Shown here piece by piece: positions 1-64,000 of a DNA stretch of 64,000 nt (positions within the stretch are counted from its first letter, which is position 1; each line of letters opens with the position of its first letter). The DNA lies in contig NZ_CP029797.1 of NCBI RefSeq assembly GCF_003268595.1, forward strand, positions 3,555,501-3,619,500, in the 5' to 3' direction. Both the position numbers and the translations under genes were made by a program. This DNA comes from Paraliobacillus zengyii. Lineage in GTDB: Bacteria; Bacillota; Bacilli; Bacillales; Amphibacillaceae. The notes below the pieces were generated by a model, which did no database searches, was not told the DNA's origin, and worked only from the letters and a program-made list of their open reading frames with translations.

Positions 1-439
1 TCATTGGAAAGCCATTTTCACGAAGTTCCTGTCTTAACCTATCTTCACAGGCTATTTTTTCACTAGCATATTTCCACCATGGATTATGCTGTGGCGTTGA
101 TTCGTCGACCATATAGTGAAGCGGAGGTCGCTGATATGTAGCGACAGTACTAATGAATATATACTGTTCTGTTTTTCCAGTAAAGTAAGCAATATCTCGC
201 TCGATATCTGCCTCTGTAAACACGATCCAGTTAACAACAACATCAAAATGGTGCTCATCTAATAATGTATTCATTTCCTTTCGGTTATTAATATCACCAT
301 AAATCACTTTAGCTCCTTCTGGTACAAAAGAGTTTCGATTCCCTCTATTTAATAAGTAAAGATCCACACCTTCTTCCACAGCCAGCTTGGAAACTTCTTT
401 ACTAATAAGCCCCGTTCCTCCAATAAATAATACTTTCAT
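1..439 (-). CDS. NAD-dependent epimerase/dehydratase-like protein, 3' end outside window
   Basis: The first 146 codons of a short-chain (Rossmann-fold) nucleotide-sugar epimerase-like protein are present; the rest lies beyond the window edge. The N-terminus MKVLFIGGTGLIS contains the GxxGxxx dinucleotide-binding signature, and residues 75-100 (VVVNWIVFTEADIERD...YIFISTVATYQ) fit the family core with a Ser/Thr-rich strand before the active site. A typical SD (GAGAGGAAG) lies about 8 nt before the ATG. It is divergent from nsrR with about 180 bp between them. Substrate cannot be judged from this part. Confidence 0.85.
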   Translation of the reverse strand, partial: MKVLFIGGTGLISKEVSKLAVEEGVDLYLLNRGNRNSFVPEGAKVIYGDINNRKEMNTLLDEHHFDVVVNWIVFTEADIERDIAYFTGKTEQYIFISTVATYQRPPLHYMVDESTPQHNPWWKYASEKIACEDRLRQELRENGFPM

Positions 440-617
440 TTAATCGCTTCCTCTCAAACAGTGTTTATCTACGCTCCTATTCTATCACTTTTTGTAAGCG
501 ATTACTCTGTTTGTGTGTTTAAAAAGACTGAATAGTATGTTTTTAATCTTTTTATAAGACTTTTTATTAAAAATAAGATATGATTGCTAGTAAACATACG
601 TTGGATAGGGTGATGAA

Positions 618-1055
618 ATGCGCTTAAAAAAACATACAGACTATGCCTTGCGCGTTTTAATGCTGGCTGGGTCAAAAGAGGATAATGCGTTAACAAATAT
701 TAAAGAAATAGCAGACACCTATTCTATATCTGTAGAACATGTCCGAAAAGTTGTTTTTCAGCTCAACAAATTAGGGTTTATTCAAACTAGTAGAGGCAGA
801 AATGGTGGATTAAAACTTGCACAAGACCCACAAGATATTAACATTGGAAAGGTTGTACGGTTGATGGAGGATGACTTTGTCATTCTAGAATGTTTTAACA
901 GGGAGACCAATCAATGTATCCTCAGTCCGGCTTGTAAGTTAAAACACGCATTAAATAAAGCACTACTAGCATTTTTACAAGTACTAGATGACTACACACT
1001 AGCAGATGTGATTGAAAACCAAGTAGATTTAAGAAGTCTAATGGACTTCAGTTAA
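618..1055 (+). CDS. nsrR: Rrf2-family nitric-oxide-sensing repressor NsrR
   Basis: 145-residue Rrf2-family regulator, the usual NsrR length. An N-terminal winged HTH (about 1-75, with SVEHVRKVVFQL and the glycine-rich wing SRGRNGGLKLA) is followed by three cysteines in ECFNRETNQC...SPACKL, the NsrR [Fe-S] ligand pattern. NsrR of the Bacillus type senses NO through its cluster and represses hmp and anaerobic respiration genes. In support, hmp lies 3.8 kb away behind a perfect palindrome of NsrR type. The ATG follows an SD-like GATAGGGTG. No clear NsrR site was found at its own promoter. Confidence 0.92.
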   Translation: MRLKKHTDYALRVLMLAGSKEDNALTNIKEIADTYSISVEHVRKVVFQLNKLGFIQTSRGRNGGLKLAQDPQDINIGKVVRLMEDDFVILECFNRETNQCILSPACKLKHALNKALLAFLQVLDDYTLADVIENQVDLRSLMDFS

Positions 1056-1164
1056 TTGCGATCTATATCATGGAAAAGATCTCTTTTTACAATTAAATGA
1101 AGTAATAACCAAAGCTATCTTCTCCCAAATTGAAGAGAGGCTTTTTTATTTACGTGCTCTTTTC

Positions 1165-1193
1165 TTGACATTAGCTTAACTATTAATTATGAT
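1165..1193 (+). promoter_or_regulatory. Strong sigma-A promoter for the TetR/MFS operon
   Basis: A consensus -35 TTGACA at 1165-1170 and -10 TATGAT at 1188-1193 are separated by exactly 17 bp. Predicted start near 1200, about 60 nt before the TetR coding region. Confidence 0.8.
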
Positions 1194-1207
1194 GGTTTTC
1201 ATGAACA

Positions 1208-1235
1208 TTGACCAATCGGTTACCTAAAATGACCG
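1208..1235. promoter_or_regulatory. Candidate autoregulatory TetR operator
   Basis: Just downstream of the predicted transcription start lies TTGACCAATCGGTTA followed by TGACCGTTCG. The halves CGGTTA and TGACCG form an imperfect inverted repeat. The position, between start site and SD, fits a TetR repressor controlling its own operon. Also TGACCAATCG recurs at 1256-1265, making a direct repeat. This is inference from position and weak symmetry. Confidence 0.4.
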
Positions 1236-1261
1236 TTCGTTTATATTAGGAGGGGTGACCA

Positions 1262-2143
1262 ATCGCAAAAAAACAAGAGCTAAAACAAATTGCCATTAAG
1301 TTATTTGCTGATCAAGGTTATCATCATACTTCTATTCAGCAAATTGCTAAAACTGCCAATATTTCTAAGGGCGCCTTCTACAACCATTTTGATTCCAAAG
1401 ATCAATTATTTATTGAATTAATGAAAAATAATCATGAAGAATTATATCAAAAATTGGATTCACTTCACTTATCTACTTCGTTAACTAAAAAAGAAGTATT
1501 CACGAAGAAGTTAGAAATTGAGTTAGAACAAATCCACCGAGATCGCTCCTTTTTGTTAATAATGTTCAAAGAGTTTCCACACAAAAATGACGATGTCATG
1601 TCTAAAATAAATGAGGATTTTCGTATACGTTTAATTAAACGACATAAAGATGAACTTTTAGAAGTCTATGGTGAACGAATCAAAGCAACGGTTTGGGATT
1701 TAACGACTATTCTTGAAGGTATGATGAAAGAGTATATCTCACTCATTGTCTTTCAAGGTATAACGATCTCTATTAAAAAGCTCACCAAATTTATCGTTGC
1801 CCATATGGATACACTTGCTGAATCAATAGTAAATATGGAACCAATTCTAAACGAGGAACTGTTATGTAACTCAAATCGAACAAGTCATGTTTCAATAGCT
1901 GAACAGCTAGATGATATGCTCTCGATGCTAAAGCCTAAAGTGGAGAGATTAACCATTTCTGATAACGAAAAAGAGAAGTTATTGGATTGCTTAACTAACC
2001 TTCGAAAAGAATGTCAACAAGAGGTCCCTGCTTTATATCTAATAGAAGCATTGTCCTTATATTTAAAGACACAACCTGAATTAGAGAAAAAAATATTACA
2101 ATTCGAAAAGTTAGTTCATAACTTGATCGAGGGGGAGAAATAA
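1262..2143 (+). CDS. TetR/AcrR-family repressor with apparent ATC start
   Basis: TetR-family regulator, 293 codons, complete with HTH: residues 2-20 AKKQELKQIAIKLFADQGY and then TSIQQIAKTANISKGAFYNHF. The rest is an all-helical ligand domain. The frame has no ATG, GTG or TTG until codon 54 (position 1421), which would delete the whole HTH. An AGGAGG at 1248-1253 sits 8 nt before in-frame ATC 1262, preceded closely by a TGA stop. An out-of-frame GTG at 1255 overlaps the SD; joining it would need a +1 shift in the seven-A run 1267-1273. The MFS pump gene follows after 3 nt, so this probably represses it. Confidence 0.8.
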   Translation: MAKKQELKQIAIKLFADQGYHHTSIQQIAKTANISKGAFYNHFDSKDQLFIELMKNNHEELYQKLDSLHLSTSLTKKEVFTKKLEIELEQIHRDRSFLLIMFKEFPHKNDDVMSKINEDFRIRLIKRHKDELLEVYGERIKATVWDLTTILEGMMKEYISLIVFQGITISIKKLTKFIVAHMDTLAESIVNMEPILNEELLCNSNRTSHVSIAEQLDDMLSMLKPKVERLTISDNEKEKLLDCLTNLRKECQQEVPALYLIEALSLYLKTQPELEKKILQFEKLVHNLIEGEK

Positions 2144-2146
2144 TTT

Positions 2147-3610
2147 ATGTCACAAGCAATAAAGCAAGATAAAGTAGAAAATGAAAAAATGGGAGCAATG
2201 TTAGCAGTAATGTTAATTGGTGCCTTTGTCGGTATCTTAAATGAAACGTTACTTGCAACTGCATTACCTAGTATTATGGTTGATTTAGATGTAACACAAA
2301 ACAAGGTCCAATGGCTCACCACTGCCTTTCTATTAACAAACGGAATTATGATACCCATTACCGCCTTTTTAATTGAGACTTTTTCAACAAGGAAATTGTT
2401 TTTAACCGCTTTTACTGTTTTTGGAATAGGTACAACAATTAGTGCGTTCGCTCACACGTTTCCGGTATTATTAGCAGGTCGGATCGTGCAGGCTACTGGT
2501 TCTGGAATTATGTTACCACTTATGATGACAGTAATTTTAACTGTTATTCCTAAGGCACGACGTGGAGCAGCAATGGGTATGGCTGGAGTTGTCATTTCCT
2601 TTGGACCAGCAATCGGACCAACTTTATCAGGATTATTATTACAATACTACTCATGGCGTTCACTTTTTTATGTCGTATTACCCATCGTTATTTTAACAAT
2701 TATTTTAGCTATCTTTTCGGTTAAAAACGTTACGAAAGTTACCAAACCCAAAATTGATATTCTATCAATTTTGTTATCTTCATTTGGTTTTGGTGGATTA
2801 TTATATGGATTCAGTACTGCTGGAGAAAAAGGTTGGTCTAGTGAGATTGTAGTTATTTCTATTATAGCTGGGGCAGTCATTCTTGGACTATTCATATGGA
2901 GACAATTAAAATTAAAGACACCGTTGTTGCAATTTAGAGTATTTAAATTTAACATCTTCACATTATCACTTATTATCACCATGATTGTAATGATGTCGAT
3001 GATTGGTGCCGAAATGATTTTACCTATGTATATACAGACATTACGAGGTTTCTCTCCACTTGATTCAGGGTTAATGTTACTCCCTGGTGCAATTGTAATG
3101 GGAATTATGTCTCCTATTACCGGTATGCTATTTGATAAATATGATGCAAGAGTACTTGCTGTACCTGGATTAACTATCGTAGCAGTTACGACATTTGTTT
3201 TTACCAACCTTTCAATGGATACACCATTAGTATTCATATCAACCATTTATGCAATTCGTATGTTTGGACTTGCAATGGCTATGATGCCTGTTATGACAGC
3301 TGGCTTAAATCAAATTCCAGATAGTTGGCATGCACATGGTTCAGCGATGGCTAACACAATGCAACAAGTTGCTGGTTCTATTGGAACAGCCATATTGTTC
3401 ACTATATTATCAACTGGTATTTCTAATTATGAACCTGACATGTCAGCATTGGCAGAACTATCACAGAGTGAGGCAAAGTTACAACTGGCTAATGACGCTA
3501 TGCTAAATGGTTATAATAACGCATTTCTATTTGCTTCTATTTTAGCAATTTTAGGTGTTATCATTGCTTTATTTATCAATGAAAAAGCTAGCAAAGCAGC
3601 CAAGAAGTAA
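2147..3610 (+). CDS. MFS multidrug efflux transporter, DHA2 (EmrB/QacA) family, 14 TM
   Basis: 487-residue hydrophobic protein of the DHA2 drug:H+ antiporter family. TM1 and the following segment (NETLLATALPSIMVDL, then VQWLTTAFLLTNGIMIP) are typical, as are the motif A-like loop STRKLFL and the motif C-like stretch in TM5 (GVVISFGPAIGPTLSGLLL). Length and hydrophobicity fit 14 TM helices. The gene starts 3 nt after the TetR stop, with SD GAGGGGGAG, so the two form one operon ending at the terminator near 3650. Likely exports lipophilic toxic compounds; the substrate is unknown. Confidence 0.92.
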   Translation: MSQAIKQDKVENEKMGAMLAVMLIGAFVGILNETLLATALPSIMVDLDVTQNKVQWLTTAFLLTNGIMIPITAFLIETFSTRKLFLTAFTVFGIGTTISAFAHTFPVLLAGRIVQATGSGIMLPLMMTVILTVIPKARRGAAMGMAGVVISFGPAIGPTLSGLLLQYYSWRSLFYVVLPIVILTIILAIFSVKNVTKVTKPKIDILSILLSSFGFGGLLYGFSTAGEKGWSSEIVVISIIAGAVILGLFIWRQLKLKTPLLQFRVFKFNIFTLSLIITMIVMMSMIGAEMILPMYIQTLRGFSPLDSGLMLLPGAIVMGIMSPITGMLFDKYDARVLAVPGLTIVAVTTFVFTNLSMDTPLVFISTIYAIRMFGLAMAMMPVMTAGLNQIPDSWHAHGSAMANTMQQVAGSIGTAILFTILSTGISNYEPDMSALAELSQSEAKLQLANDAMLNGYNNAFLFASILAILGVIIALFINEKASKAAKK

Positions 3611-3622
3611 ATAACAATATGT

Positions 3623-3662
3623 AGCACCCACATTGTTTTACACGAATTGTGGGTGCTTTTAT
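3623..3662 (+). terminator. Rho-independent terminator of the TetR/MFS operon
   Basis: Perfect 10-bp stem AGCACCCACA (3623-3632) with TGTGGGTGCT (3648-3657), followed by a T run. Confidence 0.9.
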
Positions 3663-3682
3663 CTATATATATTTTCAATTCG

Positions 3683-3702
3683 GGCAGTCGCTTTCCGCAG
3701 GC
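3683..3702 (+). repeat. Dispersed intergenic repeat, copy 1
   Basis: GGCAGTCGCTTTCCGCAGGC matches, at 18 of 20 positions, the reverse complement of 43171-43190. It is GC-rich in AT-rich surroundings and lies in an intergenic region with no gene. Similar GC-rich elements are familiar from Bacillaceae intergenic DNA; function unknown. Confidence 0.65.
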
Positions 3703-3800
3703 AAGTCTTTTTGATAGATCGAGTAACCGGAAATCAAACAACATAAGGAGCATTTTAACTAAAACGCTAACAAAACAAGCTTTAACTAAAGGAGATCTAT

Positions 3801-4169
3801 ATGTATAAAATCATTGGTTTATATTTGTTCGCACTTTTATTTTTAATAGCTGGAATTGGCCATTTTCTTATGGCTGACTTTTTCCTTTCTGCCTTACCAG
3901 AGTGGACCCCGTTTCCCTATACTGTAATATATTTGTCTGGAATGGTCGAAATTTTACTAGCATTATTTTTACTATATCCAAATACAAGAAGGAAGACCGG
4001 AGTTTTGGCAACAGTATTCTTACTACTAGTATTTCCTGTTAATATTTATATGGCATTAACAGCAGAGCAATATACTAGTATCCCATCACTTGCACTATGG
4101 ATAAGACTACCAATCCAATTTGTGTTAATTTGGTGGGTGCTAGCCGTAACGAAAGATAGAAAACGATAA
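3801..4169 (+). CDS. DoxX-like small membrane protein
   Basis: 122-residue protein with four predicted TM helices. The start MYKIIGLYLFALLFLIAGIG plus HFLMADFF resembles the DoxX-like family (FxxAGxxHF near the end of TM1). A good SD (AAAGGAG) stands 7 nt upstream of the ATG. It is monocistronic, in an AT-rich stretch after the dispersed repeat. DoxX-like proteins are linked in some bacteria with thiol and oxidative stress, but nothing here fixes its role. Confidence 0.75.
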   Translation: MYKIIGLYLFALLFLIAGIGHFLMADFFLSALPEWTPFPYTVIYLSGMVEILLALFLLYPNTRRKTGVLATVFLLLVFPVNIYMALTAEQYTSIPSLALWIRLPIQFVLIWWVLAVTKDRKR

Positions 4170-4247
4170 TTAGATATTGTAATTTATAGTTGATCAATTT
4201 TCTTCTCAAATAATTGTATTATCATTTTCGATGTAGGGGGAATCTAT

Positions 4248-4778
4248 ATGTTTGAGACAATCGGCTATTTAGAACGTGGCAATAAGAAACAGCACCTTGC
4301 CTATGAAGCGATAAATAGTCTAAGAATTATCAGAAACTTATCGGAATATAACCCAATCTTATGTGGTACCTTGCCGATTGGAATTGATATGGAGGATTCT
4401 GACTTAGATATTATTATGAAAGTTTTTGACCCAAACAAGTTTGAGAAAAAGGTAAAGTCTTTATATGGCGATAAAGAAAAGTTTTTATTTAAAAAGTCCG
4501 TGATTAGGAATATCAACGTTTCAAAAGCGAATTTCTTTTTTCAAGGATTTGAATTTGAGTTATTTGGTCAACCTCAATACGTAAAAAAACAACATGCTTA
4601 TCTACATATGGTAATTGAAGACTTCTTAATGACTAACCATCCCTCTATAAAAGAAAAAGTGATATTACTTAAACGAAAGGGATATAAAACGGAGCCTGCA
4701 TTTTGTGAAGTTCTAGGATTAGAAGGGGACCCCTATGAAGCACTTATAAACTTTGGTAAAAATAACAAAATTATTTAA
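4248..4778 (+). CDS. DUF4269 nucleotidyltransferase-like protein
   Basis: 176-residue protein of the DUF4269 type. The motif GTLPIGIDMEDSDLDI (about 40-55) resembles the G-S...DxD active site of nucleotidyltransferase-fold enzymes: a Gly-rich turn followed by SDLD. The C-terminal half is helical (KEKVILLKRKGYKTEPAF) and is shared within the family. SD TAGGGGGA. No operon partner; convergent with hmp. Substrate unknown. Confidence 0.8.
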   Translation: MFETIGYLERGNKKQHLAYEAINSLRIIRNLSEYNPILCGTLPIGIDMEDSDLDIIMKVFDPNKFEKKVKSLYGDKEKFLFKKSVIRNINVSKANFFFQGFEFELFGQPQYVKKQHAYLHMVIEDFLMTNHPSIKEKVILLKRKGYKTEPAFCEVLGLEGDPYEALINFGKNNKII

Positions 4779-4844
4779 TAGAGAATGCACGCGCTGTTTT
4801 GAGTTGAACAAGAATATCATTAAACTCTTATTATAACTTATTAT

Positions 4845-6068
4845 TTATTCAAGACTCCCAGCAGGACCAAAGAATTCAAAATGTATTTCTTCTTCCTCAA
4901 CATTCCACTCTTTTAATGCTCGATTAATGACGCGCATGAATCCTTCTGGACCGCAGAAGTAAAATGAAGCTTGGTTTGTTGGAATAATAGATTGAAGCCA
5001 AGGTAAATCTACATATCCTTCTTTATCAAACTGGTCATCTTCCAACGGATTATCGTATACTACATAACTACTTACGTTACTGAACTTATCTGTAATATCT
5101 TTGACCGCATCTCTTAAACCGTGCACATTACTATTTTGTGTAGCATGAATAAAATAAATTGGTCGATTCGGTTGTTCTGCAACAGCTGTTTCTAACATGC
5201 TAACTAAAGGTGTTAATCCAACACCACCACTAATTAAGACGAGTGGTTTCTCGCTTTCTACTAGAAAAAAGTCCCCTGAAGGCGCACTCAAAGGAAGCGT
5301 ATCACCTTCTTCTACTGTATCATGCAAATATGTTGATACAACACCATCTGGATTTCCATCTATTCCAGCTTCACGTTTAACACTTATTCTAAAATAATTA
5401 TCGTTGGATTTACTAGACAAACTATATTGGCGCAAGAAGTTATAAGGTGCGCCCTCTTTTTCTATCTTGACTGTTATGTATTGCCCTGCTTGATAAAATG
5501 GTATAGATCCATTGTCACTTGGTTTCAAATAAAACGAGGTGATAACATCACTTTCTTTTACCTTTTTGATTACATTAAAGTCACGATATCCCTTCCATCC
5601 TCCTATTTTTTCTTCGTTTTCCTTATACATATCAACCTCAACTTGAATAAATACATCAGCAATAACACCATATGCTTCTCCCCATGCATTTATAATATCG
5701 TCTGTTGCAGCATCACCAAGAACCTCTTTTATCGCAGCTAATAAATTTTCACCTACAATCGGATAATGTTCAGGTAAAATGTTCAGACTTCTATGTTTAT
5801 GAGCAATTTGTTTAACTGCTGGCAAAATAGCTTCTAGATTGTCAATATGAACAGCTGCAGCATAAACAGCACCCGCTAATGCTTTTAATTGTTTTCCCTT
5901 TTGTTGATTCGTTTGATTGAATATGTTTTTTAATTCTGGATGGTTTTCAAAAAGTCGTTGATAAAATCGGCTCGTAATACTTTCACCATGAACTTCAAGC
6001 ACTGGTACTGTTGATTTCACAATTCGTATTGTTTTTTCATCTAAGATAGGTTGGTCTTGAATTGTCAT
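4845..6068 (-). CDS. hmp: Flavohemoprotein, nitric oxide dioxygenase
   Basis: 407-residue flavohemoglobin, which oxidises NO to nitrate using O2 and NAD(P)H in the cytosol. The globin domain (about 1-140) carries the proximal-His region QIAHKHRSLNI. The reductase half has the FAD motif RQYSLS, the pyridine-nucleotide motif SGGVGLTPLVSML and the C-terminal FYFCGPEGFM. SD AAGGGGAG is spaced 6 nt from the ATG. A perfect NsrR-type palindrome lies 36 bp upstream, and nsrR itself is nearby, so NO induction is expected. Confidence 0.96.
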   Translation of the reverse strand: MTIQDQPILDEKTIRIVKSTVPVLEVHGESITSRFYQRLFENHPELKNIFNQTNQQKGKQLKALAGAVYAAAVHIDNLEAILPAVKQIAHKHRSLNILPEHYPIVGENLLAAIKEVLGDAATDDIINAWGEAYGVIADVFIQVEVDMYKENEEKIGGWKGYRDFNVIKKVKESDVITSFYLKPSDNGSIPFYQAGQYITVKIEKEGAPYNFLRQYSLSSKSNDNYFRISVKREAGIDGNPDGVVSTYLHDTVEEGDTLPLSAPSGDFFLVESEKPLVLISGGVGLTPLVSMLETAVAEQPNRPIYFIHATQNSNVHGLRDAVKDITDKFSNVSSYVVYDNPLEDDQFDKEGYVDLPWLQSIIPTNQASFYFCGPEGFMRVINRALKEWNVEEEEIHFEFFGPAGSLE

Positions 6069-6103
6069 ACTAACTCCCCTTTTATACTTTATTGTTTAAA
6101 AAG

Positions 6104-6118
6104 TGTATTTTAAATACA
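6104..6118. promoter_or_regulatory. NsrR operator upstream of hmp
   Basis: Perfect 15-bp palindrome TGTATTTTAAATACA (arms TGTATTT/AAATACA around T6111), close to the Bacillus NsrR site built of ATGTATTT and AAATACAT halves. It lies 36 bp from the hmp start, in the position of the promoter. Confidence 0.88.
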
Positions 6119-6327
6119 TCTTTAATTGTAATGAAAAGTAATATATCGATTCAATAGCAAATCAACGAAAGTAATGACAATTGTGTTACAAACCTTTTTA
6201 AAGAACCTCTAAAGGAGCCTCAGCTTAATGCCAGGCTCCCTTAGATCACCCTATTGGTAGTAGTTTAGACAAAAATATCTAGCATTTTGGCGCATGAAAC
6301 GCCTTTACTGTAATAAAATAAAGAAGG

Positions 6328-6555
6328 TTATTCGGGTTTTGCTTGTTGCTGTTGTTCTTGAGCCATTATAGAACTTTGTACTTGGCTAACTGCAGTTTGT
6401 GCCTGTGCAAGTTCAGTTTGCGCTTGTTTAATTGCTTCTTTTGACATCGCTTGATCTGACGATGACTTTTCAATAGCTTGTGTTAATAGTTCTTTCGTCA
6501 ATGCTGCACTACCTTTTGCTTGATCTAATTGATTTACATCAATTTGTTGTGGCAT
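6328..6555 (-). CDS. Small Gln/Ala-rich helical protein, function unknown
   Basis: 75-residue protein starting MPQQIDVNQLDQAKGS, chosen because GAGGAGAG lies 5 nt before this ATG; a longer start 15 nt upstream has no SD. The body is almost entirely Ala/Gln/Glu/Ser in helical heptad-like spacing (ALTKELLTQAIEKSSSD; QAQTELAQAQTAVSQVQS), ending QEQQQQAKPE. It has no Cys, signal peptide or membrane segment. It may be a soluble coiled-coil or spore-associated protein, but I do not recognise a family. Confidence 0.65.
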   Translation of the reverse strand: MPQQIDVNQLDQAKGSAALTKELLTQAIEKSSSDQAMSKEAIKQAQTELAQAQTAVSQVQSSIMAQEQQQQAKPE

Positions 6556-6646
6556 AAAGACTCTCCTCAAAAAAATTATTTTATTACTCTGGATATGATT
6601 ATTAATGGATATTTTTCACAGAAGTATAAATTAGTGGTGAACGGAT

Positions 6647-6808
6647 ATGAAGAAAGTGAATTGTGCAGTAAATCAAGAAATTATCAGTGAATTTTCTTGC
6701 ATATTTAACATTGAATCTATAACCAAAATATTCGATCTATATATTTCCACATCATATAGTGAACATAATCTCCAAGCTCTTTGGCATAATAAACATGTAC
6801 TTTGTTAA
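6647..6808 (+). CDS. Possible 53-residue hypothetical protein
   Basis: Open frame of 53 codons starting MKKVNCAVNQEIISEFSC and ending HNKHVLC. A weak SD-like GGTGAACGG lies just upstream. It contains three Cys. It fills the gap between two minus-strand genes and stops just before the hairpin at 6826-6846. I recognise no family; chance occurrence in AT-rich DNA is a real possibility. Confidence 0.28.
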   Translation: MKKVNCAVNQEIISEFSCIFNIESITKIFDLYISTSYSEHNLQALWHNKHVLC

Positions 6809-6821
6809 AATAAAATGCAAT

Positions 6822-6846
6822 AAAAAAGCCCCTCAATGAGGGGCTT
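6822..6846 (-). terminator. Terminator downstream of the small CxxC protein gene
   Basis: Stem AAGCCCCTCA/TGAGGGGCTT with a one-base centre (6826-6846). The minus-strand transcript continues into a U run (A run 6822-6827 on the plus strand). Confidence 0.88.
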
Positions 6847-6850
6847 ACAT

Positions 6851-7081
6851 TTAACAACATACTTCTTCTTTTTCCATATCAATTAACTCAGCACAATACG
6901 CTCCTGATAGGATTTTCGGCTGTAGTTCTGTTATATACACTTGAATATCTTCACGTTGGTTTTCTATATCAGTTAAGTTAAAGTAAACAAATCCATCCTC
7001 ACTATGAAGAACAGTTAATAGTATTTCATCTTCAACCTTTGTTGTTGCTACAAGTCTACACGTTTCACATTTTGGTGCCAT
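6851..7081 (-). CDS. Small CxxC protein, function unknown
   Basis: 76 residues from ATG 7081: MAPKCETCRLVATTKVEDE, a mixed alpha/beta middle, and a C-terminal pair of cysteines (EEVCC). The CxxC and the Cys tail suggest metal or thiol chemistry, but I recognise no family. The SD AGGAGG (7102-7107) is about 20 nt from this ATG, which is too far. An in-frame ATC at 7091-7093, giving an N-terminus xSFEMAPK, has ideal 8-nt spacing. If used, the gene spans 6851-7093. Confidence 0.7.
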   Translation of the reverse strand: MAPKCETCRLVATTKVEDEILLTVLHSEDGFVYFNLTDIENQREDIQVYITELQPKILSGAYCAELIDMEKEEVCC

Positions 7082-7116
7082 TTCAAATGAGATCGTAATC
7101 TCCTCCTGATAGTTGT

Positions 7117-7146
7117 TTTATAGAATTTTTTCAATCGCACTGTTAA
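7117..7146 (-). promoter_or_regulatory. Promoter of the small CxxC protein gene
   Basis: On the minus strand TTAACA (7141-7146) and TATAAA (7117-7122) are separated by 18 bp, just upstream of the SD. Confidence 0.5.
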
Positions 7147-7398
7147 AAATTCTAACATAGTATTTAGTACAAATAAAATGAGATTAGACCTGTAGAGCTT
7201 GCATATACGCTTATTTAAAACAGTGCAAAATGAATAAAACATCGATTCTTATAAATGATCAAAAATGCGCTAGTTTATAAGCAGTTGCTTAAAAATAACA
7301 TCTTAGGAAAAACAGATGGCAAATTACGAAGCCAATATATACTTTTTAAACACCAAATTGGGCCGAGACAAATAAATTATAGTGTATATCAATTAATA
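7123..7398. other. Intergenic region, no gene seen
   Basis: AT-rich. Contains a widely spaced perfect 8-bp inverted repeat GCACTGTT (7137-7144) / AACAGTGC (7219-7226). No convincing ORF or terminator for either neighbour. Confidence 0.4.
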
Positions 7399-8292
7399 CT
7401 ATTTATCATATGTCTCTAGTAAAAAGTTATAAAACAACTCTTCTGTCGGGAGTAACTTTCGTTGTGTTGGATAGATTACACCGACAGTTCTAGATAGATT
7501 TGAGTTACTTAATGGAACCATTATTGTTGATTGTGGTGTATTATCAATCAATGTCATTTCAGGCATTAACGCTACACCTAAACCAGCTGAAACTAGTCCT
7601 TTTAAAGCGTCAATATCTTTCCCTTCAAATGCAATTTTAGGTGAAAATCCTACTTTATTACACGCCTCGATAACCTGATCATGAAACACAAAACCTTCTG
7701 GAAGAACGACGAACGAATCATCTTTTAATTCTTCTAACTTGATAGATGTTCTATTTGCTAATGCGTGGTGAATAGGTACGAGTGCTATTATATTTTCTGT
7801 GAATAAAGTAGTCCCACTTATTCTTGTTTCCTGCTCCTTTAACGGCATCGGTGCAATCATTGCAAGATTGAAATCACCATGTACAACCCCATTTATTAAA
7901 TCATAATAGAGCGCATTACTCATTTGAAATTTAGCCTCTGGATATCGCATACGAAAGGCATAGATAACCGATGGTAATGTATGGGCTGCCATACTGATTG
8001 GAAAGGCAATTCTAACAGTTCCACTTTCTGGATTCAGGTATTCTTTTACTTCTCTTTTTGCCTCTTCCATCATGTTTGTCGTTTTTATCATTCGCATTAA
8101 AAATATTTTACCTATTGGCGTTAATTTAACTCTTCTTCCATCACGTATAAAAAGATCTATCCCTAGCTCAGCTTCTAAATTAGATATCTGTCTACTAACG
8201 GAAGATTGTGCGACATGTAGTGCATCGGCAGCTTCTGTCATATGTTCTCTTTTAGCAACTTCCATGAAATAGTTGATTTGACGCATCTCCAT
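7399..8292 (-). CDS. gltC: LysR-family regulator, GltC-like
   Basis: 297-residue LysR regulator. The HTH begins MEMRQINYFMEVAKREHMTE and continues through AQSSVSRQISNLEAELG. The effector domain, from PESGTVRIAFPIS on, aligns by eye along its length with Bacillus GltC (e.g. VSAGLGVALMPE, RTVGVIYP). The start at 8292 is preceded by GGAGGTG with 6 nt spacing. In Bacillus, GltC activates gltAB according to glutamate/2-oxoglutarate balance; here the divergent neighbour is NADP-glutamate dehydrogenase, so it probably controls that gene. Assignment to the family is firm, exact orthology less so. Confidence 0.85.
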   Translation of the reverse strand: MEMRQINYFMEVAKREHMTEAADALHVAQSSVSRQISNLEAELGIDLFIRDGRRVKLTPIGKIFLMRMIKTTNMMEEAKREVKEYLNPESGTVRIAFPISMAAHTLPSVIYAFRMRYPEAKFQMSNALYYDLINGVVHGDFNLAMIAPMPLKEQETRISGTTLFTENIIALVPIHHALANRTSIKLEELKDDSFVVLPEGFVFHDQVIEACNKVGFSPKIAFEGKDIDALKGLVSAGLGVALMPEMTLIDNTPQSTIMVPLSNSNLSRTVGVIYPTQRKLLPTEELFYNFLLETYDK

Positions 8293-8312
8293 AGATAACA
8301 CCTCCAACAATC

Positions 8313-8329
8313 AATGCGTTAAACGCATT
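8313..8329. promoter_or_regulatory. Perfect palindrome, candidate LysR regulator site
   Basis: AATGCGTTAAACGCATT (8-bp arms around A8321) lies in the leader of the LysR gene, between the two divergent genes. A likely autoregulatory binding site. Confidence 0.6.
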
Positions 8330-8349
8330 AACTTAATCGTTTCTTTATA

Positions 8350-8377
8350 TTGTAACTATCAATCAATTAATTATAAA
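8350..8377 (+). promoter_or_regulatory. Candidate gdhA promoter
   Basis: TTGTAA (8350-8355), 16-bp spacer, TATAAA (8372-8377). The -10 lies inside the inverted repeat 8363-8386. Confidence 0.45.
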
Positions 8378-8386
8378 ATTAATTGA
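8363..8386. promoter_or_regulatory. Perfect inverted repeat in the gltC-gdhA intergenic region
   Basis: Arms TCAATTAATT (8363-8372) and AATTAATTGA (8377-8386) around ATAA. It covers the proposed gdhA -10, so a bound regulator would block or reposition polymerase. Confidence 0.5.
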
Positions 8387-8425
8387 CAGTAAAAAGCAAT
8401 TTACTGAATTTTAAAATAGTAATAG

Positions 8426-9820
<1,395 letters not shown>

Positions 9821-9840
9821 AATAACCGTATCGATAATAA

Positions 9841-9875
9841 AAAAGATGATTCCTATTACGCAGGAATCATCTTTT
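9841..9875. terminator. Bidirectional terminator between gdhA and the acetate transporter
   Basis: Stem AAAAGATGATTCCT / AGGAATCATCTTTT with a 7-nt loop, A run before and T run after, serving both convergent genes. Confidence 0.9.
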
Positions 9876-9885
9876 TTACTTTTAT

Positions 9886-10503
9886 TTATTTTTTAAAAAT
9901 CCCAAATGGCTTTCCTATCGGTAAGAATACATATCCAAAATGTTTGTTTAACACGATTGCACCTGCACCGTAGAAGGATAGTAAGGCAATACACATTTCT
10001 GATACTGCAGCTAACATATGTGTCACCTCATACATAACACCAAATGTACTTAAAGATAAGCCGATAAATAAGAAGTCTATAAAGACGAAGATAAAGAATA
10101 GAACTTTATGTGTTTCCATAGCTCCAATTGTCAAAAAGAGACATAGGATTAAATAACCTATAAATGCGAACCCAAATTGTTTAGGATCTGCATTTGCTGC
10201 CAATGTTTCTCCGAATACACCTAATTGCATTAGCCACGTTGTGCCGACACCAAACCAAAATAGGCCAAATGCGCCAAATGCCGTAGTTCCAAAAATATTA
10301 TTATGCTTGGCATCTTGAACAGCAGCAAATAATTGTGCTAGTCCACCTAAGAAAAATGCCCAAGGTAAAATCAATGCTAGTCCTTCTGTTAATCCTAATT
10401 TCTGCGATGATGCTACAAACGTTACCATTGCAAGACCAAATAGGCCAAGGGCAGATGGATCTGCTGTTGCGATTTTTACTTCTGTCAATTTCTGAGTCTC
10501 CAT
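9886..10503 (-). CDS. Acetate uptake transporter, AceTr (YaaH/SatP, GPR1/FUN34) family
   Basis: 205 residues with six TM helices. The N-terminal family signature appears as ADPSALGLFGLAM (usual form NPAPLGL), followed by repeated Gly-rich helices (FGAFGLFWFGVGTTW; GAMETHKVLFFIF). The start at 10503 is preceded by AAGGAGGA at 5 nt; an upstream ATG gives nine extra residues without an SD. The family carries acetate and succinate with protons. Convergent with gdhA, sharing its terminator. NPAP to DPSA is a modest departure from the signature. Confidence 0.9.
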   Translation of the reverse strand: METQKLTEVKIATADPSALGLFGLAMVTFVASSQKLGLTEGLALILPWAFFLGGLAQLFAAVQDAKHNNIFGTTAFGAFGLFWFGVGTTWLMQLGVFGETLAANADPKQFGFAFIGYLILCLFLTIGAMETHKVLFFIFVFIDFLFIGLSLSTFGVMYEVTHMLAAVSEMCIALLSFYGAGAIVLNKHFGYVFLPIGKPFGIFKK

Positions 10504-10601
10504 TGTATCCTCCTTAAAATAAAACATACTTTAGTAATTTACCGAATAAAGACTGTTGTGTCAATCCCTAATTAGTTTTTGCATTATTAAATCTGGTTAC
10601 T

Positions 10602-11567
10602 TTAGCTATCCGATAGTTCAACAGAAGGACGCCATCTCTTTGAGAGCTCTGTAATATGATGTGGCGTTGTTCTACAACACCCACCAATTATACGTGCTCC
10701 AGCTTTAAACCACTCTTCCGATTTCACATCAAATCTATCAGCTGACTTCAGTCCATGCCATTTGTTTGTTTTCGGATCGTAGGTTTCACCAGAGTTTGGA
10801 TAAACAACAATTGGTTTTTTTGTGTATGAAGCTATGTTCGTGATTGCTTCTGTAGTAATAGAAACTGGCAAACAGTTCATACCAATTGCGACTATTTGCT
10901 TATTCTCCTCTAGCACATTTACACATTCCTCTAACAAACTGCCATCACTGATTTCTTTTTCATTTTTCACAGTAAAAGTTAACCATGCATATGTATGTGG
11001 AAACTCTGTTACTAAGCGGCTTATTACTTTTGCTTCTTGTAGAGATGGTATTGTTTCAAATGCTATTAGGTCAGCTCCCGCTTCAATTAGTGCATGCATC
11101 CTAGCCCGATGAAATATTTCTAATGTTTCATCTGTCACACCGTAATTACCAACATACTCCGATCCATCTGCAAGGAATGCCCCATATGGTCCAACGGAGG
11201 CTGCAACAAGTGGTTTCGGTCGTTTCTTTTGCGCTCCTTCTTCTCGCCAAAAGTTATCTCTGGCTCTTCTTGCAAGGTAAACTGTTTTCTTTATTAACTC
11301 CAGTGCGTCATATTCATCTATCCCACGCTTTACAAAGGCATCAACCGTTGCCTGATAGCTTGCTGTTATTGCGCAATCCGCTCCTGCATGAAAATAATCA
11401 AGGTGGACTTGATAAATTAACTCAGGGTTCTCAAGTAGTACACGTGCAGACCATAGCGGATCATCTAGATTACAGCCACGTATTTCAAGCTCTGTTGCTA
11501 AAGCACCATCTAAAATCATTATCTCGTGATCTTGGAGAATCGCCTCAATTGGATTATTAATCAACAT
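10602..11567 (-). CDS. mmuM: Homocysteine S-methyltransferase
   Basis: 321-residue Zn-dependent methyltransferase making methionine from homocysteine and S-methylmethionine or SAM. Zn ligands are visible in GMNCLP (about 225) and in the paired cysteines of RIIGGCCRTTPHHI near the C-terminus. The N-terminal ILDGALATELEIRG and middle ASVGPYGAFLADGSEY are family hallmarks. SD AGAGGT 7 nt before the ATG. No permease gene adjoins it and no T-box or SAM riboswitch was seen upstream. Confidence 0.93.
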   Translation of the reverse strand: MLINNPIEAILQDHEIMILDGALATELEIRGCNLDDPLWSARVLLENPELIYQVHLDYFHAGADCAITASYQATVDAFVKRGIDEYDALELIKKTVYLARRARDNFWREEGAQKKRPKPLVAASVGPYGAFLADGSEYVGNYGVTDETLEIFHRARMHALIEAGADLIAFETIPSLQEAKVISRLVTEFPHTYAWLTFTVKNEKEISDGSLLEECVNVLEENKQIVAIGMNCLPVSITTEAITNIASYTKKPIVVYPNSGETYDPKTNKWHGLKSADRFDVKSEEWFKAGARIIGGCCRTTPHHITELSKRWRPSVELSDS

Positions 11568-11751
11568 CCAGCATACCTCTTTTCTATCTATTACTAGTCT
11601 CTAATATATTTTGCATTTTATCCGTATATCCGATTTATAGTCAAAATGTTAAATAGTTACCTTTACAACTAAAACTATTAGTTCTTTTATTTTAATTTTT
11701 TCATACAAAAATGATCTATACGTTTGCCGTATATATCATTGAATTCCACTT

Positions 11752-11788
11752 TAAAAACGGAGAGGCTTTTTAGCTACCTCTCCTTTTA
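11752..11788 (-). terminator. Terminator of the SNF2 helicase gene
   Basis: Stem GGAGAGG (11759-11765) / CCTCTCC (11777-11783). On the minus strand it is followed by GTTTTT. Confidence 0.8.
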
Positions 11789-11796
11789 TTTTACTT

Positions 11797-14700
11797 TTAT
11801 ATACTCAACAGTTCTCTAATATCGTCTTCCGATATACTCGATAGCATCGTATCACCTGGTTGAATAACTTTTTCAATCAGTTCTTTTTTGCGCTGTTGAA
11901 GCTTTTCAATTTTTTCCTCAATTGTTCCTTTGGTTATTAAACGAATGACTTGCACAACATTCTTTTGTCCCATACGATGAGCCCTTCCTGCAGCTTGATC
12001 TTCCACAGCAGGATTCCACCATAGGTCATACAAGATTACCGTGTCTGCACCAGTTAAGTTTAGTCCAGTTCCACCAGCCTTTAACGAGATAAGAAATATA
12101 TCATTCTCACCTTGGTTAAATCGTTCAACCATCTCAACCCGTTCTTTAGAAGGTGTGTGGCCATCAATATAAAAGAAGCCAATCCCTTGTCTCGTAAGCT
12201 CTTCCCTTATAATGTGAAGCATACTAGTGAATTGAGAGAAAATTAACATCCGCTTTTTATTCTCTAAGGCATTACCTACAATGTCTATTAATTGTTCCAA
12301 TTTACCCGATGAACCTTGGTAATTCTCGATAAATAAAGATGGATGACAACATAATTGCCGTAGACGTGTCAAACCAGCTAATATTTTAATCCGACTCTTA
12401 TTTAATCCTTCATCCATTAGTGATTGCTTTGTTTCCCTTTGGATTCTTTCTAAATAAGCGAGATACAATTCTTTTTGTTCCACAGTTAACTCAGATACAT
12501 GTGTGGATTCAATTTTGTCAGGAAGCTCTTTTAAAACATCCTTCTTTAAACGTCTTAATATAAATGGACGTGACATTTTGGAGATCTTTTCTGGTGAAAG
12601 TTTACGAAACAATGCATGCGTCGGGAAAAATCCTGGCAAAATCGCCTCGAAGATTGCCCACAGTTCATCTAAAGAGTTTTCAATTGGTGTACCACTTAAA
12701 GCAAAACGTTTATGTGCACGAATAGTTCGAACTGCTTTGGATGTTTTGGTTGCAGCATTTTTAACTGCTTGTGCCTCATCTAAGAAAAAAGAGCTAAATT
12801 GAACATCTTTATACCAATCAAGATCATGTCTTAACATGGGATAAGACGTGATAAAAACATCCGGCGCAACTTTTCTCTCCAAAATTGCTGCACGCTCAAT
12901 CGGTGTCCCGATCACCACTTCTACATCAAGATCAGGAGCAAACTTGTCGAATTCCATTTTCCAATTGTAAACAAGTGAGGCTGGCGCTACAATTAAAGCT
13001 GGGTTTGTTTCTTTTAACTCTTCTTTTTCAGATAGCAAGAAAGCGATCCCTTGAACGGTTTTACCTAAGCCCATATCATCTGCAAGAATACCACCTAACG
13101 AATAGTGTGCTAAAGTTTTTAACCACTGAAATCCGATTTCCTGGTAATCTCTAAGTTCTGCTTGTAAGTTCGCTGGAATTTCAAAGTCTAATTCATCCGG
13201 ATTTTTTAATGTTTGGATAAGGTGACGGAACTGTTTCCCAATTCGTACCTTATTCTTGTTTCCTTCATTGATAATATCGTCAACTTGCAAAGCGCGATAA
13301 ACTGGAAGTTGTAAGGAACCTGACCGAATATCCGTTTCATTTGTATTTAATTCAGAATACAGCTGTCTTATATGTTGAAACTGTTCATTACCCTCTATTG
13401 AGACGAATATTCCATTTGGAAGACGATAGTAGTTTTTCTTTTCAATGACAGAGTCTAAAATATTTTGAATATGTTCTTGTCCGATGTCCTTCATATCAAA
13501 ACTAACTTCAAGTAAGCTTCCATCACGATTAAAATCAAATGTTGTCTCTGGTGCTTGGCTTTCTGGTAAAAGAAGGTCCTTTACTGCATTTGTTAGGAAT
13601 ATATCTGCTTTATCCTCTAGGAAAGGAACGGATCGGTATAGAAAATTATAAATTTCCTCTTCACCTTCGACATAGAGTTTTTTTCCATTATATTTTAATA
13701 ACGCACTTTCTATAACAGACATAATTTGTTGCTCTTTCCGTGTATCTCGAATCATTAATTCCTTTGTTTCATCCATATCTGGTTCAGTCTCATTAAATGG
13801 ATTAATTATTTTATCACCATAGTGATATTCTAAGTCTACTAGTAAAGTATCTTCTTCTCGATCAATTAATAGTTTCGTTTTTAATGGGTATTGGATAATT
13901 TGATTCGAAATTTGGTCTGCAATCTCTATCTGACCTACCTTTTTCATTTCAGGTATTACAATAGATAGAAAGGACTCAATCTGATCAGAAGAGATCGTAA
14001 TATATTGTTCTTCATTTACGGTCGGTACAGTTGGAAGCAATCCAGAAGAAATCTCTAATAAGATATTTTGTTGCTCGGTAGTTAACTTATAAAGATAATT
14101 GTCCTTTAAGACATAATTGTAAAGCTCAAAAAACGACATATCTATCATTTCCGTAATATCTAAATGAAATTCTTCCTCTGCACCTTTATCCAACTTGAAA
14201 TGAAATGGTAGATCTTTATCAATAAGCTCTATCTGGTTATAGACTTGATCCCCATTCTCAAATGTGTATGTAGTATGTAGTATTTTTGACAAAAATTCAT
14301 CCACAACCATTGGCGGAATATATACAACACGGTCTTCTTTTCGATAGGAAAAATAGGGATCCATATAAGCTTCTTCGTTTCGACTTACATCTATTAATAA
14401 ATGGATCAAATCTAAATCTTCTTGTTTAAAAACTTGTTCCATTGGTTCATACGTATAGTTATCGGTAAAATAATAATTTCTTTGTTGCTCAACAGCTTTT
14501 AGAAACTGTTTCAAATCTTTCACAACATAGGTTCGTTTTATACCTATTTTTAATTCCAGTGTCCATAAACTTGATGATCGGTACATTGTTTTCACAATAA
14601 ACTCAACATGCACCTGATGCTTGTTTATATGTTCTTGCGTATAGCCTTCTGATTGATAAAAGTTTGAAAAGGTATTAATAAAGTGGTTAACCATCTTCTG

Positions 14701-15030
14701 TTGTACCCTTTTTTGTTTGTTTTCATCAGGCAGATAACTGCGATTCCCCTGTCTTCTTTCTATTTCTAATAGGCAAGCAACGATATGTTTACATTCGCCA
14801 TATTCCGAAGAGGCTAAACACTCACACTCATACGCCATATCGTTTTCGTTTAGCTGAATACTAACAGCATATTCATCACTTCCAACAATTTTGCCGTGCC
14901 ATTTATTCTGGTTTTTTTCATAATAGAGATGTCGAATATGTCCGTTATTAAAATAGGCTTGTCCTTGACGGTAAATCGGTTCAGAAAATGATTCTTGTAT
15001 CTTGTTTTTTAAAATAGGAAAACTTCTCAT
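11797..15030 (-). CDS. SNF2/Rad54-family helicase with N-terminal SWIM zinc finger
   Basis: 1077 residues. The N-terminus holds a SWIM finger (YECECLASSEYGECKHIVAC, CxC...CxH), then a long bacterial SNF2-associated region (about 100-620). The ATPase core has GGILADDMGLGKTVQ (Walker A), FLDEAQAVKN (DExx) and LSGTPIENSLDELW. The second lobe has IFSQFTSML, AGGTGLNLTGADTVI and QAAGRAHRMGQ. It translocates on DNA or remodels nucleoprotein; the bacterial role is unclear, with links to transcription or repair suggested for relatives. The SD is weak (AGAAAG). Monocistronic, with its own terminator. Confidence 0.94.
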   Translation of the reverse strand: MRSFPILKNKIQESFSEPIYRQGQAYFNNGHIRHLYYEKNQNKWHGKIVGSDEYAVSIQLNENDMAYECECLASSEYGECKHIVACLLEIERRQGNRSYLPDENKQKRVQQKMVNHFINTFSNFYQSEGYTQEHINKHQVHVEFIVKTMYRSSSLWTLELKIGIKRTYVVKDLKQFLKAVEQQRNYYFTDNYTYEPMEQVFKQEDLDLIHLLIDVSRNEEAYMDPYFSYRKEDRVVYIPPMVVDEFLSKILHTTYTFENGDQVYNQIELIDKDLPFHFKLDKGAEEEFHLDITEMIDMSFFELYNYVLKDNYLYKLTTEQQNILLEISSGLLPTVPTVNEEQYITISSDQIESFLSIVIPEMKKVGQIEIADQISNQIIQYPLKTKLLIDREEDTLLVDLEYHYGDKIINPFNETEPDMDETKELMIRDTRKEQQIMSVIESALLKYNGKKLYVEGEEEIYNFLYRSVPFLEDKADIFLTNAVKDLLLPESQAPETTFDFNRDGSLLEVSFDMKDIGQEHIQNILDSVIEKKNYYRLPNGIFVSIEGNEQFQHIRQLYSELNTNETDIRSGSLQLPVYRALQVDDIINEGNKNKVRIGKQFRHLIQTLKNPDELDFEIPANLQAELRDYQEIGFQWLKTLAHYSLGGILADDMGLGKTVQGIAFLLSEKEELKETNPALIVAPASLVYNWKMEFDKFAPDLDVEVVIGTPIERAAILERKVAPDVFITSYPMLRHDLDWYKDVQFSSFFLDEAQAVKNAATKTSKAVRTIRAHKRFALSGTPIENSLDELWAIFEAILPGFFPTHALFRKLSPEKISKMSRPFILRRLKKDVLKELPDKIESTHVSELTVEQKELYLAYLERIQRETKQSLMDEGLNKSRIKILAGLTRLRQLCCHPSLFIENYQGSSGKLEQLIDIVGNALENKKRMLIFSQFTSMLHIIREELTRQGIGFFYIDGHTPSKERVEMVERFNQGENDIFLISLKAGGTGLNLTGADTVILYDLWWNPAVEDQAAGRAHRMGQKNVVQVIRLITKGTIEEKIEKLQQRKKELIEKVIQPGDTMLSSISEDDIRELLSI

Positions 15031-15214
15031 ATTTCATCAACTTTCTGTTCTCTAAATTTTTGCTTATCCCTTCATTATACACACGTTATGGAAATTTATA
15101 GTCAAAACAAAGAAAAAGGTTATACAATAATTACTATTTATATATGTTGCATAGATGGTCAGTGATTTAAATGCTCAGCTTTAAGTCTAACTCTTACCTT
15201 CTTTTCATTTAAAC

Positions 15215-15937
15215 CTAACCATTCAATTGTTTTGCCGCTAAAAATCGTATGCGATAAGCATTCATTGCTGTCTCACCTAACGTGTCAAAGAGATTGTGAT
15301 TCGCATATGCCCCGACAATTGCTCCAAAACCTGGAATCAGTTGCAACAATTTAACTAAATCAATATAGTCTCGATACTCTTGTTGAAAAACTTGCCAATC
15401 CATATCAACGAGCGTTTCTTTTTTTTCTTCCCAATTCTCAATAATAGCGAGCGTTTCTCTACGCTTATCATCACTAGAAAAAGCCAATTGAAAGACATGG
15501 AGTATGAATAAACGTTCTTCATACTTATTCGCATCATATCCATAAACGGCAGCAGCATCAAATAGAAACTTCATTTTAATTGACAATAACAAAGGAAAAT
15601 CAGCGAGACCTAAAAAGATACCACCAGCACCCGTACCAGCACCTTCAACCACCGCTGTTTTTCGATAAGTAATAAGTTTTTCCTTTAAAAGTTCATCCCG
15701 TTCATACAGACTTTTATCATTTAATTGTTTTTTATTCGTAATCATATTGGAACCAACTAAAGTTGCCTTAACCATATTCTTAATACTATTGGTAATAATC
15801 TTATGCGCCTTTTCTGGAATCAACCCATTTATTTTTGTTTGGGCTTTTTTTGATAGTTGATTAAATAGACCTGAACGCTTCAATACCTTACTACGCCAAA
15901 TAATTAAATCCTCACGTACCTTTTCTTGATATTCCAT
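15215..15937 (-). CDS. EcsC-family protein
   Basis: 240 residues from ATG 15937 (MEYQEKVREDLI), which is preceded by AAAGGAG. That spacing is rather long (12 nt), and an in-frame ATT lies 6 nt closer. Hallmarks are ...TYRKTAVVEGAGTGAGG, the glycine-rich segment after it (IFLGLADFPLLLSIKMKFLFDAA) and LLQLIPGFGAIVGAYANHNL. EcsC is the third protein of the Bacillus ecs locus, but EcsC-family paralogues away from ecsAB are common and uncharacterised; none of the ABC genes is here. Confidence 0.85.
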   Translation of the reverse strand: MEYQEKVREDLIIWRSKVLKRSGLFNQLSKKAQTKINGLIPEKAHKIITNSIKNMVKATLVGSNMITNKKQLNDKSLYERDELLKEKLITYRKTAVVEGAGTGAGGIFLGLADFPLLLSIKMKFLFDAAAVYGYDANKYEERLFILHVFQLAFSSDDKRRETLAIIENWEEKKETLVDMDWQVFQQEYRDYIDLVKLLQLIPGFGAIVGAYANHNLFDTLGETAMNAYRIRFLAAKQLNG

Positions 15938-16019
15938 CTTAATATGCCACTCCTTTTTACGCACTATTTTAATACGTTTCAAGTAAAAAATGAGTCGACT
16001 TTCATTTTAACACGCTTAG

Positions 16020-16310
16020 CTATTTATCAATTTTACACATTGCATTTTTAATTAGCCTTTTTGAACGATAATAACTATAAATTCCGATCACCAAAATCAT
16101 AACTCCAAAAAATATTGCGCTATATGCTATAATTTCTAACTTTACATTCTGATCAAAGAATTCGATAAGTGCTGCTGCAGTTGCAAAGAATGCCAATGAT
16201 GTACGGATAAAGGCTAGTATCGTTCGATCATTAGCTAGTTTTGTTCTTTCCATAGCAAGTAAATCACCTACAGAAGCTACATTTTTCAACGAATCATTAC
16301 TTCCACCCAT
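16020..16310 (-). CDS. DUF202 (YidH-type) small membrane protein
   Basis: 96 residues. A conserved soluble N-terminus LLAMERTKLANDRTILAFIRTSLAF leads into two or three TM helices, the DUF202 signature (ERTxLAxxRTxLAxxRT). SD GAGGTG 8 nt before the ATG. It lies 79 nt after the channel gene on the same strand and may be co-transcribed. Function unknown. Confidence 0.88.
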   Translation of the reverse strand: MGGSNDSLKNVASVGDLLAMERTKLANDRTILAFIRTSLAFFATAAALIEFFDQNVKLEIIAYSAIFFGVMILVIGIYSYYRSKRLIKNAMCKIDK

Positions 16311-16389
16311 TTTAACTACACCTCACTTAAAAAATATCTATCTTAATAATTATTGCCATCATAGGGTAACTCCATTCCCTACAGCAATT

Positions 16390-17196
16390 TTAATTGTCTT
16401 TATTTAACTTATGAACCTCTAGCATTAATTGCTTCATTTCTTTTATATCCTGCTTCATTTCTTGATTTTCTTCATATAAACGTTCGAGCTGTTTATCACG
16501 ATTACTATCATCCTCTTGACCTAAATAACTTAGGATAACAGCTACAACAAGATTTAATATAACCAACGCACCAATGATGATAAAGGATACAAAGTAAGTC
16601 CAAGCCCATGGCATTTCATTAACGATTGGTCTAGCAACCTGGCTTGCCCATGATTCAAATGTAACAACTTGTAATAATGTAAAAAGCGATTCATGGAAGC
16701 TACCGAAAAATTCTGCTGGAAGCACTTCACTATATAATGTTGTTCCTATAATCGCGTATATCGAAAAAATCAAAAAAGATAACCCTAAAATCCCCGTTAA
16801 GGCAGGAATCGATTTCATTAAAGCGTCAACTATTTTTCGTAAAGCCGGTATGGCAGGAATCATTCTTAATAAACGTAATACCCTTAATAATCTAATTACA
16901 CTTACGAAATTGGTTGCATAGAAAAGTAAACTTGCTGCCACAATTAAGAAGTCAAATATGTTCCAACCTTTAGAGAAGTAACCCTTAACACCAAGCCCAG
17001 CTACTTTTAAGACTAATTCTATGACAAAGATCCAAACGATTACTCTATCTAAGAGTTGGAGTAGATCATTACCCCTAAAGTATGTCTCAGCTATTATAAC
17101 AAGTCCGTTAAATACAATAATACCAATTATGATCGCTTGGAAGCTCTTACTATCTACCAACTGTTTTAATTTACTTCGAAGCAGATTATTCATCAT
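16390..17196 (-). CDS. Bacterial voltage-gated sodium channel (NaChBac/NavBac type)
   Basis: 268-residue single-domain six-TM channel that forms tetramers. The S4 voltage sensor has Arg at every third position (SVIRLLRVLRLLRMIPAIPALR). The pore has TLLQVVTFESWASQV, whose FESWAS matches the NaChBac LESWAS sodium filter except one residue. The C-terminus is a long charged coiled coil (LERLYEENQEMKQDIKEMKQ) typical of NavBac tetramerisation. SD GAGGGTG. It starts 25 nt after the lipoprotein gene, an unusual partner. In alkaliphilic bacilli such channels serve Na+ re-entry, pH control and motility. Confidence 0.93.
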   Translation of the reverse strand: MMNNLLRSKLKQLVDSKSFQAIIIGIIVFNGLVIIAETYFRGNDLLQLLDRVIVWIFVIELVLKVAGLGVKGYFSKGWNIFDFLIVAASLLFYATNFVSVIRLLRVLRLLRMIPAIPALRKIVDALMKSIPALTGILGLSFLIFSIYAIIGTTLYSEVLPAEFFGSFHESLFTLLQVVTFESWASQVARPIVNEMPWAWTYFVSFIIIGALVILNLVVAVILSYLGQEDDSNRDKQLERLYEENQEMKQDIKEMKQLMLEVHKLNKDN

Positions 17197-17221
17197 TTTA
17201 TCACCCTCATTTCACATATAT

Positions 17222-17698
17222 TTAATGATGATGCTCTGTTTCCTCACTCGCCGGGCTTTCTTCTAACGAATCTAACATAGCATCTGTAAGTGTCCCTACT
17301 ATTAATTGCCTTCGCGGTGTAATAATAGATTCATTATTTTCTGCGTGTACTTCTAAATAATAGAGACCATCCTGTTTAAAACTGACCGTTCTTCTATATA
17401 TTCCCTTTCCGATTTCTATAGCTTCTTCCATCGAGGCTATTATAGTAGCATTTTTGTCGGTAATTTCAAAATGGACAAGGTCCGCACTCTCGACTACTTG
17501 ATCATTTTGGGTTAATAGTACTTCCATTATAACCTCATCACCTACCGAGATAGTTGTAGGGAGATGAAATTCTATTTCTAATGGCTCCTCTTTTAAATAT
17601 AAATTCTCCGCATCGCTGCGAACGGAACAAGCACTAATCATTAAAATACTAATGAGCAAAATTGAATTCCTTTGAAGATTTTTCAGAACAAACACCAC
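17222..17698 (-). CDS. YtkA-like lipoprotein with His-rich tail
   Basis: Up to 158 residues. The lipobox LMISAC (Cys about 24) follows a short hydrophobic signal, giving a membrane-anchored extracellular protein. The mature part is one beta-sandwich of YtkA/FixH type (EFHLPTTISVGDEVIMEVLL; GKGIYRRTVSF; DGLYYLEVHA), ending EETEHHH, a possible metal-binding tail. The GTG at 17698 overlaps the SD (AAAGGTGG). The in-frame CTG at 17684-17686 has 8-nt spacing and gives the more usual N-terminus xKNLQRNS. It sits 13 nt after the PepSY gene. Confidence 0.78.
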   Translation of the reverse strand: MVFVLKNLQRNSILLISILMISACSVRSDAENLYLKEEPLEIEFHLPTTISVGDEVIMEVLLTQNDQVVESADLVHFEITDKNATIIASMEEAIEIGKGIYRRTVSFKQDGLYYLEVHAENNESIITPRRQLIVGTLTDAMLDSLEESPASEETEHHH

Positions 17699-17711
17699 CT
17701 TTTCAAGTCAT

Positions 17712-19091
17712 TTATGCATTAAAGTATTTTTTTAGACGAGCTATTCTTTGAATAATAAGCCAATCTATTAACCAAACGAGAATGATAGATATACCAACAA
17801 GTGGGAAAACCACTCCCAATAACACCATTACTGGTAAAAATGTTTTCTTTCTTCTTATCAAAGGTGCAGCAGGGGCACCCAAACCCTTTTCTGGTTTTCG
17901 CTTCCACCATAAATAGATACCACTAATCACTACAAAAACGACACCTAAACAAATGAAAAGACTAATTAGTTGGTTTATTAAACCGAACTGGGAACCTTTG
18001 TGAAGGGTAATTCCTAATGCTACTACCTTACCAATAAATCCATAGTTATCATATCGATAATCAGCTAGGATTGCTCCCGTATATTGATCAATATGCATCG
18101 TTGCTTCATCTTGGGCTTTTGGTGGAAATACAGAGAGGGTATACACGCCCTCCTCATCTTGTGGAATATATACGGCGTATGTAGGATAAATATTTTCTTC
18201 TTCTGCGATTTCTACAACTCTATCAATCGATAGCGGAAGCACCGCTTGTATACTTGAAACTGGTACATCTAGATTCTCAGCTGCCCATGGTACTTCTACT
18301 ACATTTTCCGTTTCTATATTTGACGCTGGTACTTCACCAACCCAAATAGAAGGTGGATAGCCTTCACCTGTATTTGTAATAATAGACTGAAAGTTTTCTC
18401 CCCAAAAACCTGACCAAGGTAGGCCTGTCATAATCAAGAATAGCAAGCCGCCAGTTAACCAAAAGGCAGGCACAACATGTAAATCTCTTCGCAATATTTT
18501 TTTACCTTTATTAAAACGTGGGAAAAATATACCGGTTAAATTCTTTCTTTTTTTCGGGAACCACAAATAAAAGCCAGTTACAATTAGCACAATAGCCCAG
18601 CAAGCAGCTAATTCTACCAAGCGATCTCCCCATGTCCCAGCCATCAATTCACCGTGTATTTCTTCTATTTTATCCATAATTCGATCATCATTATTTAATT
18701 CACCAATTGTTTTTCCTGTGTAAGGATTTATGAATACTGTTAAGGATTCATTATTCAAATTGATTGTCACTTCACTCGACCTTCTATCATCTTCACCAGG
18801 ACGATACTGCGTGACAACCGCATCTGGATACAAGTCCTTTACTTCTTCAATTTGTAAAGAAGGAGCTACTTCTTCTCCTTCTGGCACTACTTCATAATAA
18901 TCCTGATAAATAACAGCTTCAATCTCAGCTTTAAACAAATAAATCGAACCTGTTATAGCTAGTAAAACTAGAATAGGAGCAAAAATAATACCAGCATAAA
19001 AGTGCCATCTCCAGATAGTTTTATATAGACCTTTATCGGTTTTTCTTCCTATTTGCTTTTTTTGTGCATCTATTCTTTTATCTATTCTCAT
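17712..19091 (-). CDS. PepSY-associated TM protein
   Basis: 459 residues from ATG 19091 (AAGGGAG SD); the longer frame lacks an SD. TM1 and its flank (IWRWHFYAGIIFAPILVLLAITGSIYLF) are typical of PepSY-TM proteins, with extracytoplasmic PepSY-like domains (PYTGKTIGEL, DQYTGAILADYRYD). Further TM regions contain His residues such as DLHVVPAFWL and GITLHKGSQFGL. Relatives occur with siderophore and metal genes and are proposed membrane reductases or heme-binding proteins. It heads a tight group with the YtkA-like lipoprotein and the sodium channel. Confidence 0.88.
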   Translation of the reverse strand: MRIDKRIDAQKKQIGRKTDKGLYKTIWRWHFYAGIIFAPILVLLAITGSIYLFKAEIEAVIYQDYYEVVPEGEEVAPSLQIEEVKDLYPDAVVTQYRPGEDDRRSSEVTINLNNESLTVFINPYTGKTIGELNNDDRIMDKIEEIHGELMAGTWGDRLVELAACWAIVLIVTGFYLWFPKKRKNLTGIFFPRFNKGKKILRRDLHVVPAFWLTGGLLFLIMTGLPWSGFWGENFQSIITNTGEGYPPSIWVGEVPASNIETENVVEVPWAAENLDVPVSSIQAVLPLSIDRVVEIAEEENIYPTYAVYIPQDEEGVYTLSVFPPKAQDEATMHIDQYTGAILADYRYDNYGFIGKVVALGITLHKGSQFGLINQLISLFICLGVVFVVISGIYLWWKRKPEKGLGAPAAPLIRRKKTFLPVMVLLGVVFPLVGISIILVWLIDWLIIQRIARLKKYFNA

Positions 19092-19272
19092 TTTTATTCT
19101 CCCTTTTTTATTGCTAACCAATTATAAACGGTTCTATCAAAAACGGCAAAACTAGCCAAGGGTTTATATGATAGTCTTTCATTTGTAAACGATTTACATT
19201 GTTCAATAAGCCATATTTATTATATACTATACTAAATACTAGGCATGCACAGAAAAGGATGATATTTTAAAA

Positions 19273-20121
19273 TTGACTCATACAGAATCGACACATTTTA
19301 AGCACGAAGACATAACTATCTTAGATAAATATTTAGATGTAATTCCTATGTTTCATACTATGTTCCCAAAAATGGCAATCGGTGTAACAAACCTAGAAGA
19401 ATGGCTTGCTTATTATCCAGGCGAAAAAGTCGATTTAGGTGTTAAAAAAGGACAAAAGATTGATCCAAATGAACCTTTAGCAGATTGCTTGAAAAATAAT
19501 AAAGTAATTAAAGATGTTATCCCTGAAGACTTTTATGGCTTTCATTTCACGGGAATGGCGAATCCAATATTAGAAAATGGGAAAGTAATAGGGGCCATTG
19601 CAATTCAAGTACAAGAGCAAAACGAAAGAGAGTTACGAAAAATATCAGAGCAAATCGTCACATCATTAACGCAGGCAAATGATCGTGTAACAACTATATC
19701 GCAAAGCGCTAATGGACTGTCTGAGCTAAGTAATACGCTGCTCAATCAGTCTAATCATACAAACGAAGAAATGAAGAAAACAGGAGAAGTAATAAATTTT
19801 ATTAATAAAATTGCTTCTCAAACCAATCTACTAGGTGTAAATGCAGCAATTGAAGCAGCACATGCAGGTGACAAGGGGAATGGTTTTGGAATTATCGCGA
19901 AAGAAATTCGCAAGTTATCAGAAGAAACGATCACTTCGACAGAAAAGATTAAAAATGTTCTAGAAAATACGCAAAAATCAGTAGATGAAATTACCGTTTC
20001 TATTGATAAAATGGTAGCATTCGGGAAAAATCAAGCTAACTCAACGACAGAAATTTCTGCTTTCATTGATGAAATTGAAGCAATGAGTAAAAAGCTTAAT
20101 AAATACGCATCTGATTTATAA
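19273..20121 (+). CDS. Soluble chemotaxis receptor, YfmS-like
   Basis: 282 residues beginning with TTG 19273 behind AAAGGATG. The N-terminal sensor (about 1-120, with [20 protein letters not shown]) has no TM segment. It is followed by a short MCP signalling hairpin with the conserved tip region [24 protein letters not shown] and [15 protein letters not shown]. This is the layout and length of Bacillus YfmS, a cytosolic chemoreceptor. The ligand is unknown. It stands alone, followed by a hairpin terminator. Confidence 0.9.
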
Positions 20122-20126
20122 AAAAC

Positions 20127-20168
20127 GGATAGGATTAAAGTCTAGATTACTAGATTTTAATCCTATCC
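20127..20168 (+). terminator. Terminator of the chemoreceptor gene
   Basis: Near-perfect stem GGATAGGATTAAA... pairing with ...TTTAATCCTATCC (20127-20168), followed by a T-rich tract. Confidence 0.85.
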
Positions 20169-20241
20169 ATTTATTTTAGGTTGTTTTTGCGAACTACTTA
20201 AGTTCATAATAATTAAAGTACACTGATATAATCAAACCAAT

Positions 20242-20284
20242 AAAAGAACCCTTTAGCTACATATTGTAACTAAAGGGTTCTTTT
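20242..20284 (-). terminator. Terminator of the arabinanase gene
   Basis: Perfect stem AAAAGAACCCTTTAG (20242-20256) / CTAAAGGGTTCTTTT (20270-20284), able to work in both directions. Confidence 0.9.
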
Positions 20285-20296
20285 ACTTTACTAGTA

Positions 20297-23200
20297 TTAA
20301 TTCGCTTGATTCTTTCTTCTTCGTAGTACAAGAAGACTACCAAAACCAATGATTAATAATGCTCCACCTAACACTAACCAATTGTACTGATTTGTTGCAG
20401 TTTCTGGTAACTTCTCACCATTAACTTCAGCTTCGTCAGACTCTTCGCTTGTCACTGGGTCTGTTTCTTCTACTGTATTATTTTCTTCGCTATCGTCACC
20501 TTCAGTCTCCTCTGTTACTGGAGTTGTTGGCTCAACTGGTTCTTTTGGTTGCTCTGGCTGCTCTGTCTCTTCTACCTGTAGTTCCTCCAACCCATCAATT
20601 CCAGCCTGTAATGCCGTTAATGCTTCAGTCAATGTTTCCTCTGAATCAATCGATTCAAGCGCTTGTTCCGCTTCTGTAATCGCTGCTTGTAACGATGCAA
20701 AAGAGGCTTCCGTATAACCGTCCGCATTTATTTCTTTTGCAGTATCGATTAATGCTTCTAGCTCCGTTGTATCGATTTCTGGTTCTGGTTCTGGCTCTAC
20801 CACTTCCAGTCCATCAATGGCAGCTTGTAATGCTGTTATAGCTGCAGTTAATGTTTCCTCTGAATCAATGGTTTCAAGTGCTTGTTCCGCTTCTGTGATT
20901 GCTAATTGCAAATTATCAAATGATGTTTCCGTATAATCTACACTAGCATATTCTTTTGCTGTCTCAATTAATGTTTCCAATTCTGTTACATCTACTTCTG
21001 AAGCAGGTGTTATTTCAAAGACACCATAAATACTAAAGTGTGTTACTTCTGCAACTACCTCACCTGTTTCTGAATCATAGGAGATTGGCGTGATCTCTTC
21101 TTCTTTCACATCATCTTCGTTTATATAGACAACTTTTACATTTTCCCAATCGGTTACTTTCGTTGGATCAACAGTAAAGGTTAATGATACTGGCGTCTCC
21201 AAACTAATATCCTCATCACCTGAAGTTAATGTAAAGTCATACAAGGTACTTAAAGCGTCCGCATGCGTAACGTTTGTCATACCTGATATCGTACCAAAAC
21301 TAAATGTAACATCTTCACCCGTTTTTAAAAGCTCGATCGGGAATGATGCTTTGACATTATTATAGACCATTTCAATTGAAGTTCCTTCTTCTAAATTTTC
21401 AAGAACTTCTTTTGTCAAAACTGTAACTTTTTCATTTAAATTCGTTTTATAAACATTATCGGTAAATTCTAAATCCCCAATATCACTTATTGTTACTGGT
21501 TCTATTTCTGCAGGTGTAAGACCCTCAACTGCTGTTTGTAATGCTGTTATAGCTGTAGCAACGGTATCTTCTGAATCAATCGATTCAAGCGTTTCTTTCG
21601 CTTGTTTAATTGCTTCTTGTAATGCTGAAAACGTATCTTCCGTATAACCATCAGCCTGTATTTCTTTTGCCTTTTCAATTAATACTTCTAACTCAGTTAC
21701 ATCAATTTCAGGTTCTGGCTCTTCTTCCACCTGTTCTACCAGTACATCAATTGCCCCTTGCAAGGCATTTATTGCTGCAACTAAAGACTCCTGTGAATCA
21801 ATCGATCCAAGTGCCTCTTCCGCTCCTGTTATTGCTACTTGTAAATCAGCAAATGACGCTTCTGTATAGTCTTCCTCAGATAACTCTTTTGCTGTTTCAA
21901 TTAATGTTTCTAATTCGATTGTATCAATTTCTGGTTCTGGCTCTTGTCCAGGTTCTTCATATTCCCCTATAACAAGATCATAATAAGCTTTAATCTCATT
22001 TTTAGATATAGCTGTTTCGCCGTATATACGCAGATCATCCATTAAACCTTTGTATGGTGCATCCCAATAGTTAACACCTAAGCCAAAGCTTGCATCTGAG
22101 GCGCTAAACACATCAGGGAAGTCCGTACCAGCAAATGCTTCCTCACCATTGATATATACAACAATCTCTCCATTATCAACAGTAAAAGCTACATGTGTCC
22201 ATGCGTTAGTTGGGATCGTTTCACCGATTGATGCATTATAACGTCCACCACTACTATCAGCCATTAGATTGGTGTTTTTTTCCTCACCATCAATTGGGCT
22301 AATCGGAACAAAACTAACCCATTCACTGTTTGTTTTTGTGCCAAAGAATGTTGTGGTATAGTCATTTATTTCATCTGGATTTAACCACATGGATACAGAA
22401 TACGTATCCGTATCAATTAAACCATTTGGTAACCTTATACCAGATTCGCCATTGAATAATGCAGCTTGACCATTTATACCACTATCAAAGGAAATGCTCC
22501 CACCCGTATTATCAATAAGATCACCTGTAATAGTTCCTGCTTCTAAATTCCCTGTTTCTTCTTCTAAATTATCATCAAACTTATAGTTAGCTGTTAACCC
22601 ATTTGGATTTTGATAAAGTTCGTTTACATCAGTTTCTAAAAGAGCCACTCCGTCATAAATACGAACCTCATCCATTAAACCTTTAAATGGTGTATCCCAG
22701 TAGTTAACACCAAGACCAAAGACTGCATCTATCGATGTAAATATATCTGGGAATTCATCACCCGTGAATTGTGGTTCACCATTAATATAAAATACAATAT
22801 TTCCTGCTTCAACCGTCAAAGCTACATGTGTCCACTCGTTAGCAGGAATATTTGTGCTCGGTACTGCATCATACCAATCAGCTCCATTATGCGCCCATAA
22901 CTCCGTATTTCCATCAGATGGCCCACTTGGCACAAGACTAATCCAGTTGTTCTCTGTCCTCGCACCAAAAAATGTAGTTGTATACTGTGTAATTTCTTCT
23001 GGTTTCATCCATAATGATACAGTATACGTATCACTCGAAACTAAACCATCCGCTAAGCGTAAGCCCGATTCACCATCAAACTTTGCTGCCTGACCAACCA
23101 CACCATCTTCAAATGTAATCGATCCACCATCATTATTAATTCTGTTACCCGTTACTGTGGCATCTTCTTGTTTGCCAGATTGATCTTTCAAATTATCACT

Positions 23201-25165
23201 AAAGTTGTAATAAGCAGATAAGCCACCTTCAGCCTCAGCTAAAACAGTAGTAGTAATCGACAATGTTTCAGTAACATCTCCTAATGTAATCGTCGCCTTA
23301 AGCTCCACAGGCGCGTCTTCCATACCAAATCTTGGTCGCACAACAGTCCCATCATTCGCTAGTACGTCAGGTGCTGAAGACTCCCATGAAATTTGTGTTC
23401 CTCTTGTTGCTACAGTTTGAAGTGATACGTCACTAATGACAGTAGTTGGAATCGCGTTACTTAATTCATCTTTTATCGCTGCTACCAACTCGGCATCCGA
23501 TGAACTTTCCACGTGACTTCCCCAAATAACGACTCCTTCACCTGACATCGCACTAAACGTCATAACCCAACTCTCGGAAGTAGGATCCCACTGCCGAATA
23601 AATACGCCATCATAGGTGTTATTATCAATCGATAATTCCACTCGATAATCGTCATACAATTCCCATGTACCTGTTACAGCTCCAGAGATTGTATAATCGG
23701 CATTTAATTTTATCCATGATGATTCGGTTACATCTCCAGTAATTTCTTTTCCATGGTTAATGTACTTATAGTCGCCAACAATAGCCTCAGTCGAAACCGT
23801 TTCGATTGTTTCACCTGCATAGCGATATGGTGTTGGTACCGGCCATTGATCCGTGTTCTTAAATGTTTGATGTACACGAACCTCATGTGTCTCCCCTTGT
23901 TCTGGGAAACGTGTATGCGTAACCAAAAATTCTTTTCCTGTATCGGAATCGGTATAGTAAGAGTTATGTCCTGGTGCGGCATAGCCTGTTCCAATTCCAG
24001 TGCCTGCTTCTCCAAGATCCCGTTTAAACAAGAAGTTACCCATCATTTTATTTCCTATTTCTTTATGGTCATCCATTGCAGGGAAATTCCCAACACCTTC
24101 GTCAAATGACTCTGGGAAAACGGCTTCGTTTCCTGCAGCATCTACATACGGACCTTCGATATTTTCTGATCTAAACTGGCGCATTTGATAGCCACCATCA
24201 GAAGCTAAGCCGCCATATGTGATATAAAGATAGTAATAGCCAGTCTCCTCATCATATACTGCATAAGTTCCCTCGCCAGATCTTCCATATCCACCAGCAA
24301 TCTTAGTACCGAAATATCTATCAATCATTCTTCCATCTTCTGTTTGCCCATCTTCTCCAGGATAAAGTGGTTGACCCGTTTCTTTATCTAGTTCTAAAAT
24401 GAAAGTTCCGCCAGACCAGGAACCATAAGTCATCCATAACGTTCCATTCTCATCATAGAGAATATTCGCATCAATGGCATTTGTATAAAGTGCATTATTG
24501 TAATTACCATTTTCTTCACTAGTAAACCAATCTGGATTTACATCTTCAATAACACCATCCTCTATTAATTCTGGAAGATTTGTATTTTCATAGTGTTTAT
24601 TTACATCACTACTATTATCATATGTTTCATAGTTCGTGAAACCAGAGTACATAATTGTATCAACGTATTGATACGGTCCTTCAATATCCTTTGAAACCGC
24701 GATCCCAATTGCAGATCGAATATACGTAGAAGAAACACTATAGTACATCATATAAGCTCCAGTTGTCCCATCTAGATTTACATAATCTTCATTCCAAAAA
24801 ATATCGGGCGCCCATACAGCAAATCCGCCACTACTATCCGCGTCATCTTCCCCTGCCCAAGCAAATGATTCCGCTAAGTTTTCGGATAAATCACCATAAA
24901 GTTGATTATCCTCTGGCGTACTATACTCAGTAGTGAATGTATCCCAATTAATTAAGTCGGTCGATTTAGCTGACGCGATATGTGAACCAAACACATAGTA
25001 AGTCTCACTGTCCTCAGCCTTAATTATTGATGGATCATGTACGGAGGCATTTCTCAATTCAGGCACTTCAAGTTCATCCCCTTCTTCAACACCTAAAACA
25101 GTGGATGGCATAAATAAAACAAGCAATAAAAAAACAGATATAAATAATTTAAAAAAATGTCGCAT
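20297..25165 (-). CDS. Cell-wall-anchored multidomain GH43 arabinan endo-1,5-alpha-L-arabinanase
   Basis: 1622 residues from ATG 25165 (GAGGAG SD). In order: signal peptide ending STVLG; GH43 five-blade domain (about 45-445) with HDPSII (base Asp), AIDANILYD, SGEGTYAVYD and the Ca-site PGHNSYY; a lipocalin-like GH43 C-terminal domain (about 458-555); an Ig-like module (556-641); two LamG-type modules (644-850, 855-1060); FIVAR repeats (about 1081, 1154, 1390, 1461) in two pairs split by a beta-rich insert (1222-1386); an acidic linker; and LPETA plus TM helix and RRRK tail. It cleaves plant arabinan at the cell surface. The sorting motif is LPxTA rather than LPxTG. A cre site lies upstream. 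Confidence 0.93.
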   Translation of the reverse strand: MRHFFKLFISVFLLLVLFMPSTVLGVEEGDELEVPELRNASVHDPSIIKAEDSETYYVFGSHIASAKSTDLINWDTFTTEYSTPEDNQLYGDLSENLAESFAWAGEDDADSSGGFAVWAPDIFWNEDYVNLDGTTGAYMMYYSVSSTYIRSAIGIAVSKDIEGPYQYVDTIMYSGFTNYETYDNSSDVNKHYENTNLPELIEDGVIEDVNPDWFTSEENGNYNNALYTNAIDANILYDENGTLWMTYGSWSGGTFILELDKETGQPLYPGEDGQTEDGRMIDRYFGTKIAGGYGRSGEGTYAVYDEETGYYYLYITYGGLASDGGYQMRQFRSENIEGPYVDAAGNEAVFPESFDEGVGNFPAMDDHKEIGNKMMGNFLFKRDLGEAGTGIGTGYAAPGHNSYYTDSDTGKEFLVTHTRFPEQGETHEVRVHQTFKNTDQWPVPTPYRYAGETIETVSTEAIVGDYKYINHGKEITGDVTESSWIKLNADYTISGAVTGTWELYDDYRVELSIDNNTYDGVFIRQWDPTSESWVMTFSAMSGEGVVIWGSHVESSSDAELVAAIKDELSNAIPTTVISDVSLQTVATRGTQISWESSAPDVLANDGTVVRPRFGMEDAPVELKATITLGDVTETLSITTTVLAEAEGGLSAYYNFSDNLKDQSGKQEDATVTGNRINNDGGSITFEDGVVGQAAKFDGESGLRLADGLVSSDTYTVSLWMKPEEITQYTTTFFGARTENNWISLVPSGPSDGNTELWAHNGADWYDAVPSTNIPANEWTHVALTVEAGNIVFYINGEPQFTGDEFPDIFTSIDAVFGLGVNYWDTPFKGLMDEVRIYDGVALLETDVNELYQNPNGLTANYKFDDNLEEETGNLEAGTITGDLIDNTGGSISFDSGINGQAALFNGESGIRLPNGLIDTDTYSVSMWLNPDEINDYTTTFFGTKTNSEWVSFVPISPIDGEEKNTNLMADSSGGRYNASIGETIPTNAWTHVAFTVDNGEIVVYINGEEAFAGTDFPDVFSASDASFGLGVNYWDAPYKGLMDDLRIYGETAISKNEIKAYYDLVIGEYEEPGQEPEPEIDTIELETLIETAKELSEEDYTEASFADLQVAITGAEEALGSIDSQESLVAAINALQGAIDVLVEQVEEEPEPEIDVTELEVLIEKAKEIQADGYTEDTFSALQEAIKQAKETLESIDSEDTVATAITALQTAVEGLTPAEIEPVTISDIGDLEFTDNVYKTNLNEKVTVLTKEVLENLEEGTSIEMVYNNVKASFPIELLKTGEDVTFSFGTISGMTNVTHADALSTLYDFTLTSGDEDISLETPVSLTFTVDPTKVTDWENVKVVYINEDDVKEEEITPISYDSETGEVVAEVTHFSIYGVFEITPASEVDVTELETLIETAKEYASVDYTETSFDNLQLAITEAEQALETIDSEETLTAAITALQAAIDGLEVVEPEPEPEIDTTELEALIDTAKEINADGYTEASFASLQAAITEAEQALESIDSEETLTEALTALQAGIDGLEELQVEETEQPEQPKEPVEPTTPVTEETEGDDSEENNTVEETDPVTSEESDEAEVNGEKLPETATNQYNWLVLGGALLIIGFGSLLVLRRRKNQAN

Positions 25166-25670
25166 TACTTCTTTCTCCTCTCTTAACACAATTTTTGAAA
25201 GCGTAACCATATTGCTCCATAAATCTATATTGAGTAGTTAGACACTAACTTCAATAAAGACTTTCTTGTTGTTAAGAACGTTAGATTCTGTTCCTTTTTT
25301 CTGAGTATGTAAAATAGAGCAGGGAAGAGGGCTCTTAGATGTGCAATAGAAATACGAGTCGTTGAGTGAGCTTTACTAAACAGCAATTGTAGATGGTTGT
25401 ATTAAATTTCCGTCATATAAAACCTCCAATAAGTAGATGTACCCATAATTTTTAAAACGCTTACATCAAACTTGTCAATAAGTTAAAAGCTTTGAACATT
25501 ACTTAATGTAATACACCTGACAGTAATTGTCAACCGGATTTTTCTCTTGTTTTTTACAAACACTCAAGTTAATAAGAATTATTAGAAAGTTGTACGGTTT
25601 ACTTTACATATAATAGAAAATAATTAAAAGAAACAGTAGGGGATAGCTATTCCCTACTGTTAAAGCCCAG
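25166..25670. other. Intergenic region upstream of the arabinanase gene, no gene
   Basis: About 500 bp of AT-rich DNA holding the arabinanase leader and the cre site. No ORF with an SD and no recognised riboswitch. Confidence 0.4.
25452..25465. promoter_or_regulatory. Candidate CcpA cre site for the arabinanase gene
   Basis: On the minus strand TGTAAGCGTTTTAA matches the cre consensus (TGTAARCGYTWWCA) at 13 of 14 positions. It lies about 290 bp upstream of the start, consistent with glucose repression if the leader is long. Confidence 0.5.
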
Positions 25671-26642
25671 TTAGTTACAAACAATAACTTCGCGGGTGAA
25701 TAATCTTTTTTTAGCGACAGCCCTATCAACTATTGTAAAACCAACTGTTAGTAAAATTTCGTCAATTGGTTCAACGGTTATCACTACTACTTTCTTTGCA
25801 AATCTACGCGCACTTGCAAGCATCTCAATTTGTTCCTCATGCGTTATGACAGAACACAAGTTATAAGGCAAATCAATGATAGCTACATCATAATTCATTG
25901 TGATATCTCGGATATCTGCTAGATTCACTTCTCCCGTAAGACCAAAGTGTGCAATATTTTCTCGCGCCCCATCTAGAATGAGATAATTTCTATCGCTACC
26001 TACAATATCAATACCCATTGATCGAGCCTCAACTAATACAGTTCCGATTCCGCAGCAAGGATCAATCGCTTTGATACCCTCTGTTTTTGGAATAGCAATA
26101 TTTACAACTGATCTTGCAACACGTGTGTTAAGCGCTGTCGAATAACTATGTGGCTTCTTTTGATGATGTAACCACACTGGTTCATTTTTAACATAGTCAC
26201 CAAATACCCAACGACCATTCACAAACATAACCCCAAGTAATCGATCTGGATTATGAAAGTCAGCTTCACTTGTAACATGTAGTCCAATATCTTTCTCTAT
26301 TGTACGTCGTAGCTCAAAACCCTCTTTTTCTTTCTTGGTTAAGCCAAGGTTTTTGACATAGATTATTTTAAACGTTTCCTCAGCCAAGTCTAAGTCTTTC
26401 ACTTGATTGATTAGATCTTCTAACGTTTCGCCTTCATAAATTACACGAATTCTTTCCTTTAGAAATGGACTTCGTGTAGGATCAACTTCCACCGTACTTT
26501 CCAAAACGTTAGACGTTGCTTCCTTCCCAAAGAAAGTGCGCATTTCCAAAGCAAATAATGATCTCTCATCTTCGGGAAATGAGCAACTATATATATAATT
26601 ATTCGAAGTTTGTAGGTTATTCGTATGCAATTTATTAGTCAT
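25671..26642 (-). CDS. TRM11/TrmG10-type SAM-dependent RNA methyltransferase-like protein
   Basis: 323 residues. The C-terminal Rossmann methyltransferase domain has IDPCCGIGTVLVEA (SAM motif I), IVGSDRN and the catalytic motif IV DLPYNL, of the (D/N)-P-P-(Y/F) type used for exocyclic guanine N2 or adenine N6 methylation. The N-terminal part, with SFPEDERSLFALEMRTFFG and RIRVIYEGETLEDL, resembles the substrate-binding half of TRM11-like proteins. The ATG directly abuts AAAGG; TTG four codons in, at better spacing, is an alternative. The tRNA target is inferred. Confidence 0.82.
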   Translation of the reverse strand: MTNKLHTNNLQTSNNYIYSCSFPEDERSLFALEMRTFFGKEATSNVLESTVEVDPTRSPFLKERIRVIYEGETLEDLINQVKDLDLAEETFKIIYVKNLGLTKKEKEGFELRRTIEKDIGLHVTSEADFHNPDRLLGVMFVNGRWVFGDYVKNEPVWLHHQKKPHSYSTALNTRVARSVVNIAIPKTEGIKAIDPCCGIGTVLVEARSMGIDIVGSDRNYLILDGARENIAHFGLTGEVNLADIRDITMNYDVAIIDLPYNLCSVITHEEQIEMLASARRFAKKVVVITVEPIDEILLTVGFTIVDRAVAKKRLFTREVIVCN

Positions 26643-26752
26643 CCTTTAAGTTATCAATTTCATGTTCAACAAGTAAATGTTCTTTATAACATAACAAAAG
26701 CAATAGGCATAGTCTACATTTGACTGTACGTATTGCTTTTCGTTTATCGATT

Positions 26753-27109
26753 TTATTTAAAAAACGCTTTCTCTACATTATATTTAGCTTTAAGTTTATT
26801 AACAATGTACGTTTCATAAATTTCTCTGTCGACAGGTTCTTCAATTTTACACACTTCAATCTTGGTAACTTCATGTCTGTGTTCTTTTATTACAGATACA
26901 GAGTCCTCAAAATGTTTCTTAACTCTAGGTCTTAGCTTTCTTGCCTTCCCGACGAATAACAGTTCATTATCGTCATTGTAAAACAAAAAAATACCACCCT
27001 TATCTCTAGGTATAAGGTGAAAGTCCGTAAAACCATAGATGTTACTTAACTCTGGATGGTCTTTCTTTTTAATTGTAATATCCGGTGTCGGAATTGTTAT
27101 TTCTATCAC
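26753..27109 (-). CDS. GIY-YIG nuclease-fold protein
   Basis: 118 residues starting with GTG 27109 (GAGG SD). The GIY-YIG core is recognisable as GGIFLFYNDDNELLFVGKARKLRPRVKKHF: GIY becomes IFLFY, YIG becomes FVG, followed by the usual KA.L..R basic helix. A C-terminal Tyr/Glu-containing helix (PVDREIYETYIVNKLKAKYN) matches the family. Small stand-alone members of this fold are widespread, with DNA-repair or unknown roles. Confidence 0.82.
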   Translation of the reverse strand: MIEITIPTPDITIKKKDHPELSNIYGFTDFHLIPRDKGGIFLFYNDDNELLFVGKARKLRPRVKKHFEDSVSVIKEHRHEVTKIEVCKIEEPVDREIYETYIVNKLKAKYNVEKAFFK

Positions 27110-27266
27110 GTATGCTCACTTCCTCTTTCTGTATTAATCTAAATGCTATCACAAATTGTCATGTATTGCTATCCTAGCTATTTTTAGTAGATAACAGAAT
27201 GCTTATATAATAAAATTTCCAAATAGTTAAAAAGTAAAGTGAACTTACTTTATTAGATCGAACCTT

Positions 27267-28796
27267 TTATGAAAATAGAGACAGTGCTTTATCAAGCATT
27301 AGCTCATGTCCTAGCGCTGAATTATGCGTCCACGGATAAGAATTTGATATATATACATTATCGCTTTTTGTTGCCATTAATTTATGCCGATATTGTTCAG
27401 AAAACTCATCAATTAAGTAAATAATCCGATCCGCATCAAAATCCTCAAGGTCGCTCCAACGCTTCACTTCAAGATAAGAGATTCCTTTTAATGATTCTGG
27501 CTGCTTTAAGCCGAGACTCTGGTAAACAAATTCTCCAATTCTTCTTCCCTTTTTTGAACCGTAAATACCTAAAGAATTCTGATTATCCTTTACTAATAGG
27601 AATGATTCCCCTTTTGTCTCTTGATAGAGGTGTTTTCGAACTTGCTCTTCTCTTGTATAATAATTACTAAGCCAAGCAAAAGCGGCTTCCTTCATTCCAA
27701 GTATTTCAGCTGTTTTTATTAAATTTGAATCCCAGTTTTCCCCTCTCCAGTCAATGAAATAAACTGGAGCAATTTCAGATAAAATTTCCATACAGGCTTC
27801 TTCTCCAGAAGGTGCAATTATTAAATCAGGTTTCGCTTCCCTAAGTTGGTCTGCTAAGCTATCAATCACTTTCTCCCAACGCCATGGCCGTGGTGTATTC
27901 ATTATAGCAACGCATGGTTTGATCCCCAATGCAAGTAGCGTTTCTTCAATCTCCCAAGATAATGCCGCAATCTTCTTTCGTGAACAATGCATAAATTGGA
28001 TAGGTGAGAGACCAACTTTTTTCTTGAAAATTCTACTAAAATAATATTCGTCACTATAACCTACGGAATGAGCTACTTCTGATACTTTGAACGATGAACC
28101 AGATAGGAGCTCTCTTGATTTGCGAATACGATGTTCAATTATATACTGACCAGGACTCAATCCCATTCTTTTTTTAAAACGTTGATAAAACACAGAAACA
28201 CTTGACCCTGACTTTTCAGCTAGTTCCTCTATCATAAACTCTTCTTGTGTGTTTGCCTTCATTAATTTTGCTATTTGCAAGATGCCTGCATCTTCATCAA
28301 ACACGCTTTTATCATTTATTCCATCAGCTTCTATTAAGTTTTCTAATAAGTTTCTAATTAAAACTTGTATTTCAATTTGTTGATTATTTCTAGTATCATC
28401 CACTATTTCCCAAAGACTTTCCATGACAGACCTAGCATTTGTTGCAGACTTGTGAGTAAGAAAACTATTGAATGGAATGATATAAGCTACCGCCTGCCAA
28501 TCACCTTTAACTCGACTAATTTTACTACAAGTAAATGTAAACACCTTTACTTTCAACGGACTATCACCAATATTTACAATGCGTGTAGTTTTTGCGGGAT
28601 TACAATAAAGTAAATCACCATTTAAAACCATCTTAGACTTAAGATCATCATAAACCTCTGCTTCTCCTGTTTGGACATATATGAGCGTATTAGTATTTGT
28701 CATTAATTCATGAATCTGTCTTGTGTTTAATTTCAACGTATAATGACCTTCAATAGTAAACCAAAGATGCTTTATCTCATTCTTAAAATTGTCCAT
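27267..28796 (-). CDS. AraC-family regulator fused to a ferric-siderophore-binding-like domain (Btr type)
   Basis: 509 residues in three parts: an N-terminal cupin-like domain (1-150), an AraC DNA-binding domain with two HTHs (about 175-275; LAEKSGSSVSVFYQRFKKRMG and VGYSDEYYFSRIFKKKVGLSP), and a C-terminal periplasmic-binding type-2 fold (about 285-509; PDLIIAPSGEEA). This is the layout of Bacillus Btr/YbbB, where the ferric siderophore is sensed in the cytosol and activates its uptake genes. A 19-bp Fur box lies upstream. It follows the uptake operon on the same strand, so it is the likely activator binding the 22-bp repeats at 34583-34617. Confidence 0.9.
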   Translation of the reverse strand: MDNFKNEIKHLWFTIEGHYTLKLNTRQIHELMTNTNTLIYVQTGEAEVYDDLKSKMVLNGDLLYCNPAKTTRIVNIGDSPLKVKVFTFTCSKISRVKGDWQAVAYIIPFNSFLTHKSATNARSVMESLWEIVDDTRNNQQIEIQVLIRNLLENLIEADGINDKSVFDEDAGILQIAKLMKANTQEEFMIEELAEKSGSSVSVFYQRFKKRMGLSPGQYIIEHRIRKSRELLSGSSFKVSEVAHSVGYSDEYYFSRIFKKKVGLSPIQFMHCSRKKIAALSWEIEETLLALGIKPCVAIMNTPRPWRWEKVIDSLADQLREAKPDLIIAPSGEEACMEILSEIAPVYFIDWRGENWDSNLIKTAEILGMKEAAFAWLSNYYTREEQVRKHLYQETKGESFLLVKDNQNSLGIYGSKKGRRIGEFVYQSLGLKQPESLKGISYLEVKRWSDLEDFDADRIIYLIDEFSEQYRHKLMATKSDNVYISNSYPWTHNSALGHELMLDKALSLFS

Positions 28797-28946
28797 GATA
28801 TCTATCCTTTCTCAGTTGCTTTTCTGTTGAAGTGAAATCATGGTAAAAACCAATTAATCTCTTGCTAATTTCCAACTAATTTTTAATGTAGAGGTCTTCT
28901 TAACTAAGATGATAGAATAAATTCACATAATAACAAACGAATAAAT

Positions 28947-28965
28947 GATAATGATTATCATTATC
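28947..28965. promoter_or_regulatory. Fur box upstream of the AraC-type regulator
   Basis: GATAATGATTATCATTATC matches the classic 19-bp Fur consensus at 18 of 19 positions, about 150 bp upstream of the regulator gene. Confidence 0.92.
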
Positions 28966-29005
28966 ATTTTATACAAAACTTAAAATTCTGTCAATTAGAA
29001 TGCCA

Positions 29006-29040
29006 AATAGTGGTGCAGGTTATAATCCCGCACCACTATT
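29006..29040 (-). terminator. Hairpin after the siderophore operon
   Basis: Perfect 11-bp stem AATAGTGGTGC (29006-29016) / GCACCACTATT (29030-29040) downstream of the HPr-like gene. The U tract is short, so termination may be partial. Confidence 0.65.
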
Positions 29041-29101
29041 CTAAAATGTCTTACCTGTATTATCATGTTATCTAAAAAGACTTTTTATTAATAGCTATTT
29101 C

Positions 29102-29362
29102 TTAGTCTTTATTCGACTCAATAATTTCCCCAATAGCTTTAACTGCCTCATTTTCATCAATACCATTAGCTATTACAATAATCTCCTCTCCTCCTTTAGC
29201 TCCAAGCTTTAAGAGACTCATTATACTGTTTGTATGAGCAACCTCAGTATCCCTGCAAAGTGTAATCTGACAGGTGTATAATAATGCTTTTTCAATAATT
29301 AAACTAGCTGGTCTGAAGTGTAAACCCAGAGGATTTACTAGAATGTAAGATTGTTTTTTCAT
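29102..29362 (-). CDS. HPr-like phosphocarrier protein
   Basis: 86 residues, an HPr fold of normal length. NPLGLHFRPASLI holds the His-15 phosphosite (usual GIHARPA; Ala replaced by Phe). TNSIMSLLKLGAKGGEEI corresponds to the Ser-46 regulatory region (usual KSIMGVMSLG), so both phosphosites are kept. It is the last gene of the siderophore operon, 31 nt after the nitroreductase-EIIA gene. Inference: it passes phosphate to the neighbouring EIIA domain. It is not the housekeeping ptsH, as no ptsI follows. SD AGGAG is 13 nt from the ATG. Confidence 0.88.
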   Translation of the reverse strand: MKKQSYILVNPLGLHFRPASLIIEKALLYTCQITLCRDTEVAHTNSIMSLLKLGAKGGEEIIVIANGIDENEAVKAIGEIIESNKD

Positions 29363-29393
29363 AGTAATTAACTACTCCTACTTAAATCTATAA

Positions 29394-30437
29394 TTAAAAA
29401 AGATCACTCTCTTCATCGACCTTTTCAAAAAGATTAATAAATTCTTTTAAAGAAGACGCCGCAAAAACTTTTTCTGAATTCTTGATATCTTCAAACATCG
29501 TTGAGACTTTTAATAAAACGTCTAAATGGTATTGTCTTTCGGCTGCAATACCAACCATTAAATGAACCTTCTCACCTTCATAATCAATACCATCTCTGAA
29601 ATGCATGATAATAATTCCGGATTTTACAACAGCTTCTTTGGCTGACTTTGACCCGTGAGGTGTCGCAATTCCGTTGCCAAGATATGTAGACTTCATGCTC
29701 TCTTTTTCATGCATACTGTCAACATACGCTTCCCCAACATACCCTAGCTCTACTAATTTCTCTCCAGCAAATTGTATCGCAGCTGTTTTAGACATATCAG
29801 GAAGGTCAAAAAAAACATTACTTTGATTGATGTCTAACTTAAATTTATCTTTTTTATCTTTATCCATAAACCTATCAATTACTGTTAGCTTTTTAGTTGC
29901 AGGTATTCTTTTAGAATATCTTGGGATTGCATCTGGATATCCTACTTGCAAAAGTCCAACAATTTTTTCACCTGGTACTACATCTATCCCCTCTCTAAAT
30001 TTAGGCGAAGAAATATATTCATCCGTTTTCCAAACAACACCAAGACCACGCTCCCATGCTGTAAGCTGGAAGTTTTGAATTAATGCACACACAGCAGCAT
30101 AATCTTCTTCCCAAACCTTCGTACGAGGATCTTCATTCATAACTATAACGATATGACAAGGAATAGATAAAAGATATTCCAATTTAGCTCGTTTGAGTGG
30201 CCTTCCCATTTTTCCTTTTTCACTTTCTGACTTAATCAACTGAACTACTTTTTTTCGTCCATCTCCAATGAATGCTATAAAACGCCACGGTTCTCTTAAT
30301 CTATGAGTTGGAGCCCAAACTGCTGTATCAAGAATTTCCGTTATCAATTCTACCGGTGTTTTTTTATCCTTAAACTTCTTTATTGTTCTTCGATCACGGA
30401 TTAGTTGAGCAATTGGATAAGTTTCTTTATTTATCAT
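29394..30437 (-). CDS. Nitroreductase fused to a PTS EIIA (mannitol/fructose-type) domain
   Basis: 347 residues. Residues 1-185 are an FMN-dependent nitroreductase domain (IRDRRTIKKFKDK at the FMN phosphate site; AVWAPTHRLREPWRF; LTAWERGLGVVWKT; IVGLLQVGYPD). Residues about 205-347 form a PtsN/Mtl-type EIIA with the active-site His in GNGIATPHGSKSA and LMVGIAAERQYHLDVLLKVS. GGGAGGA SD before ATG. It sits in a Fur-controlled ferric-siderophore operon, next to an HPr homologue. Nitroreductase-like enzymes can reduce ferric siderophores (e.g. S. aureus NtrA). I infer a siderophore reductase tuned by phosphorylation of the EIIA part. Confidence 0.9.
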   Translation of the reverse strand: MINKETYPIAQLIRDRRTIKKFKDKKTPVELITEILDTAVWAPTHRLREPWRFIAFIGDGRKKVVQLIKSESEKGKMGRPLKRAKLEYLLSIPCHIVIVMNEDPRTKVWEEDYAAVCALIQNFQLTAWERGLGVVWKTDEYISSPKFREGIDVVPGEKIVGLLQVGYPDAIPRYSKRIPATKKLTVIDRFMDKDKKDKFKLDINQSNVFFDLPDMSKTAAIQFAGEKLVELGYVGEAYVDSMHEKESMKSTYLGNGIATPHGSKSAKEAVVKSGIIIMHFRDGIDYEGEKVHLMVGIAAERQYHLDVLLKVSTMFEDIKNSEKVFAASSLKEFINLFEKVDEESDLF

Positions 30438-30497
30438 ATCTAAATCCTCCCTAAGTAATATAAACTTATAGTTTAGTTAATACGCGGTTAGTAATTT

Positions 30498-31358
30498 TCA
30501 ATATATTCCCTCATAAGATAGATGATACGCAGCTTTTCTATCTAGTGAATTTGATTCGGATGTGTTTCCCTTTTCTTCCTTGACATACGGTAAACATATT
30601 GGAAGTCCGCTCCTTGGATGAGTTATAATATCCGAATAAATGCCAAAGACATCAAAAAGCAACTCGGGTTCCATAACTTCTTGAGGGGTTCCGCTACGCA
30701 TCACCTTACCTTCTTTGATAGCAACCATATGATCAGCAAAACGACTGGCATGATTTAAATCATGAACTACCATTACAATAGTTCGTCCTTCTCTCTCGTT
30801 TAAATGTTTTAATAGATAAAGCACCTCATATTGATGAGCAATATCAAGGTAAGTTGTTGGCTCATCAAGCAATAAAACTTCTGTATCTTGAGCTAGGGCC
30901 ATAGCTATCCAGACCCTTTGTCGTTGTCCGCCTGATAGTCTATCTATGGACCTGTCTGCAAACTCTCTCATATTAGTCACATCGATAGCCCATTGAACCA
31001 TTTTTTTGTCATGTTTACTTAATACACCAAATCCTCCTTGATGAGGTGAACGTCCATAGCTGACTAATTCTGCAACAGTTAATCCATCAGGAGCAACTGG
31101 ATTTTGTGGAAGTACAGCTAACTGTTTTGCTATTTCCTTTGATCTTTGCTCCTTAATGGTTTTACCATTTATATAAACAGCGCCACCAACAGGATTTAAA
31201 ATACGAGAAATAGCTTTTAAAATTGTTGATTTACCCGAACCATTTGCTCCAACTAATGCAGTAATACGATGTTTAGGAATCTTTAAATTCAAATCCTCTA
31301 CAATAATCGCTTCTTCATAGCCTATATTCAACTTCTCGGTGACGATAATGTCCTTCAT
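30498..31358 (-). CDS. Ferric-siderophore ABC transporter ATPase (FecE/FhuC type)
   Basis: 286 residues from ATG 31358, chosen because GGAGG lies 8 nt upstream; the longer frame has no SD. Walker A GANGSGKST, Q-loop LPQNPVAPDG, signature LSGGQRQRVWIAMALAQ, Walker B VLLLDEPTTYLD and the switch His in VMVVHDLNHA are all intact. The region after 255 (HPRSGLPICLPY) is typical of iron-chelate ATPases. It energises the two FecCD-type permeases encoded just upstream. Confidence 0.95.
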   Translation of the reverse strand: MKDIIVTEKLNIGYEEAIIVEDLNLKIPKHRITALVGANGSGKSTILKAISRILNPVGGAVYINGKTIKEQRSKEIAKQLAVLPQNPVAPDGLTVAELVSYGRSPHQGGFGVLSKHDKKMVQWAIDVTNMREFADRSIDRLSGGQRQRVWIAMALAQDTEVLLLDEPTTYLDIAHQYEVLYLLKHLNEREGRTIVMVVHDLNHASRFADHMVAIKEGKVMRSGTPQEVMEPELLFDVFGIYSDIITHPRSGLPICLPYVKEEKGNTSESNSLDRKAAYHLSYEGIY

Positions 31359-31424
31359 TGACAATTCCTCCATCAAAAGCATGATATCCCACTAGTACAG
31401 TGGGAGTTCAATAAGCAAACTATA

Positions 31425-32381
31425 TTACTTTGTAGCAATCTCTTCAGCTAATTCTAGTATTTCAAATTGGGAAGAAAATACTGGCTCAATAAACAATTTA
31501 TCCATCACATAAACATTATCGTTTTTCACTGGTTCTAAGCTTTGCCATACGGAATTATCATGCCACATATTAATTAAAGAATTTGGGTTTTCTGGATCTG
31601 AATTCCGAGCCCATTCTGCGATAATAATATGATCAGCGTTCGCTGCACTTACCCCTTCAATTGTTAATTCTCCACCATACTCTATATCAGCAACAGGTGA
31701 AAAGCCTAGTTCCTCATACAAAAGACTAAAATCTTCTGTACTAATAGCTGTAAAGTTTTTTCCGTTTGCACGAAGTACAAGAACGGTTTCATCGAATTCT
31801 GAACCAATTACCTTTTTAGTTTCTGCCACTTTCGTTTCATAGTCTGTAATAATTTCTTCTGCCTTTGCTTCTTCACCGATTAACTCTGCAATTTTTCGAA
31901 TACTACTAGGATAGTCTGTCCCCCACTCTATAACTGCAGTTGGTGCAAGTGGTTCAATTTGTTCTAATTCATTTATTTTGTCTGTTGTTAAAATAGCTAA
32001 ATCTGATTCCATATCTAGAAGTGTTTCCAAATTTAATCTATTACCTAAATCAATGATATCTTGACCTTCTAAGTAAGGATCCATAATAGTTGAATTGCTG
32101 ACCTCCTCTATTGCTTCACTGGCTATTGGTGGATGTCCTAACATAACTAAAACATCTATAATATGTTCGTTAATAGCTACTATTTTTTCAGGCTGTTGTT
32201 CAAGCGTGATCTCTCCATTAGTGTGTGTTACTGTACGTGGATAAATAGCTTCCTCCGCCTCTTCTGATTCCTGATTCGATGTTTCCTCTGAGCTTACTTC
32301 TTCTGTTTGCGTGTTGCAGCCCACTATTAGAAACATTAATGCCGTTAAACTAACGATTGAAAACAATAGATTTTTTTTCAT
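31425..32381 (-). CDS. Ferric-siderophore-binding lipoprotein
   Basis: 318 residues. Lipoprotein signal with lipobox LIVGC, then an acidic linker (EEVSSEETSNQESEEAEE) and a type III periplasmic-binding fold (EKIVAINEHIIDVLVMLGHPP ... VLRANGKNFTAISTEDFSLLYEELGF). It captures the ferric chelate outside the membrane and delivers it to the FecCD permeases. The specific siderophore cannot be told; the Btr-type regulator hints at a catecholate or citrate type, which is inference. Confidence 0.93.
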   Translation of the reverse strand: MKKNLLFSIVSLTALMFLIVGCNTQTEEVSSEETSNQESEEAEEAIYPRTVTHTNGEITLEQQPEKIVAINEHIIDVLVMLGHPPIASEAIEEVSNSTIMDPYLEGQDIIDLGNRLNLETLLDMESDLAILTTDKINELEQIEPLAPTAVIEWGTDYPSSIRKIAELIGEEAKAEEIITDYETKVAETKKVIGSEFDETVLVLRANGKNFTAISTEDFSLLYEELGFSPVADIEYGGELTIEGVSAANADHIIIAEWARNSDPENPNSLINMWHDNSVWQSLEPVKNDNVYVMDKLFIEPVFSSQFEILELAEEIATK

Positions 32382-32399
32382 TTATCGATCCTACTCCCT

Positions 32400-33431
32400 T
32401 TATTTTGATTTAATTAATAAGTATAAAAAATATGGTGCTCCTATTAAAGTAATGATGATGCCAGCAGGTAGTTCAGAATATTTCATAATACTTCTGGCAA
32501 TTGTATCTCCTGTTAATACCAAAAGCGATCCGATTAACGCTGTTACTGGAAGCATAAATTGATGTTTAGGTCCTACTAATTTTCGCGCAATATGCGGTCC
32601 CATTAATCCAATAAAACCAATACCGCCTCCAATAGCTACAGCAGATGCTGCTAAACCAACAGCCACAGCTAGTAAATATAACTTTTCTCTCTCTAATGAA
32701 AGTCCAAGACTCGTACCTAGGGCATCATTTAAATTTAATAAATTCAAAACATGTGATTTATAATAAACATACGGTAATAAAAGTAATGTCCATGGAAGTA
32801 AAGCTAAAACAAAGCTCCAATTTCCACCATAAAGATTTCCTAAATTCCACTGAAGCACAAAGTCATATTCATTCGGATTAAGTCTTAAAGTTAAAATAAT
32901 CGAGACAGCTGATAGTCCTGCACTAACTGCAATACCAACTAAAAGTAGCCTAGTCGGCGTCATTCCTTCTCCTTTTTTAAAGGCGAGTAAATAAATCAAC
33001 AATGCTGTAAGTGCAGCTCCTATTAAAGCAAATAACGGTAAAATATAGGGGTTAACTCCTGTTGAAGTTGGTTTCATCACAACGATAAGCAATACCACTA
33101 AACCCGCACCCGAATTTATCCCTATAATTCCAGGGTCTGCTAAACCATTTCTTGATATCCCTTGTAAAATAGCCCCCGAAATCGCAAGACTCGCTCCAAC
33201 CATAATTGCAATTATCATTCTCGGTAATCGAAGTTGATATAGAATAATATGGTGCTTATCTGATGAATTTCCTAATAGAGTATCGAATACTTCTTGCGGT
33301 GACAATCTGACTGTTCCAGTATTCATACTAATAACAAAAACGATCGCTAAAAGAATAGCAAAGATAAGTATTAACTTTAAACTTTTAACCATTCGTTTAT
33401 GTTGAATTTCCGTTATTGTAACTAGCTTCAT
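32400..33431 (-). CDS. FecCD-family siderophore permease (second)
   Basis: 343 residues with about ten TM helices. FecCD signatures include RLPRMIIAIMVGASLAISGA, the Gly-rich LADPGIIGINSGAG and the coupling segment GFIGLMGPHIARKLVG. The start overlaps the stop of the preceding permease by 4 bp (ATGA), so translation is coupled. It forms a heterodimer with the 33428-34489 product. Confidence 0.95.
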   Translation of the reverse strand: MKLVTITEIQHKRMVKSLKLILIFAILLAIVFVISMNTGTVRLSPQEVFDTLLGNSSDKHHIILYQLRLPRMIIAIMVGASLAISGAILQGISRNGLADPGIIGINSGAGLVVLLIVVMKPTSTGVNPYILPLFALIGAALTALLIYLLAFKKGEGMTPTRLLLVGIAVSAGLSAVSIILTLRLNPNEYDFVLQWNLGNLYGGNWSFVLALLPWTLLLLPYVYYKSHVLNLLNLNDALGTSLGLSLEREKLYLLAVAVGLAASAVAIGGGIGFIGLMGPHIARKLVGPKHQFMLPVTALIGSLLVLTGDTIARSIMKYSELPAGIIITLIGAPYFLYLLIKSK

Positions 33432-34489
33432 ATTAATTCTCTCTTTTCTTTTCTAGCTAGATATAAGAAAAATGGAACACCAAGCACAGCCATAATTGAA
33501 CCTAATGGAGTTTCATAAGGCATGTTTATCAGCTTGGCACCAATATCGGCAATAACCACGATTACTGCACCAACAACAGCTGAACAAGGTATAATTAATC
33601 GGTAATCGACACCAACTAAAAAACGCACAATATGTGGAACGATTAATCCAATAAACCCCACTCCACCAACAGTTGACACAGAAGCACCAACAAGAAGGAG
33701 TACAACAACTGCCGCTAATGCCTTAATCACTTTCGTTCCTTGTCCTAATCCAATTGCCACTTCTTCACCAAGACTTAATATTGTTAGTTTAGGAGATATT
33801 GCAATAGCCCCAAGTAAGCCAATGGTAATCCAGGGTATGATCACCTTTACTTGAAACCATTCAACAGCCGAAATCCCTCCCGCTGACCAAAAAGCCAATT
33901 CATATGATACACCCGAAACCAATGAAATAATTTGTGTGATTCCTTTTACAAGTGAACCAATAATTGCTCCAGCTAAGACTAATCGTAGTGGTGTTAGTCC
34001 ACCCTTAGCAAAATAGGCAATTGCATAAATAAGACCAACTCCAAGTCCTGCCCCAATAAACGAGAACAAGATTAAATACTTAAACTCCATATTAGGATAA
34101 AATGCAAATACCACTACTAAAACAAATCTTGCACCTGCGTTAATTCCTAGTAAGCCTGTATCTGCAAGAGGATTCCGTGTCATTCCCTGCATAATTGCAC
34201 CTGATACTGCGAAACCCGCCCCTATTAGTGCTCCAGTTAAAGCACGAGGAAAACGAAGATTGTATACTATTTGGTGTTGTTCTAGGCTTGGATTAAAGTG
34301 AAATACTGCATCCAATACAACAGAAAAAGAGATCCCTGCAGCACCAGTACTTATTGATGTAACCATTCCTATTAAAATAAGAATAATGCCTACTGCAATA
34401 ATACTTATTGCAAATATAGGACGTGATTTTATTACAATGTCTTCTTCTGACTTCACCTTTTCTTTCACAGGTTTAACTAAAGTAGTCAT
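33428..34489 (-). CDS. FecCD-family siderophore permease (first gene of operon)
   Basis: 353 residues from ATG 34489; AGGAGG is upstream, though at a long 13-nt spacing. TTG 34516 would add nine residues without an SD. Typical FecCD stretches are NLRFPRALTGALIGAGFAVSGA, NPLADTGLLGINAGA and GFIGLIVPHIVRFLVG. It heads the Fur-controlled operon permease-permease-lipoprotein-ATPase-nitroreductase/EIIA-HPr. Confidence 0.95.
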   Translation of the reverse strand: MTTLVKPVKEKVKSEEDIVIKSRPIFAISIIAVGIILILIGMVTSISTGAAGISFSVVLDAVFHFNPSLEQHQIVYNLRFPRALTGALIGAGFAVSGAIMQGMTRNPLADTGLLGINAGARFVLVVVFAFYPNMEFKYLILFSFIGAGLGVGLIYAIAYFAKGGLTPLRLVLAGAIIGSLVKGITQIISLVSGVSYELAFWSAGGISAVEWFQVKVIIPWITIGLLGAIAISPKLTILSLGEEVAIGLGQGTKVIKALAAVVVLLLVGASVSTVGGVGFIGLIVPHIVRFLVGVDYRLIIPCSAVVGAVIVVIADIGAKLINMPYETPLGSIMAVLGVPFFLYLARKEKRELI

Positions 34490-34530
34490 AACAACTCTTT
34501 TTCCTCCTAATAACAACTAATGCACAAATT

Positions 34531-34549
34531 AATAATGATAATCATTCTC
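34531..34549. promoter_or_regulatory. Fur box over the siderophore operon start site
   Basis: AATAATGATAATCATTCTC matches the 19-bp Fur consensus at 17 of 19 positions. It lies just downstream of the -10, so bound Fur would cover the transcription start. Confidence 0.92.
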
Positions 34550-34555
34550 ATTGTT

Positions 34556-34584
34556 ATTGTAGAGGAGGCTATACTTTCTATGAA
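34556..34584 (-). promoter_or_regulatory. Siderophore operon promoter
   Basis: On the minus strand a weak -35 TTCATA (34579-34584), 17-bp spacer and -10 TACAAT (34556-34561). The poor -35 is what an activator-dependent promoter would show. Confidence 0.65.
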
Positions 34585-34617
34585 TGGATTTTTCTGTTTT
34601 TGTTAATGGACTTTTCT
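34583..34617. promoter_or_regulatory. 22-bp-phased direct repeat, candidate AraC/Btr activator site
   Basis: AATGGATTTTTCT (34583-34595) and AATGGACTTTTCT (34605-34617) differ at one base and repeat with a 22-bp period, about two helical turns. They adjoin the -35 of the siderophore operon, the usual place for an AraC activator. Confidence 0.65.
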
Positions 34618-35031
34618 ATTATTTCTAAAATTAGAGCTGCCATAAATAAAATATTTTCCATATAAGATATAAGTCAATACGTCAATAAATCATATTGTTC
34701 ACCTTATATAAATACAAATAAAAGGAGTATAGGTTTCAAATTTCTATCTTAATACCAGTTTGTGTGTACGTTTCTTTATTAGTTATCTATGAATAATTTC
34801 AATAAGGAAAAAAGATGGGCTTATACAAATGAATTTGTCGGACAATCTTATCTGTTAAAAATAGCAAAGACAAAAATTTCCGGAAATCCGTTATTATAAT
34901 AGCTATTCTCAGTAATTAATAATACAGTTATACAGTAATTAGCCTGAATAGTTTAAAAAAAGGTGAACTTACTTAATTTAATGGTATATTAAGTATATAA
35001 TGAAAAATAATGAGAGGAGGTTTCCTCGAAA
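34618..35031. other. Intergenic region between the siderophore operon and the two-component system
   Basis: No supported gene. It contains an SD-like AAAAGGAG near 34722 without a usable ORF. Towards the histidine kinase there is a -10 TATAAT (34996-35001) with a weak -35, preceded by an inverted repeat ACTTAAT (34971-34977) / ATTAAGT (34988-34994) that covers the spacer. Confidence 0.4.
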
Positions 35032-36837
35032 ATGAGCTTAAATCAAGTGTTGTTTTTACTATTGTTGGCCATCACTGGTTGTTTGCTTTATATTGCATAT
35101 CTCGCATGGAGAAAAAGAGAATCACCTGTTGCTGTCAGCTTATTTTTAGGTATGTGCTCAGGGGCTTGTTATTCATTTGGTTATGCTTTTGAAATAATTA
35201 GCTCAGACTTAAACCAAATACACTTTTGGCTTAAAGTGGAATATATCGGTATCTCTTTTGGAACACTTATTTGGTTTATCATGGTGTTGCAATTTACGAG
35301 TCATCATATGCTTCTGCAAAAGTGGATACTAGTAAAGCTCTCCATTATACCTATTCTTACATTTGTAAGTCATTATACGAATGAGTGGCATCATTTATTT
35401 TATAAAGATACTTGGCTTTATGAGTGGAATAGCTTTTCTCTAGTTTCCATAAAAATCGGCCCATTTTATATGCTTCACATCATATATTCTTTCGTACTTT
35501 TTATTGTCGGAATGTTATTTTTATTGCATATGTACCGAAAAGCTGCAAGCCATATGAAGAATCAAGTTTTAGTAATGATGATAGGCTCTTGTGGACCTTA
35601 TCTTATTTCCATTATATATTTAAGCGGTTTTATGGAAACACCTATCGACCTTTCTCCATTTGGACTTCTTTTTTCAGGTATTCTTATTATATGGGGAATC
35701 TATCATTTAAACATGATGAAATTGTTGCCACATGCATTAAATCAAGTTTTTAATTCAATGAAGGACGCAGTAATAATACTTGACCTAGATAATAACATCA
35801 CAAGCTTTAACTTCTCCGCTAGCCAAGTTTTTCAAGAGCTTGACAAGACAGTAATTGGACAATCTGCCACTACTATACTCTCCTACTATCCAGAACTACT
35901 TAAAACTATTACAGCTGGCGATTCCTTGCAAAGAAAAATAAAGTTAGCGAACGAAACAGGTTTTCACTATTATCATGTTTACATTTCACATGTTCGTAAT
36001 AAGAGACAGAAAATCGTTGGGAAAACACTCTGGTTAAATGACATAACAGCATTAGTACTTAATGAGGAAAAACTACTTGCTAGTTCAAAACAGTTAGAAG
36101 AACTGAATGCGTTTAAGGATAAGATGTTCACAATTGTTGCTCATGACATTCGTGATCCACTTTCATTACTGATGAATCTGATGGAGATCCTTAAAGATGA
36201 ATTACAAGAGTATCAAGACAAGCACGCTGAAATTGCCCGTGAAATGGAACAACAAATTCAAAATGCCTTTTCACTGGTAGAAAGCCTACTTGACTGGTTC
36301 CGAAGTCAAAAAGGTGGCATGTCATTTAATCCTGTATCATGGAATTTATCGCAAATTATTCGGAAGAATACAGATTTATTACACATTCAGAGTGATAGAA
36401 AACAAATTACGGTCATCTCAGAAATAGCTAATGATATGGTTGTTTATGCGGATAAAGAAATATTAGATCTACTTATCAGAAATATTCTTTCGAATGCTAT
36501 TAAATTCTCAGAATTTGAAGGGATTATCCTATTACGTGCAGATCAGGTAAAAGACAAAGTAATAATATCTATAAAAGACAGTGGTCAAGGGGTACCTCCA
36601 GATCAAGCGCTTAGATTACTACAAGATCAAGAAGGATATCTTGAATCTTTGAACGGAACCGCGGGAGAAAAAGGTATTGGTATTGGACTTACTTTATGTA
36701 GAGAATTTGCTCAAATAAATGGTGGGGAACTGTGGTTTGAAAGTGTCCCTAATCAAGGTAGTACTTTTTATTTCTCTACTCCTATTGGAATGAGCCCAGA
36801 CGCTGTAAAACAAGAAGAGGGAATGAGTACAAGATGA
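35032..36837 (+). CDS. Sensor histidine kinase with N-terminal 7TM domain and PAS
   Basis: 601 residues. The N-terminal 7TM sensor (about 1-225; HFWLKVEYIGISFGTLIWFIM; PIDLSPFGLLFSGILII) is of the HisKA_7TM type. It is followed by a PAS-like region (240-350), HisKA with phospho-His in TIVAHDIRDPLSLLMN, and HATPase with RNILSNAIKFS, IKDSGQGVP and GIGIGLTLCREFA. The stop overlaps the response-regulator start by 4 bp (ATGA). The SD AGGAGG can pair in a small hairpin (GAGGA/TCCTC). Signal unknown. Confidence 0.93.
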   Translation: MSLNQVLFLLLLAITGCLLYIAYLAWRKRESPVAVSLFLGMCSGACYSFGYAFEIISSDLNQIHFWLKVEYIGISFGTLIWFIMVLQFTSHHMLLQKWILVKLSIIPILTFVSHYTNEWHHLFYKDTWLYEWNSFSLVSIKIGPFYMLHIIYSFVLFIVGMLFLLHMYRKAASHMKNQVLVMMIGSCGPYLISIIYLSGFMETPIDLSPFGLLFSGILIIWGIYHLNMMKLLPHALNQVFNSMKDAVIILDLDNNITSFNFSASQVFQELDKTVIGQSATTILSYYPELLKTITAGDSLQRKIKLANETGFHYYHVYISHVRNKRQKIVGKTLWLNDITALVLNEEKLLASSKQLEELNAFKDKMFTIVAHDIRDPLSLLMNLMEILKDELQEYQDKHAEIAREMEQQIQNAFSLVESLLDWFRSQKGGMSFNPVSWNLSQIIRKNTDLLHIQSDRKQITVISEIANDMVVYADKEILDLLIRNILSNAIKFSEFEGIILLRADQVKDKVIISIKDSGQGVPPDQALRLLQDQEGYLESLNGTAGEKGIGIGLTLCREFAQINGGELWFESVPNQGSTFYFSTPIGMSPDAVKQEEGMSTR

Positions 36838-37439
36838 AAGTAGTAATTATTGACGACGAATTTGCTATGCACTTGATTATGAAACGCATGCTTGCGAAGA
36901 TTGATAACGTTGAAATCGTTGGAAGTTTTCAAGACACGACAATAGCCTTTTCCTATCTAAAGAACTGTAAAGTTGACTTAGTATTTATTGATATTAATAT
37001 GCATAAAGAAAATGGTCTTGATTTTGCCAAGCGTTTAAGAGAGAGCGGTTGGCGAACGAGGTTGGTCTTTGTGACATCGCACAAAGAATATGCCTTATCT
37101 GCTTTTGATGTGCATGCCTATGATTACATCGTCAAACCTCTTTCTCAAGAAAGACTTACCACTACAATTGAACGCTTTCGCTCTGATGAAAATACCACCG
37201 AAGTAACAGAATTGGTTACAAAAGGGCTAACACCTAAGCTTATTGAGTCGTTAACCAAAAGGGAATTGGAAATTATCAATCTTATGAGTAACGGACTAAC
37301 AAACAAAGAAATTGCTCTGACATATAAGTTGGCGGAAGGTACAGTCAAAAATCATATTGTTAATATTTTCGGGAAATTACAAGTGAAAAATAGAGTCCAA
37401 GCTATCACTGTTGCAAAGTCATTTAATCTAATTAAATAA
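36834..37439 (+). CDS. Response regulator, NarL/LuxR family
   Basis: 201 residues. Receiver domain with acidic pair IIDDEF, phospho-Asp in LVFIDINM (about 53), Thr in VFVTSHKEYAL and Lys in YIVKPLS. The C-terminal LuxR HTH has LTKRELEIINLMSNGLTNKEIALTY and GTVKNHIVNIFGKL. It is translationally coupled to the preceding kinase. The receiver (SAFDVHAYDYIVKP) resembles LytR-type receivers, an unusual mix with a LuxR output. Targets unknown; no dedicated neighbour. Confidence 0.93.
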   Translation: MKVVIIDDEFAMHLIMKRMLAKIDNVEIVGSFQDTTIAFSYLKNCKVDLVFIDINMHKENGLDFAKRLRESGWRTRLVFVTSHKEYALSAFDVHAYDYIVKPLSQERLTTTIERFRSDENTTEVTELVTKGLTPKLIESLTKRELEIINLMSNGLTNKEIALTYKLAEGTVKNHIVNIFGKLQVKNRVQAITVAKSFNLIK

Positions 37440-37546
37440 CGAAACTTTTAGGATGCTTTTTAAAATAAAAAGCTAATCTTAAATGTATGAATCATCTTGC
37501 AAGAGAAAACGTATAAATAAATTTTAAACAAGGAGGGATTCGTACT

Positions 37547-37678
37547 ATGGATGATACACATGAATTTGTTGAAAAATTGCACGATACACAACACAAAGCG
37601 GAGCAAATTGAAAAGCGACAAGGAAAGGCACACGCCGATCGTACATTACCTAGTAAACAACATAACACAAATAAATAA
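37547..37678 (+). CDS. Small hydrophilic protein, DUF4023-like
   Basis: 43 codons: MDDTHEFVEKLHDTQHKAEQ..., ending LPSKQHNTNK. A strong SD (AAGGAGGG) lies before the ATG. The pattern (M-x-x-T-x-E-F-V-E-K-L ... LP-K-x-H) recalls the very short DUF4023 proteins of bacilli. Function unknown, perhaps spore-associated given the sspH neighbour. Too short for confident family assignment, but the SD and composition support a real gene. Confidence 0.65.
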   Translation: MDDTHEFVEKLHDTQHKAEQIEKRQGKAHADRTLPSKQHNTNK

Positions 37679-37767
37679 CAGTCTATATCTACCAAGCAAA
37701 TGTTTAAATTAAATCGATAACGGTTAATGATAAAGTATAAGTTAATAAATTATCGGAGGCGATTTAG

Positions 37768-37956
37768 GTGAATCTTATGCGAGCAAAAGATATAAAAGAC
37801 AATCCTGTTATGAAAGATGTTGTTTATAATGGGAAGTATGTCTACATTCATGATGTTGATGATGAGTCACAAAAGGCCCTCATTAATTATACAAAAAAAT
37901 CCGAGACTGAGTTTGAAGTAGATGTAACAGAACTGAAAGAAGAAGAGCACCAGTAA
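37768..37956 (+). CDS. sspH: Small acid-soluble spore protein, H type
   Basis: 62 residues from GTG 37768, 7 nt after GGAGG. MNLMRAKDIKDN, then VVYNGKYVYIHDVDDESQKA and a C-terminal VDVTELKEEEH follow the SspH pattern (N-terminal RAKEI, YxGxxVYIxxVDE, EVxVxELxE). SspH is a minor spore-core protein made under sigma-G in the forespore. It marks the organism as an endospore former. Confidence 0.92.
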   Translation: MNLMRAKDIKDNPVMKDVVYNGKYVYIHDVDDESQKALINYTKKSETEFEVDVTELKEEEHQ

Positions 37957-37971
37957 ACCTTAAGTAATTAG

Positions 37972-38002
37972 GAGCATTCCCAAATTTGGGAATGCTCTAT
38001 TT
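37972..38002. terminator. Bidirectional terminator between sspH and the RsbR-type gene
   Basis: 26-bp palindrome GAGCATTCCC... / ...GGGAATGCTC (37972-37997), followed by TATTTTT. It touches the stop codon of the convergent gene. Confidence 0.88.
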
Positions 38003-38833
38003 TTGGGCGGTCTTCAAATGATTTACATGATCTATTGCCTGTTGAAGATTAGAGAAGGTTTGAATAGTTTTAAATTCTATTCCTAACCCTACAAGCTTTT
38101 GTGCTATTTCAGGGCGAATCCCACTTAATTCTGCCTCGATCCCAATTAACCTAAGTGCTGTGACAAACCGGATTATTTGCGAAGCTACCCATTCATCAAT
38201 AGCAGGGACACCAGATAAGTCAAAGATGATATACTTAACCTTTAATTCACTTCCTTGTGTCAACGCTGTCTCCATTAACTGTTTTGCTCGATCATTGTCA
38301 ATAGCACCAATCAAAGGAAAAAAACCAATACTTTCTGTAAGCTTCAACATCGGGGTAGACAATTCCCGTACTTTTGAATTAAATACTTTCGTTTTTTTCG
38401 TGTGCCCTTTTTTATATGCTAAACCTAATAATTGTCCAGCCTGCTCCACTGTAGTATGAAACGACGAAATAATCGCATAAAAATCATCAATTGTTAATTC
38501 ATAATAATTTGCCTCTTCTTTAATTAGAAGGTCAATTGCCTCTCTAGAAAAATATGCCTCTTCTATCACCTCTTCTATTGATAGCTGTTGCTCTAATAGC
38601 TCTCCAGAAATTGCACAACTCCAGTTTTGTAGTCGCACAAACAAATCATTCGTGTTAGACGTCACAGAATCGGCGTATATGATAAGTAGGGTTTCCCTAA
38701 AATCAATTAAATTCTTATGTGTATTATCTCTATCATTCAAAAGATGATACTGAAACCCAGCCAATTTAGCTTTATTCTTAATGATATTGGTCTTAATTTC
38801 CTTTTTCGCCTTTTCTAAAATTGGAATTCCCAT
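37997..38833 (-). CDS. RsbR-type stressosome protein (STAS)
   Basis: 278 residues from ATG 38833 (GAGGTG SD at 9 nt); a GTG 12 nt upstream has no separate SD. The N-terminal half (1-150) is a helical globin-like sensor as in RsbR paralogues. The C-terminal STAS domain (about 160-275) has VKYIIFDLSGVPAIDEWVA and AELSGIRPEIAQKLVGLG. The two phosphosites, Thr in RsbRA (DITGVP, LTGIRP), are both Ser here. Expected to join the ~1.8 MDa stressosome that releases RsbT to activate sigma-B; rsbS and rsbT are not here. Confidence 0.88.
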   Translation of the reverse strand: MGIPILEKAKKEIKTNIIKNKAKLAGFQYHLLNDRDNTHKNLIDFRETLLIIYADSVTSNTNDLFVRLQNWSCAISGELLEQQLSIEEVIEEAYFSREAIDLLIKEEANYYELTIDDFYAIISSFHTTVEQAGQLLGLAYKKGHTKKTKVFNSKVRELSTPMLKLTESIGFFPLIGAIDNDRAKQLMETALTQGSELKVKYIIFDLSGVPAIDEWVASQIIRFVTALRLIGIEAELSGIRPEIAQKLVGLGIEFKTIQTFSNLQQAIDHVNHLKTAQK

Positions 38834-38860
38834 GGTTTCAATCACCTCATAATCGGGTAT

Positions 38861-38892
38861 TTACTATCTAACTAATACACCTATGATAGTAA
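38861..38892. promoter_or_regulatory. Inverted repeat between the RsbR-type and HxlR genes
   Basis: Perfect 8-bp arms TTACTATC (38861-38868) and GATAGTAA (38885-38892). Near the HxlR start there is also TAGTTAC repeated directly (TAGTTACTAGATAGTTAC). Possible HxlR autoregulation sites; function inferred from position only. Confidence 0.35.
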
Positions 38893-38967
38893 TAGAATAA
38901 GATATTATTCAAGTAGGCACTTTTTGGTGTAATAGTTACTAGATAGTTACCTATGGAGTGTGAAAAA

Positions 38968-39297
38968 ATGGATAAAACATATGAACATCCAATTGAAGTA
39001 ACCTTAAATGTTGTTTGTGGAAAATGGAAAGCGCTAATTCTTTGTCATTTACTTGATAGAACAATGCGCTTCGGAGAATTACAAAAAAAGATTCCAAAAA
39101 TAAGCAAGAAAATGTTAGCACAACAGCTTCGCGAGTTGGAAAAAGAACAGCTCATTGAGCGCGAGATCTTCCCTGAAGTTCCACCAAAAGTTGAATATAC
39201 ACTAACTAAGTACGGAAGAGATCTTGAGGAAACACTATATTTTATGACCGAATGGGGTAAAGAGCATCGGGACAAATTTGAAAAAAGCGGAGCTTAA
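38968..39297 (+). CDS. HxlR-family transcriptional regulator
   Basis: 109 residues from ATG 38968, as GGAGTG lies 6 nt before it. Typical HxlR winged HTH: HPIEVTLNVVCGKWKALILCHL, MRFGELQKKIPKISKKMLAQQL, then RELEKEQLIEREIFPEVPPKVEYTLT. HxlR regulators often respond to reactive electrophiles and control nearby oxidoreductases. The convergent YfmJ-type reductase is a possible target, but its promoter is not shared. Confidence 0.93.
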   Translation: MDKTYEHPIEVTLNVVCGKWKALILCHLLDRTMRFGELQKKIPKISKKMLAQQLRELEKEQLIEREIFPEVPPKVEYTLTKYGRDLEETLYFMTEWGKEHRDKFEKSGA

Positions 39298-39306
39298 GAA
39301 CAAATA

Positions 39307-39352
39307 AAAGGACTACACATGTCAAAATCTCTTGACGTCTGTGTAGTCCTTT
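39307..39352. terminator. Bidirectional terminator between hxlR-like and yfmJ-like genes
   Basis: Stem AAAGGACTACACA (39307-39319) / TGTGTAGTCCTTT (39340-39352) with an inner GTCAA/TTGAC pairing. Confidence 0.88.
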
Positions 39353-39371
39353 AAAATTTGCCGTAATTTAC

Positions 39372-40394
39372 TTATTTATTATACTGTTGATCAGCCACTT
39401 TCACAAGTTGCTTGCCAATATTATTTCCCTTAAAGAGATCAAGAAAAGCATCAGGAATATTCTCAAATCCCTCTTTAATTGTTTCGCGGTATGTTAACTT
39501 TCCTTCTTTAAACCATTGGGCTAATTGCATCGTTCCTTCATTAAAACGACTGGAGTAGTCACCTAAGGTAAAACCTTTCATTAGCGCACTTTTCTTAACA
39601 AGTTTTGTTTGAACACGAGGTCCGATGTCTAATGTTTCTAAATTATAAGAAGAGATTGCTCCACAAATTGGGATACGGGCATGTTTATTTATTTGCGTTA
39701 AAACTGCGTCAGAGATTTCCCCACCTACATTATCAAAGTAAACATCAACACCATTAGGACAAGCTTCTTTTAATGCTTCTTCCATGTTAGCTGTTGTTCG
39801 ATAATTTATCGTTGCATCAAAGTTGAATTCTTCTTTTAATAGTTTGGTCTTCTTATCTGAACCAGCTATACCAACTACATGTGCACCTTTTATTTTTGCG
39901 ATTTGGCCAACTATTGATCCTACTGCTCCTGCCGCTCCAGAAATAACAACTGTCTCTCCTGCTTTTGGATCACCTATATCAAGCAAACCAAAATAAGCAG
40001 TTAAACCAGTCATTCCTAATATACCTAAGTGTGTTGATATAGGAGCAAGTGATGGGTCAATTTTTCTTATTTCATTTTCATTTGCAATATAGGACGTTTG
40101 CCAGCCATATGATCCAATAACAATATCTCCCTGCTTAAAGTTAGCTGACTTTGATTCCACTACTTCCCCAATTGAGCCTCCCTCTATTACACCATTAACT
40201 TTAAACGGTTCAATATAAGACGCTACATCTTGCATTCTTCCTCTCATATATGGATCAACGGAAACATATATCGTACGGACCAGTACTTCTTCAGCCTCTA
40301 GTTCTTTCAGGTCTGTTTCAATAAATTTAAATGTATCATTATCTGGCATTCCTTGAGGTCTTTTTGCTAAAACGATTTGTTTATTTTTTATCAT
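39372..40394 (-). CDS. NADP-dependent oxidoreductase, YfmJ/CurA type (MDR superfamily)
   Basis: 340 residues from ATG 40394 (AAGGGAG SD). Zinc-free medium-chain reductase: RPQGMPDNDTFKF at the N-terminus, YVSVDPYMRGRMQD, LGMTGLTAYFGLLDIG, nucleotide motif ISGAAGAVGSIVGQIAKIKGA, VDVYFDNVGGEISDAVL and ENIPDAFLDLFKGNNIGKQLVKV. It aligns by eye along the whole length with Bacillus YfmJ. It reduces alpha,beta-unsaturated carbonyls with NADPH; the natural substrate is unknown. Confidence 0.93.
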   Translation of the reverse strand: MIKNKQIVLAKRPQGMPDNDTFKFIETDLKELEAEEVLVRTIYVSVDPYMRGRMQDVASYIEPFKVNGVIEGGSIGEVVESKSANFKQGDIVIGSYGWQTSYIANENEIRKIDPSLAPISTHLGILGMTGLTAYFGLLDIGDPKAGETVVISGAAGAVGSIVGQIAKIKGAHVVGIAGSDKKTKLLKEEFNFDATINYRTTANMEEALKEACPNGVDVYFDNVGGEISDAVLTQINKHARIPICGAISSYNLETLDIGPRVQTKLVKKSALMKGFTLGDYSSRFNEGTMQLAQWFKEGKLTYRETIKEGFENIPDAFLDLFKGNNIGKQLVKVADQQYNK

Positions 40395-40482
40395 ATAAAC
40401 GTCTCCCTTATTCATTACTATGGGTTATTTTAACAGAATATTGCTCTTTATACATTTATTTTGATTTGAACGTAACGTATTG

Positions 40483-40529
40483 AAAAGGCTATGTAGCGTC
40501 AACAACTCTTTGACACTACATAGCCTTTT
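40483..40529 (-). terminator. Terminator of the phnA-like gene
   Basis: Perfect stem AAAAGGCTATGTAG (40483-40496) / CTACATAGCCTTTT (40516-40529). Confidence 0.88.
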
Positions 40530-40534
40530 AGGTT

Positions 40535-40885
40535 TTAAAGTTTTTTAACAAATTTTGATTTTACTAACATTGCTCCAAAACCATCAATTTTACAATCAAT
40601 ATCATGTCCATCTTCTCCATCAGCAACTAAACGAATGTTTTTAATTTTTGTTCCCATTTTTAAAGGATTTGAGCTTCCTTTTACTTTAAGATCTTTAATT
40701 ACTGTTACAGAATCTCCATTGCTTAGCACATGACCATTCGAGTCTCTGTATACTTTTTCATCTTCACTGTTTTCATTTTCAGAATCCAAAGTCCACTCAT
40801 GTGCACATACAGGACATACTAGTAGACTTCCATCTTCGTATGTATATTCTGAATTACATTCGGGGCAATTTGGTAACTCTACCAT
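40535..40885 (-). CDS. PhnA-family (YjdM) zinc-ribbon protein
   Basis: 116 residues. N-terminal zinc ribbon with [25 protein letters not shown] (two CxxC pairs) and a C-terminal PhnA beta domain ([51 protein letters not shown]). SD GGAGAAA. Despite the historic name this family does not itself cleave phosphonates, and its role is unknown. Monocistronic. Confidence 0.93.
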
Positions 40886-40991
40886 ACTATCATTTCTCCA
40901 ATCATTATTAATTTTACCAACATAAACTACTATTCTCTAGTAGTATCATTTATATAGTATACGATAAAAAAATTATTTAAACTATGTACCA

Positions 40992-41036
40992 GTGAAATTG
41001 GGGCATAGAGTTTCTCGACCCCATCCCCATTTTCAC
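40992..41036 (-). terminator. Hairpin after selO
   Basis: GTGAAATTGGGG (40992-41003) pairs with CCCCATTTTCAC (41025-41036), 11 of 12 positions. No U tract, so terminator function is uncertain. Confidence 0.4.
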
Positions 41037-41040
41037 TCTA

Positions 41041-42510
41041 TCACGTGCCACAAAAAGTCTGGTAGTAACGATCTGTTCTAGCTGGTACAAAAGCATATAC
41101 TTCCTGGTCTGTAGTGTGTGCATATGGCTTTTTAAGAACGGCAAGAAGTTGCTCCATTACACTATAATCGTTATTTTTCACCGCAGCTTCTAGCGCCTCT
41201 TCCACTCGATGATTTCGAGGTATAACTGCAGGATTACTCTTTTTCATTAAATTGTGTATAACATCTTTTGATTCTCGTTGAATATCCAATCGTGCGTGCC
41301 ATCTTTCTTTCCATTTCGCAAACGCTGGGGTTTCAAATAGGACTTCATCTTCATAATTATCAAATGTTAGTGCACGAAAAGTATTGGTATAATCAGCATC
41401 ATGCTCCTCCATCATACGTAGGAGATCTACAATAAGCGCTTCATCCTCATCCTCTTCTTTAACTATCCCTATTTTCGCTCTCATTCCTTGTAACCAATTT
41501 GAACGATAATGCTCCTCATACTTTAACAATTCATCTTGTGCTATCTTCACCGCTTCTTCTTGATTTTCATGCAACAGAGGTACTAGTGTTTCTGCAAATC
41601 GTGCAAGATTCCAGCCTCCAATAGGTGGTTGATTTCCATAGGCGTAACGACCTTGTCTATCGATAGAACTAAATACCGTTTTCGGGTTATAAACATTCAT
41701 AAATGCACATGGACCATAATCTATTGTTTCCCCACAAATAGCCATATTGTCGGTATTCATTACACCATGGATAAAGCCAACTAGCTGCCATTTTGCAATT
41801 AGTGCTGCCTGACGCTTGATCACTTCTTTTAGCAAAGATAGGTAGCGATGTTCACTTCTTTCTACCTCTGGAAAATGCCGTTCTAGCGTGTAATCAGCTA
41901 ATGCCTGTAAATCGTCATCTTCACCCCATTTTAACGCATATTCAAACGTTCCTACTCGCAGATGACTAGCAGCCACACGAGTCATAATCGCACCAGGTAG
42001 ATCCGTTTCACGAATAACTTGCTCTCCTGTTGTCACAACAGCGAGACTCCGGGTAGTAGGAATTCCTAACGCATGCATAGCCTCACTAATAATGTACTCT
42101 CGTAACATAGGACCAAGTGTTGCTCTACCATCACCACCTCGTGAATAAGGTGTTCTACCTGAGCCTTTTAATTGAATATCAAATCGTTTTCCTTGAGGAG
42201 TTATCTGCTCGCCATGTAGTATGGCTCTTCCATCACCCAACATTGTGAAATTCCCAAATTGATGTCCAGCATATGCTTGGGCAAGAGGTAATCCTCCATC
42301 AACAGTCTGATTACCTGCGAGCACTTCCACACCAACTTCAGCTTTTAATGCCTCACTATTTAAACCTAAAGATTCGGCTAATGAATCATTTAGAATAACC
42401 AATTTAGGTGCACGAACTGGGTTTGGAGTAATCTTTGAAAAAAACAGATCAGGAAGCGTAGCATATGTGTTTTCTAAATTCCAACCAGTTTCTTTTACAC
42501 TTTTTGTCAT
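41041..42510 (-). CDS. selO: SelO/YdiU-family protein adenylyltransferase (pseudokinase fold)
   Basis: 489 residues, normal length. [64 protein letters not shown] and [28 protein letters not shown] are SelO hallmarks; the last includes the metal-binding Asn and Asp. SelO transfers AMP to Ser/Thr/Tyr of target proteins in redox stress. The C-terminus ends YYQTFCGT: the penultimate region carries Cys where some homologues have selenocysteine. SD AGAGGG. Confidence 0.94.
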
Positions 42511-42939
42511 TATATCCCTCTTTTCGTAAACTTTATTGTTAGTTGAACTGCCCTATTAGTTGTAATTAGCCCTTAAAGTTAAATAACTACAAACAGCTAG
42601 ATATTTTATTGGCGTAGTAAGTGGGAAGTTTGTTTCAAAGCCGCTTTTTATATCTTTTTCTGGATTTGAATTTACTTCTTTTAGTGTATACCATAGCTAA
42701 TTTAATATCCATTTATGAAAAGAGCTAAAAAAGGAAAATTCACATCAAAAAAACATCCATTAACTTCCTTTTATCCTTGGTTTCCTATACTATATAACTA
42801 AGCGATCTATAAATATAGTTTCTACTTTTTGATTAAATATTCTCATTACCATGTGTCAGTTATAGAAATTATACTTCAAAGTACGTTCTCTAATATAACA
42901 GTGGTGAAATGGAATCAAAAACTTTTAAACTGTTCTAAA

Positions 42940-43309
42940 TTACTCAACTTTCGCACTGTAAAACAGGCACTTAAGTCTTGGTACAACAAGAAAGTCTCAC
43001 AATCTAAAATAGGAGTTGACTTCACACTTCTTTGGTAATCATCAGTCCGTTTGACCTGACGCACTTGAGAGAAAATCTGTCGTAAATATTTTACAACTTT
43101 AGATACGCTACGGTAGCAAATGGTCTCCCTTTTTGTGGGATTGCGATTACTCATCCCATCGAAAACATTTGCCCGCGGAAAGCGACTGCCTGAAGCGGAA
43201 ATCAACATGGCAGTTACGACAGAGTCTATGTTTATTCAGTATTAAACACACTTCAAACTCATAAAAGCAAACAATTAGCACTTATTTTTTAAGTGAGAAA
43301 GTTGAGTAA
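42940..43309. mobile_element. Possible MITE-like element or IS remnant with inverted ends
   Basis: TTACTCAACTTTCGCACT (42940-42957) and AGTGAGAAAGTTGAGTAA (43292-43309) are inverted repeats matching at 17 of 18 positions and bound about 370 bp. There is no intact transposase and no clear target duplication. The dispersed repeat copy 2 lies within. Size and ends fit a non-autonomous element or a deleted IS. Confidence 0.45.
43171..43190 (-). repeat. Dispersed intergenic repeat, copy 2
   Basis: GCCCGCGGAAAGCGACTGCC is the reverse complement of the 3683-3702 element with two mismatches. GC-rich island in AT-rich DNA. Confidence 0.65.
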
Positions 43310-43450
43310 ATTATATTCTTATTTCGGTATTGGATAACCACTATGAAATAAAGTTGGTGTATATAAAGTTCTAGGTATATTTTTATAATTAACCTTATCA
43401 ATACCTTTAGTTATTTTAATACATGAAACTGGACATGCGATATTCATTAA

Positions 43451-43654
43451 ATTATTCAATGGTACTTTGTACACTTTGATTATCTCCCGGTTAGAGGATT
43501 TATTTTTTACTCATACATTACAGCTTTCTATACCGCTATCTCACAGTATTATAAAGATGGCTTTTTTAGTGACGGAAGAGCAATTATAGACTTATTAGGA
43601 AGGAAGAAAAAAATCAATCAAAAAGATGATTCTTACCAAATATCCATCCAATAA
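43451..43654 (+). pseudogene. Possible gene remnant (C-terminal fragment)
   Basis: 67 open codons after a TAA, with no start codon or SD. The translation (DYLPVRGFIFYSYITAF, then YYKDGFFSDGRAIIDLLG, then a basic tail and stop) has protein-like composition. It could be the tail of a decayed gene in the degenerate region. Family not recognised. Confidence 0.3.
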
Positions 43655-43693
43655 ATTCGATTATATTCTCACTACGAAAAGGAGATAATTTTT

Positions 43694-44386
43694 ATGGTAG
43701 AACCAAGATACCCTTTAGAATTAATAGAAGGCGTTAAAAAGACGATTAATAGTAAGAAGTATTCGTATTCTGAACTTGACGTAGTACAACAAATTGAACA
43801 AATGACAAAGATAGAGTTAATGGATAATTATTTAGCTTCTCTGGGACCTGAGCTTACTAGCACGGCGATTTGTTGGATTGTTAAACAAGTTTTTGGATTC
43901 GATTTAGAGAAAATTCCATTACACGAGGATAAGCAAGAGCAAATTACTATTGCTAGAGATTTAATAGATTCTAAACTAAATTCTTGCGGAAGCAATGTTT
44001 CAGGTGATGAAATTCGAACAATCATAAATGACTTCTTTGGTGTTAACTTAAATGCGATAAACGCATTAGAAGATGCTCGATTATCCTTATACTCAAAAGG
44101 ACAGTGGGTTATTAAAAATGAGAACGATTTATTTGTTGTTTATACTGGAACGGGTGATGTAGATGTAAAGGTTTACCCAACAGCATACTTTACGCAAAAA
44201 ACTGGTTTAGAGCAAATCCCCGATAAATTACAACATGCATTAAAAGGTATTGGCTTTCATTACAACGAAGATATCAATGCTTATTATTTCTTAAGTCCTA
44301 CAAACGAACCGGTTGATGGTGCATTTAAAGGACAAACTATTGGAGCAATTATTAATGAAATCAAAAGCTCCTACTCGCATATATAG
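43694..44386 (+). CDS. Hypothetical protein, family unknown
   Basis: 230 residues with a good SD (AAAAGGAG) 8 nt before ATG. No signal peptide, TM helix or cysteine cluster. The N-terminal 120 residues look helical, with two similar stretches: LGPELTSTAICWIVKQVFGFDLEKI and CGSNVSGDEIRTIINDFFGVNLNAI. These suggest an internal duplication. The C-terminal part is beta-rich (DLFVVYTGTGDVDVKVYP). It stands alone between decayed DNA and the tandem array, with its own terminator. I do not recognise it. Confidence 0.75.
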   Translation: MVEPRYPLELIEGVKKTINSKKYSYSELDVVQQIEQMTKIELMDNYLASLGPELTSTAICWIVKQVFGFDLEKIPLHEDKQEQITIARDLIDSKLNSCGSNVSGDEIRTIINDFFGVNLNAINALEDARLSLYSKGQWVIKNENDLFVVYTGTGDVDVKVYPTAYFTQKTGLEQIPDKLQHALKGIGFHYNEDINAYYFLSPTNEPVDGAFKGQTIGAIINEIKSSYSHI

Positions 44387-44407
44387 ATTTCTAACCTACT
44401 ATTAAAT

Positions 44408-44441
44408 AAGAGAGGCTGACTTATTAAAGTCAGCCTCTCTT
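44408..44441 (+). terminator. Terminator of the orphan gene
   Basis: Stem AAGAGAGGCTGACTT / AAGTCAGCCTCTCTT, perfect, 5-nt loop (44408-44441). Confidence 0.88.
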
Positions 44442-44507
44442 ATAAAAAACATCCTTTTATTTAGACTTTTTTTGTAAAAAATATTACTTTGCTATTGGGA
44501 TTTGATA

Positions 44508-44974
44508 GAATTCAGCGGAACTAGCTATTAATCCGGCGGAGCGAGCGCTAATTCGGCGGAACTCACCTTTAATCCGGCGGAGCGAGAAGCTAATTCGACG
44601 GAACTCACCTTTAATCCGGCGAAGCGAGAAGCTAATTCGACGGAACTAGCCTTTAATCCGGCGGAGCGAGCGCTAATTCGGCGGAACTCACCTTTAATCC
44701 GGCGGAGCGAGAAGCTAATTCGACGGAACTCACCTTTAATCCGGCGGAGCGAGAAGCTAATTCGACGGAACTCACCTTTAATCCGGCGGAGCGAGAAGCT
44801 AATTCGACGGAACTCACCTTTAATCCGGCGGAGCGAGAAGCTAATTCGACGGAACTCACCTTTAATCCGGCGGAGCGAGAAGCTAATTCGACGGAACTCA
44901 CCTTTAATCCGGCGGAGCGAGAAGCTAATTCGACGGAACTCACCTTTAATCCGGCGGAGCGAGCGCTAATTCGA
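44508..44974. repeat. Tandem array of about eleven 41/42-bp units
   Basis: Each unit is two related ~21-bp halves: TAATCCGGCGGAGCGAGAAGC (one base over 20 if extended) and TAATTCGACGGAACTCACC plus TT. Eleven copies of the AATCCGGCG half are present. Copies 1, 4 and 11 carry GCGAGCGC instead of GCGAGAAGC, making 41-bp units; one copy has GGCGAAG. The array is much more GC-rich than its surroundings and lies between the 44441 terminator and the 3' end of the TPP-enzyme gene. Because 42 is a multiple of 3, it stays open in several frames, giving a false 14-residue-repeat ORF. Confidence 0.92.
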
Positions 44975-44997
44975 TAGTAAATAGCCTTTATTTACTA
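44975..44997 (-). terminator. Hairpin at the 3' end of the TPP-enzyme gene
   Basis: TAGTAAATA (44975-44983) / TATTTACTA (44989-44997), overlapping the stop codon. AT-only stem, so a weak terminator at best. Confidence 0.4.
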
Positions 44998-46625
44998 AAT
45001 GATGAAAGGAATTTGACGCGATCGCCCATTGGTGGTGTATTGTTATCTACCAAAGCGATTTCTAAAACTGCTGGACCATCAGATTCAAGCAAATTTTTAA
45101 TCGCTGCTTCATCCAAATCTTCTAATTTGTCTACGCGATAACTTGGTATATTCATAGCTGCTGCCATTGCTGCAATATTAACGGGTTCCTGTTCAAAGCT
45201 CTGGTGGGAACGTTTATATTGTAGCGAGTGTCCGTGATACACCATCCCTAAACGCGCATTATTCATAACCACAAACAGTATCGGTAGCTTATTTTCCTTT
45301 GCCGTTAATATTTCCATACCGTGCATAAAGAAGCATCCATCTCCTGTTATACAAGCAACAGGTCGTTCTGGCTCAGCCAATTTTGAACCTATAGCCGAAC
45401 TAATCCCAGTTCCCATCGCACCATAATGTACGTTAATATCAAAGCTATCTGAATCAAGCACATTCATATGATGAATCACATAAGACATAAACTCACCTAT
45501 ATCGATTGTATATCTAGTAGAAGTAGGAAGGTGTTTTTGTATGTTTAACAGGATATTTTTTGTATTATAGGCATCTTGATCAACATTATCCAACTTTCTC
45601 TCACTAGTATTCATGTCATTTTTGGAGAACCCTAATTCTTTTAACTCTTCGATTAGAAATAATAAACTTAAATCAATATCGCCCCATACTGGAAGATCAA
45701 CTTTGTATTTTCGATTGAAAACTGTCTCATCAAAATCAATTTGAACAGTAAAGCGATTCTTGTTTAAATTTACATTCCAATTATTTGTCGCTGTTTCCCC
45801 CAAACTTGATCCTATTACCAATAAGGCTTCTCCGTTACCCTCATTAATTAACGACGAGGCATTATCATGACCAGCAAATCCAAAGACACCCGCTAGTAAT
45901 GGATGATCGTCTTTTATAAATCCTTTCGCTTGTGGGGTTGTTATGATGTCCCAGTTAAGAATTTCTGCTAATTCTATTGTTTGTTCTACAGAATTTCTAA
46001 TTCCTTGACCAACAAAAACATAGCCTTTCTTTCTACTAGCTAACTCTTTAGCTACCATTTGTATTGTTTCTACATCAGGGATAATAGGCTCTCTTTTAGG
46101 AGGCGCGAGCATTTCTGTCACTTGAACTTCTTGTAATTGAACATTAATGGGAACTGCAATATGGACTGGACCTGGAACCCCTGATATAGCTATCTCATTT
46201 GCTTTAGCAACCTCCGCCAACAGATCATCTGCAGTGTTAACCGTTACACTGTATTTCGTTACATTCCGATAAATTGGCTCAGCATCTAGCTCTTGAGAAG
46301 CATTTAATCCTACTGTATTTACAGGAACTGCTCCTGTAATAAATAATACAGGTAAATGTTCACGCATTGCGTTTGCCGCACCCGTCATTAGGTTTGCTCC
46401 ACCGGGACCACTACAAGCTATACACACGCTCATTTTTTTTGCATATTTAGCATAACTAGCCGCCATATATGATGCTGCACCCTCATGTTTCGTTACTATT
46501 GGCTGTATTTCAGGCATATCATAAAGCTCATCGAATATCGCGTTAACTGATCCTGCTGGAATCCCAAAAATATATTCCACTCCACTATTTCTTAAGTAAT
46601 TTAATACGGAACGAGCTGCTTTCAT
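44988..46625 (-). CDS. Thiamine-pyrophosphate enzyme, acetolactate synthase/pyruvate oxidase-like
   Basis: 545 residues with the three-domain POX/ALS layout. The N-terminal PYR domain has FGIPAGSVNAIFDEL and the catalytic Glu in VTKHEGAASYMAASYAK. The middle domain is FAD/ADP-type (GYVFVGQGIRNS). The C-terminal PP domain has the TPP motif ITGDGCFFMHGMEILTA through FVVMNNARLGM. It probably acts on pyruvate (decarboxylation, acetolactate formation or oxidation). SD AGGAGGA. Its start overlaps the stop of the GGDEF-EAL gene by 4 bp, an unusual pairing. Confidence 0.88.
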   Translation of the reverse strand: MKAARSVLNYLRNSGVEYIFGIPAGSVNAIFDELYDMPEIQPIVTKHEGAASYMAASYAKYAKKMSVCIACSGPGGANLMTGAANAMREHLPVLFITGAVPVNTVGLNASQELDAEPIYRNVTKYSVTVNTADDLLAEVAKANEIAISGVPGPVHIAVPINVQLQEVQVTEMLAPPKREPIIPDVETIQMVAKELASRKKGYVFVGQGIRNSVEQTIELAEILNWDIITTPQAKGFIKDDHPLLAGVFGFAGHDNASSLINEGNGEALLVIGSSLGETATNNWNVNLNKNRFTVQIDFDETVFNRKYKVDLPVWGDIDLSLLFLIEELKELGFSKNDMNTSERKLDNVDQDAYNTKNILLNIQKHLPTSTRYTIDIGEFMSYVIHHMNVLDSDSFDINVHYGAMGTGISSAIGSKLAEPERPVACITGDGCFFMHGMEILTAKENKLPILFVVMNNARLGMVYHGHSLQYKRSHQSFEQEPVNIAAMAAAMNIPSYRVDKLEDLDEAAIKNLLESDGPAVLEIALVDNNTPPMGDRVKFLSSFSK

Positions 46626-49438
46626 ATAATTCCTCCTGCTTCTATTTTATTATCTATAAAAATTTGCTGCGCAAAATCAGTGGCACTAAGCGGACGACTA
46701 AAGCAAAATCCTTGCATGAAATAACAGCTCCTTGAAGCTAGAAATTCTGCTTGTTCTATTGTTTCCACACCTTCTGCAATTACGTTAAGATTTAAATTTT
46801 GGGCCAATGTAATAATTGTATTCGTAATCGCTGCATTATTGTTATCTTCTATAATATCCTGAATAAATGACTTATCAATTTTCAATGTATGGATAGGGAA
46901 ATTCTTTAAATAGCCTAAAGATGAATAGCCTGTACCAAAATCGTCAATAGCTATTTTTATCCCTAACTCTTTAAGTTGCTCCATTGTTCGTAAGGTGCTA
47001 TCCTTATTCTTAATAATTTGATTCTCAGTAAGTTCCACTTGTAAAAATTCAGGAGATAAATTAAATTTCTTAAGAATAGTTTTAATTTTAGTAAATAAGT
47101 CATTCTCTTCAAATTGTCGAACAGATAAATTAACAGCTACACTTATCAATGGATATCCTTGCTCATGCCAGGTTTTTAATTGTTCACAAGCTTTTTCGAT
47201 TACCCATTCTCCTATCGAAACGATTAGACCTGTCTCTTCAGCAATTGGTATGAATTTATCAGGTGGTATCATACCTTCTGTCGGATGGTTCCATCTCAAT
47301 AGCGCTTCCATACCGATACATTGTTTGGATTGATAGTCTACTTGAGGCTGATATTGAATGACTAGTTCATCTTGCTCTAAAGCTCTGTATAAAGCGTTCT
47401 CTAATTTGATACTTTCAAAAGTTCTCGTATCCATTCCCTTTACAAAAAAATTACAGTTGTTACCAGACACTTCTTTTGATCTGTACATAGCCGTATCTGC
47501 ATTTTTAATTAATTCTTCAGTATTATCACCATCACTAGGAAACATACTTACACCTATGCTAACTTTAATATAGATCTCGTGTCCTTTTAAATTAAATGGC
47601 TGACAAAGGGCTTTATTTATACATTTAATAACAGCTAATATTTCATTTTTACCTTTTATATTTGGTAAAAATATTGAAAATTCATCACCACCTTGACGAG
47701 ATATTGTATCGCACTTAGAAATACAGGCTCTTAAACGATTTGCAAAATCCTTCAATAATAAATCCCCATAGCTATGTCCTAGAGAATCGTTAATTAATTT
47801 AAATCTGTCTAAATCCAAATACATAACAGCTAACTTTTGACTTGTATATTTCGCTTTTATAATTCCCTGGTTAAGTCTATCTTTAAAGAGATTTCTATTA
47901 GGTAAATCTGTTAAACTATCATAATACGCATAATATTTAATTTCTTCCTCCATTTGTTGTCGCTGTGTTACATCTTTAAACGTAATAACATCACCTATTA
48001 TTTCACCTTGTTCCTTTATTGATGAGATAACATATTCAACTGGAAAGCTTGAACGGTCTTTTCTATAAAAGCTATCATTCTTATTAAATCCTTCTGAATC
48101 CACATCAAAACCTTTAATTTTATAATTATTCTCTTTTAAATTTGCTTTATTTCCATTAAAAATAACCTTATACGATTTCCCTATTAATTCACTCTTCTCA
48201 TAGCCCAGCATAGAATCACTAGCAGGATTACAAAACGTAATATTACCTGCAAGATCTAAACCAAAAATCCCTTCTCCTGCTGAATTAAGAATTAGTTCTT
48301 TTTCTCGACTAATTGTCTTTAATTCAGAGATAGCGCTTTCTAATTCTTTATTTTTAGTTGTTATTTCTGATGTTCTTTCTTCAATAATTTGTTCTTGTTT
48401 CTCCATATATAATAAGTTAGCTAATGTTGATGCTGTTGTATCTACAATAGATTGCGCTAACTGCATACTCGCTTCTGAATAAACGATGTGTTGCTCTTCC
48501 AATTTAGCAACTGCTACTAAACCTAATACTTCACCCATAGAAACTAAAGGAACCATAAATAAACCTTTAATACCAAAATTACGACAAACAAGATGACTTG
48601 GTCTTGTATCTTCGTACACATTTGGAATTAGAATGGCCTTCTTGGTTTTAATAACTTCTTGAAATAAAGCATCATTGTTTTGACCTAAATTAAATGTTTT
48701 ATGTGTATTCATCCAATTTTCTTCTGTCCAATCACTATCCTTGCTTAACTTTGCTGGTTTAAATTCTCTATTCCTAATCGGATCTAATAAATGAACGCCT
48801 ACATTCGTGTTGTTTAAAACTTTACCTACATAGTAAAAACACTTATCCAATACATCTTGCATAGTGGAACACATGGATAAATCACGTGTAACATCAAGTA
48901 ATAGTTGCTTTTCCTTAATAAGATTTTCCTTACGCGCTAAATTAGTTGAGTTTCGAATCGCAACAGCAGCCATATTCACATAAGCCTCTACGGTTTTTAT
49001 TTCCACATCTGTTAAGTTCATTGGAATACCGTAATCAAACAAAAAGACTAAACCAAATAATTCCTGTTCATGTGAAATAGGTAATACTAGTAAAGACTTA
49101 ATCTGAAATCCCTTGACAGCTCTTGAATCAGGACGATCATCTTTCATTGTATCTGGAATGTAAATTGCCTTTTGTGTATCAACAACTTCTTTAGCAAGTA
49201 AGTCTTCTTCCATATCAATGACTTGCATATCAAGTGTCATGCCATTAATCACCTGAGGTTTACCTACATATCCTCTAAATGTACCATCAGCTTCAGGTAA
49301 ATAGATCCCAACAGAGTCACATTGAACGATCTCTTCAGATATTGCGGTTACAACATTCTCCAACACCTCTCGTAATTCTAACTTTGTATTTATTAACTTT
49401 GTAATATTAGCAAGTCTTGAATACCTCGTTTGATTCAA
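46622..49438 (-). CDS. GAF-GAF-PAS-GGDEF-EAL cyclic-di-GMP turnover protein
   Basis: 938 residues starting with TTG 49438 (SD AGAGGGGG). Two GAF domains (about 15-165 and 180-350), a coiled coil, a PAS (about 385-505; LNSAGEGIFGLDLAGNITFCN), GGDEF (about 515-675; LPNRNLFKDRL, intact RQGGDEFSIF), and EAL (about 690-930; GMEALLRWNHP, VELTENQII, IAIDDFGTGYSSLGYLK). No TM helix, so cytosolic. Both catalytic motifs look intact, so it may make or break c-di-GMP. Translationally coupled to the TPP enzyme. Confidence 0.94.
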   Translation of the reverse strand: MNQTRYSRLANITKLINTKLELREVLENVVTAISEEIVQCDSVGIYLPEADGTFRGYVGKPQVINGMTLDMQVIDMEEDLLAKEVVDTQKAIYIPDTMKDDRPDSRAVKGFQIKSLLVLPISHEQELFGLVFLFDYGIPMNLTDVEIKTVEAYVNMAAVAIRNSTNLARKENLIKEKQLLLDVTRDLSMCSTMQDVLDKCFYYVGKVLNNTNVGVHLLDPIRNREFKPAKLSKDSDWTEENWMNTHKTFNLGQNNDALFQEVIKTKKAILIPNVYEDTRPSHLVCRNFGIKGLFMVPLVSMGEVLGLVAVAKLEEQHIVYSEASMQLAQSIVDTTASTLANLLYMEKQEQIIEERTSEITTKNKELESAISELKTISREKELILNSAGEGIFGLDLAGNITFCNPASDSMLGYEKSELIGKSYKVIFNGNKANLKENNYKIKGFDVDSEGFNKNDSFYRKDRSSFPVEYVISSIKEQGEIIGDVITFKDVTQRQQMEEEIKYYAYYDSLTDLPNRNLFKDRLNQGIIKAKYTSQKLAVMYLDLDRFKLINDSLGHSYGDLLLKDFANRLRACISKCDTISRQGGDEFSIFLPNIKGKNEILAVIKCINKALCQPFNLKGHEIYIKVSIGVSMFPSDGDNTEELIKNADTAMYRSKEVSGNNCNFFVKGMDTRTFESIKLENALYRALEQDELVIQYQPQVDYQSKQCIGMEALLRWNHPTEGMIPPDKFIPIAEETGLIVSIGEWVIEKACEQLKTWHEQGYPLISVAVNLSVRQFEENDLFTKIKTILKKFNLSPEFLQVELTENQIIKNKDSTLRTMEQLKELGIKIAIDDFGTGYSSLGYLKNFPIHTLKIDKSFIQDIIEDNNNAAITNTIITLAQNLNLNVIAEGVETIEQAEFLASRSCYFMQGFCFSRPLSATDFAQQIFIDNKIEAGGII

Positions 49439-49713
49439 CCTTACACCCCCTCTGTTAACTTTTTAGACAGTTAAATTCGATTTTCTCTATATATGTACTA
49501 ATTCCACAACAGTAGCTAATAAACCTCTATAAAAGACAAATTTTACAAAATATTGTTTTATAAATACCAATACTAGCAATAAAACTATTGAATTATCAAA
49601 AAAATTAGTATTATAGTACTAGATAGAGAAACATTATTTAACTAGGTTGAAAATTAAAAAAACGGGTATATAGAACTAGCACGGAATAAGCACAGACGGT
49701 GAGGCACACACAC

Positions 49714-51579
49714 ATGAACATACGTAAAAAGAAACAATTATCCATATTATTCATATTTATTTATACAGGTCTTTATTATATTTTTTTGATCACATGGAAA
49801 AGTAATGAAGGTGTCCTATCCTTGGTCGGGAACTTCCTTTCTCTTTTCGGCTGTTTCATAGCCGCCATTTGGTTATATACTGCAACCAAAGAAAGCGAGA
49901 AAACAGAGCGGAACTTTTGGCTTCTCTTATTATTAGGAACATCGAGTACATTTATAGCTGAATTCTTCTGGCATTTTTATGAGAACATCCTCAAAATAGA
50001 TGTCCCCTTTCCTGGATTGCCTGATTTGTTTTACCTTTTACAAATTGTTTTTTATTTTGTTGCTATTACATATAAATTATCAGGTACCAAAAGAAAGTAT
50101 CACTTTACGAAGTTTATTTTCGACCTTGTAATTGTGATGACAGTTGCCTCTACTTTCAGTTGGCATTTTCTAATCCATCCCACTATTGCTGCAGGTGATG
50201 TATCTCTCTTTCCTTTAGTCGTCTCCTTGGCATATCCTATCGGAGATTTAGTCTTATTAGCAGGGATAATAAGTGTTTACTTCCAAAATCAACTAGTCAA
50301 AGAAAACAAATTACTATATTTACTCTTTATCGGTTTATTGATACAGATCTTTGCTGACTCTTATTTTTTATATTTAATATCTATAGACGGTTATTCTTCC
50401 GGAAGCCTGATAGACCCTTTATTTATATTAGCTATTCTATTTGTAGGCTTAACAGGTGTTTTTAAAAAGACCGAAACCACGTTGAATCAAACAGATGAAA
50501 GAGCCATTCATAAAACGGGAGTTTTTCGTCTTATTCTTCCATACTTAACTGTTACTTTTCTATTTGTCTTTATGATCTATCGTAATACCAATACTGATAT
50601 TGTTACGATTGGTTCAGCTATTTCCATTTTACTAGTTATGATAAGACAAATTTTTATAGTTTCAGAAAACCAGCAACTGCTTCAACAACTTCATAAGAAG
50701 AAAGAACAACTAGAGATAGGTAAAAAACGTTATAAATCTCTTTATGAGTATCATCCAGATGCAGTATATTCACTTGATTTAAAAGGTAGATTTGAAAGTG
50801 TCAATAGTGCCTGCGCAAAATTACTCGCGAGCGATAAAGAAGAACTAATTGGTATTTCTAGTTCTAACTTTATACTAGAGAAAGACCATAAAAAAGCATA
50901 CGCGCATATGGAAGTTGTCATGCGCGGGCAAGCACAGAATTATGAAATATCTTTGCGCGATAGTGTGGGACAAACATATATTGCAAACATTACTAATATC
51001 CCTATACTTGTGCGAGGCAAACTTGTAGGTATTTATGGAATAGCAAAAGATATTACCGAGAACAAACAAAATGAAGAAAAGATACAATTTCTTGCATATC
51101 ATGATGCGTTAACAGGTTTAGCAAACAGAAGATTGCTGGAAGACTCATTAGTATCAGCAACAACCCAAAATGAGCCATTTGCAATTATGTTTATCGATTT
51201 GGATAATTTTAAAAAAATTAATGATACATTAGGGCATGATGTAGGAGATAAATTACTTGTGTCGATATCCGAAAAATTAAGAAAATGTGTTAATAAAGAT
51301 ACACTTGTAGCGCGTAATGGAGGCGACGAGTTTACTATCTTACTTAAAGGTATTTCAAATCGAGAAGAAGTAAGTCAAATAGCTAATGATTTGATTAACA
51401 CTTTGATACAACCACATGTAATAAATGACGATAACGTTCTAAGTTCACCTAGTATCGGTATTGCGCTTTACCCTTTTGATGATACAAATCCATCTGGATT
51501 AATGAATAAAGCTGACCTGGCAATGTATCAAGTGAAAAGTGAAGGAAAGGGAAAATATAAATTCTATGTTGAGAAATAG
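49714..51579 (+). CDS. Membrane-bound diguanylate cyclase with PAS domain
   Basis: 621 residues from ATG 49714 (GGTGAGG SD at 9 nt); GTG 49699 would add five. About nine N-terminal TM helices (1-310; SLVGNFLSLFGCFIAAIWLY; PGLPDLFYLLQIVFYFVAIT; YPIGDLVLLAGII) are followed by a coiled coil, a PAS (about 340-455; YEYHPDAVYSLDLKGRFESVN) and GGDEF (about 460-620; LTGLANRRLLEDSL, ARNGGDEFTILL). No EAL domain. Divergent from the GGDEF-EAL gene with about 275 bp between. Aldolase follows 50 nt later. Confidence 0.93.
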   Translation: MNIRKKKQLSILFIFIYTGLYYIFLITWKSNEGVLSLVGNFLSLFGCFIAAIWLYTATKESEKTERNFWLLLLLGTSSTFIAEFFWHFYENILKIDVPFPGLPDLFYLLQIVFYFVAITYKLSGTKRKYHFTKFIFDLVIVMTVASTFSWHFLIHPTIAAGDVSLFPLVVSLAYPIGDLVLLAGIISVYFQNQLVKENKLLYLLFIGLLIQIFADSYFLYLISIDGYSSGSLIDPLFILAILFVGLTGVFKKTETTLNQTDERAIHKTGVFRLILPYLTVTFLFVFMIYRNTNTDIVTIGSAISILLVMIRQIFIVSENQQLLQQLHKKKEQLEIGKKRYKSLYEYHPDAVYSLDLKGRFESVNSACAKLLASDKEELIGISSSNFILEKDHKKAYAHMEVVMRGQAQNYEISLRDSVGQTYIANITNIPILVRGKLVGIYGIAKDITENKQNEEKIQFLAYHDALTGLANRRLLEDSLVSATTQNEPFAIMFIDLDNFKKINDTLGHDVGDKLLVSISEKLRKCVNKDTLVARNGGDEFTILLKGISNREEVSQIANDLINTLIQPHVINDDNVLSSPSIGIALYPFDDTNPSGLMNKADLAMYQVKSEGKGKYKFYVEK

Positions 51580-51629
51580 AAATTTGTTCATAAGACATAC
51601 TACTATGTAGTACTTCTTTAGTTGTAATC

Positions 51630-52517
51630 ATGAAGAAAAAACAATTTGATGTTATTAAAAATGGAGAAGGCTTTATCGCAGCATTAGACCAAAGTGGCGG
51701 AAGTACACCTAAGGCATTAGCAGAGTATGGCGTAGCAGAAAATTCTTATACTAGTGAAGAAGAAATGTTTGACCTTGTTCATGAAATGAGAACACGTATT
51801 ATTACCTCACCAACATTTGATTCTGATTATATACTCGGTGCTATTTTATTCGAGCAGACTATGGACAGCAAGATTCAAGATCTTTTTACCGCTAATTATT
51901 TATGGGAGAAAAAAGGGATTGTTCCCTTCTTAAAAGTAGATAAAGGCTTGGCAGATGAAGCTGAGGGTGTTCAATTAATGAAGCCCAATCCAGGTTTGGA
52001 TAATTTATTAAAAAGAGCAAGTGAAAAACATATTTTTGGAACTAAAATGCGTTCCGTTATTAAAGAGGCAAACCCTGAAGGTATAAAGAAAGTTGTTGCA
52101 CAGCAGTTTGATACTGGTAAACAAATCCTTGCTGCTGGTTTAGTTCCAATTATTGAACCCGAAGTAGACATTAACAGTGCAGATAAGGAACAGTCTGAGC
52201 AAATCCTAAAAGATGAAATCTTAAATCAACTAGATACATTAAATGCTAATGAAAATGTTATGATAAAAATCTCTATTCCAACTGTAGATAATTTTTATAA
52301 AGAATTAATTAACCATCCACAGGTGGTGAGAGTAGTCGCACTTTCTGGAGGTTATCCAAGAGAAGAAGCAATTGAAAAATTAGCTAATAATTCAGGTCTA
52401 ATAGCAAGTTTCTCAAGAGCACTATCTGAGGATCTAAATGCAAATCAAACAGATGCAGAATTTAATGCGATGATAGAGAAGTCCATCAAGAATATTTACA
52501 CAGCATCCTTAACATAG
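51630..52517 (+). CDS. fda: Fructose-bisphosphate aldolase class I
   Basis: 295 residues. [47 protein letters not shown] and the Schiff-base lysine region [10 protein letters not shown] are signatures of the bacterial class I family (S. aureus FdaB type). It splits fructose-1,6-bisphosphate to DHAP and GAP. No Shine-Dalgarno is visible before the ATG; the 50-nt leader holds a short TACTAC/GTAGTA inverted repeat. It could be co-transcribed with the cyclase. Confidence 0.94.
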
Positions 52518-52535
52518 AATCATTAAAGAATAAAG

Positions 52536-52565
52536 AGAGCCTCCATTTTAATGGAGGCTCTTATC
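52536..52565. terminator. Terminator after the aldolase gene
   Basis: Stem AGAGCCTCCATT (52536-52547) / AATGGAGGCTCT (52550-52561), then TTATC. Confidence 0.88.
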
Positions 52566-52601
52566 ATAAACAATAATCCTTAAGAAAACAGCTTTAGTTG
52601 T

Positions 52602-53237
52602 TTAAAATGTGTGTGCTACATCTTTTGCACGGTTAATACCGTCTACTTTAATCTCTTCTGCTTTTTCAGGCATTGCGGCATGGCCTTCAACAAACAAACC
52701 TTCAAAGGATGGTACACCAAAGAAATTCATAACAGTATTTAAATAACGATGTCCCATTTCCATATCAGCAGCTGGGCCTTTAGAATAAATTCCTCCACTA
52801 GCTTGAATATGCAAAGCTTTTTTGTCAGTCAAAAGGCCAATAGGACCTTCGGCTGTATATTTAAATGCTTTATTTGCAACCGCAACTGAATCAATATAAG
52901 CTTTCATTACAGGTGGAAAAGAGAAGTTCCATAAAGGTGAAACAAATACATATTTATCCGCTCCGATAAACTGTTCACTCAATTCATTGAGACGTCCTAC
53001 TTTTTCTTTCTCTTCTTTACTAAGTTCTTCAAATCCTTTACCAGACTGAAGTTTTCCCCAACCTTCAAAAACATCTGCATCAATCGAAGGAATGTTTTCT
53101 TTATAAAGATCTATGTGTATCACTTCATCATTAGGGTTAACATCCTTATATGTATCAATAAACGCCTTACCTGTAGCCATACTAAAAGAGATCTTTTCAT
53201 CGTGCGGATGTGCTGTAATATATAATACTTTAGACAT
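52602..53237 (-). CDS. azoR: FMN-dependent NADH-azoreductase
   Basis: 211 residues from ATG 53237 (AAAGGTG at about 10 nt); ATG 53243 is two codons upstream. Flavodoxin fold: [19 protein letters not shown] (FMN phosphate loop), [33 protein letters not shown] and NTVMNFFGV match AzoR. It reduces quinones and azo compounds with NADH and helps in electrophile stress. Monocistronic and convergent with fda. Confidence 0.94.
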
Positions 53238-53364
53238 AATCATAACACCTTTCTATTTTTTCAATCTTATTTATAGTCATAAAACAACTATCTCAGTATA
53301 ATATCTCAATTCAGAGATATTAACTGTGATAAACATCATAAAACAGTTAAATATTTTAAGTCAA

Positions 53365-54144
53365 CTATTTGATTTTGGAAGTATTATTTATTTCTTTGTT
53401 AACTAAAACGGTTGAAGTTATTAGAGCAGTAATCGGGATAATCAAGGCAACACCAATCCCACCACAAAGAATTGTGATCATCTCGGCACCAAATACCTTT
53501 GAATTAATTATTTCACCAAGTGAATAGTCTAAATCTTTAAATCGGATTAACAAAGCTAGATAACCACCAAAAAAAGCAAAGAACAGTGTGTTGGCGCTTG
53601 TACCCAGTAAGTCTTTTCCAATACTTAATCCAGCCAGAAAGAGTTCTTTTTTCGATATTTTAGGATTATGTCCTTTTATTTCAAACATCGGTGAACTGAT
53701 AGAAATAGCCACATCCGTTACTGCTCCAATCGTACTCATAATTATCACAGAAGCCGCTACCTTCACAAAATCTATACCAATATAGAAAGAATAAATATAA
53801 AGTTCCTCAACTTCCTCCACGCCAAAACCTTGAATCATCGTTTTTTCTGTAACAATAAAAATAAATAAAAGTAAAATTGAAGTCGTCAATACCGTAGATA
53901 TAAAAGCTGTTTTCGTTTTAATATTTACTTCATTAATAAAGAACAAATTAATACAGCTTATGATCGTACAAGCAATTAAAGTCAATATTATTGGATTAGC
54001 ATTTTGATCTGTCATCATTAATACCGTAATTAATAACACGATAAAATTTATGAATAATGCAATAAATGAACGTACTCCTTTCTTCCCACCAATGACGGCC
54101 ATCATTACAAAGAGAATACCTGCTAATATTACTAAAGCATTCAT
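53365..54144 (-). CDS. YibE/F-family membrane protein (second of pair)
   Basis: 259 residues with about seven TM helices. VIGGKKGVRSFIALFINFIV, IGAVTDVAISISSPMFEI and LAGLSIGKDLLGTSANTLFFAFFGGYL are the YibE/F signatures. It overlaps the previous gene by 4 bp (ATGA), so translation is coupled. Function unknown; family members in lactic acid bacteria also come in pairs. Confidence 0.88.
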   Translation of the reverse strand: MNALVILAGILFVMMAVIGGKKGVRSFIALFINFIVLLITVLMMTDQNANPIILTLIACTIISCINLFFINEVNIKTKTAFISTVLTTSILLLFIFIVTEKTMIQGFGVEEVEELYIYSFYIGIDFVKVAASVIIMSTIGAVTDVAISISSPMFEIKGHNPKISKKELFLAGLSIGKDLLGTSANTLFFAFFGGYLALLIRFKDLDYSLGEIINSKVFGAEMITILCGGIGVALIIPITALITSTVLVNKEINNTSKIK

Positions 54145-55268
54145 AATTTCGCCCTCTTTCGGTTAATAAAGAAAATTGTAGTATATAATCCAATCGGAAT
54201 TGTTAAAACAATACCAATTCCTCCAGCTAATGCGCGAGTCAATTCCAATGATAAATTCATTGAAAGTGTAAAACCTAACGTAACATCATTGAGAAAGTAA
54301 AGAAGTAGTGTCGGAATTGTCCCACTAACGTATGCAAAAAATAAAATATTTGTCATGGTTCCCATGATATCTTTACCTATTTCAAGACCTGATGCTTTAA
54401 GATCTTTAAAAGAAATATGATGATTTTTTTCATATAAACCAAATAAAGAGGAAGACATTGTCACCCCAACATCCATTACAGCACCTAATGCACCAACAAG
54501 TACGCCCGCCATGAATATCGCTTGAGGTGGCCGGGTTAGAAAGGCCATTTCTTCAAAACGTAGGCCTTGCTCATTTGTTAGCCAAAGTACAAACATTGTA
54601 ATAAAGAGTAACGCAAATGTTCCTAGCGTTGTTGATACAATTGCAGCATACGTTTTTTCATTAAATCCACTAATTAACAACAGAGACACTGCTGTCATTA
54701 TAATCACGACGATACTCATAATAAATAAGAGACTAGCATCCGCAGTGTTGATATAAATATCCAACGCATAAGCGATCAAAGCAGCATTAACTAGTAAACT
54801 AATAATCGCGAATATACCTTGGCGTCTTCCAATTGCCATTAATACAAAAATAAAGATCCATGCAACGAGCAATAAAGATTGATCCCGTTTTACATCGATT
54901 ATACTTCCAGTCAAATCACCATTATCTTCACTAGAATCAATTGAAATAAATAAATCATCTCCAATATGAAATTCGGGCTGATAAATTCCTGAGCCAGAGT
55001 ACTCATTACTTAAATGAACAAGCTCACCTTTTGACTCCCCATTCTTCAACTTTGCAATAAGCTGTTGTGTATAAATAACATCTTCATTTTGATGCTCATC
55101 TGTTACTTCCGTTTGATCTTCACTACTTATTTCGATAACTTCAGCGATTGACTGATCATAAAAGGAATGATTATTATAAACGAATAGAAGGGACGCAACA
55201 AAAGAAATTGCTAGTATTGCAATAAATATAAAGTGTTTGTGTTGTAGTTTTTTTAAGAGATTATTCAT
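54141..55268 (-). CDS. YibE/F-family membrane protein with extracellular N-terminal domain
   Basis: 375 residues. One N-terminal TM helix, an extracellular acidic region (about 30-125; QLIAKLKNGESKGELVHL) and then about seven TM helices carrying GRRQGIFAIISLLVNAALI, GAVMDVGVTMSSSLFGLYE and ASGLEIGKDIMGTMTNILFFAYVSG. SD AGGAGG. The core resembles its partner, so the pair probably arose by duplication and forms one membrane complex. Confidence 0.88.
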   Translation of the reverse strand: MNNLLKKLQHKHFIFIAILAISFVASLLFVYNNHSFYDQSIAEVIEISSEDQTEVTDEHQNEDVIYTQQLIAKLKNGESKGELVHLSNEYSGSGIYQPEFHIGDDLFISIDSSEDNGDLTGSIIDVKRDQSLLLVAWIFIFVLMAIGRRQGIFAIISLLVNAALIAYALDIYINTADASLLFIMSIVVIIMTAVSLLLISGFNEKTYAAIVSTTLGTFALLFITMFVLWLTNEQGLRFEEMAFLTRPPQAIFMAGVLVGALGAVMDVGVTMSSSLFGLYEKNHHISFKDLKASGLEIGKDIMGTMTNILFFAYVSGTIPTLLLYFLNDVTLGFTLSMNLSLELTRALAGGIGIVLTIPIGLYTTIFFINRKRAKL

Positions 55269-55547
55269 CTAGTACCTCCTGTTTTTCGGAGCAATAATTT
55301 ACATCTTATCATAATTAATGAGGTTAAGCAGATTTTGCTAACTATTATTCTCGAATTTTGATACCAAGGGTTTCGATTACTTATCCGTTTGTTCATTACG
55401 TTTTATTCTTTCATTCTATTAAGAAACTATAAAAATAAATCAGTACTTATCATATTACTTTAAAAAAATTAAAAAAAATCATATTCACGTCATCTATTTT
55501 AATATAAAATAGAGTTAATTATATCTTGATAGATTGGAGTGGGATGG

Positions 55548-56279
55548 TTGGATAAGTACAAGTTTAATTCTGAATACAATGAAATGATCGTACACGCTAT
55601 TGTAGAAGGGTATCGAGAATATATTGAACATCGAAAGGAACGTAGTGAAAAAATGCAGATTAGCTCTGCGTTCGCTTGGACAAAAGGTAATTTTATTGAA
55701 AGCAAATTGGCAGAAGAGTGTATCAATCATGGTTTCTCTTTCAAGAAGTCGAAGGCAGGTCTAACATGGGATTATCTCCAATTTATTCATGGAGAGACAA
55801 AAAAGTTATTTCTTATCAAAAACGCGGCTTATTTTGATGAAAAATGCTTTTCACAAGCAAAGTCACCGAATAGCTTAGCCAATAGTAGTTATCGTACCTA
55901 CCTTCATGAGCTTTCCAAAATAAATAACGGTTTATTTCCACAATCTGAGGAAAAACTTACATTTGAACATCCCAAACAACTCTCTTTGTTTGTTGCAGAA
56001 AATCAAATAAAAGAAGAGTTAGATCACTACCAAACATACGATGAATTTCATATTCTTACTTATGAACTTGATGATGCATATCAAATAGCTAAAATTATGC
56101 ATTATTTGCCCAATCCCGAAGATAATATTGCTTATAAGATAGAAGAGCTTTCCTCCTATATTTCTGGAGCGGAATTAACAGATGAAGAGAGGGAAGTTAT
56201 TGCACCAACAGCTAATGAAGAAATCATAGATCCAGCCGCATTCGATATTGGAATCTTTGAAGAAAAACAAAATGAATGA
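55548..56279 (+). CDS. DUF5986-type protein, partner of XRE-ImmA/IrrE protein
   Basis: 243 residues from TTG 55548, 8 nt after GGAG; GTG 55539 is nine nucleotides earlier and overlaps the SD. Soluble, with SSAFAWTKGNFIESKLAEECINHGF and LTWDYLQFIHGETKKLFLIKN in the N-terminal half and an acidic C-terminus (DPAAFDIGIFEE). I take it as the DUF5986 family, usually found beside XRE-ImmA/IrrE genes, as here. Biochemical role unknown; it could be the effector or target of the peptidase partner. Confidence 0.7.
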   Translation: MDKYKFNSEYNEMIVHAIVEGYREYIEHRKERSEKMQISSAFAWTKGNFIESKLAEECINHGFSFKKSKAGLTWDYLQFIHGETKKLFLIKNAAYFDEKCFSQAKSPNSLANSSYRTYLHELSKINNGLFPQSEEKLTFEHPKQLSLFVAENQIKEELDHYQTYDEFHILTYELDDAYQIAKIMHYLPNPEDNIAYKIEELSSYISGAELTDEEREVIAPTANEEIIDPAAFDIGIFEEKQNE

Positions 56280-56317
56280 ATACACGATTGATTTCTGATT
56301 ACATGAGGAGGAACGAT

Positions 56318-57520
56318 ATGTTTATTGGTGAGAATTTAACCAATCTTCGTATCATGCGCGGATATTCACGAAAACAGCTCTCTGAACTATTGGATGTTAC
56401 AGAACAAGCAGTTTGGCAATATGAAAACAAGTACACATCGCCAAAAATGCAGGTGGTTAATGCATTAAAAAATACATTTGGTGTAAAAAGTAAGTACTTC
56501 TATACGCAGGATATTCTAGATCGCACTATGATACGAGATAATATTAAAATGACACATATTGCTTATCGCTCTAAATTGATAAATGTTATATCAAAAACAC
56601 AGGCAGAAGCAAAACACATGGAATATCTAGATACGTTTGTAAATTACTTAACAGCTAAAATCAGTTATCCTTCCCTAAAAATTATTGATTTAAGAAATGA
56701 CATCATTAATTACCTATACACTTCAAGTGAAGATAGATTTACACAAATAAATAAAGTAGCCAAGCTAGCCCGCAATAGATTAGGATTTAGAGATGATACA
56801 AATGATGACCTTTTGTTTTTAGTAGAGAAGAGTGGGGTCTTTATTTTTGAAAAAGCAATTGGAGACGATATTGACGCTTATAGCCTTTGGACAAATCAAG
56901 AACGTCCTTACATCATTTTAGGAAATATGAAACGTTCATCTGTACGAAGAAACTTCGATATTGCACATGAATTAGCACATTTATTGCTTCATTATCGATC
57001 AGAATTTTCTAGTCTAGATCGCAAGGAACATAAAATATTTGAAAAAGAAGCCGATATATTTGCTGGTGCATTCCTTTTACCAGAAGACGCCTTTATAGCA
57101 GACATGAATGATATATATCACGTTACTAACCCAGATGCGTATATCGATTTAAAAAAGAAATGGGGTACCTCTCTTCAAGTACTAGGTTATAGAGCAGCTA
57201 ATCTAGAAATTTTTGATGCAAAAAGTCACCGGAATTTCTATGCAGCTCTTCACAGAAAAGGGTATTTAAAGAAGGAACCACTTGATGACACTATCCCAAT
57301 TCAGAAACCACAAAAAATAAAATCTATTATTGATCTAGTGCTTAAAAAGGGAATTATAGATATACGCCAAATGATTGAACATGATTGGATGGTAGACGTT
57401 TCTTTCTTTCATCACTTAACAGGAATAGATCAACGTTTCTTTTCTAACTACTTGGTTAGCGAAAAAGATTTTGGGTTGGATAATGTCACTCCGTTACCTT
57501 CTCGTATAGTTGGTCGATAA
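56318..57520 (+). CDS. XRE-family HTH fused to an ImmA/IrrE metallopeptidase
   Basis: 400 residues from ATG 56318 (AGGAGGA SD, 6 nt). The N-terminal XRE HTH (GENLTNLRIMRGYSRKQLSELL, VTEQAVWQYENKYTSP) is followed by a linker and an ImmA/IrrE zinc peptidase with FDIAHELAHLLLHY (HExxH) and EKEADIFAGAFLLP (third ligand Glu). The C-terminus is helical. Such proteins cleave or antagonise repressors in mobile elements or form toxin-antitoxin-like pairs. It follows the DUF5986 gene by 38 nt, in one transcript with a shared terminator. Confidence 0.92.
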   Translation: MFIGENLTNLRIMRGYSRKQLSELLDVTEQAVWQYENKYTSPKMQVVNALKNTFGVKSKYFYTQDILDRTMIRDNIKMTHIAYRSKLINVISKTQAEAKHMEYLDTFVNYLTAKISYPSLKIIDLRNDIINYLYTSSEDRFTQINKVAKLARNRLGFRDDTNDDLLFLVEKSGVFIFEKAIGDDIDAYSLWTNQERPYIILGNMKRSSVRRNFDIAHELAHLLLHYRSEFSSLDRKEHKIFEKEADIFAGAFLLPEDAFIADMNDIYHVTNPDAYIDLKKKWGTSLQVLGYRAANLEIFDAKSHRNFYAALHRKGYLKKEPLDDTIPIQKPQKIKSIIDLVLKKGIIDIRQMIEHDWMVDVSFFHHLTGIDQRFFSNYLVSEKDFGLDNVTPLPSRIVGR

Positions 57521-57562
57521 AGAAGCGAGCAGAAATTAGCTGAAAAAAGCTATTAATAGACA

Positions 57563-57600
57563 AAAAAACGTTCAGAACCAATTTAAACTGAGCGTTTTTT
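57563..57600 (+). terminator. Terminator of the DUF5986/XRE-ImmA operon
   Basis: AAAAAACGTTCAG (57563-57575) pairs with CTGAGCGTTTTTT (57588-57600), one mismatch. Confidence 0.85.
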
Positions 57601-57755
57601 GACGTTAATTTCACTATTCTTCTTCCATTATTCCCTTTAGATAAATCATCACTACTCTCTTAACCTACCATTGTTTTCTAAATATATCCATGCTATGCTT
57701 TTATTACTATTTGTGAATTAATTAACATAGTAGTCTAACAAAAGGAGCGAATGAT

Positions 57756-58358
57756 ATGAAAGCTTTAATTGTGTTTTCCCATCCAAGAGAAGGTAGTTTT
57801 TCTCATGCTTTACTAGATCGCTTAACAAAAGCACTAGAATCAAAGGGGTATCAAGTAAACATAAGAGATTTGTATAAGATGAACTTTAACCCTATTTTAG
57901 GCAGAGCAGATATGATCCATATTGAAGATGGGAAATTTGTAAGAGAACAGAAAGCGTTCCCTAAAGATGTCCAAATTGAAATGCAATACATGTTAGAAAG
58001 TGATTTATATATCTATATTTTCCCTAGCTGGTGGAATGGTATGCCTGCAATGATGAAAGGCTATATGGATCGTGTCTTTCAACACGGCTTTGCCTATAGC
58101 TTTGAAGATGCTGAAGTACAAAAACGTTTTGAAGGAAAACGAGCTTTATTCTTTACTCCTACTGGTCAACCACAGCAAATAGATGGGAAAGAAAATCCAT
58201 TAACAGAACCTATTCGCACCATTACATCCGGCTGGTTATTTAATGGAAATAGTGTCGAAGTGATTGATCACGTTTTTTATGGTCAAGTTCCCTATCTAAC
58301 AAGAGACGAACTTGAATTATACTTACAAGATGCTGAGAAAAGAATAGATCAGCTATAA
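57756..58358 (+). CDS. NAD(P)H:quinone oxidoreductase (flavodoxin-like fold)
   Basis: 200 residues. LIVFSHPREGSFSHALL (FMN-binding loop), DLYIYIFPSWWNGMPAMMKGYMDRVF and GFAYSF are typical of the NQO1/KefF/MdaB flavoprotein family. It carries out two-electron reduction of quinones. SD AAAGGAG. Monocistronic. Confidence 0.93.
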   Translation: MKALIVFSHPREGSFSHALLDRLTKALESKGYQVNIRDLYKMNFNPILGRADMIHIEDGKFVREQKAFPKDVQIEMQYMLESDLYIYIFPSWWNGMPAMMKGYMDRVFQHGFAYSFEDAEVQKRFEGKRALFFTPTGQPQQIDGKENPLTEPIRTITSGWLFNGNSVEVIDHVFYGQVPYLTRDELELYLQDAEKRIDQL

Positions 58359-58464
58359 ATAAGTAAAGAATTGAGGAATAAACCAACCGCTAATTTCTCT
58401 ATTCTCATTTTCTAACTACACTATAATGCAGGGACAACACATTATGCCCCTGCAACTTATTTTA

Positions 58465-59430
58465 TTATTCTTCTAAAGCTGTTAATAACGTATCAAGGTT
58501 TTTGTTCATTATAGTAAAATAATCTTCATTATTTTCCACATCCTCTTCTGTTAGCACTGACAGATTATGAATATTCAGAGAGGCAACATTAGTCTCATTT
58601 TGAATCACTTTAGCAACCTTAGGCTCTATATTCTGTTCGAACAGTAAGTAACGAATACCATGTTCATTGACAATATCTATCACTTCTTCTAATTTTTTTT
58701 GTGACGGTTCATTACTCGAAGATAGACCAGAAATAGCCACTTGCTCAATTCCATATGCTTCTTCCCAATAACCGTATGCCGCATGGGTTACCAAGATCTC
58801 CTTTCTTGCTGTGTTCGCAAGCTCATCTCTAAAACTTCTATCCAATTCTTCTAATCTTGTTTTTAAATCTTGAAAATTCTTCTCAAATTCTTCTTCTTCA
58901 CCCGGCATTAATTCAACCAACGTATTCTTTATATTTTCTGCTAATTCAATAGAACGAATAGGCTCTAACCAAACATGCGGATCTTCATCACCATGGTCAT
59001 GTTCTTCTTCTTCCTCGTGATCATCAGCATAATCTAATAACTGTATATCCTCTGCTGCTTCTGAAATAATTACATTTTCACCTTCTAGTGCTTCTTCTAT
59101 ACTCACTGCATATGTTTCCATCTCGGCTATGTTATAAATAAAGGCATCTGCCTCAGCAATTTCGATCATTGTTTTAGAGGTTGGCTCGTATGTATGAGCA
59201 TCTGCTCCAAGTGGTAAAATTGATTCTACTTCAACATGGTCTGCTCCGATTTGTTCAGTAAAGTAAGCCAATGGATATAACGTTGTATAAATAGCTAACA
59301 CTTGATCCGTTTGCTCAGCAGTTGCTGCGACCTCATCATTCTTCTCTGTAGTCTCTGTTGCACCACAACCTCCTAAAATCAGAAGTGCTATTAGACTAAA
59401 CATGCCCATATTAATACTGTGTTTTCTCAT
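58465..59430 (-). CDS. Zinc ABC transporter substrate-binding lipoprotein (ZnuA/AdcA type)
   Basis: 321 residues from ATG 59430. Lipobox LILGGC; cluster A-I fold with Zn-binding His at PLGADAHTYEP, the acidic His-rich loop DDHEEEEEHDHGDEDPHVWLEP, and THAAYGYW. It binds Zn2+ outside the cell and passes it to ZnuBC, which are not in this window. It follows the zinc-independent rpsN paralogue by 90 nt on the same strand, behind Zur boxes, so it is expected to be induced by zinc lack. Confidence 0.93.
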   Translation of the reverse strand: MRKHSINMGMFSLIALLILGGCGATETTEKNDEVAATAEQTDQVLAIYTTLYPLAYFTEQIGADHVEVESILPLGADAHTYEPTSKTMIEIAEADAFIYNIAEMETYAVSIEEALEGENVIISEAAEDIQLLDYADDHEEEEEHDHGDEDPHVWLEPIRSIELAENIKNTLVELMPGEEEEFEKNFQDLKTRLEELDRSFRDELANTARKEILVTHAAYGYWEEAYGIEQVAISGLSSSNEPSQKKLEEVIDIVNEHGIRYLLFEQNIEPKVAKVIQNETNVASLNIHNLSVLTEEDVENNEDYFTIMNKNLDTLLTALEE

Positions 59431-59520
59431 ATTCCCCATCCTTCACTTTTATTCTCGTTTTCCTATATAAATAGTATGAAACTTACAATTCCTACTCAAT
59501 TTATTTACGAAACTAGGCAT

Positions 59521-59790
59521 TTACCAGCTTGATTTCTTTATCCCAGGTAATTGACCTTTATGTGCGTACTCTCTAAAGGCAATACGTGACATCTTAAACT
59601 TTCTCATATATGCTCTAGGTCTACCTGTTATCTGACAACGATTTTTCAAGCGTATTGGCGACGAGTCACGTGGTAACTTACTAAGTGATACATAATCACC
59701 TTTAGCCTTTAAGTCCTTTCTTATCTCTGCATACTTTGCTACCATTTCTTGACGTTTTTTCTCCTCCACAACCTTTGATTTTTTAGCCAA
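59521..59790 (-). CDS. rpsN: Alternative 30S ribosomal protein S14 (zinc-free, Zur-regulated)
   Basis: 89 residues from TTG 59790 (GAGGAGG, 8 nt). [15 protein letters not shown] and [27 protein letters not shown] mark the long C-minus S14 form, with no CxxC zinc ribbon. In Bacillus this paralogue (RpsN2/YhzA) replaces the zinc-containing S14 in zinc starvation under Zur. Three Zur-like boxes lie upstream here and znuA follows, in full agreement. Confidence 0.95.
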
Positions 59791-59807
59791 TTCTTATGCC
59801 TCCTCGC

Positions 59808-59828
59808 AAATAGCAATGGTTACGATTT
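59808..59828. promoter_or_regulatory. Zur box 1 (proximal)
   Basis: Core TAGCAATGGTTACGA within AAAT...TTT resembles the Bacillus Zur 7-1-7 palindrome with changes in the left arm. It overlaps the mRNA leader of rpsN. Confidence 0.6.
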
Positions 59829-59858
59829 GTAAATTAAAAACCCGCTTTACGTTTTTAT

Positions 59859-59879
59859 AAATCGTAATAATTACGTTTT
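59859..59879. promoter_or_regulatory. Zur box 2
   Basis: Core TCGTAATAATTACGT matches the Bacillus Zur core TCGTAATnATTACGA at 14 of 15 positions. Confidence 0.9.
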
Positions 59880-59912
59880 GATGACTATTATAAATTATGT
59901 TTCTATGTTTGT

Positions 59913-59933
59913 AAATAGTAATAGTTACGATTT
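59913..59933. promoter_or_regulatory. Zur box 3 (distal)
   Basis: Core TAGTAATAGTTACGA, a good match to the Zur palindrome, about 120 bp upstream of rpsN and 120 bp from the divergent deacetylase gene, which might therefore also respond to zinc. Confidence 0.75.
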
Positions 59934-60055
59934 GTTTGTATTCATTGCTGTTTTTTTGAGAAAATAGGAATAAGGACGTTTTATGACATCTTCCTTAAAT
60001 TATATAACTCTGGTTCGATTGGATATATAATTAGTCGATACAAGGAGGAATTGCG

Positions 60056-60796
60056 ATGCATTTTTCAACAGTTCTATACCATGAAATTAGAAAAAAGAAT
60101 GATTTCAATCCAGATCAACCATCACATATTGACGTTAATCAGAATTACGATGACATTTTACCTGCTTCTTTATTTGTTACACTTGAGCAATTCAAAGAAC
60201 AAATGGACTATCTGAAAGAAAATCATTATCACACACTCACATTAAAAGAAGTCAAAGACTTTTATAAGCATCAAAAACCACTACCCGAAAAATCAATTTT
60301 ACTTACTTTTGATGATTGTTTTCAATCTGTGAAAGAATATGCCTATCCAATTTTGAAAAGCTATGGATTTAAAGCAGTTGCCTTTGTTGTTACGAGCTGG
60401 TTGCACGAGGAGGTAAAACCATTCGATACTAATAAATCTATTTGTATGTCTAAACAGGAGCTAGAAGAAATGACTGATGTATTTGAATATGCAAATCATA
60501 CCGATTCTTTTCATCAACGTAAAAATGACTCCCTTAGTCTGATGATGGAAGCAACAGACGAGGCGTTTGCTGAGGATTTAGGAGTTTGTAACGAATATGT
60601 ACCTGTAAATGACGTGTTTGCTTATCCATTTGGATTATTCACCGAAAGAAATGTCTCTCTTTTAAGGGAAAAAGGTTTCTCTCTCGCATTCACTTGTGAA
60701 ATGGGCAACAATGATGAACATACTGATCCATTATTACTCAGACGAAATGTCATTCCATATTTTTTAGATTTAGCACAATTTGATAAACTTATTTAG
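60056..60796 (+). CDS. Polysaccharide deacetylase-family protein
   Basis: 246 residues, no signal peptide. NodB-type fold: ILLTFDDCFQSVKEYAYPILKSYG (general base Asp-Asp), YANHTDSFH (metal His pair) and VFAYPFGLFTERN. SD AAGGAGGA. Lack of export signal suggests a cytosolic or non-classical role. Divergent from the Zur-controlled block, with Zur box 3 in the shared intergenic region; the enzyme type needs a metal, commonly Zn. Confidence 0.88.
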   Translation: MHFSTVLYHEIRKKNDFNPDQPSHIDVNQNYDDILPASLFVTLEQFKEQMDYLKENHYHTLTLKEVKDFYKHQKPLPEKSILLTFDDCFQSVKEYAYPILKSYGFKAVAFVVTSWLHEEVKPFDTNKSICMSKQELEEMTDVFEYANHTDSFHQRKNDSLSLMMEATDEAFAEDLGVCNEYVPVNDVFAYPFGLFTERNVSLLREKGFSLAFTCEMGNNDEHTDPLLLRRNVIPYFLDLAQFDKLI

Positions 60797-60830
60797 AAGC
60801 AGAAAACCGTCTCCTGATTTTTCACTAAAA

Positions 60831-60871
60831 AATGAGCAACAATGGCCGAGTCACTGGCCATGTTGCTCATT
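60831..60871. terminator. Bidirectional terminator between the deacetylase and EIIBCA genes
   Basis: AATGAGCAACAATGGCC (60831-60847) pairs with GGCCATGTTGCTCATT (60856-60871) with one bulge. Confidence 0.85.
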
Positions 60872-60902
60872 AATTGAATAAAATTGATCATAATAGTGCC
60901 AA

Positions 60903-62843
<1,941 letters not shown>

Positions 62844-62889
62844 TTATGTACTAATGTACTTTAAAGCGTGATACCCATTCGTTTTTCCC

Positions 62890-62960
62890 ACAAAAAAAAC
62901 CTAAGTTACCTCAGGGCACAAGAGTCTTTAACTCTTCCGCACTTGAAATAACTTAGGTTT
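62890..62960 (-). terminator. Leader terminator of bglP, overlapping the RAT antiterminator
   Basis: On the minus strand AACCTAAGTTA (from 62959) pairs with TAACTTAGGTT (to 62898), followed by an eight-U run; an inner GAGTTAAAGACTC stem lies between. The first arm is shared with the RAT 3' end, so the two structures exclude one another. Confidence 0.92.
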
Positions 62961-62984
62961 TGCCCGCTTAACCAGTAACAATCC
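62953..62984 (-). promoter_or_regulatory. RAT (ribonucleic antiterminator) for LicT/BglG-type protein
   Basis: The minus-strand 32-nt element begins GGATTGTTACTGG and ends GGGCAAAACCTAA, matching the LicT/SacY-type RAT (GGATTGTTACTG...GGCAAAACCTAA). LicT bound here would prevent the terminator at 62890-62960 when beta-glucosides are present. Confidence 0.93.
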
Positions 62985-63010
62985 TAAATGGATGATTAAT
63001 TTGTAAACAA

Positions 63011-63039
63011 ACTATAACAAGCTCAATCTTATTTGTCAA
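63011..63039 (-). promoter_or_regulatory. Sigma-A promoter of bglP
   Basis: On the minus strand TTGACA (63034-63039), 17-bp spacer, TATAGT (63011-63016). Start near 63004, about 20 nt before the RAT. Confidence 0.85.
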
Positions 63040-63047
63040 CGTTTACT
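63034..63047. promoter_or_regulatory. CcpA cre site overlapping the bglP -35
   Basis: AGTAAACGTTGACA (minus strand) is close to the cre consensus, with a mismatch at the first base, and overlaps the -35; binding would block polymerase when glucose is present. Confidence 0.7.
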
Positions 63048-63122
63048 TCTGTTTAATAGAGCATGAAGTTCCGATCATTTTATAAATTATTACCATTTGT
63101 TGCAATTACTTCTTTATACCAA

Positions 63123-64000
<878 letters not shown>

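Follow-up and report, generated by a model that had tools for sequence, protein, structure and literature searches.

Iron import is usually described as being controlled by Fur at the level of transcription, and PTS-Ntr, composed of EI-Ntr, NPr and EIIA-Ntr, is a sugarless regulatory version of the PTS. Regulation through a IIA domain fused to another protein is exemplified by LacS of Streptococcus thermophilus, a transporter whose C-terminal IIA domain is phosphorylated by HPr(His~P) and, according to the excerpt available of its source (PMC10703360), is regulatory and not essential for transport. On the iron side, NtrA of S. aureus is a Fur-regulated nitroreductase needed for the use of staphyloferrin A iron, as given in the accessible part of a review (PMC9598555). 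Neither the parts nor regulation by a fused IIA domain is new in itself. What we have not seen in the PMC literature is a siderophore-linked nitroreductase that bears a mannitol-class EIIA, has its own HPr and once its own EI, and lies under a Fur-type box. Our search of that literature, judged mostly by titles and the beginnings of abstracts and with most subscription papers outside its scope, found no description of a nitroreductase-EIIA fusion, and the portion seen of one paper (PMC5620643) treats EIIA and nitroreductase separately, with no fusion.

The arrangement described here lies in a 64,000-nucleotide stretch of the Paraliobacillus zengyii genome (contig NZ_CP029797.1, positions 3,555,501 to 3,619,500), hereafter called the window. 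Its six-gene operon is encoded on the minus strand with intergenic gaps of at most 60 bp and is listed here in order of transcription, followed by the associated sites and regulator gene.

33428..34516, minus strand: FecCD permease 1, first gene of the operon (TTG start as listed; PF01032, 282 bits)
32400..33431, minus strand: FecCD permease 2 (PF01032, 316 bits; 4-bp overlap with permease 1)
31425..32381, minus strand: siderophore-binding-type SBP (PF01497, 53.5 bits)
30498..31382, minus strand: importer ATPase (PF00005; best NCBIfam models FecE- and FepC-type, both below cut-off)
29394..30437, minus strand: nitroreductase-EIIA fusion, 347 aa (Pfam Nitroreductase and PTS_EIIA_2)
29102..29362, minus strand: HPr homologue, 86 aa, 31 bp past the fusion (PF00381, 76.7 bits)
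34531..34549, unstranded: Fur-box-like palindrome directly upstream of FecCD permease 1 (2/19 mismatches)
29006..29040, unstranded: inverted repeat of two perfectly matching 11-bp arms around a 13-base loop, located between the HPr gene and the AraC-type regulator gene
28947..28965, unstranded: Fur-box-like palindrome upstream of the AraC-type regulator gene (0/19 mismatches, minus strand)
27267..28796, minus strand: AraC-type regulator with a C-terminal siderophore-binding-protein-like domain (Btr-like; PF12833, PF00165, PF01497)

The six operon genes make up a predicted ferric-siderophore importer operon under Fur-type control. Four matches to Fur-type palindromes (two sites, each on both strands) were found, against a mean of 0.06 in shuffled sequence, and the solved relatives of the SBP include proteins named FhuD, SirA, YfiY and YclQ. 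The AraC-type regulator scores 145.8 bits with NF049932, below that model's cut-off of 900. The inverted repeat beyond the HPr gene possibly marks the transcript end; a terminator scan, for which the loop of this element is too long, called no terminators.

Other genes in this part of the window include a sensor kinase with a 7TM N terminus (HisKA_7TM; 35032-37439, plus strand), which is divergent from the siderophore operon and adjoins a gene that reads as response-regulator-like. The gene of a 118-aa GIY-YIG protein (26753-27109, minus strand) is flanked by a methyltransferase-like gene and by that of the AraC-type regulator. Farther along, a 1637-aa protein (20297-25210, minus strand) carries, according to Pfam, GH43 and GH43_C domains, a concanavalin-like domain (Laminin_G_3), FIVAR domains and a motif for wall anchoring of the Gram-positive type.

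The fusion protein is divided into a nitroreductase segment (residues 13-187), a variable linker (188-203) and an EIIA segment (204-340), with Pfam matches to Nitroreductase (13-167) and PTS_EIIA_2 (204-339) that are both well over their cut-offs. The first segment matches PF00881 above the gathering score and has the fold of that family. Arginines 16 and 17 (R16/R17), which we take to be the residues that bind the FMN phosphate, are nearly invariant among 45 rows, and the domain is predicted to be a flavin-dependent NAD(P)H oxidoreductase. Fold and profile alike place the second domain in the mannitol class of EIIA, with IIA-Mtl as both its best PDB match and its best fold match. The predicted structure has a pTM of 0.64, and the model does not fix the arrangement of the domains.

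The initial annotation had described a siderophore importer operon that closes with a nitroreductase-EIIA protein followed by an HPr homologue, a description confirmed by the open reading frames and the Pfam matches. The phospho-histidine that it claimed within GIATPHG is H261, which is present in all eight fusion clusters (see below). Likewise, the His-15- and Ser-46-like sites that it reported for the HPr homologue are borne out by the PF00381 profile and by the motifs GLHFRPA (His-15) and SIMSLL (Ser-46). Its interpretation, in which the PTS phosphorylation state gates iron release, finds partial support.

Searched against about 5.8 billion proteins, the fusion gave 173 relatives. Among the 120 listed, eight clusters carry both domains, that of the window included, and the remaining 112 have no EIIA domain. 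Clusters P0004-P0008 are metagenomic, P0006 and P0008 miss part of the N terminus, and the comparison of gene context covers the window, Paenibacillus pinistramenti (locus L013) and Paenibacillus sp. FSL H8-0548 (locus L133). The operon, complete with fusion and HPr, is the same in all three of these genomes with readable context. In both Paenibacillus loci the genes lie on one strand in the order FecCD permease 1, FecCD permease 2, SBP, ATPase, AraC-type regulator, fusion and HPr, the AraC-type gene being inside the operon and without the SBP-like domain. Their fusions are 58-60% identical to that of the window, and the relatives of its FecCD permease 1 score 489.7 bits in P. pinistramenti and 504.3 bits in FSL H8-0548. 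Fur-type boxes are found just upstream of the first permease gene with 1/19 mismatches in P. pinistramenti and 2/19 in FSL H8-0548, and are thus present at three of three fusion operons. Recurrence with siderophore genes had been named beforehand as a point on which the reading could fail, and it held in both of the other readable genomes, linked HPr included. The presence of the block in two Paenibacillus genomes, with fusions at this level of identity, led us to reject the possibility that the fusion is a chance neighbour or an artefact.

The fusion architecture is rare. It is known from three genomes in all, across five overlapping sets of 159, 299, 394, 392 and 398 genomes, and these counts are lower bounds, many of the genome searches having scored part of the first-look candidates. 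Only the window's genome carries the fusion among the 159 of its family and in a class sample of 299, where the other listed matches stop at or before query residue 199. A phylum sample queried with P0007 again gave the window's own genome (1/398). The family including P. pinistramenti has two fusions in 394 genomes, its third match being a plain nitroreductase, and the order holding that family has one in 392, in one of those same two genomes. One other genome of the same genus was examined and has no fusion, and a single-sequence scan of genome contigs gave no match. Since the fusion is missing from the rest of the window's family, transfer between lineages is likely. Plasmid or viral spread was rejected, as none of 11 matching plasmid records reaches 80% query coverage and a search of viral contigs yielded no relative.

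Plain nitroreductases provide a wider view of the iron context. The best 80 of 163 related nitroreductase loci comprise 79 plain ones and one fused (P. pinistramenti), the latter being the only one of the 80 with EIIA and HPr nearby. A FecCD gene is located within 3 kb on the same strand at 31 of the 80 (31 of the 79 plain loci; that of P. pinistramenti is just past 3 kb), a same-strand SBP gene no more than 4.5 kb away at 34, and an AraC-type gene within 4.5 kb at 29. At ten loci (Brevibacillus, Paenibacillus and one Sporosarcina) a plain nitroreductase gene stands directly before close relatives (468-480 bits) of the window's FecCD permease 1, so the fusion appears to replace the plain enzyme in one type of siderophore operon. 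FecCD genes of at least 60 bits occur anywhere in the stretch at 40 of the 80 loci and are absent from the other 40, some of whose stretches are short, and none was found beside four plain relatives examined (L014, L016, L017 and L018). The enzyme family is therefore not exclusively iron-related.

This distribution bears on the alternative that the enzyme is a flavin reductase or a stress enzyme merely travelling with iron-uptake genes, in which case the relay would gate another redox reaction. The 40 loci without FecCD fit that view, nitroreductase-family names do not define substrates, and the nearest solved relative of the domain, 2i7h, is named only nitroreductase-like. However, the same-strand FecCD and SBP neighbours, the Fur-type boxes at the three fusion operons and the precedent of NtrA, to the extent that it is set out in the available part of PMC9598555, argue against it, and we consider this alternative unlikely. 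Iron release is in our judgement quite probably the reaction of the enzyme, for which the boxes and the operon context would also supply the Fur control and siderophore linkage that mark an NtrA-type protein.

Two of the plain nitroreductases without FecCD neighbours, from Peribacillus asahii (L016) and Cytobacillus eiseniae (L018), are close to the fusions. A similar short gene (MR.EGHRG.HKHHEGRH) precedes both (L016:8599-8958 and L018:8653-9000), and the L016 copy has no Pfam match. A second nitroreductase relative of 35% identity was located at G000:C1:3365616-3366245, in a match that spans three stop codons and perhaps runs past the end of the gene.

The EIIA domain retains its predicted phospho-acceptor, H261, in all eight fusion clusters and H304 in seven, the window's fusion having both and P0005 having glutamine at the latter position. 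We take these residues to be equivalent to His-65 (the phospho-acceptor) and His-111 (the second histidine) of IIA-Mtl. The equivalent of Arg-49 is lysine in six fusions, glutamine in one and methionine in one, whereas it is arginine in seven of seven MtlF-type rows; the equivalent of Thr-67 is likewise altered in all eight, which read PHGS where the seven MtlF-type rows read PHGT. The replacement of Arg-49 and the change of H304 to glutamine in P0005 suggest that the acceptor chemistry may be altered. Phosphotransfer to H261 is, in our estimate, very probable. Between the window and P0002 (FSL H8-0548), identity is 66.4% in the EIIA, 62.3% in the enzyme domain and 12.5% in the linker; for the more distant P0007 it is 41.6% in the EIIA and 54.9% in the enzyme domain. 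A PtsN-type EIIA was rejected, the PtsN model giving 26.5 bits against a cut-off of 138.7, and the mannitol IICBA model scores 109.2 bits, below its whole-protein cut-off of 589.

A tree of 38 EIIA rows, 31 of them different, excludes L010, L160 and L164 as copies of fusions and L173 for a score under the cut. In it a single branch (support 88/89, short of the starred level; found in 90% of bootstrap trees) sets the eight fused EIIAs apart, and they adjoin the MtlF-type (mannitol) EIIAs. This position and the match to IIA-Mtl are consistent with a second alternative, in which the fused EIIA hands its phosphate on, either donating to or competing with the mannitol PTS (the EIIB domain of MtlA, and MtlR), so that iron starvation would reset mannitol use, or phosphorylating another partner. 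Moreover, the window's genome has a separate mannitol-type EIIA of its own at about 240020-240442, 36% identical to the fused one. On the other hand, neither EIIB nor EIIC, and hence no sugar permease, is present among the operon genes of the window, P. pinistramenti and FSL H8-0548; the Arg-49 and Thr-67 equivalents are changed throughout; and such a role needs no fusion to an enzyme. A donor role is accordingly improbable. Onward transfer to a sugar in particular is unlikely because the operon has no EIIB or EIIC and the Arg-49 position is changed. Genes for lactose/cellobiose-type IIB and IIA are found at L013 2131-2777, upstream of the P. pinistramenti siderophore operon.

The linked HPrs resemble ordinary HPr in their phosphorylation sites and form a group of their own. 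All three have the His-15 and Ser-46 motifs, and they make up one clade (99/97) in a tree of 32 rows from which L194 and L195 were excluded as copies of linked HPrs and L199 as too short. The active histidine is followed by phenylalanine or tyrosine in all three, whereas alanine follows the histidine or glutamine in every one of the 22 unlinked rows (of 30) that fit the motif; the other eight are outside it, one of them reading GFHVRPT. A serine three residues past Ser-46 is common to the linked HPrs, and two or more of the unlinked rows have it as well. Closest to them among the unlinked HPrs are one in genome G311 and one in the mannitol operon of FSL H8-0548 (genome G785), which complete a five-row clade (98/96). 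A protein search with the HPr gave one candidate, the query itself. A Crh-like HPr lacking the histidine was also considered and rejected, the Crh-type glutamine being in another gene of the window's genome (L003).

Enzyme I is encoded inside one of the three operons. In FSL H8-0548, a complete 572-aa reading frame directly after the HPr gene (10278-11996 of L133, on G785:C1) has all three Pfam domains of EI and the source name phosphoenolpyruvate--protein phosphotransferase. It contains the motifs that we take to be the active-His, PEP-site and Cys sites, and this operon is thus predicted to encode a whole PEP-EI-HPr-EIIA chain. The protein is one of three EI matches in its genome and is divergent: with 7,996 candidates scored, its next best relatives are 43-46% identical among the matches listed (best 120 of 7,992). 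The His motif missed rows L138 and L140, and a long EI match that resembled a new fusion (P0123) was rejected because it holds the same stretch twice. No EI is present downstream in the P. pinistramenti locus, where a transposase-type gene (HTH_21, rve) is found instead. The window's genome has four HPr-family genes, an HPr kinase and a single EI match, which adjoins the general HPr, so there the operon HPr would depend on the housekeeping EI. That the operon and its linked HPr recur in both of the other genomes, once with EI, makes it likely that the EIIA domain is served by a dedicated phosphorelay.

In a tree of 58 nitroreductase rows (plain rows P0009-P0059 only; P0008 was excluded for too little domain), the fusions are scattered and at least four changes, gains or losses, are forced, indicating that EIIA was gained or lost repeatedly or else was swapped. 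Besides EI and an HPr that reads GFHVRPT, the mannitol operon of FSL H8-0548 (L204:2802-9961, G785:C1:438801-445960) encodes EIICB, mannitol dehydrogenase, a mannitol-type EIIA and a PRD regulator that carries an EIIA-like domain. The place of the fused EIIAs beside MtlF and that of the linked HPrs nearest the HPr of this operon both point to a mannitol-type PTS as the source. Derivation of the siderophore-operon EI from the same mannitol operon was not supported, since it forms a long branch elsewhere in an EI tree built by a quick method from 26 of 119 other listed EIs and five from genomes. A third alternative, which the scattered fusions, the Arg-49 change and the two operons without EI might suggest, takes EIIA and HPr to be vestigial or purely structural and to transfer no phosphate; it is very improbable in view of H261 in 8/8 fusions, the HPr His and Ser each in 3/3, the intact EI motifs and an EIIA about as conserved as the enzyme.

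We therefore favor, as a reading with a reasonable likelihood of being correct, a siderophore-linked reductase with a LacS-like regulatory EIIA, served by its own HPr and encoded in a Fur-controlled operon. The evidence counted for it includes H261 in all eight fusions, an EIIA whose conservation roughly equals that of the enzyme domain when the window is compared with P0002, the clade of linked HPrs and the three Fur-type boxes; counted against it are the Arg-49 change, the scattered fusions, the 40 of 80 loci without FecCD, the occurrence of EI in one operon of three and the pTM. According to this reading, the Fur-controlled operon would import a ferric siderophore and make a flavin-dependent NAD(P)H oxidoreductase whose nitroreductase domain most likely helps to free siderophore iron inside the cell. 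PEP would charge EI, supplied by the housekeeping system in the window's genome and by the operon in FSL H8-0548; EI would charge the linked HPr at His-15, and HPr would charge H261 of the fusion. The PEP/pyruvate ratio would determine the phosphorylation state, with HPr kinase at the Ser-46 site as a possible second input, and this state would then alter the activity or the partners of the reductase, much as LacS is modulated by HPr(His~P) acting on its fused IIA. That the EIIA regulates the attached enzyme is fairly probable, and we lean slightly toward the dephosphorylated form, expected at high glycolytic flux, as the active one.

In its fullest form, the proposal is a sugarless PTS relay for iron, in which a Fur-controlled PEP-EI-HPr-EIIA chain has a siderophore-iron reductase as its output and glycolytic state would act directly, at the post-translational level, on the release of iron inside the cell; we judge the case for this to be evenly balanced. 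The arrangement suggests that the carbon-energy state of the cell directly controls iron release. If so, a relay fixed to the reductase would offer a rapid, post-translational means of controlling what follows import. It would couple that step to PEP, and through PEP to carbon and reducing power, and iron release would join carbon and nitrogen among the processes under PTS regulation.

Comparison with described systems sets out what is shared and what is distinct. The parallel drawn with NtrA is a functional one (a nitroreductase, Fur control and siderophore utilization), and the part of PMC9598555 available mentions no EIIA or HPr for NtrA. PTS-Ntr is likewise a PTS chain with a regulatory EIIA at its end, but here the EIIA is of the mannitol class and not the PtsN class, is fused to an enzyme and is associated with a Fur-type box. 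Unlike IIA-mannitol of E. coli and the MtlF of Gram-positive bacteria, the domain is joined to a nitroreductase in an operon without EIIB or EIIC, with Lys, Gln or Met at the Arg-49 position and PHGS in place of PHGT. The linked HPrs share PF00381 and the His-15 and Ser-46 sites with the HPr/Crh proteins of Bacillota and differ in their own clade and in the Phe/Tyr after the active histidine. The mannitol operon of FSL H8-0548 similarly encodes EIIA, EI and HPr together, although it has mannitol permease and dehydrogenase genes and its EI groups apart from that of the siderophore operon. Like LacS, the fusion is a non-PTS protein with a IIA domain at its C terminus. The domain of LacS, however, is IIA-Glc-like and attached to a sugar transporter, whereas the one described here is of the EIIA_2 (mannitol/fructose) class, is joined to a flavoenzyme that is predicted to be cytoplasmic and is encoded in an iron operon, and is accompanied by a linked HPr and once also by EI.
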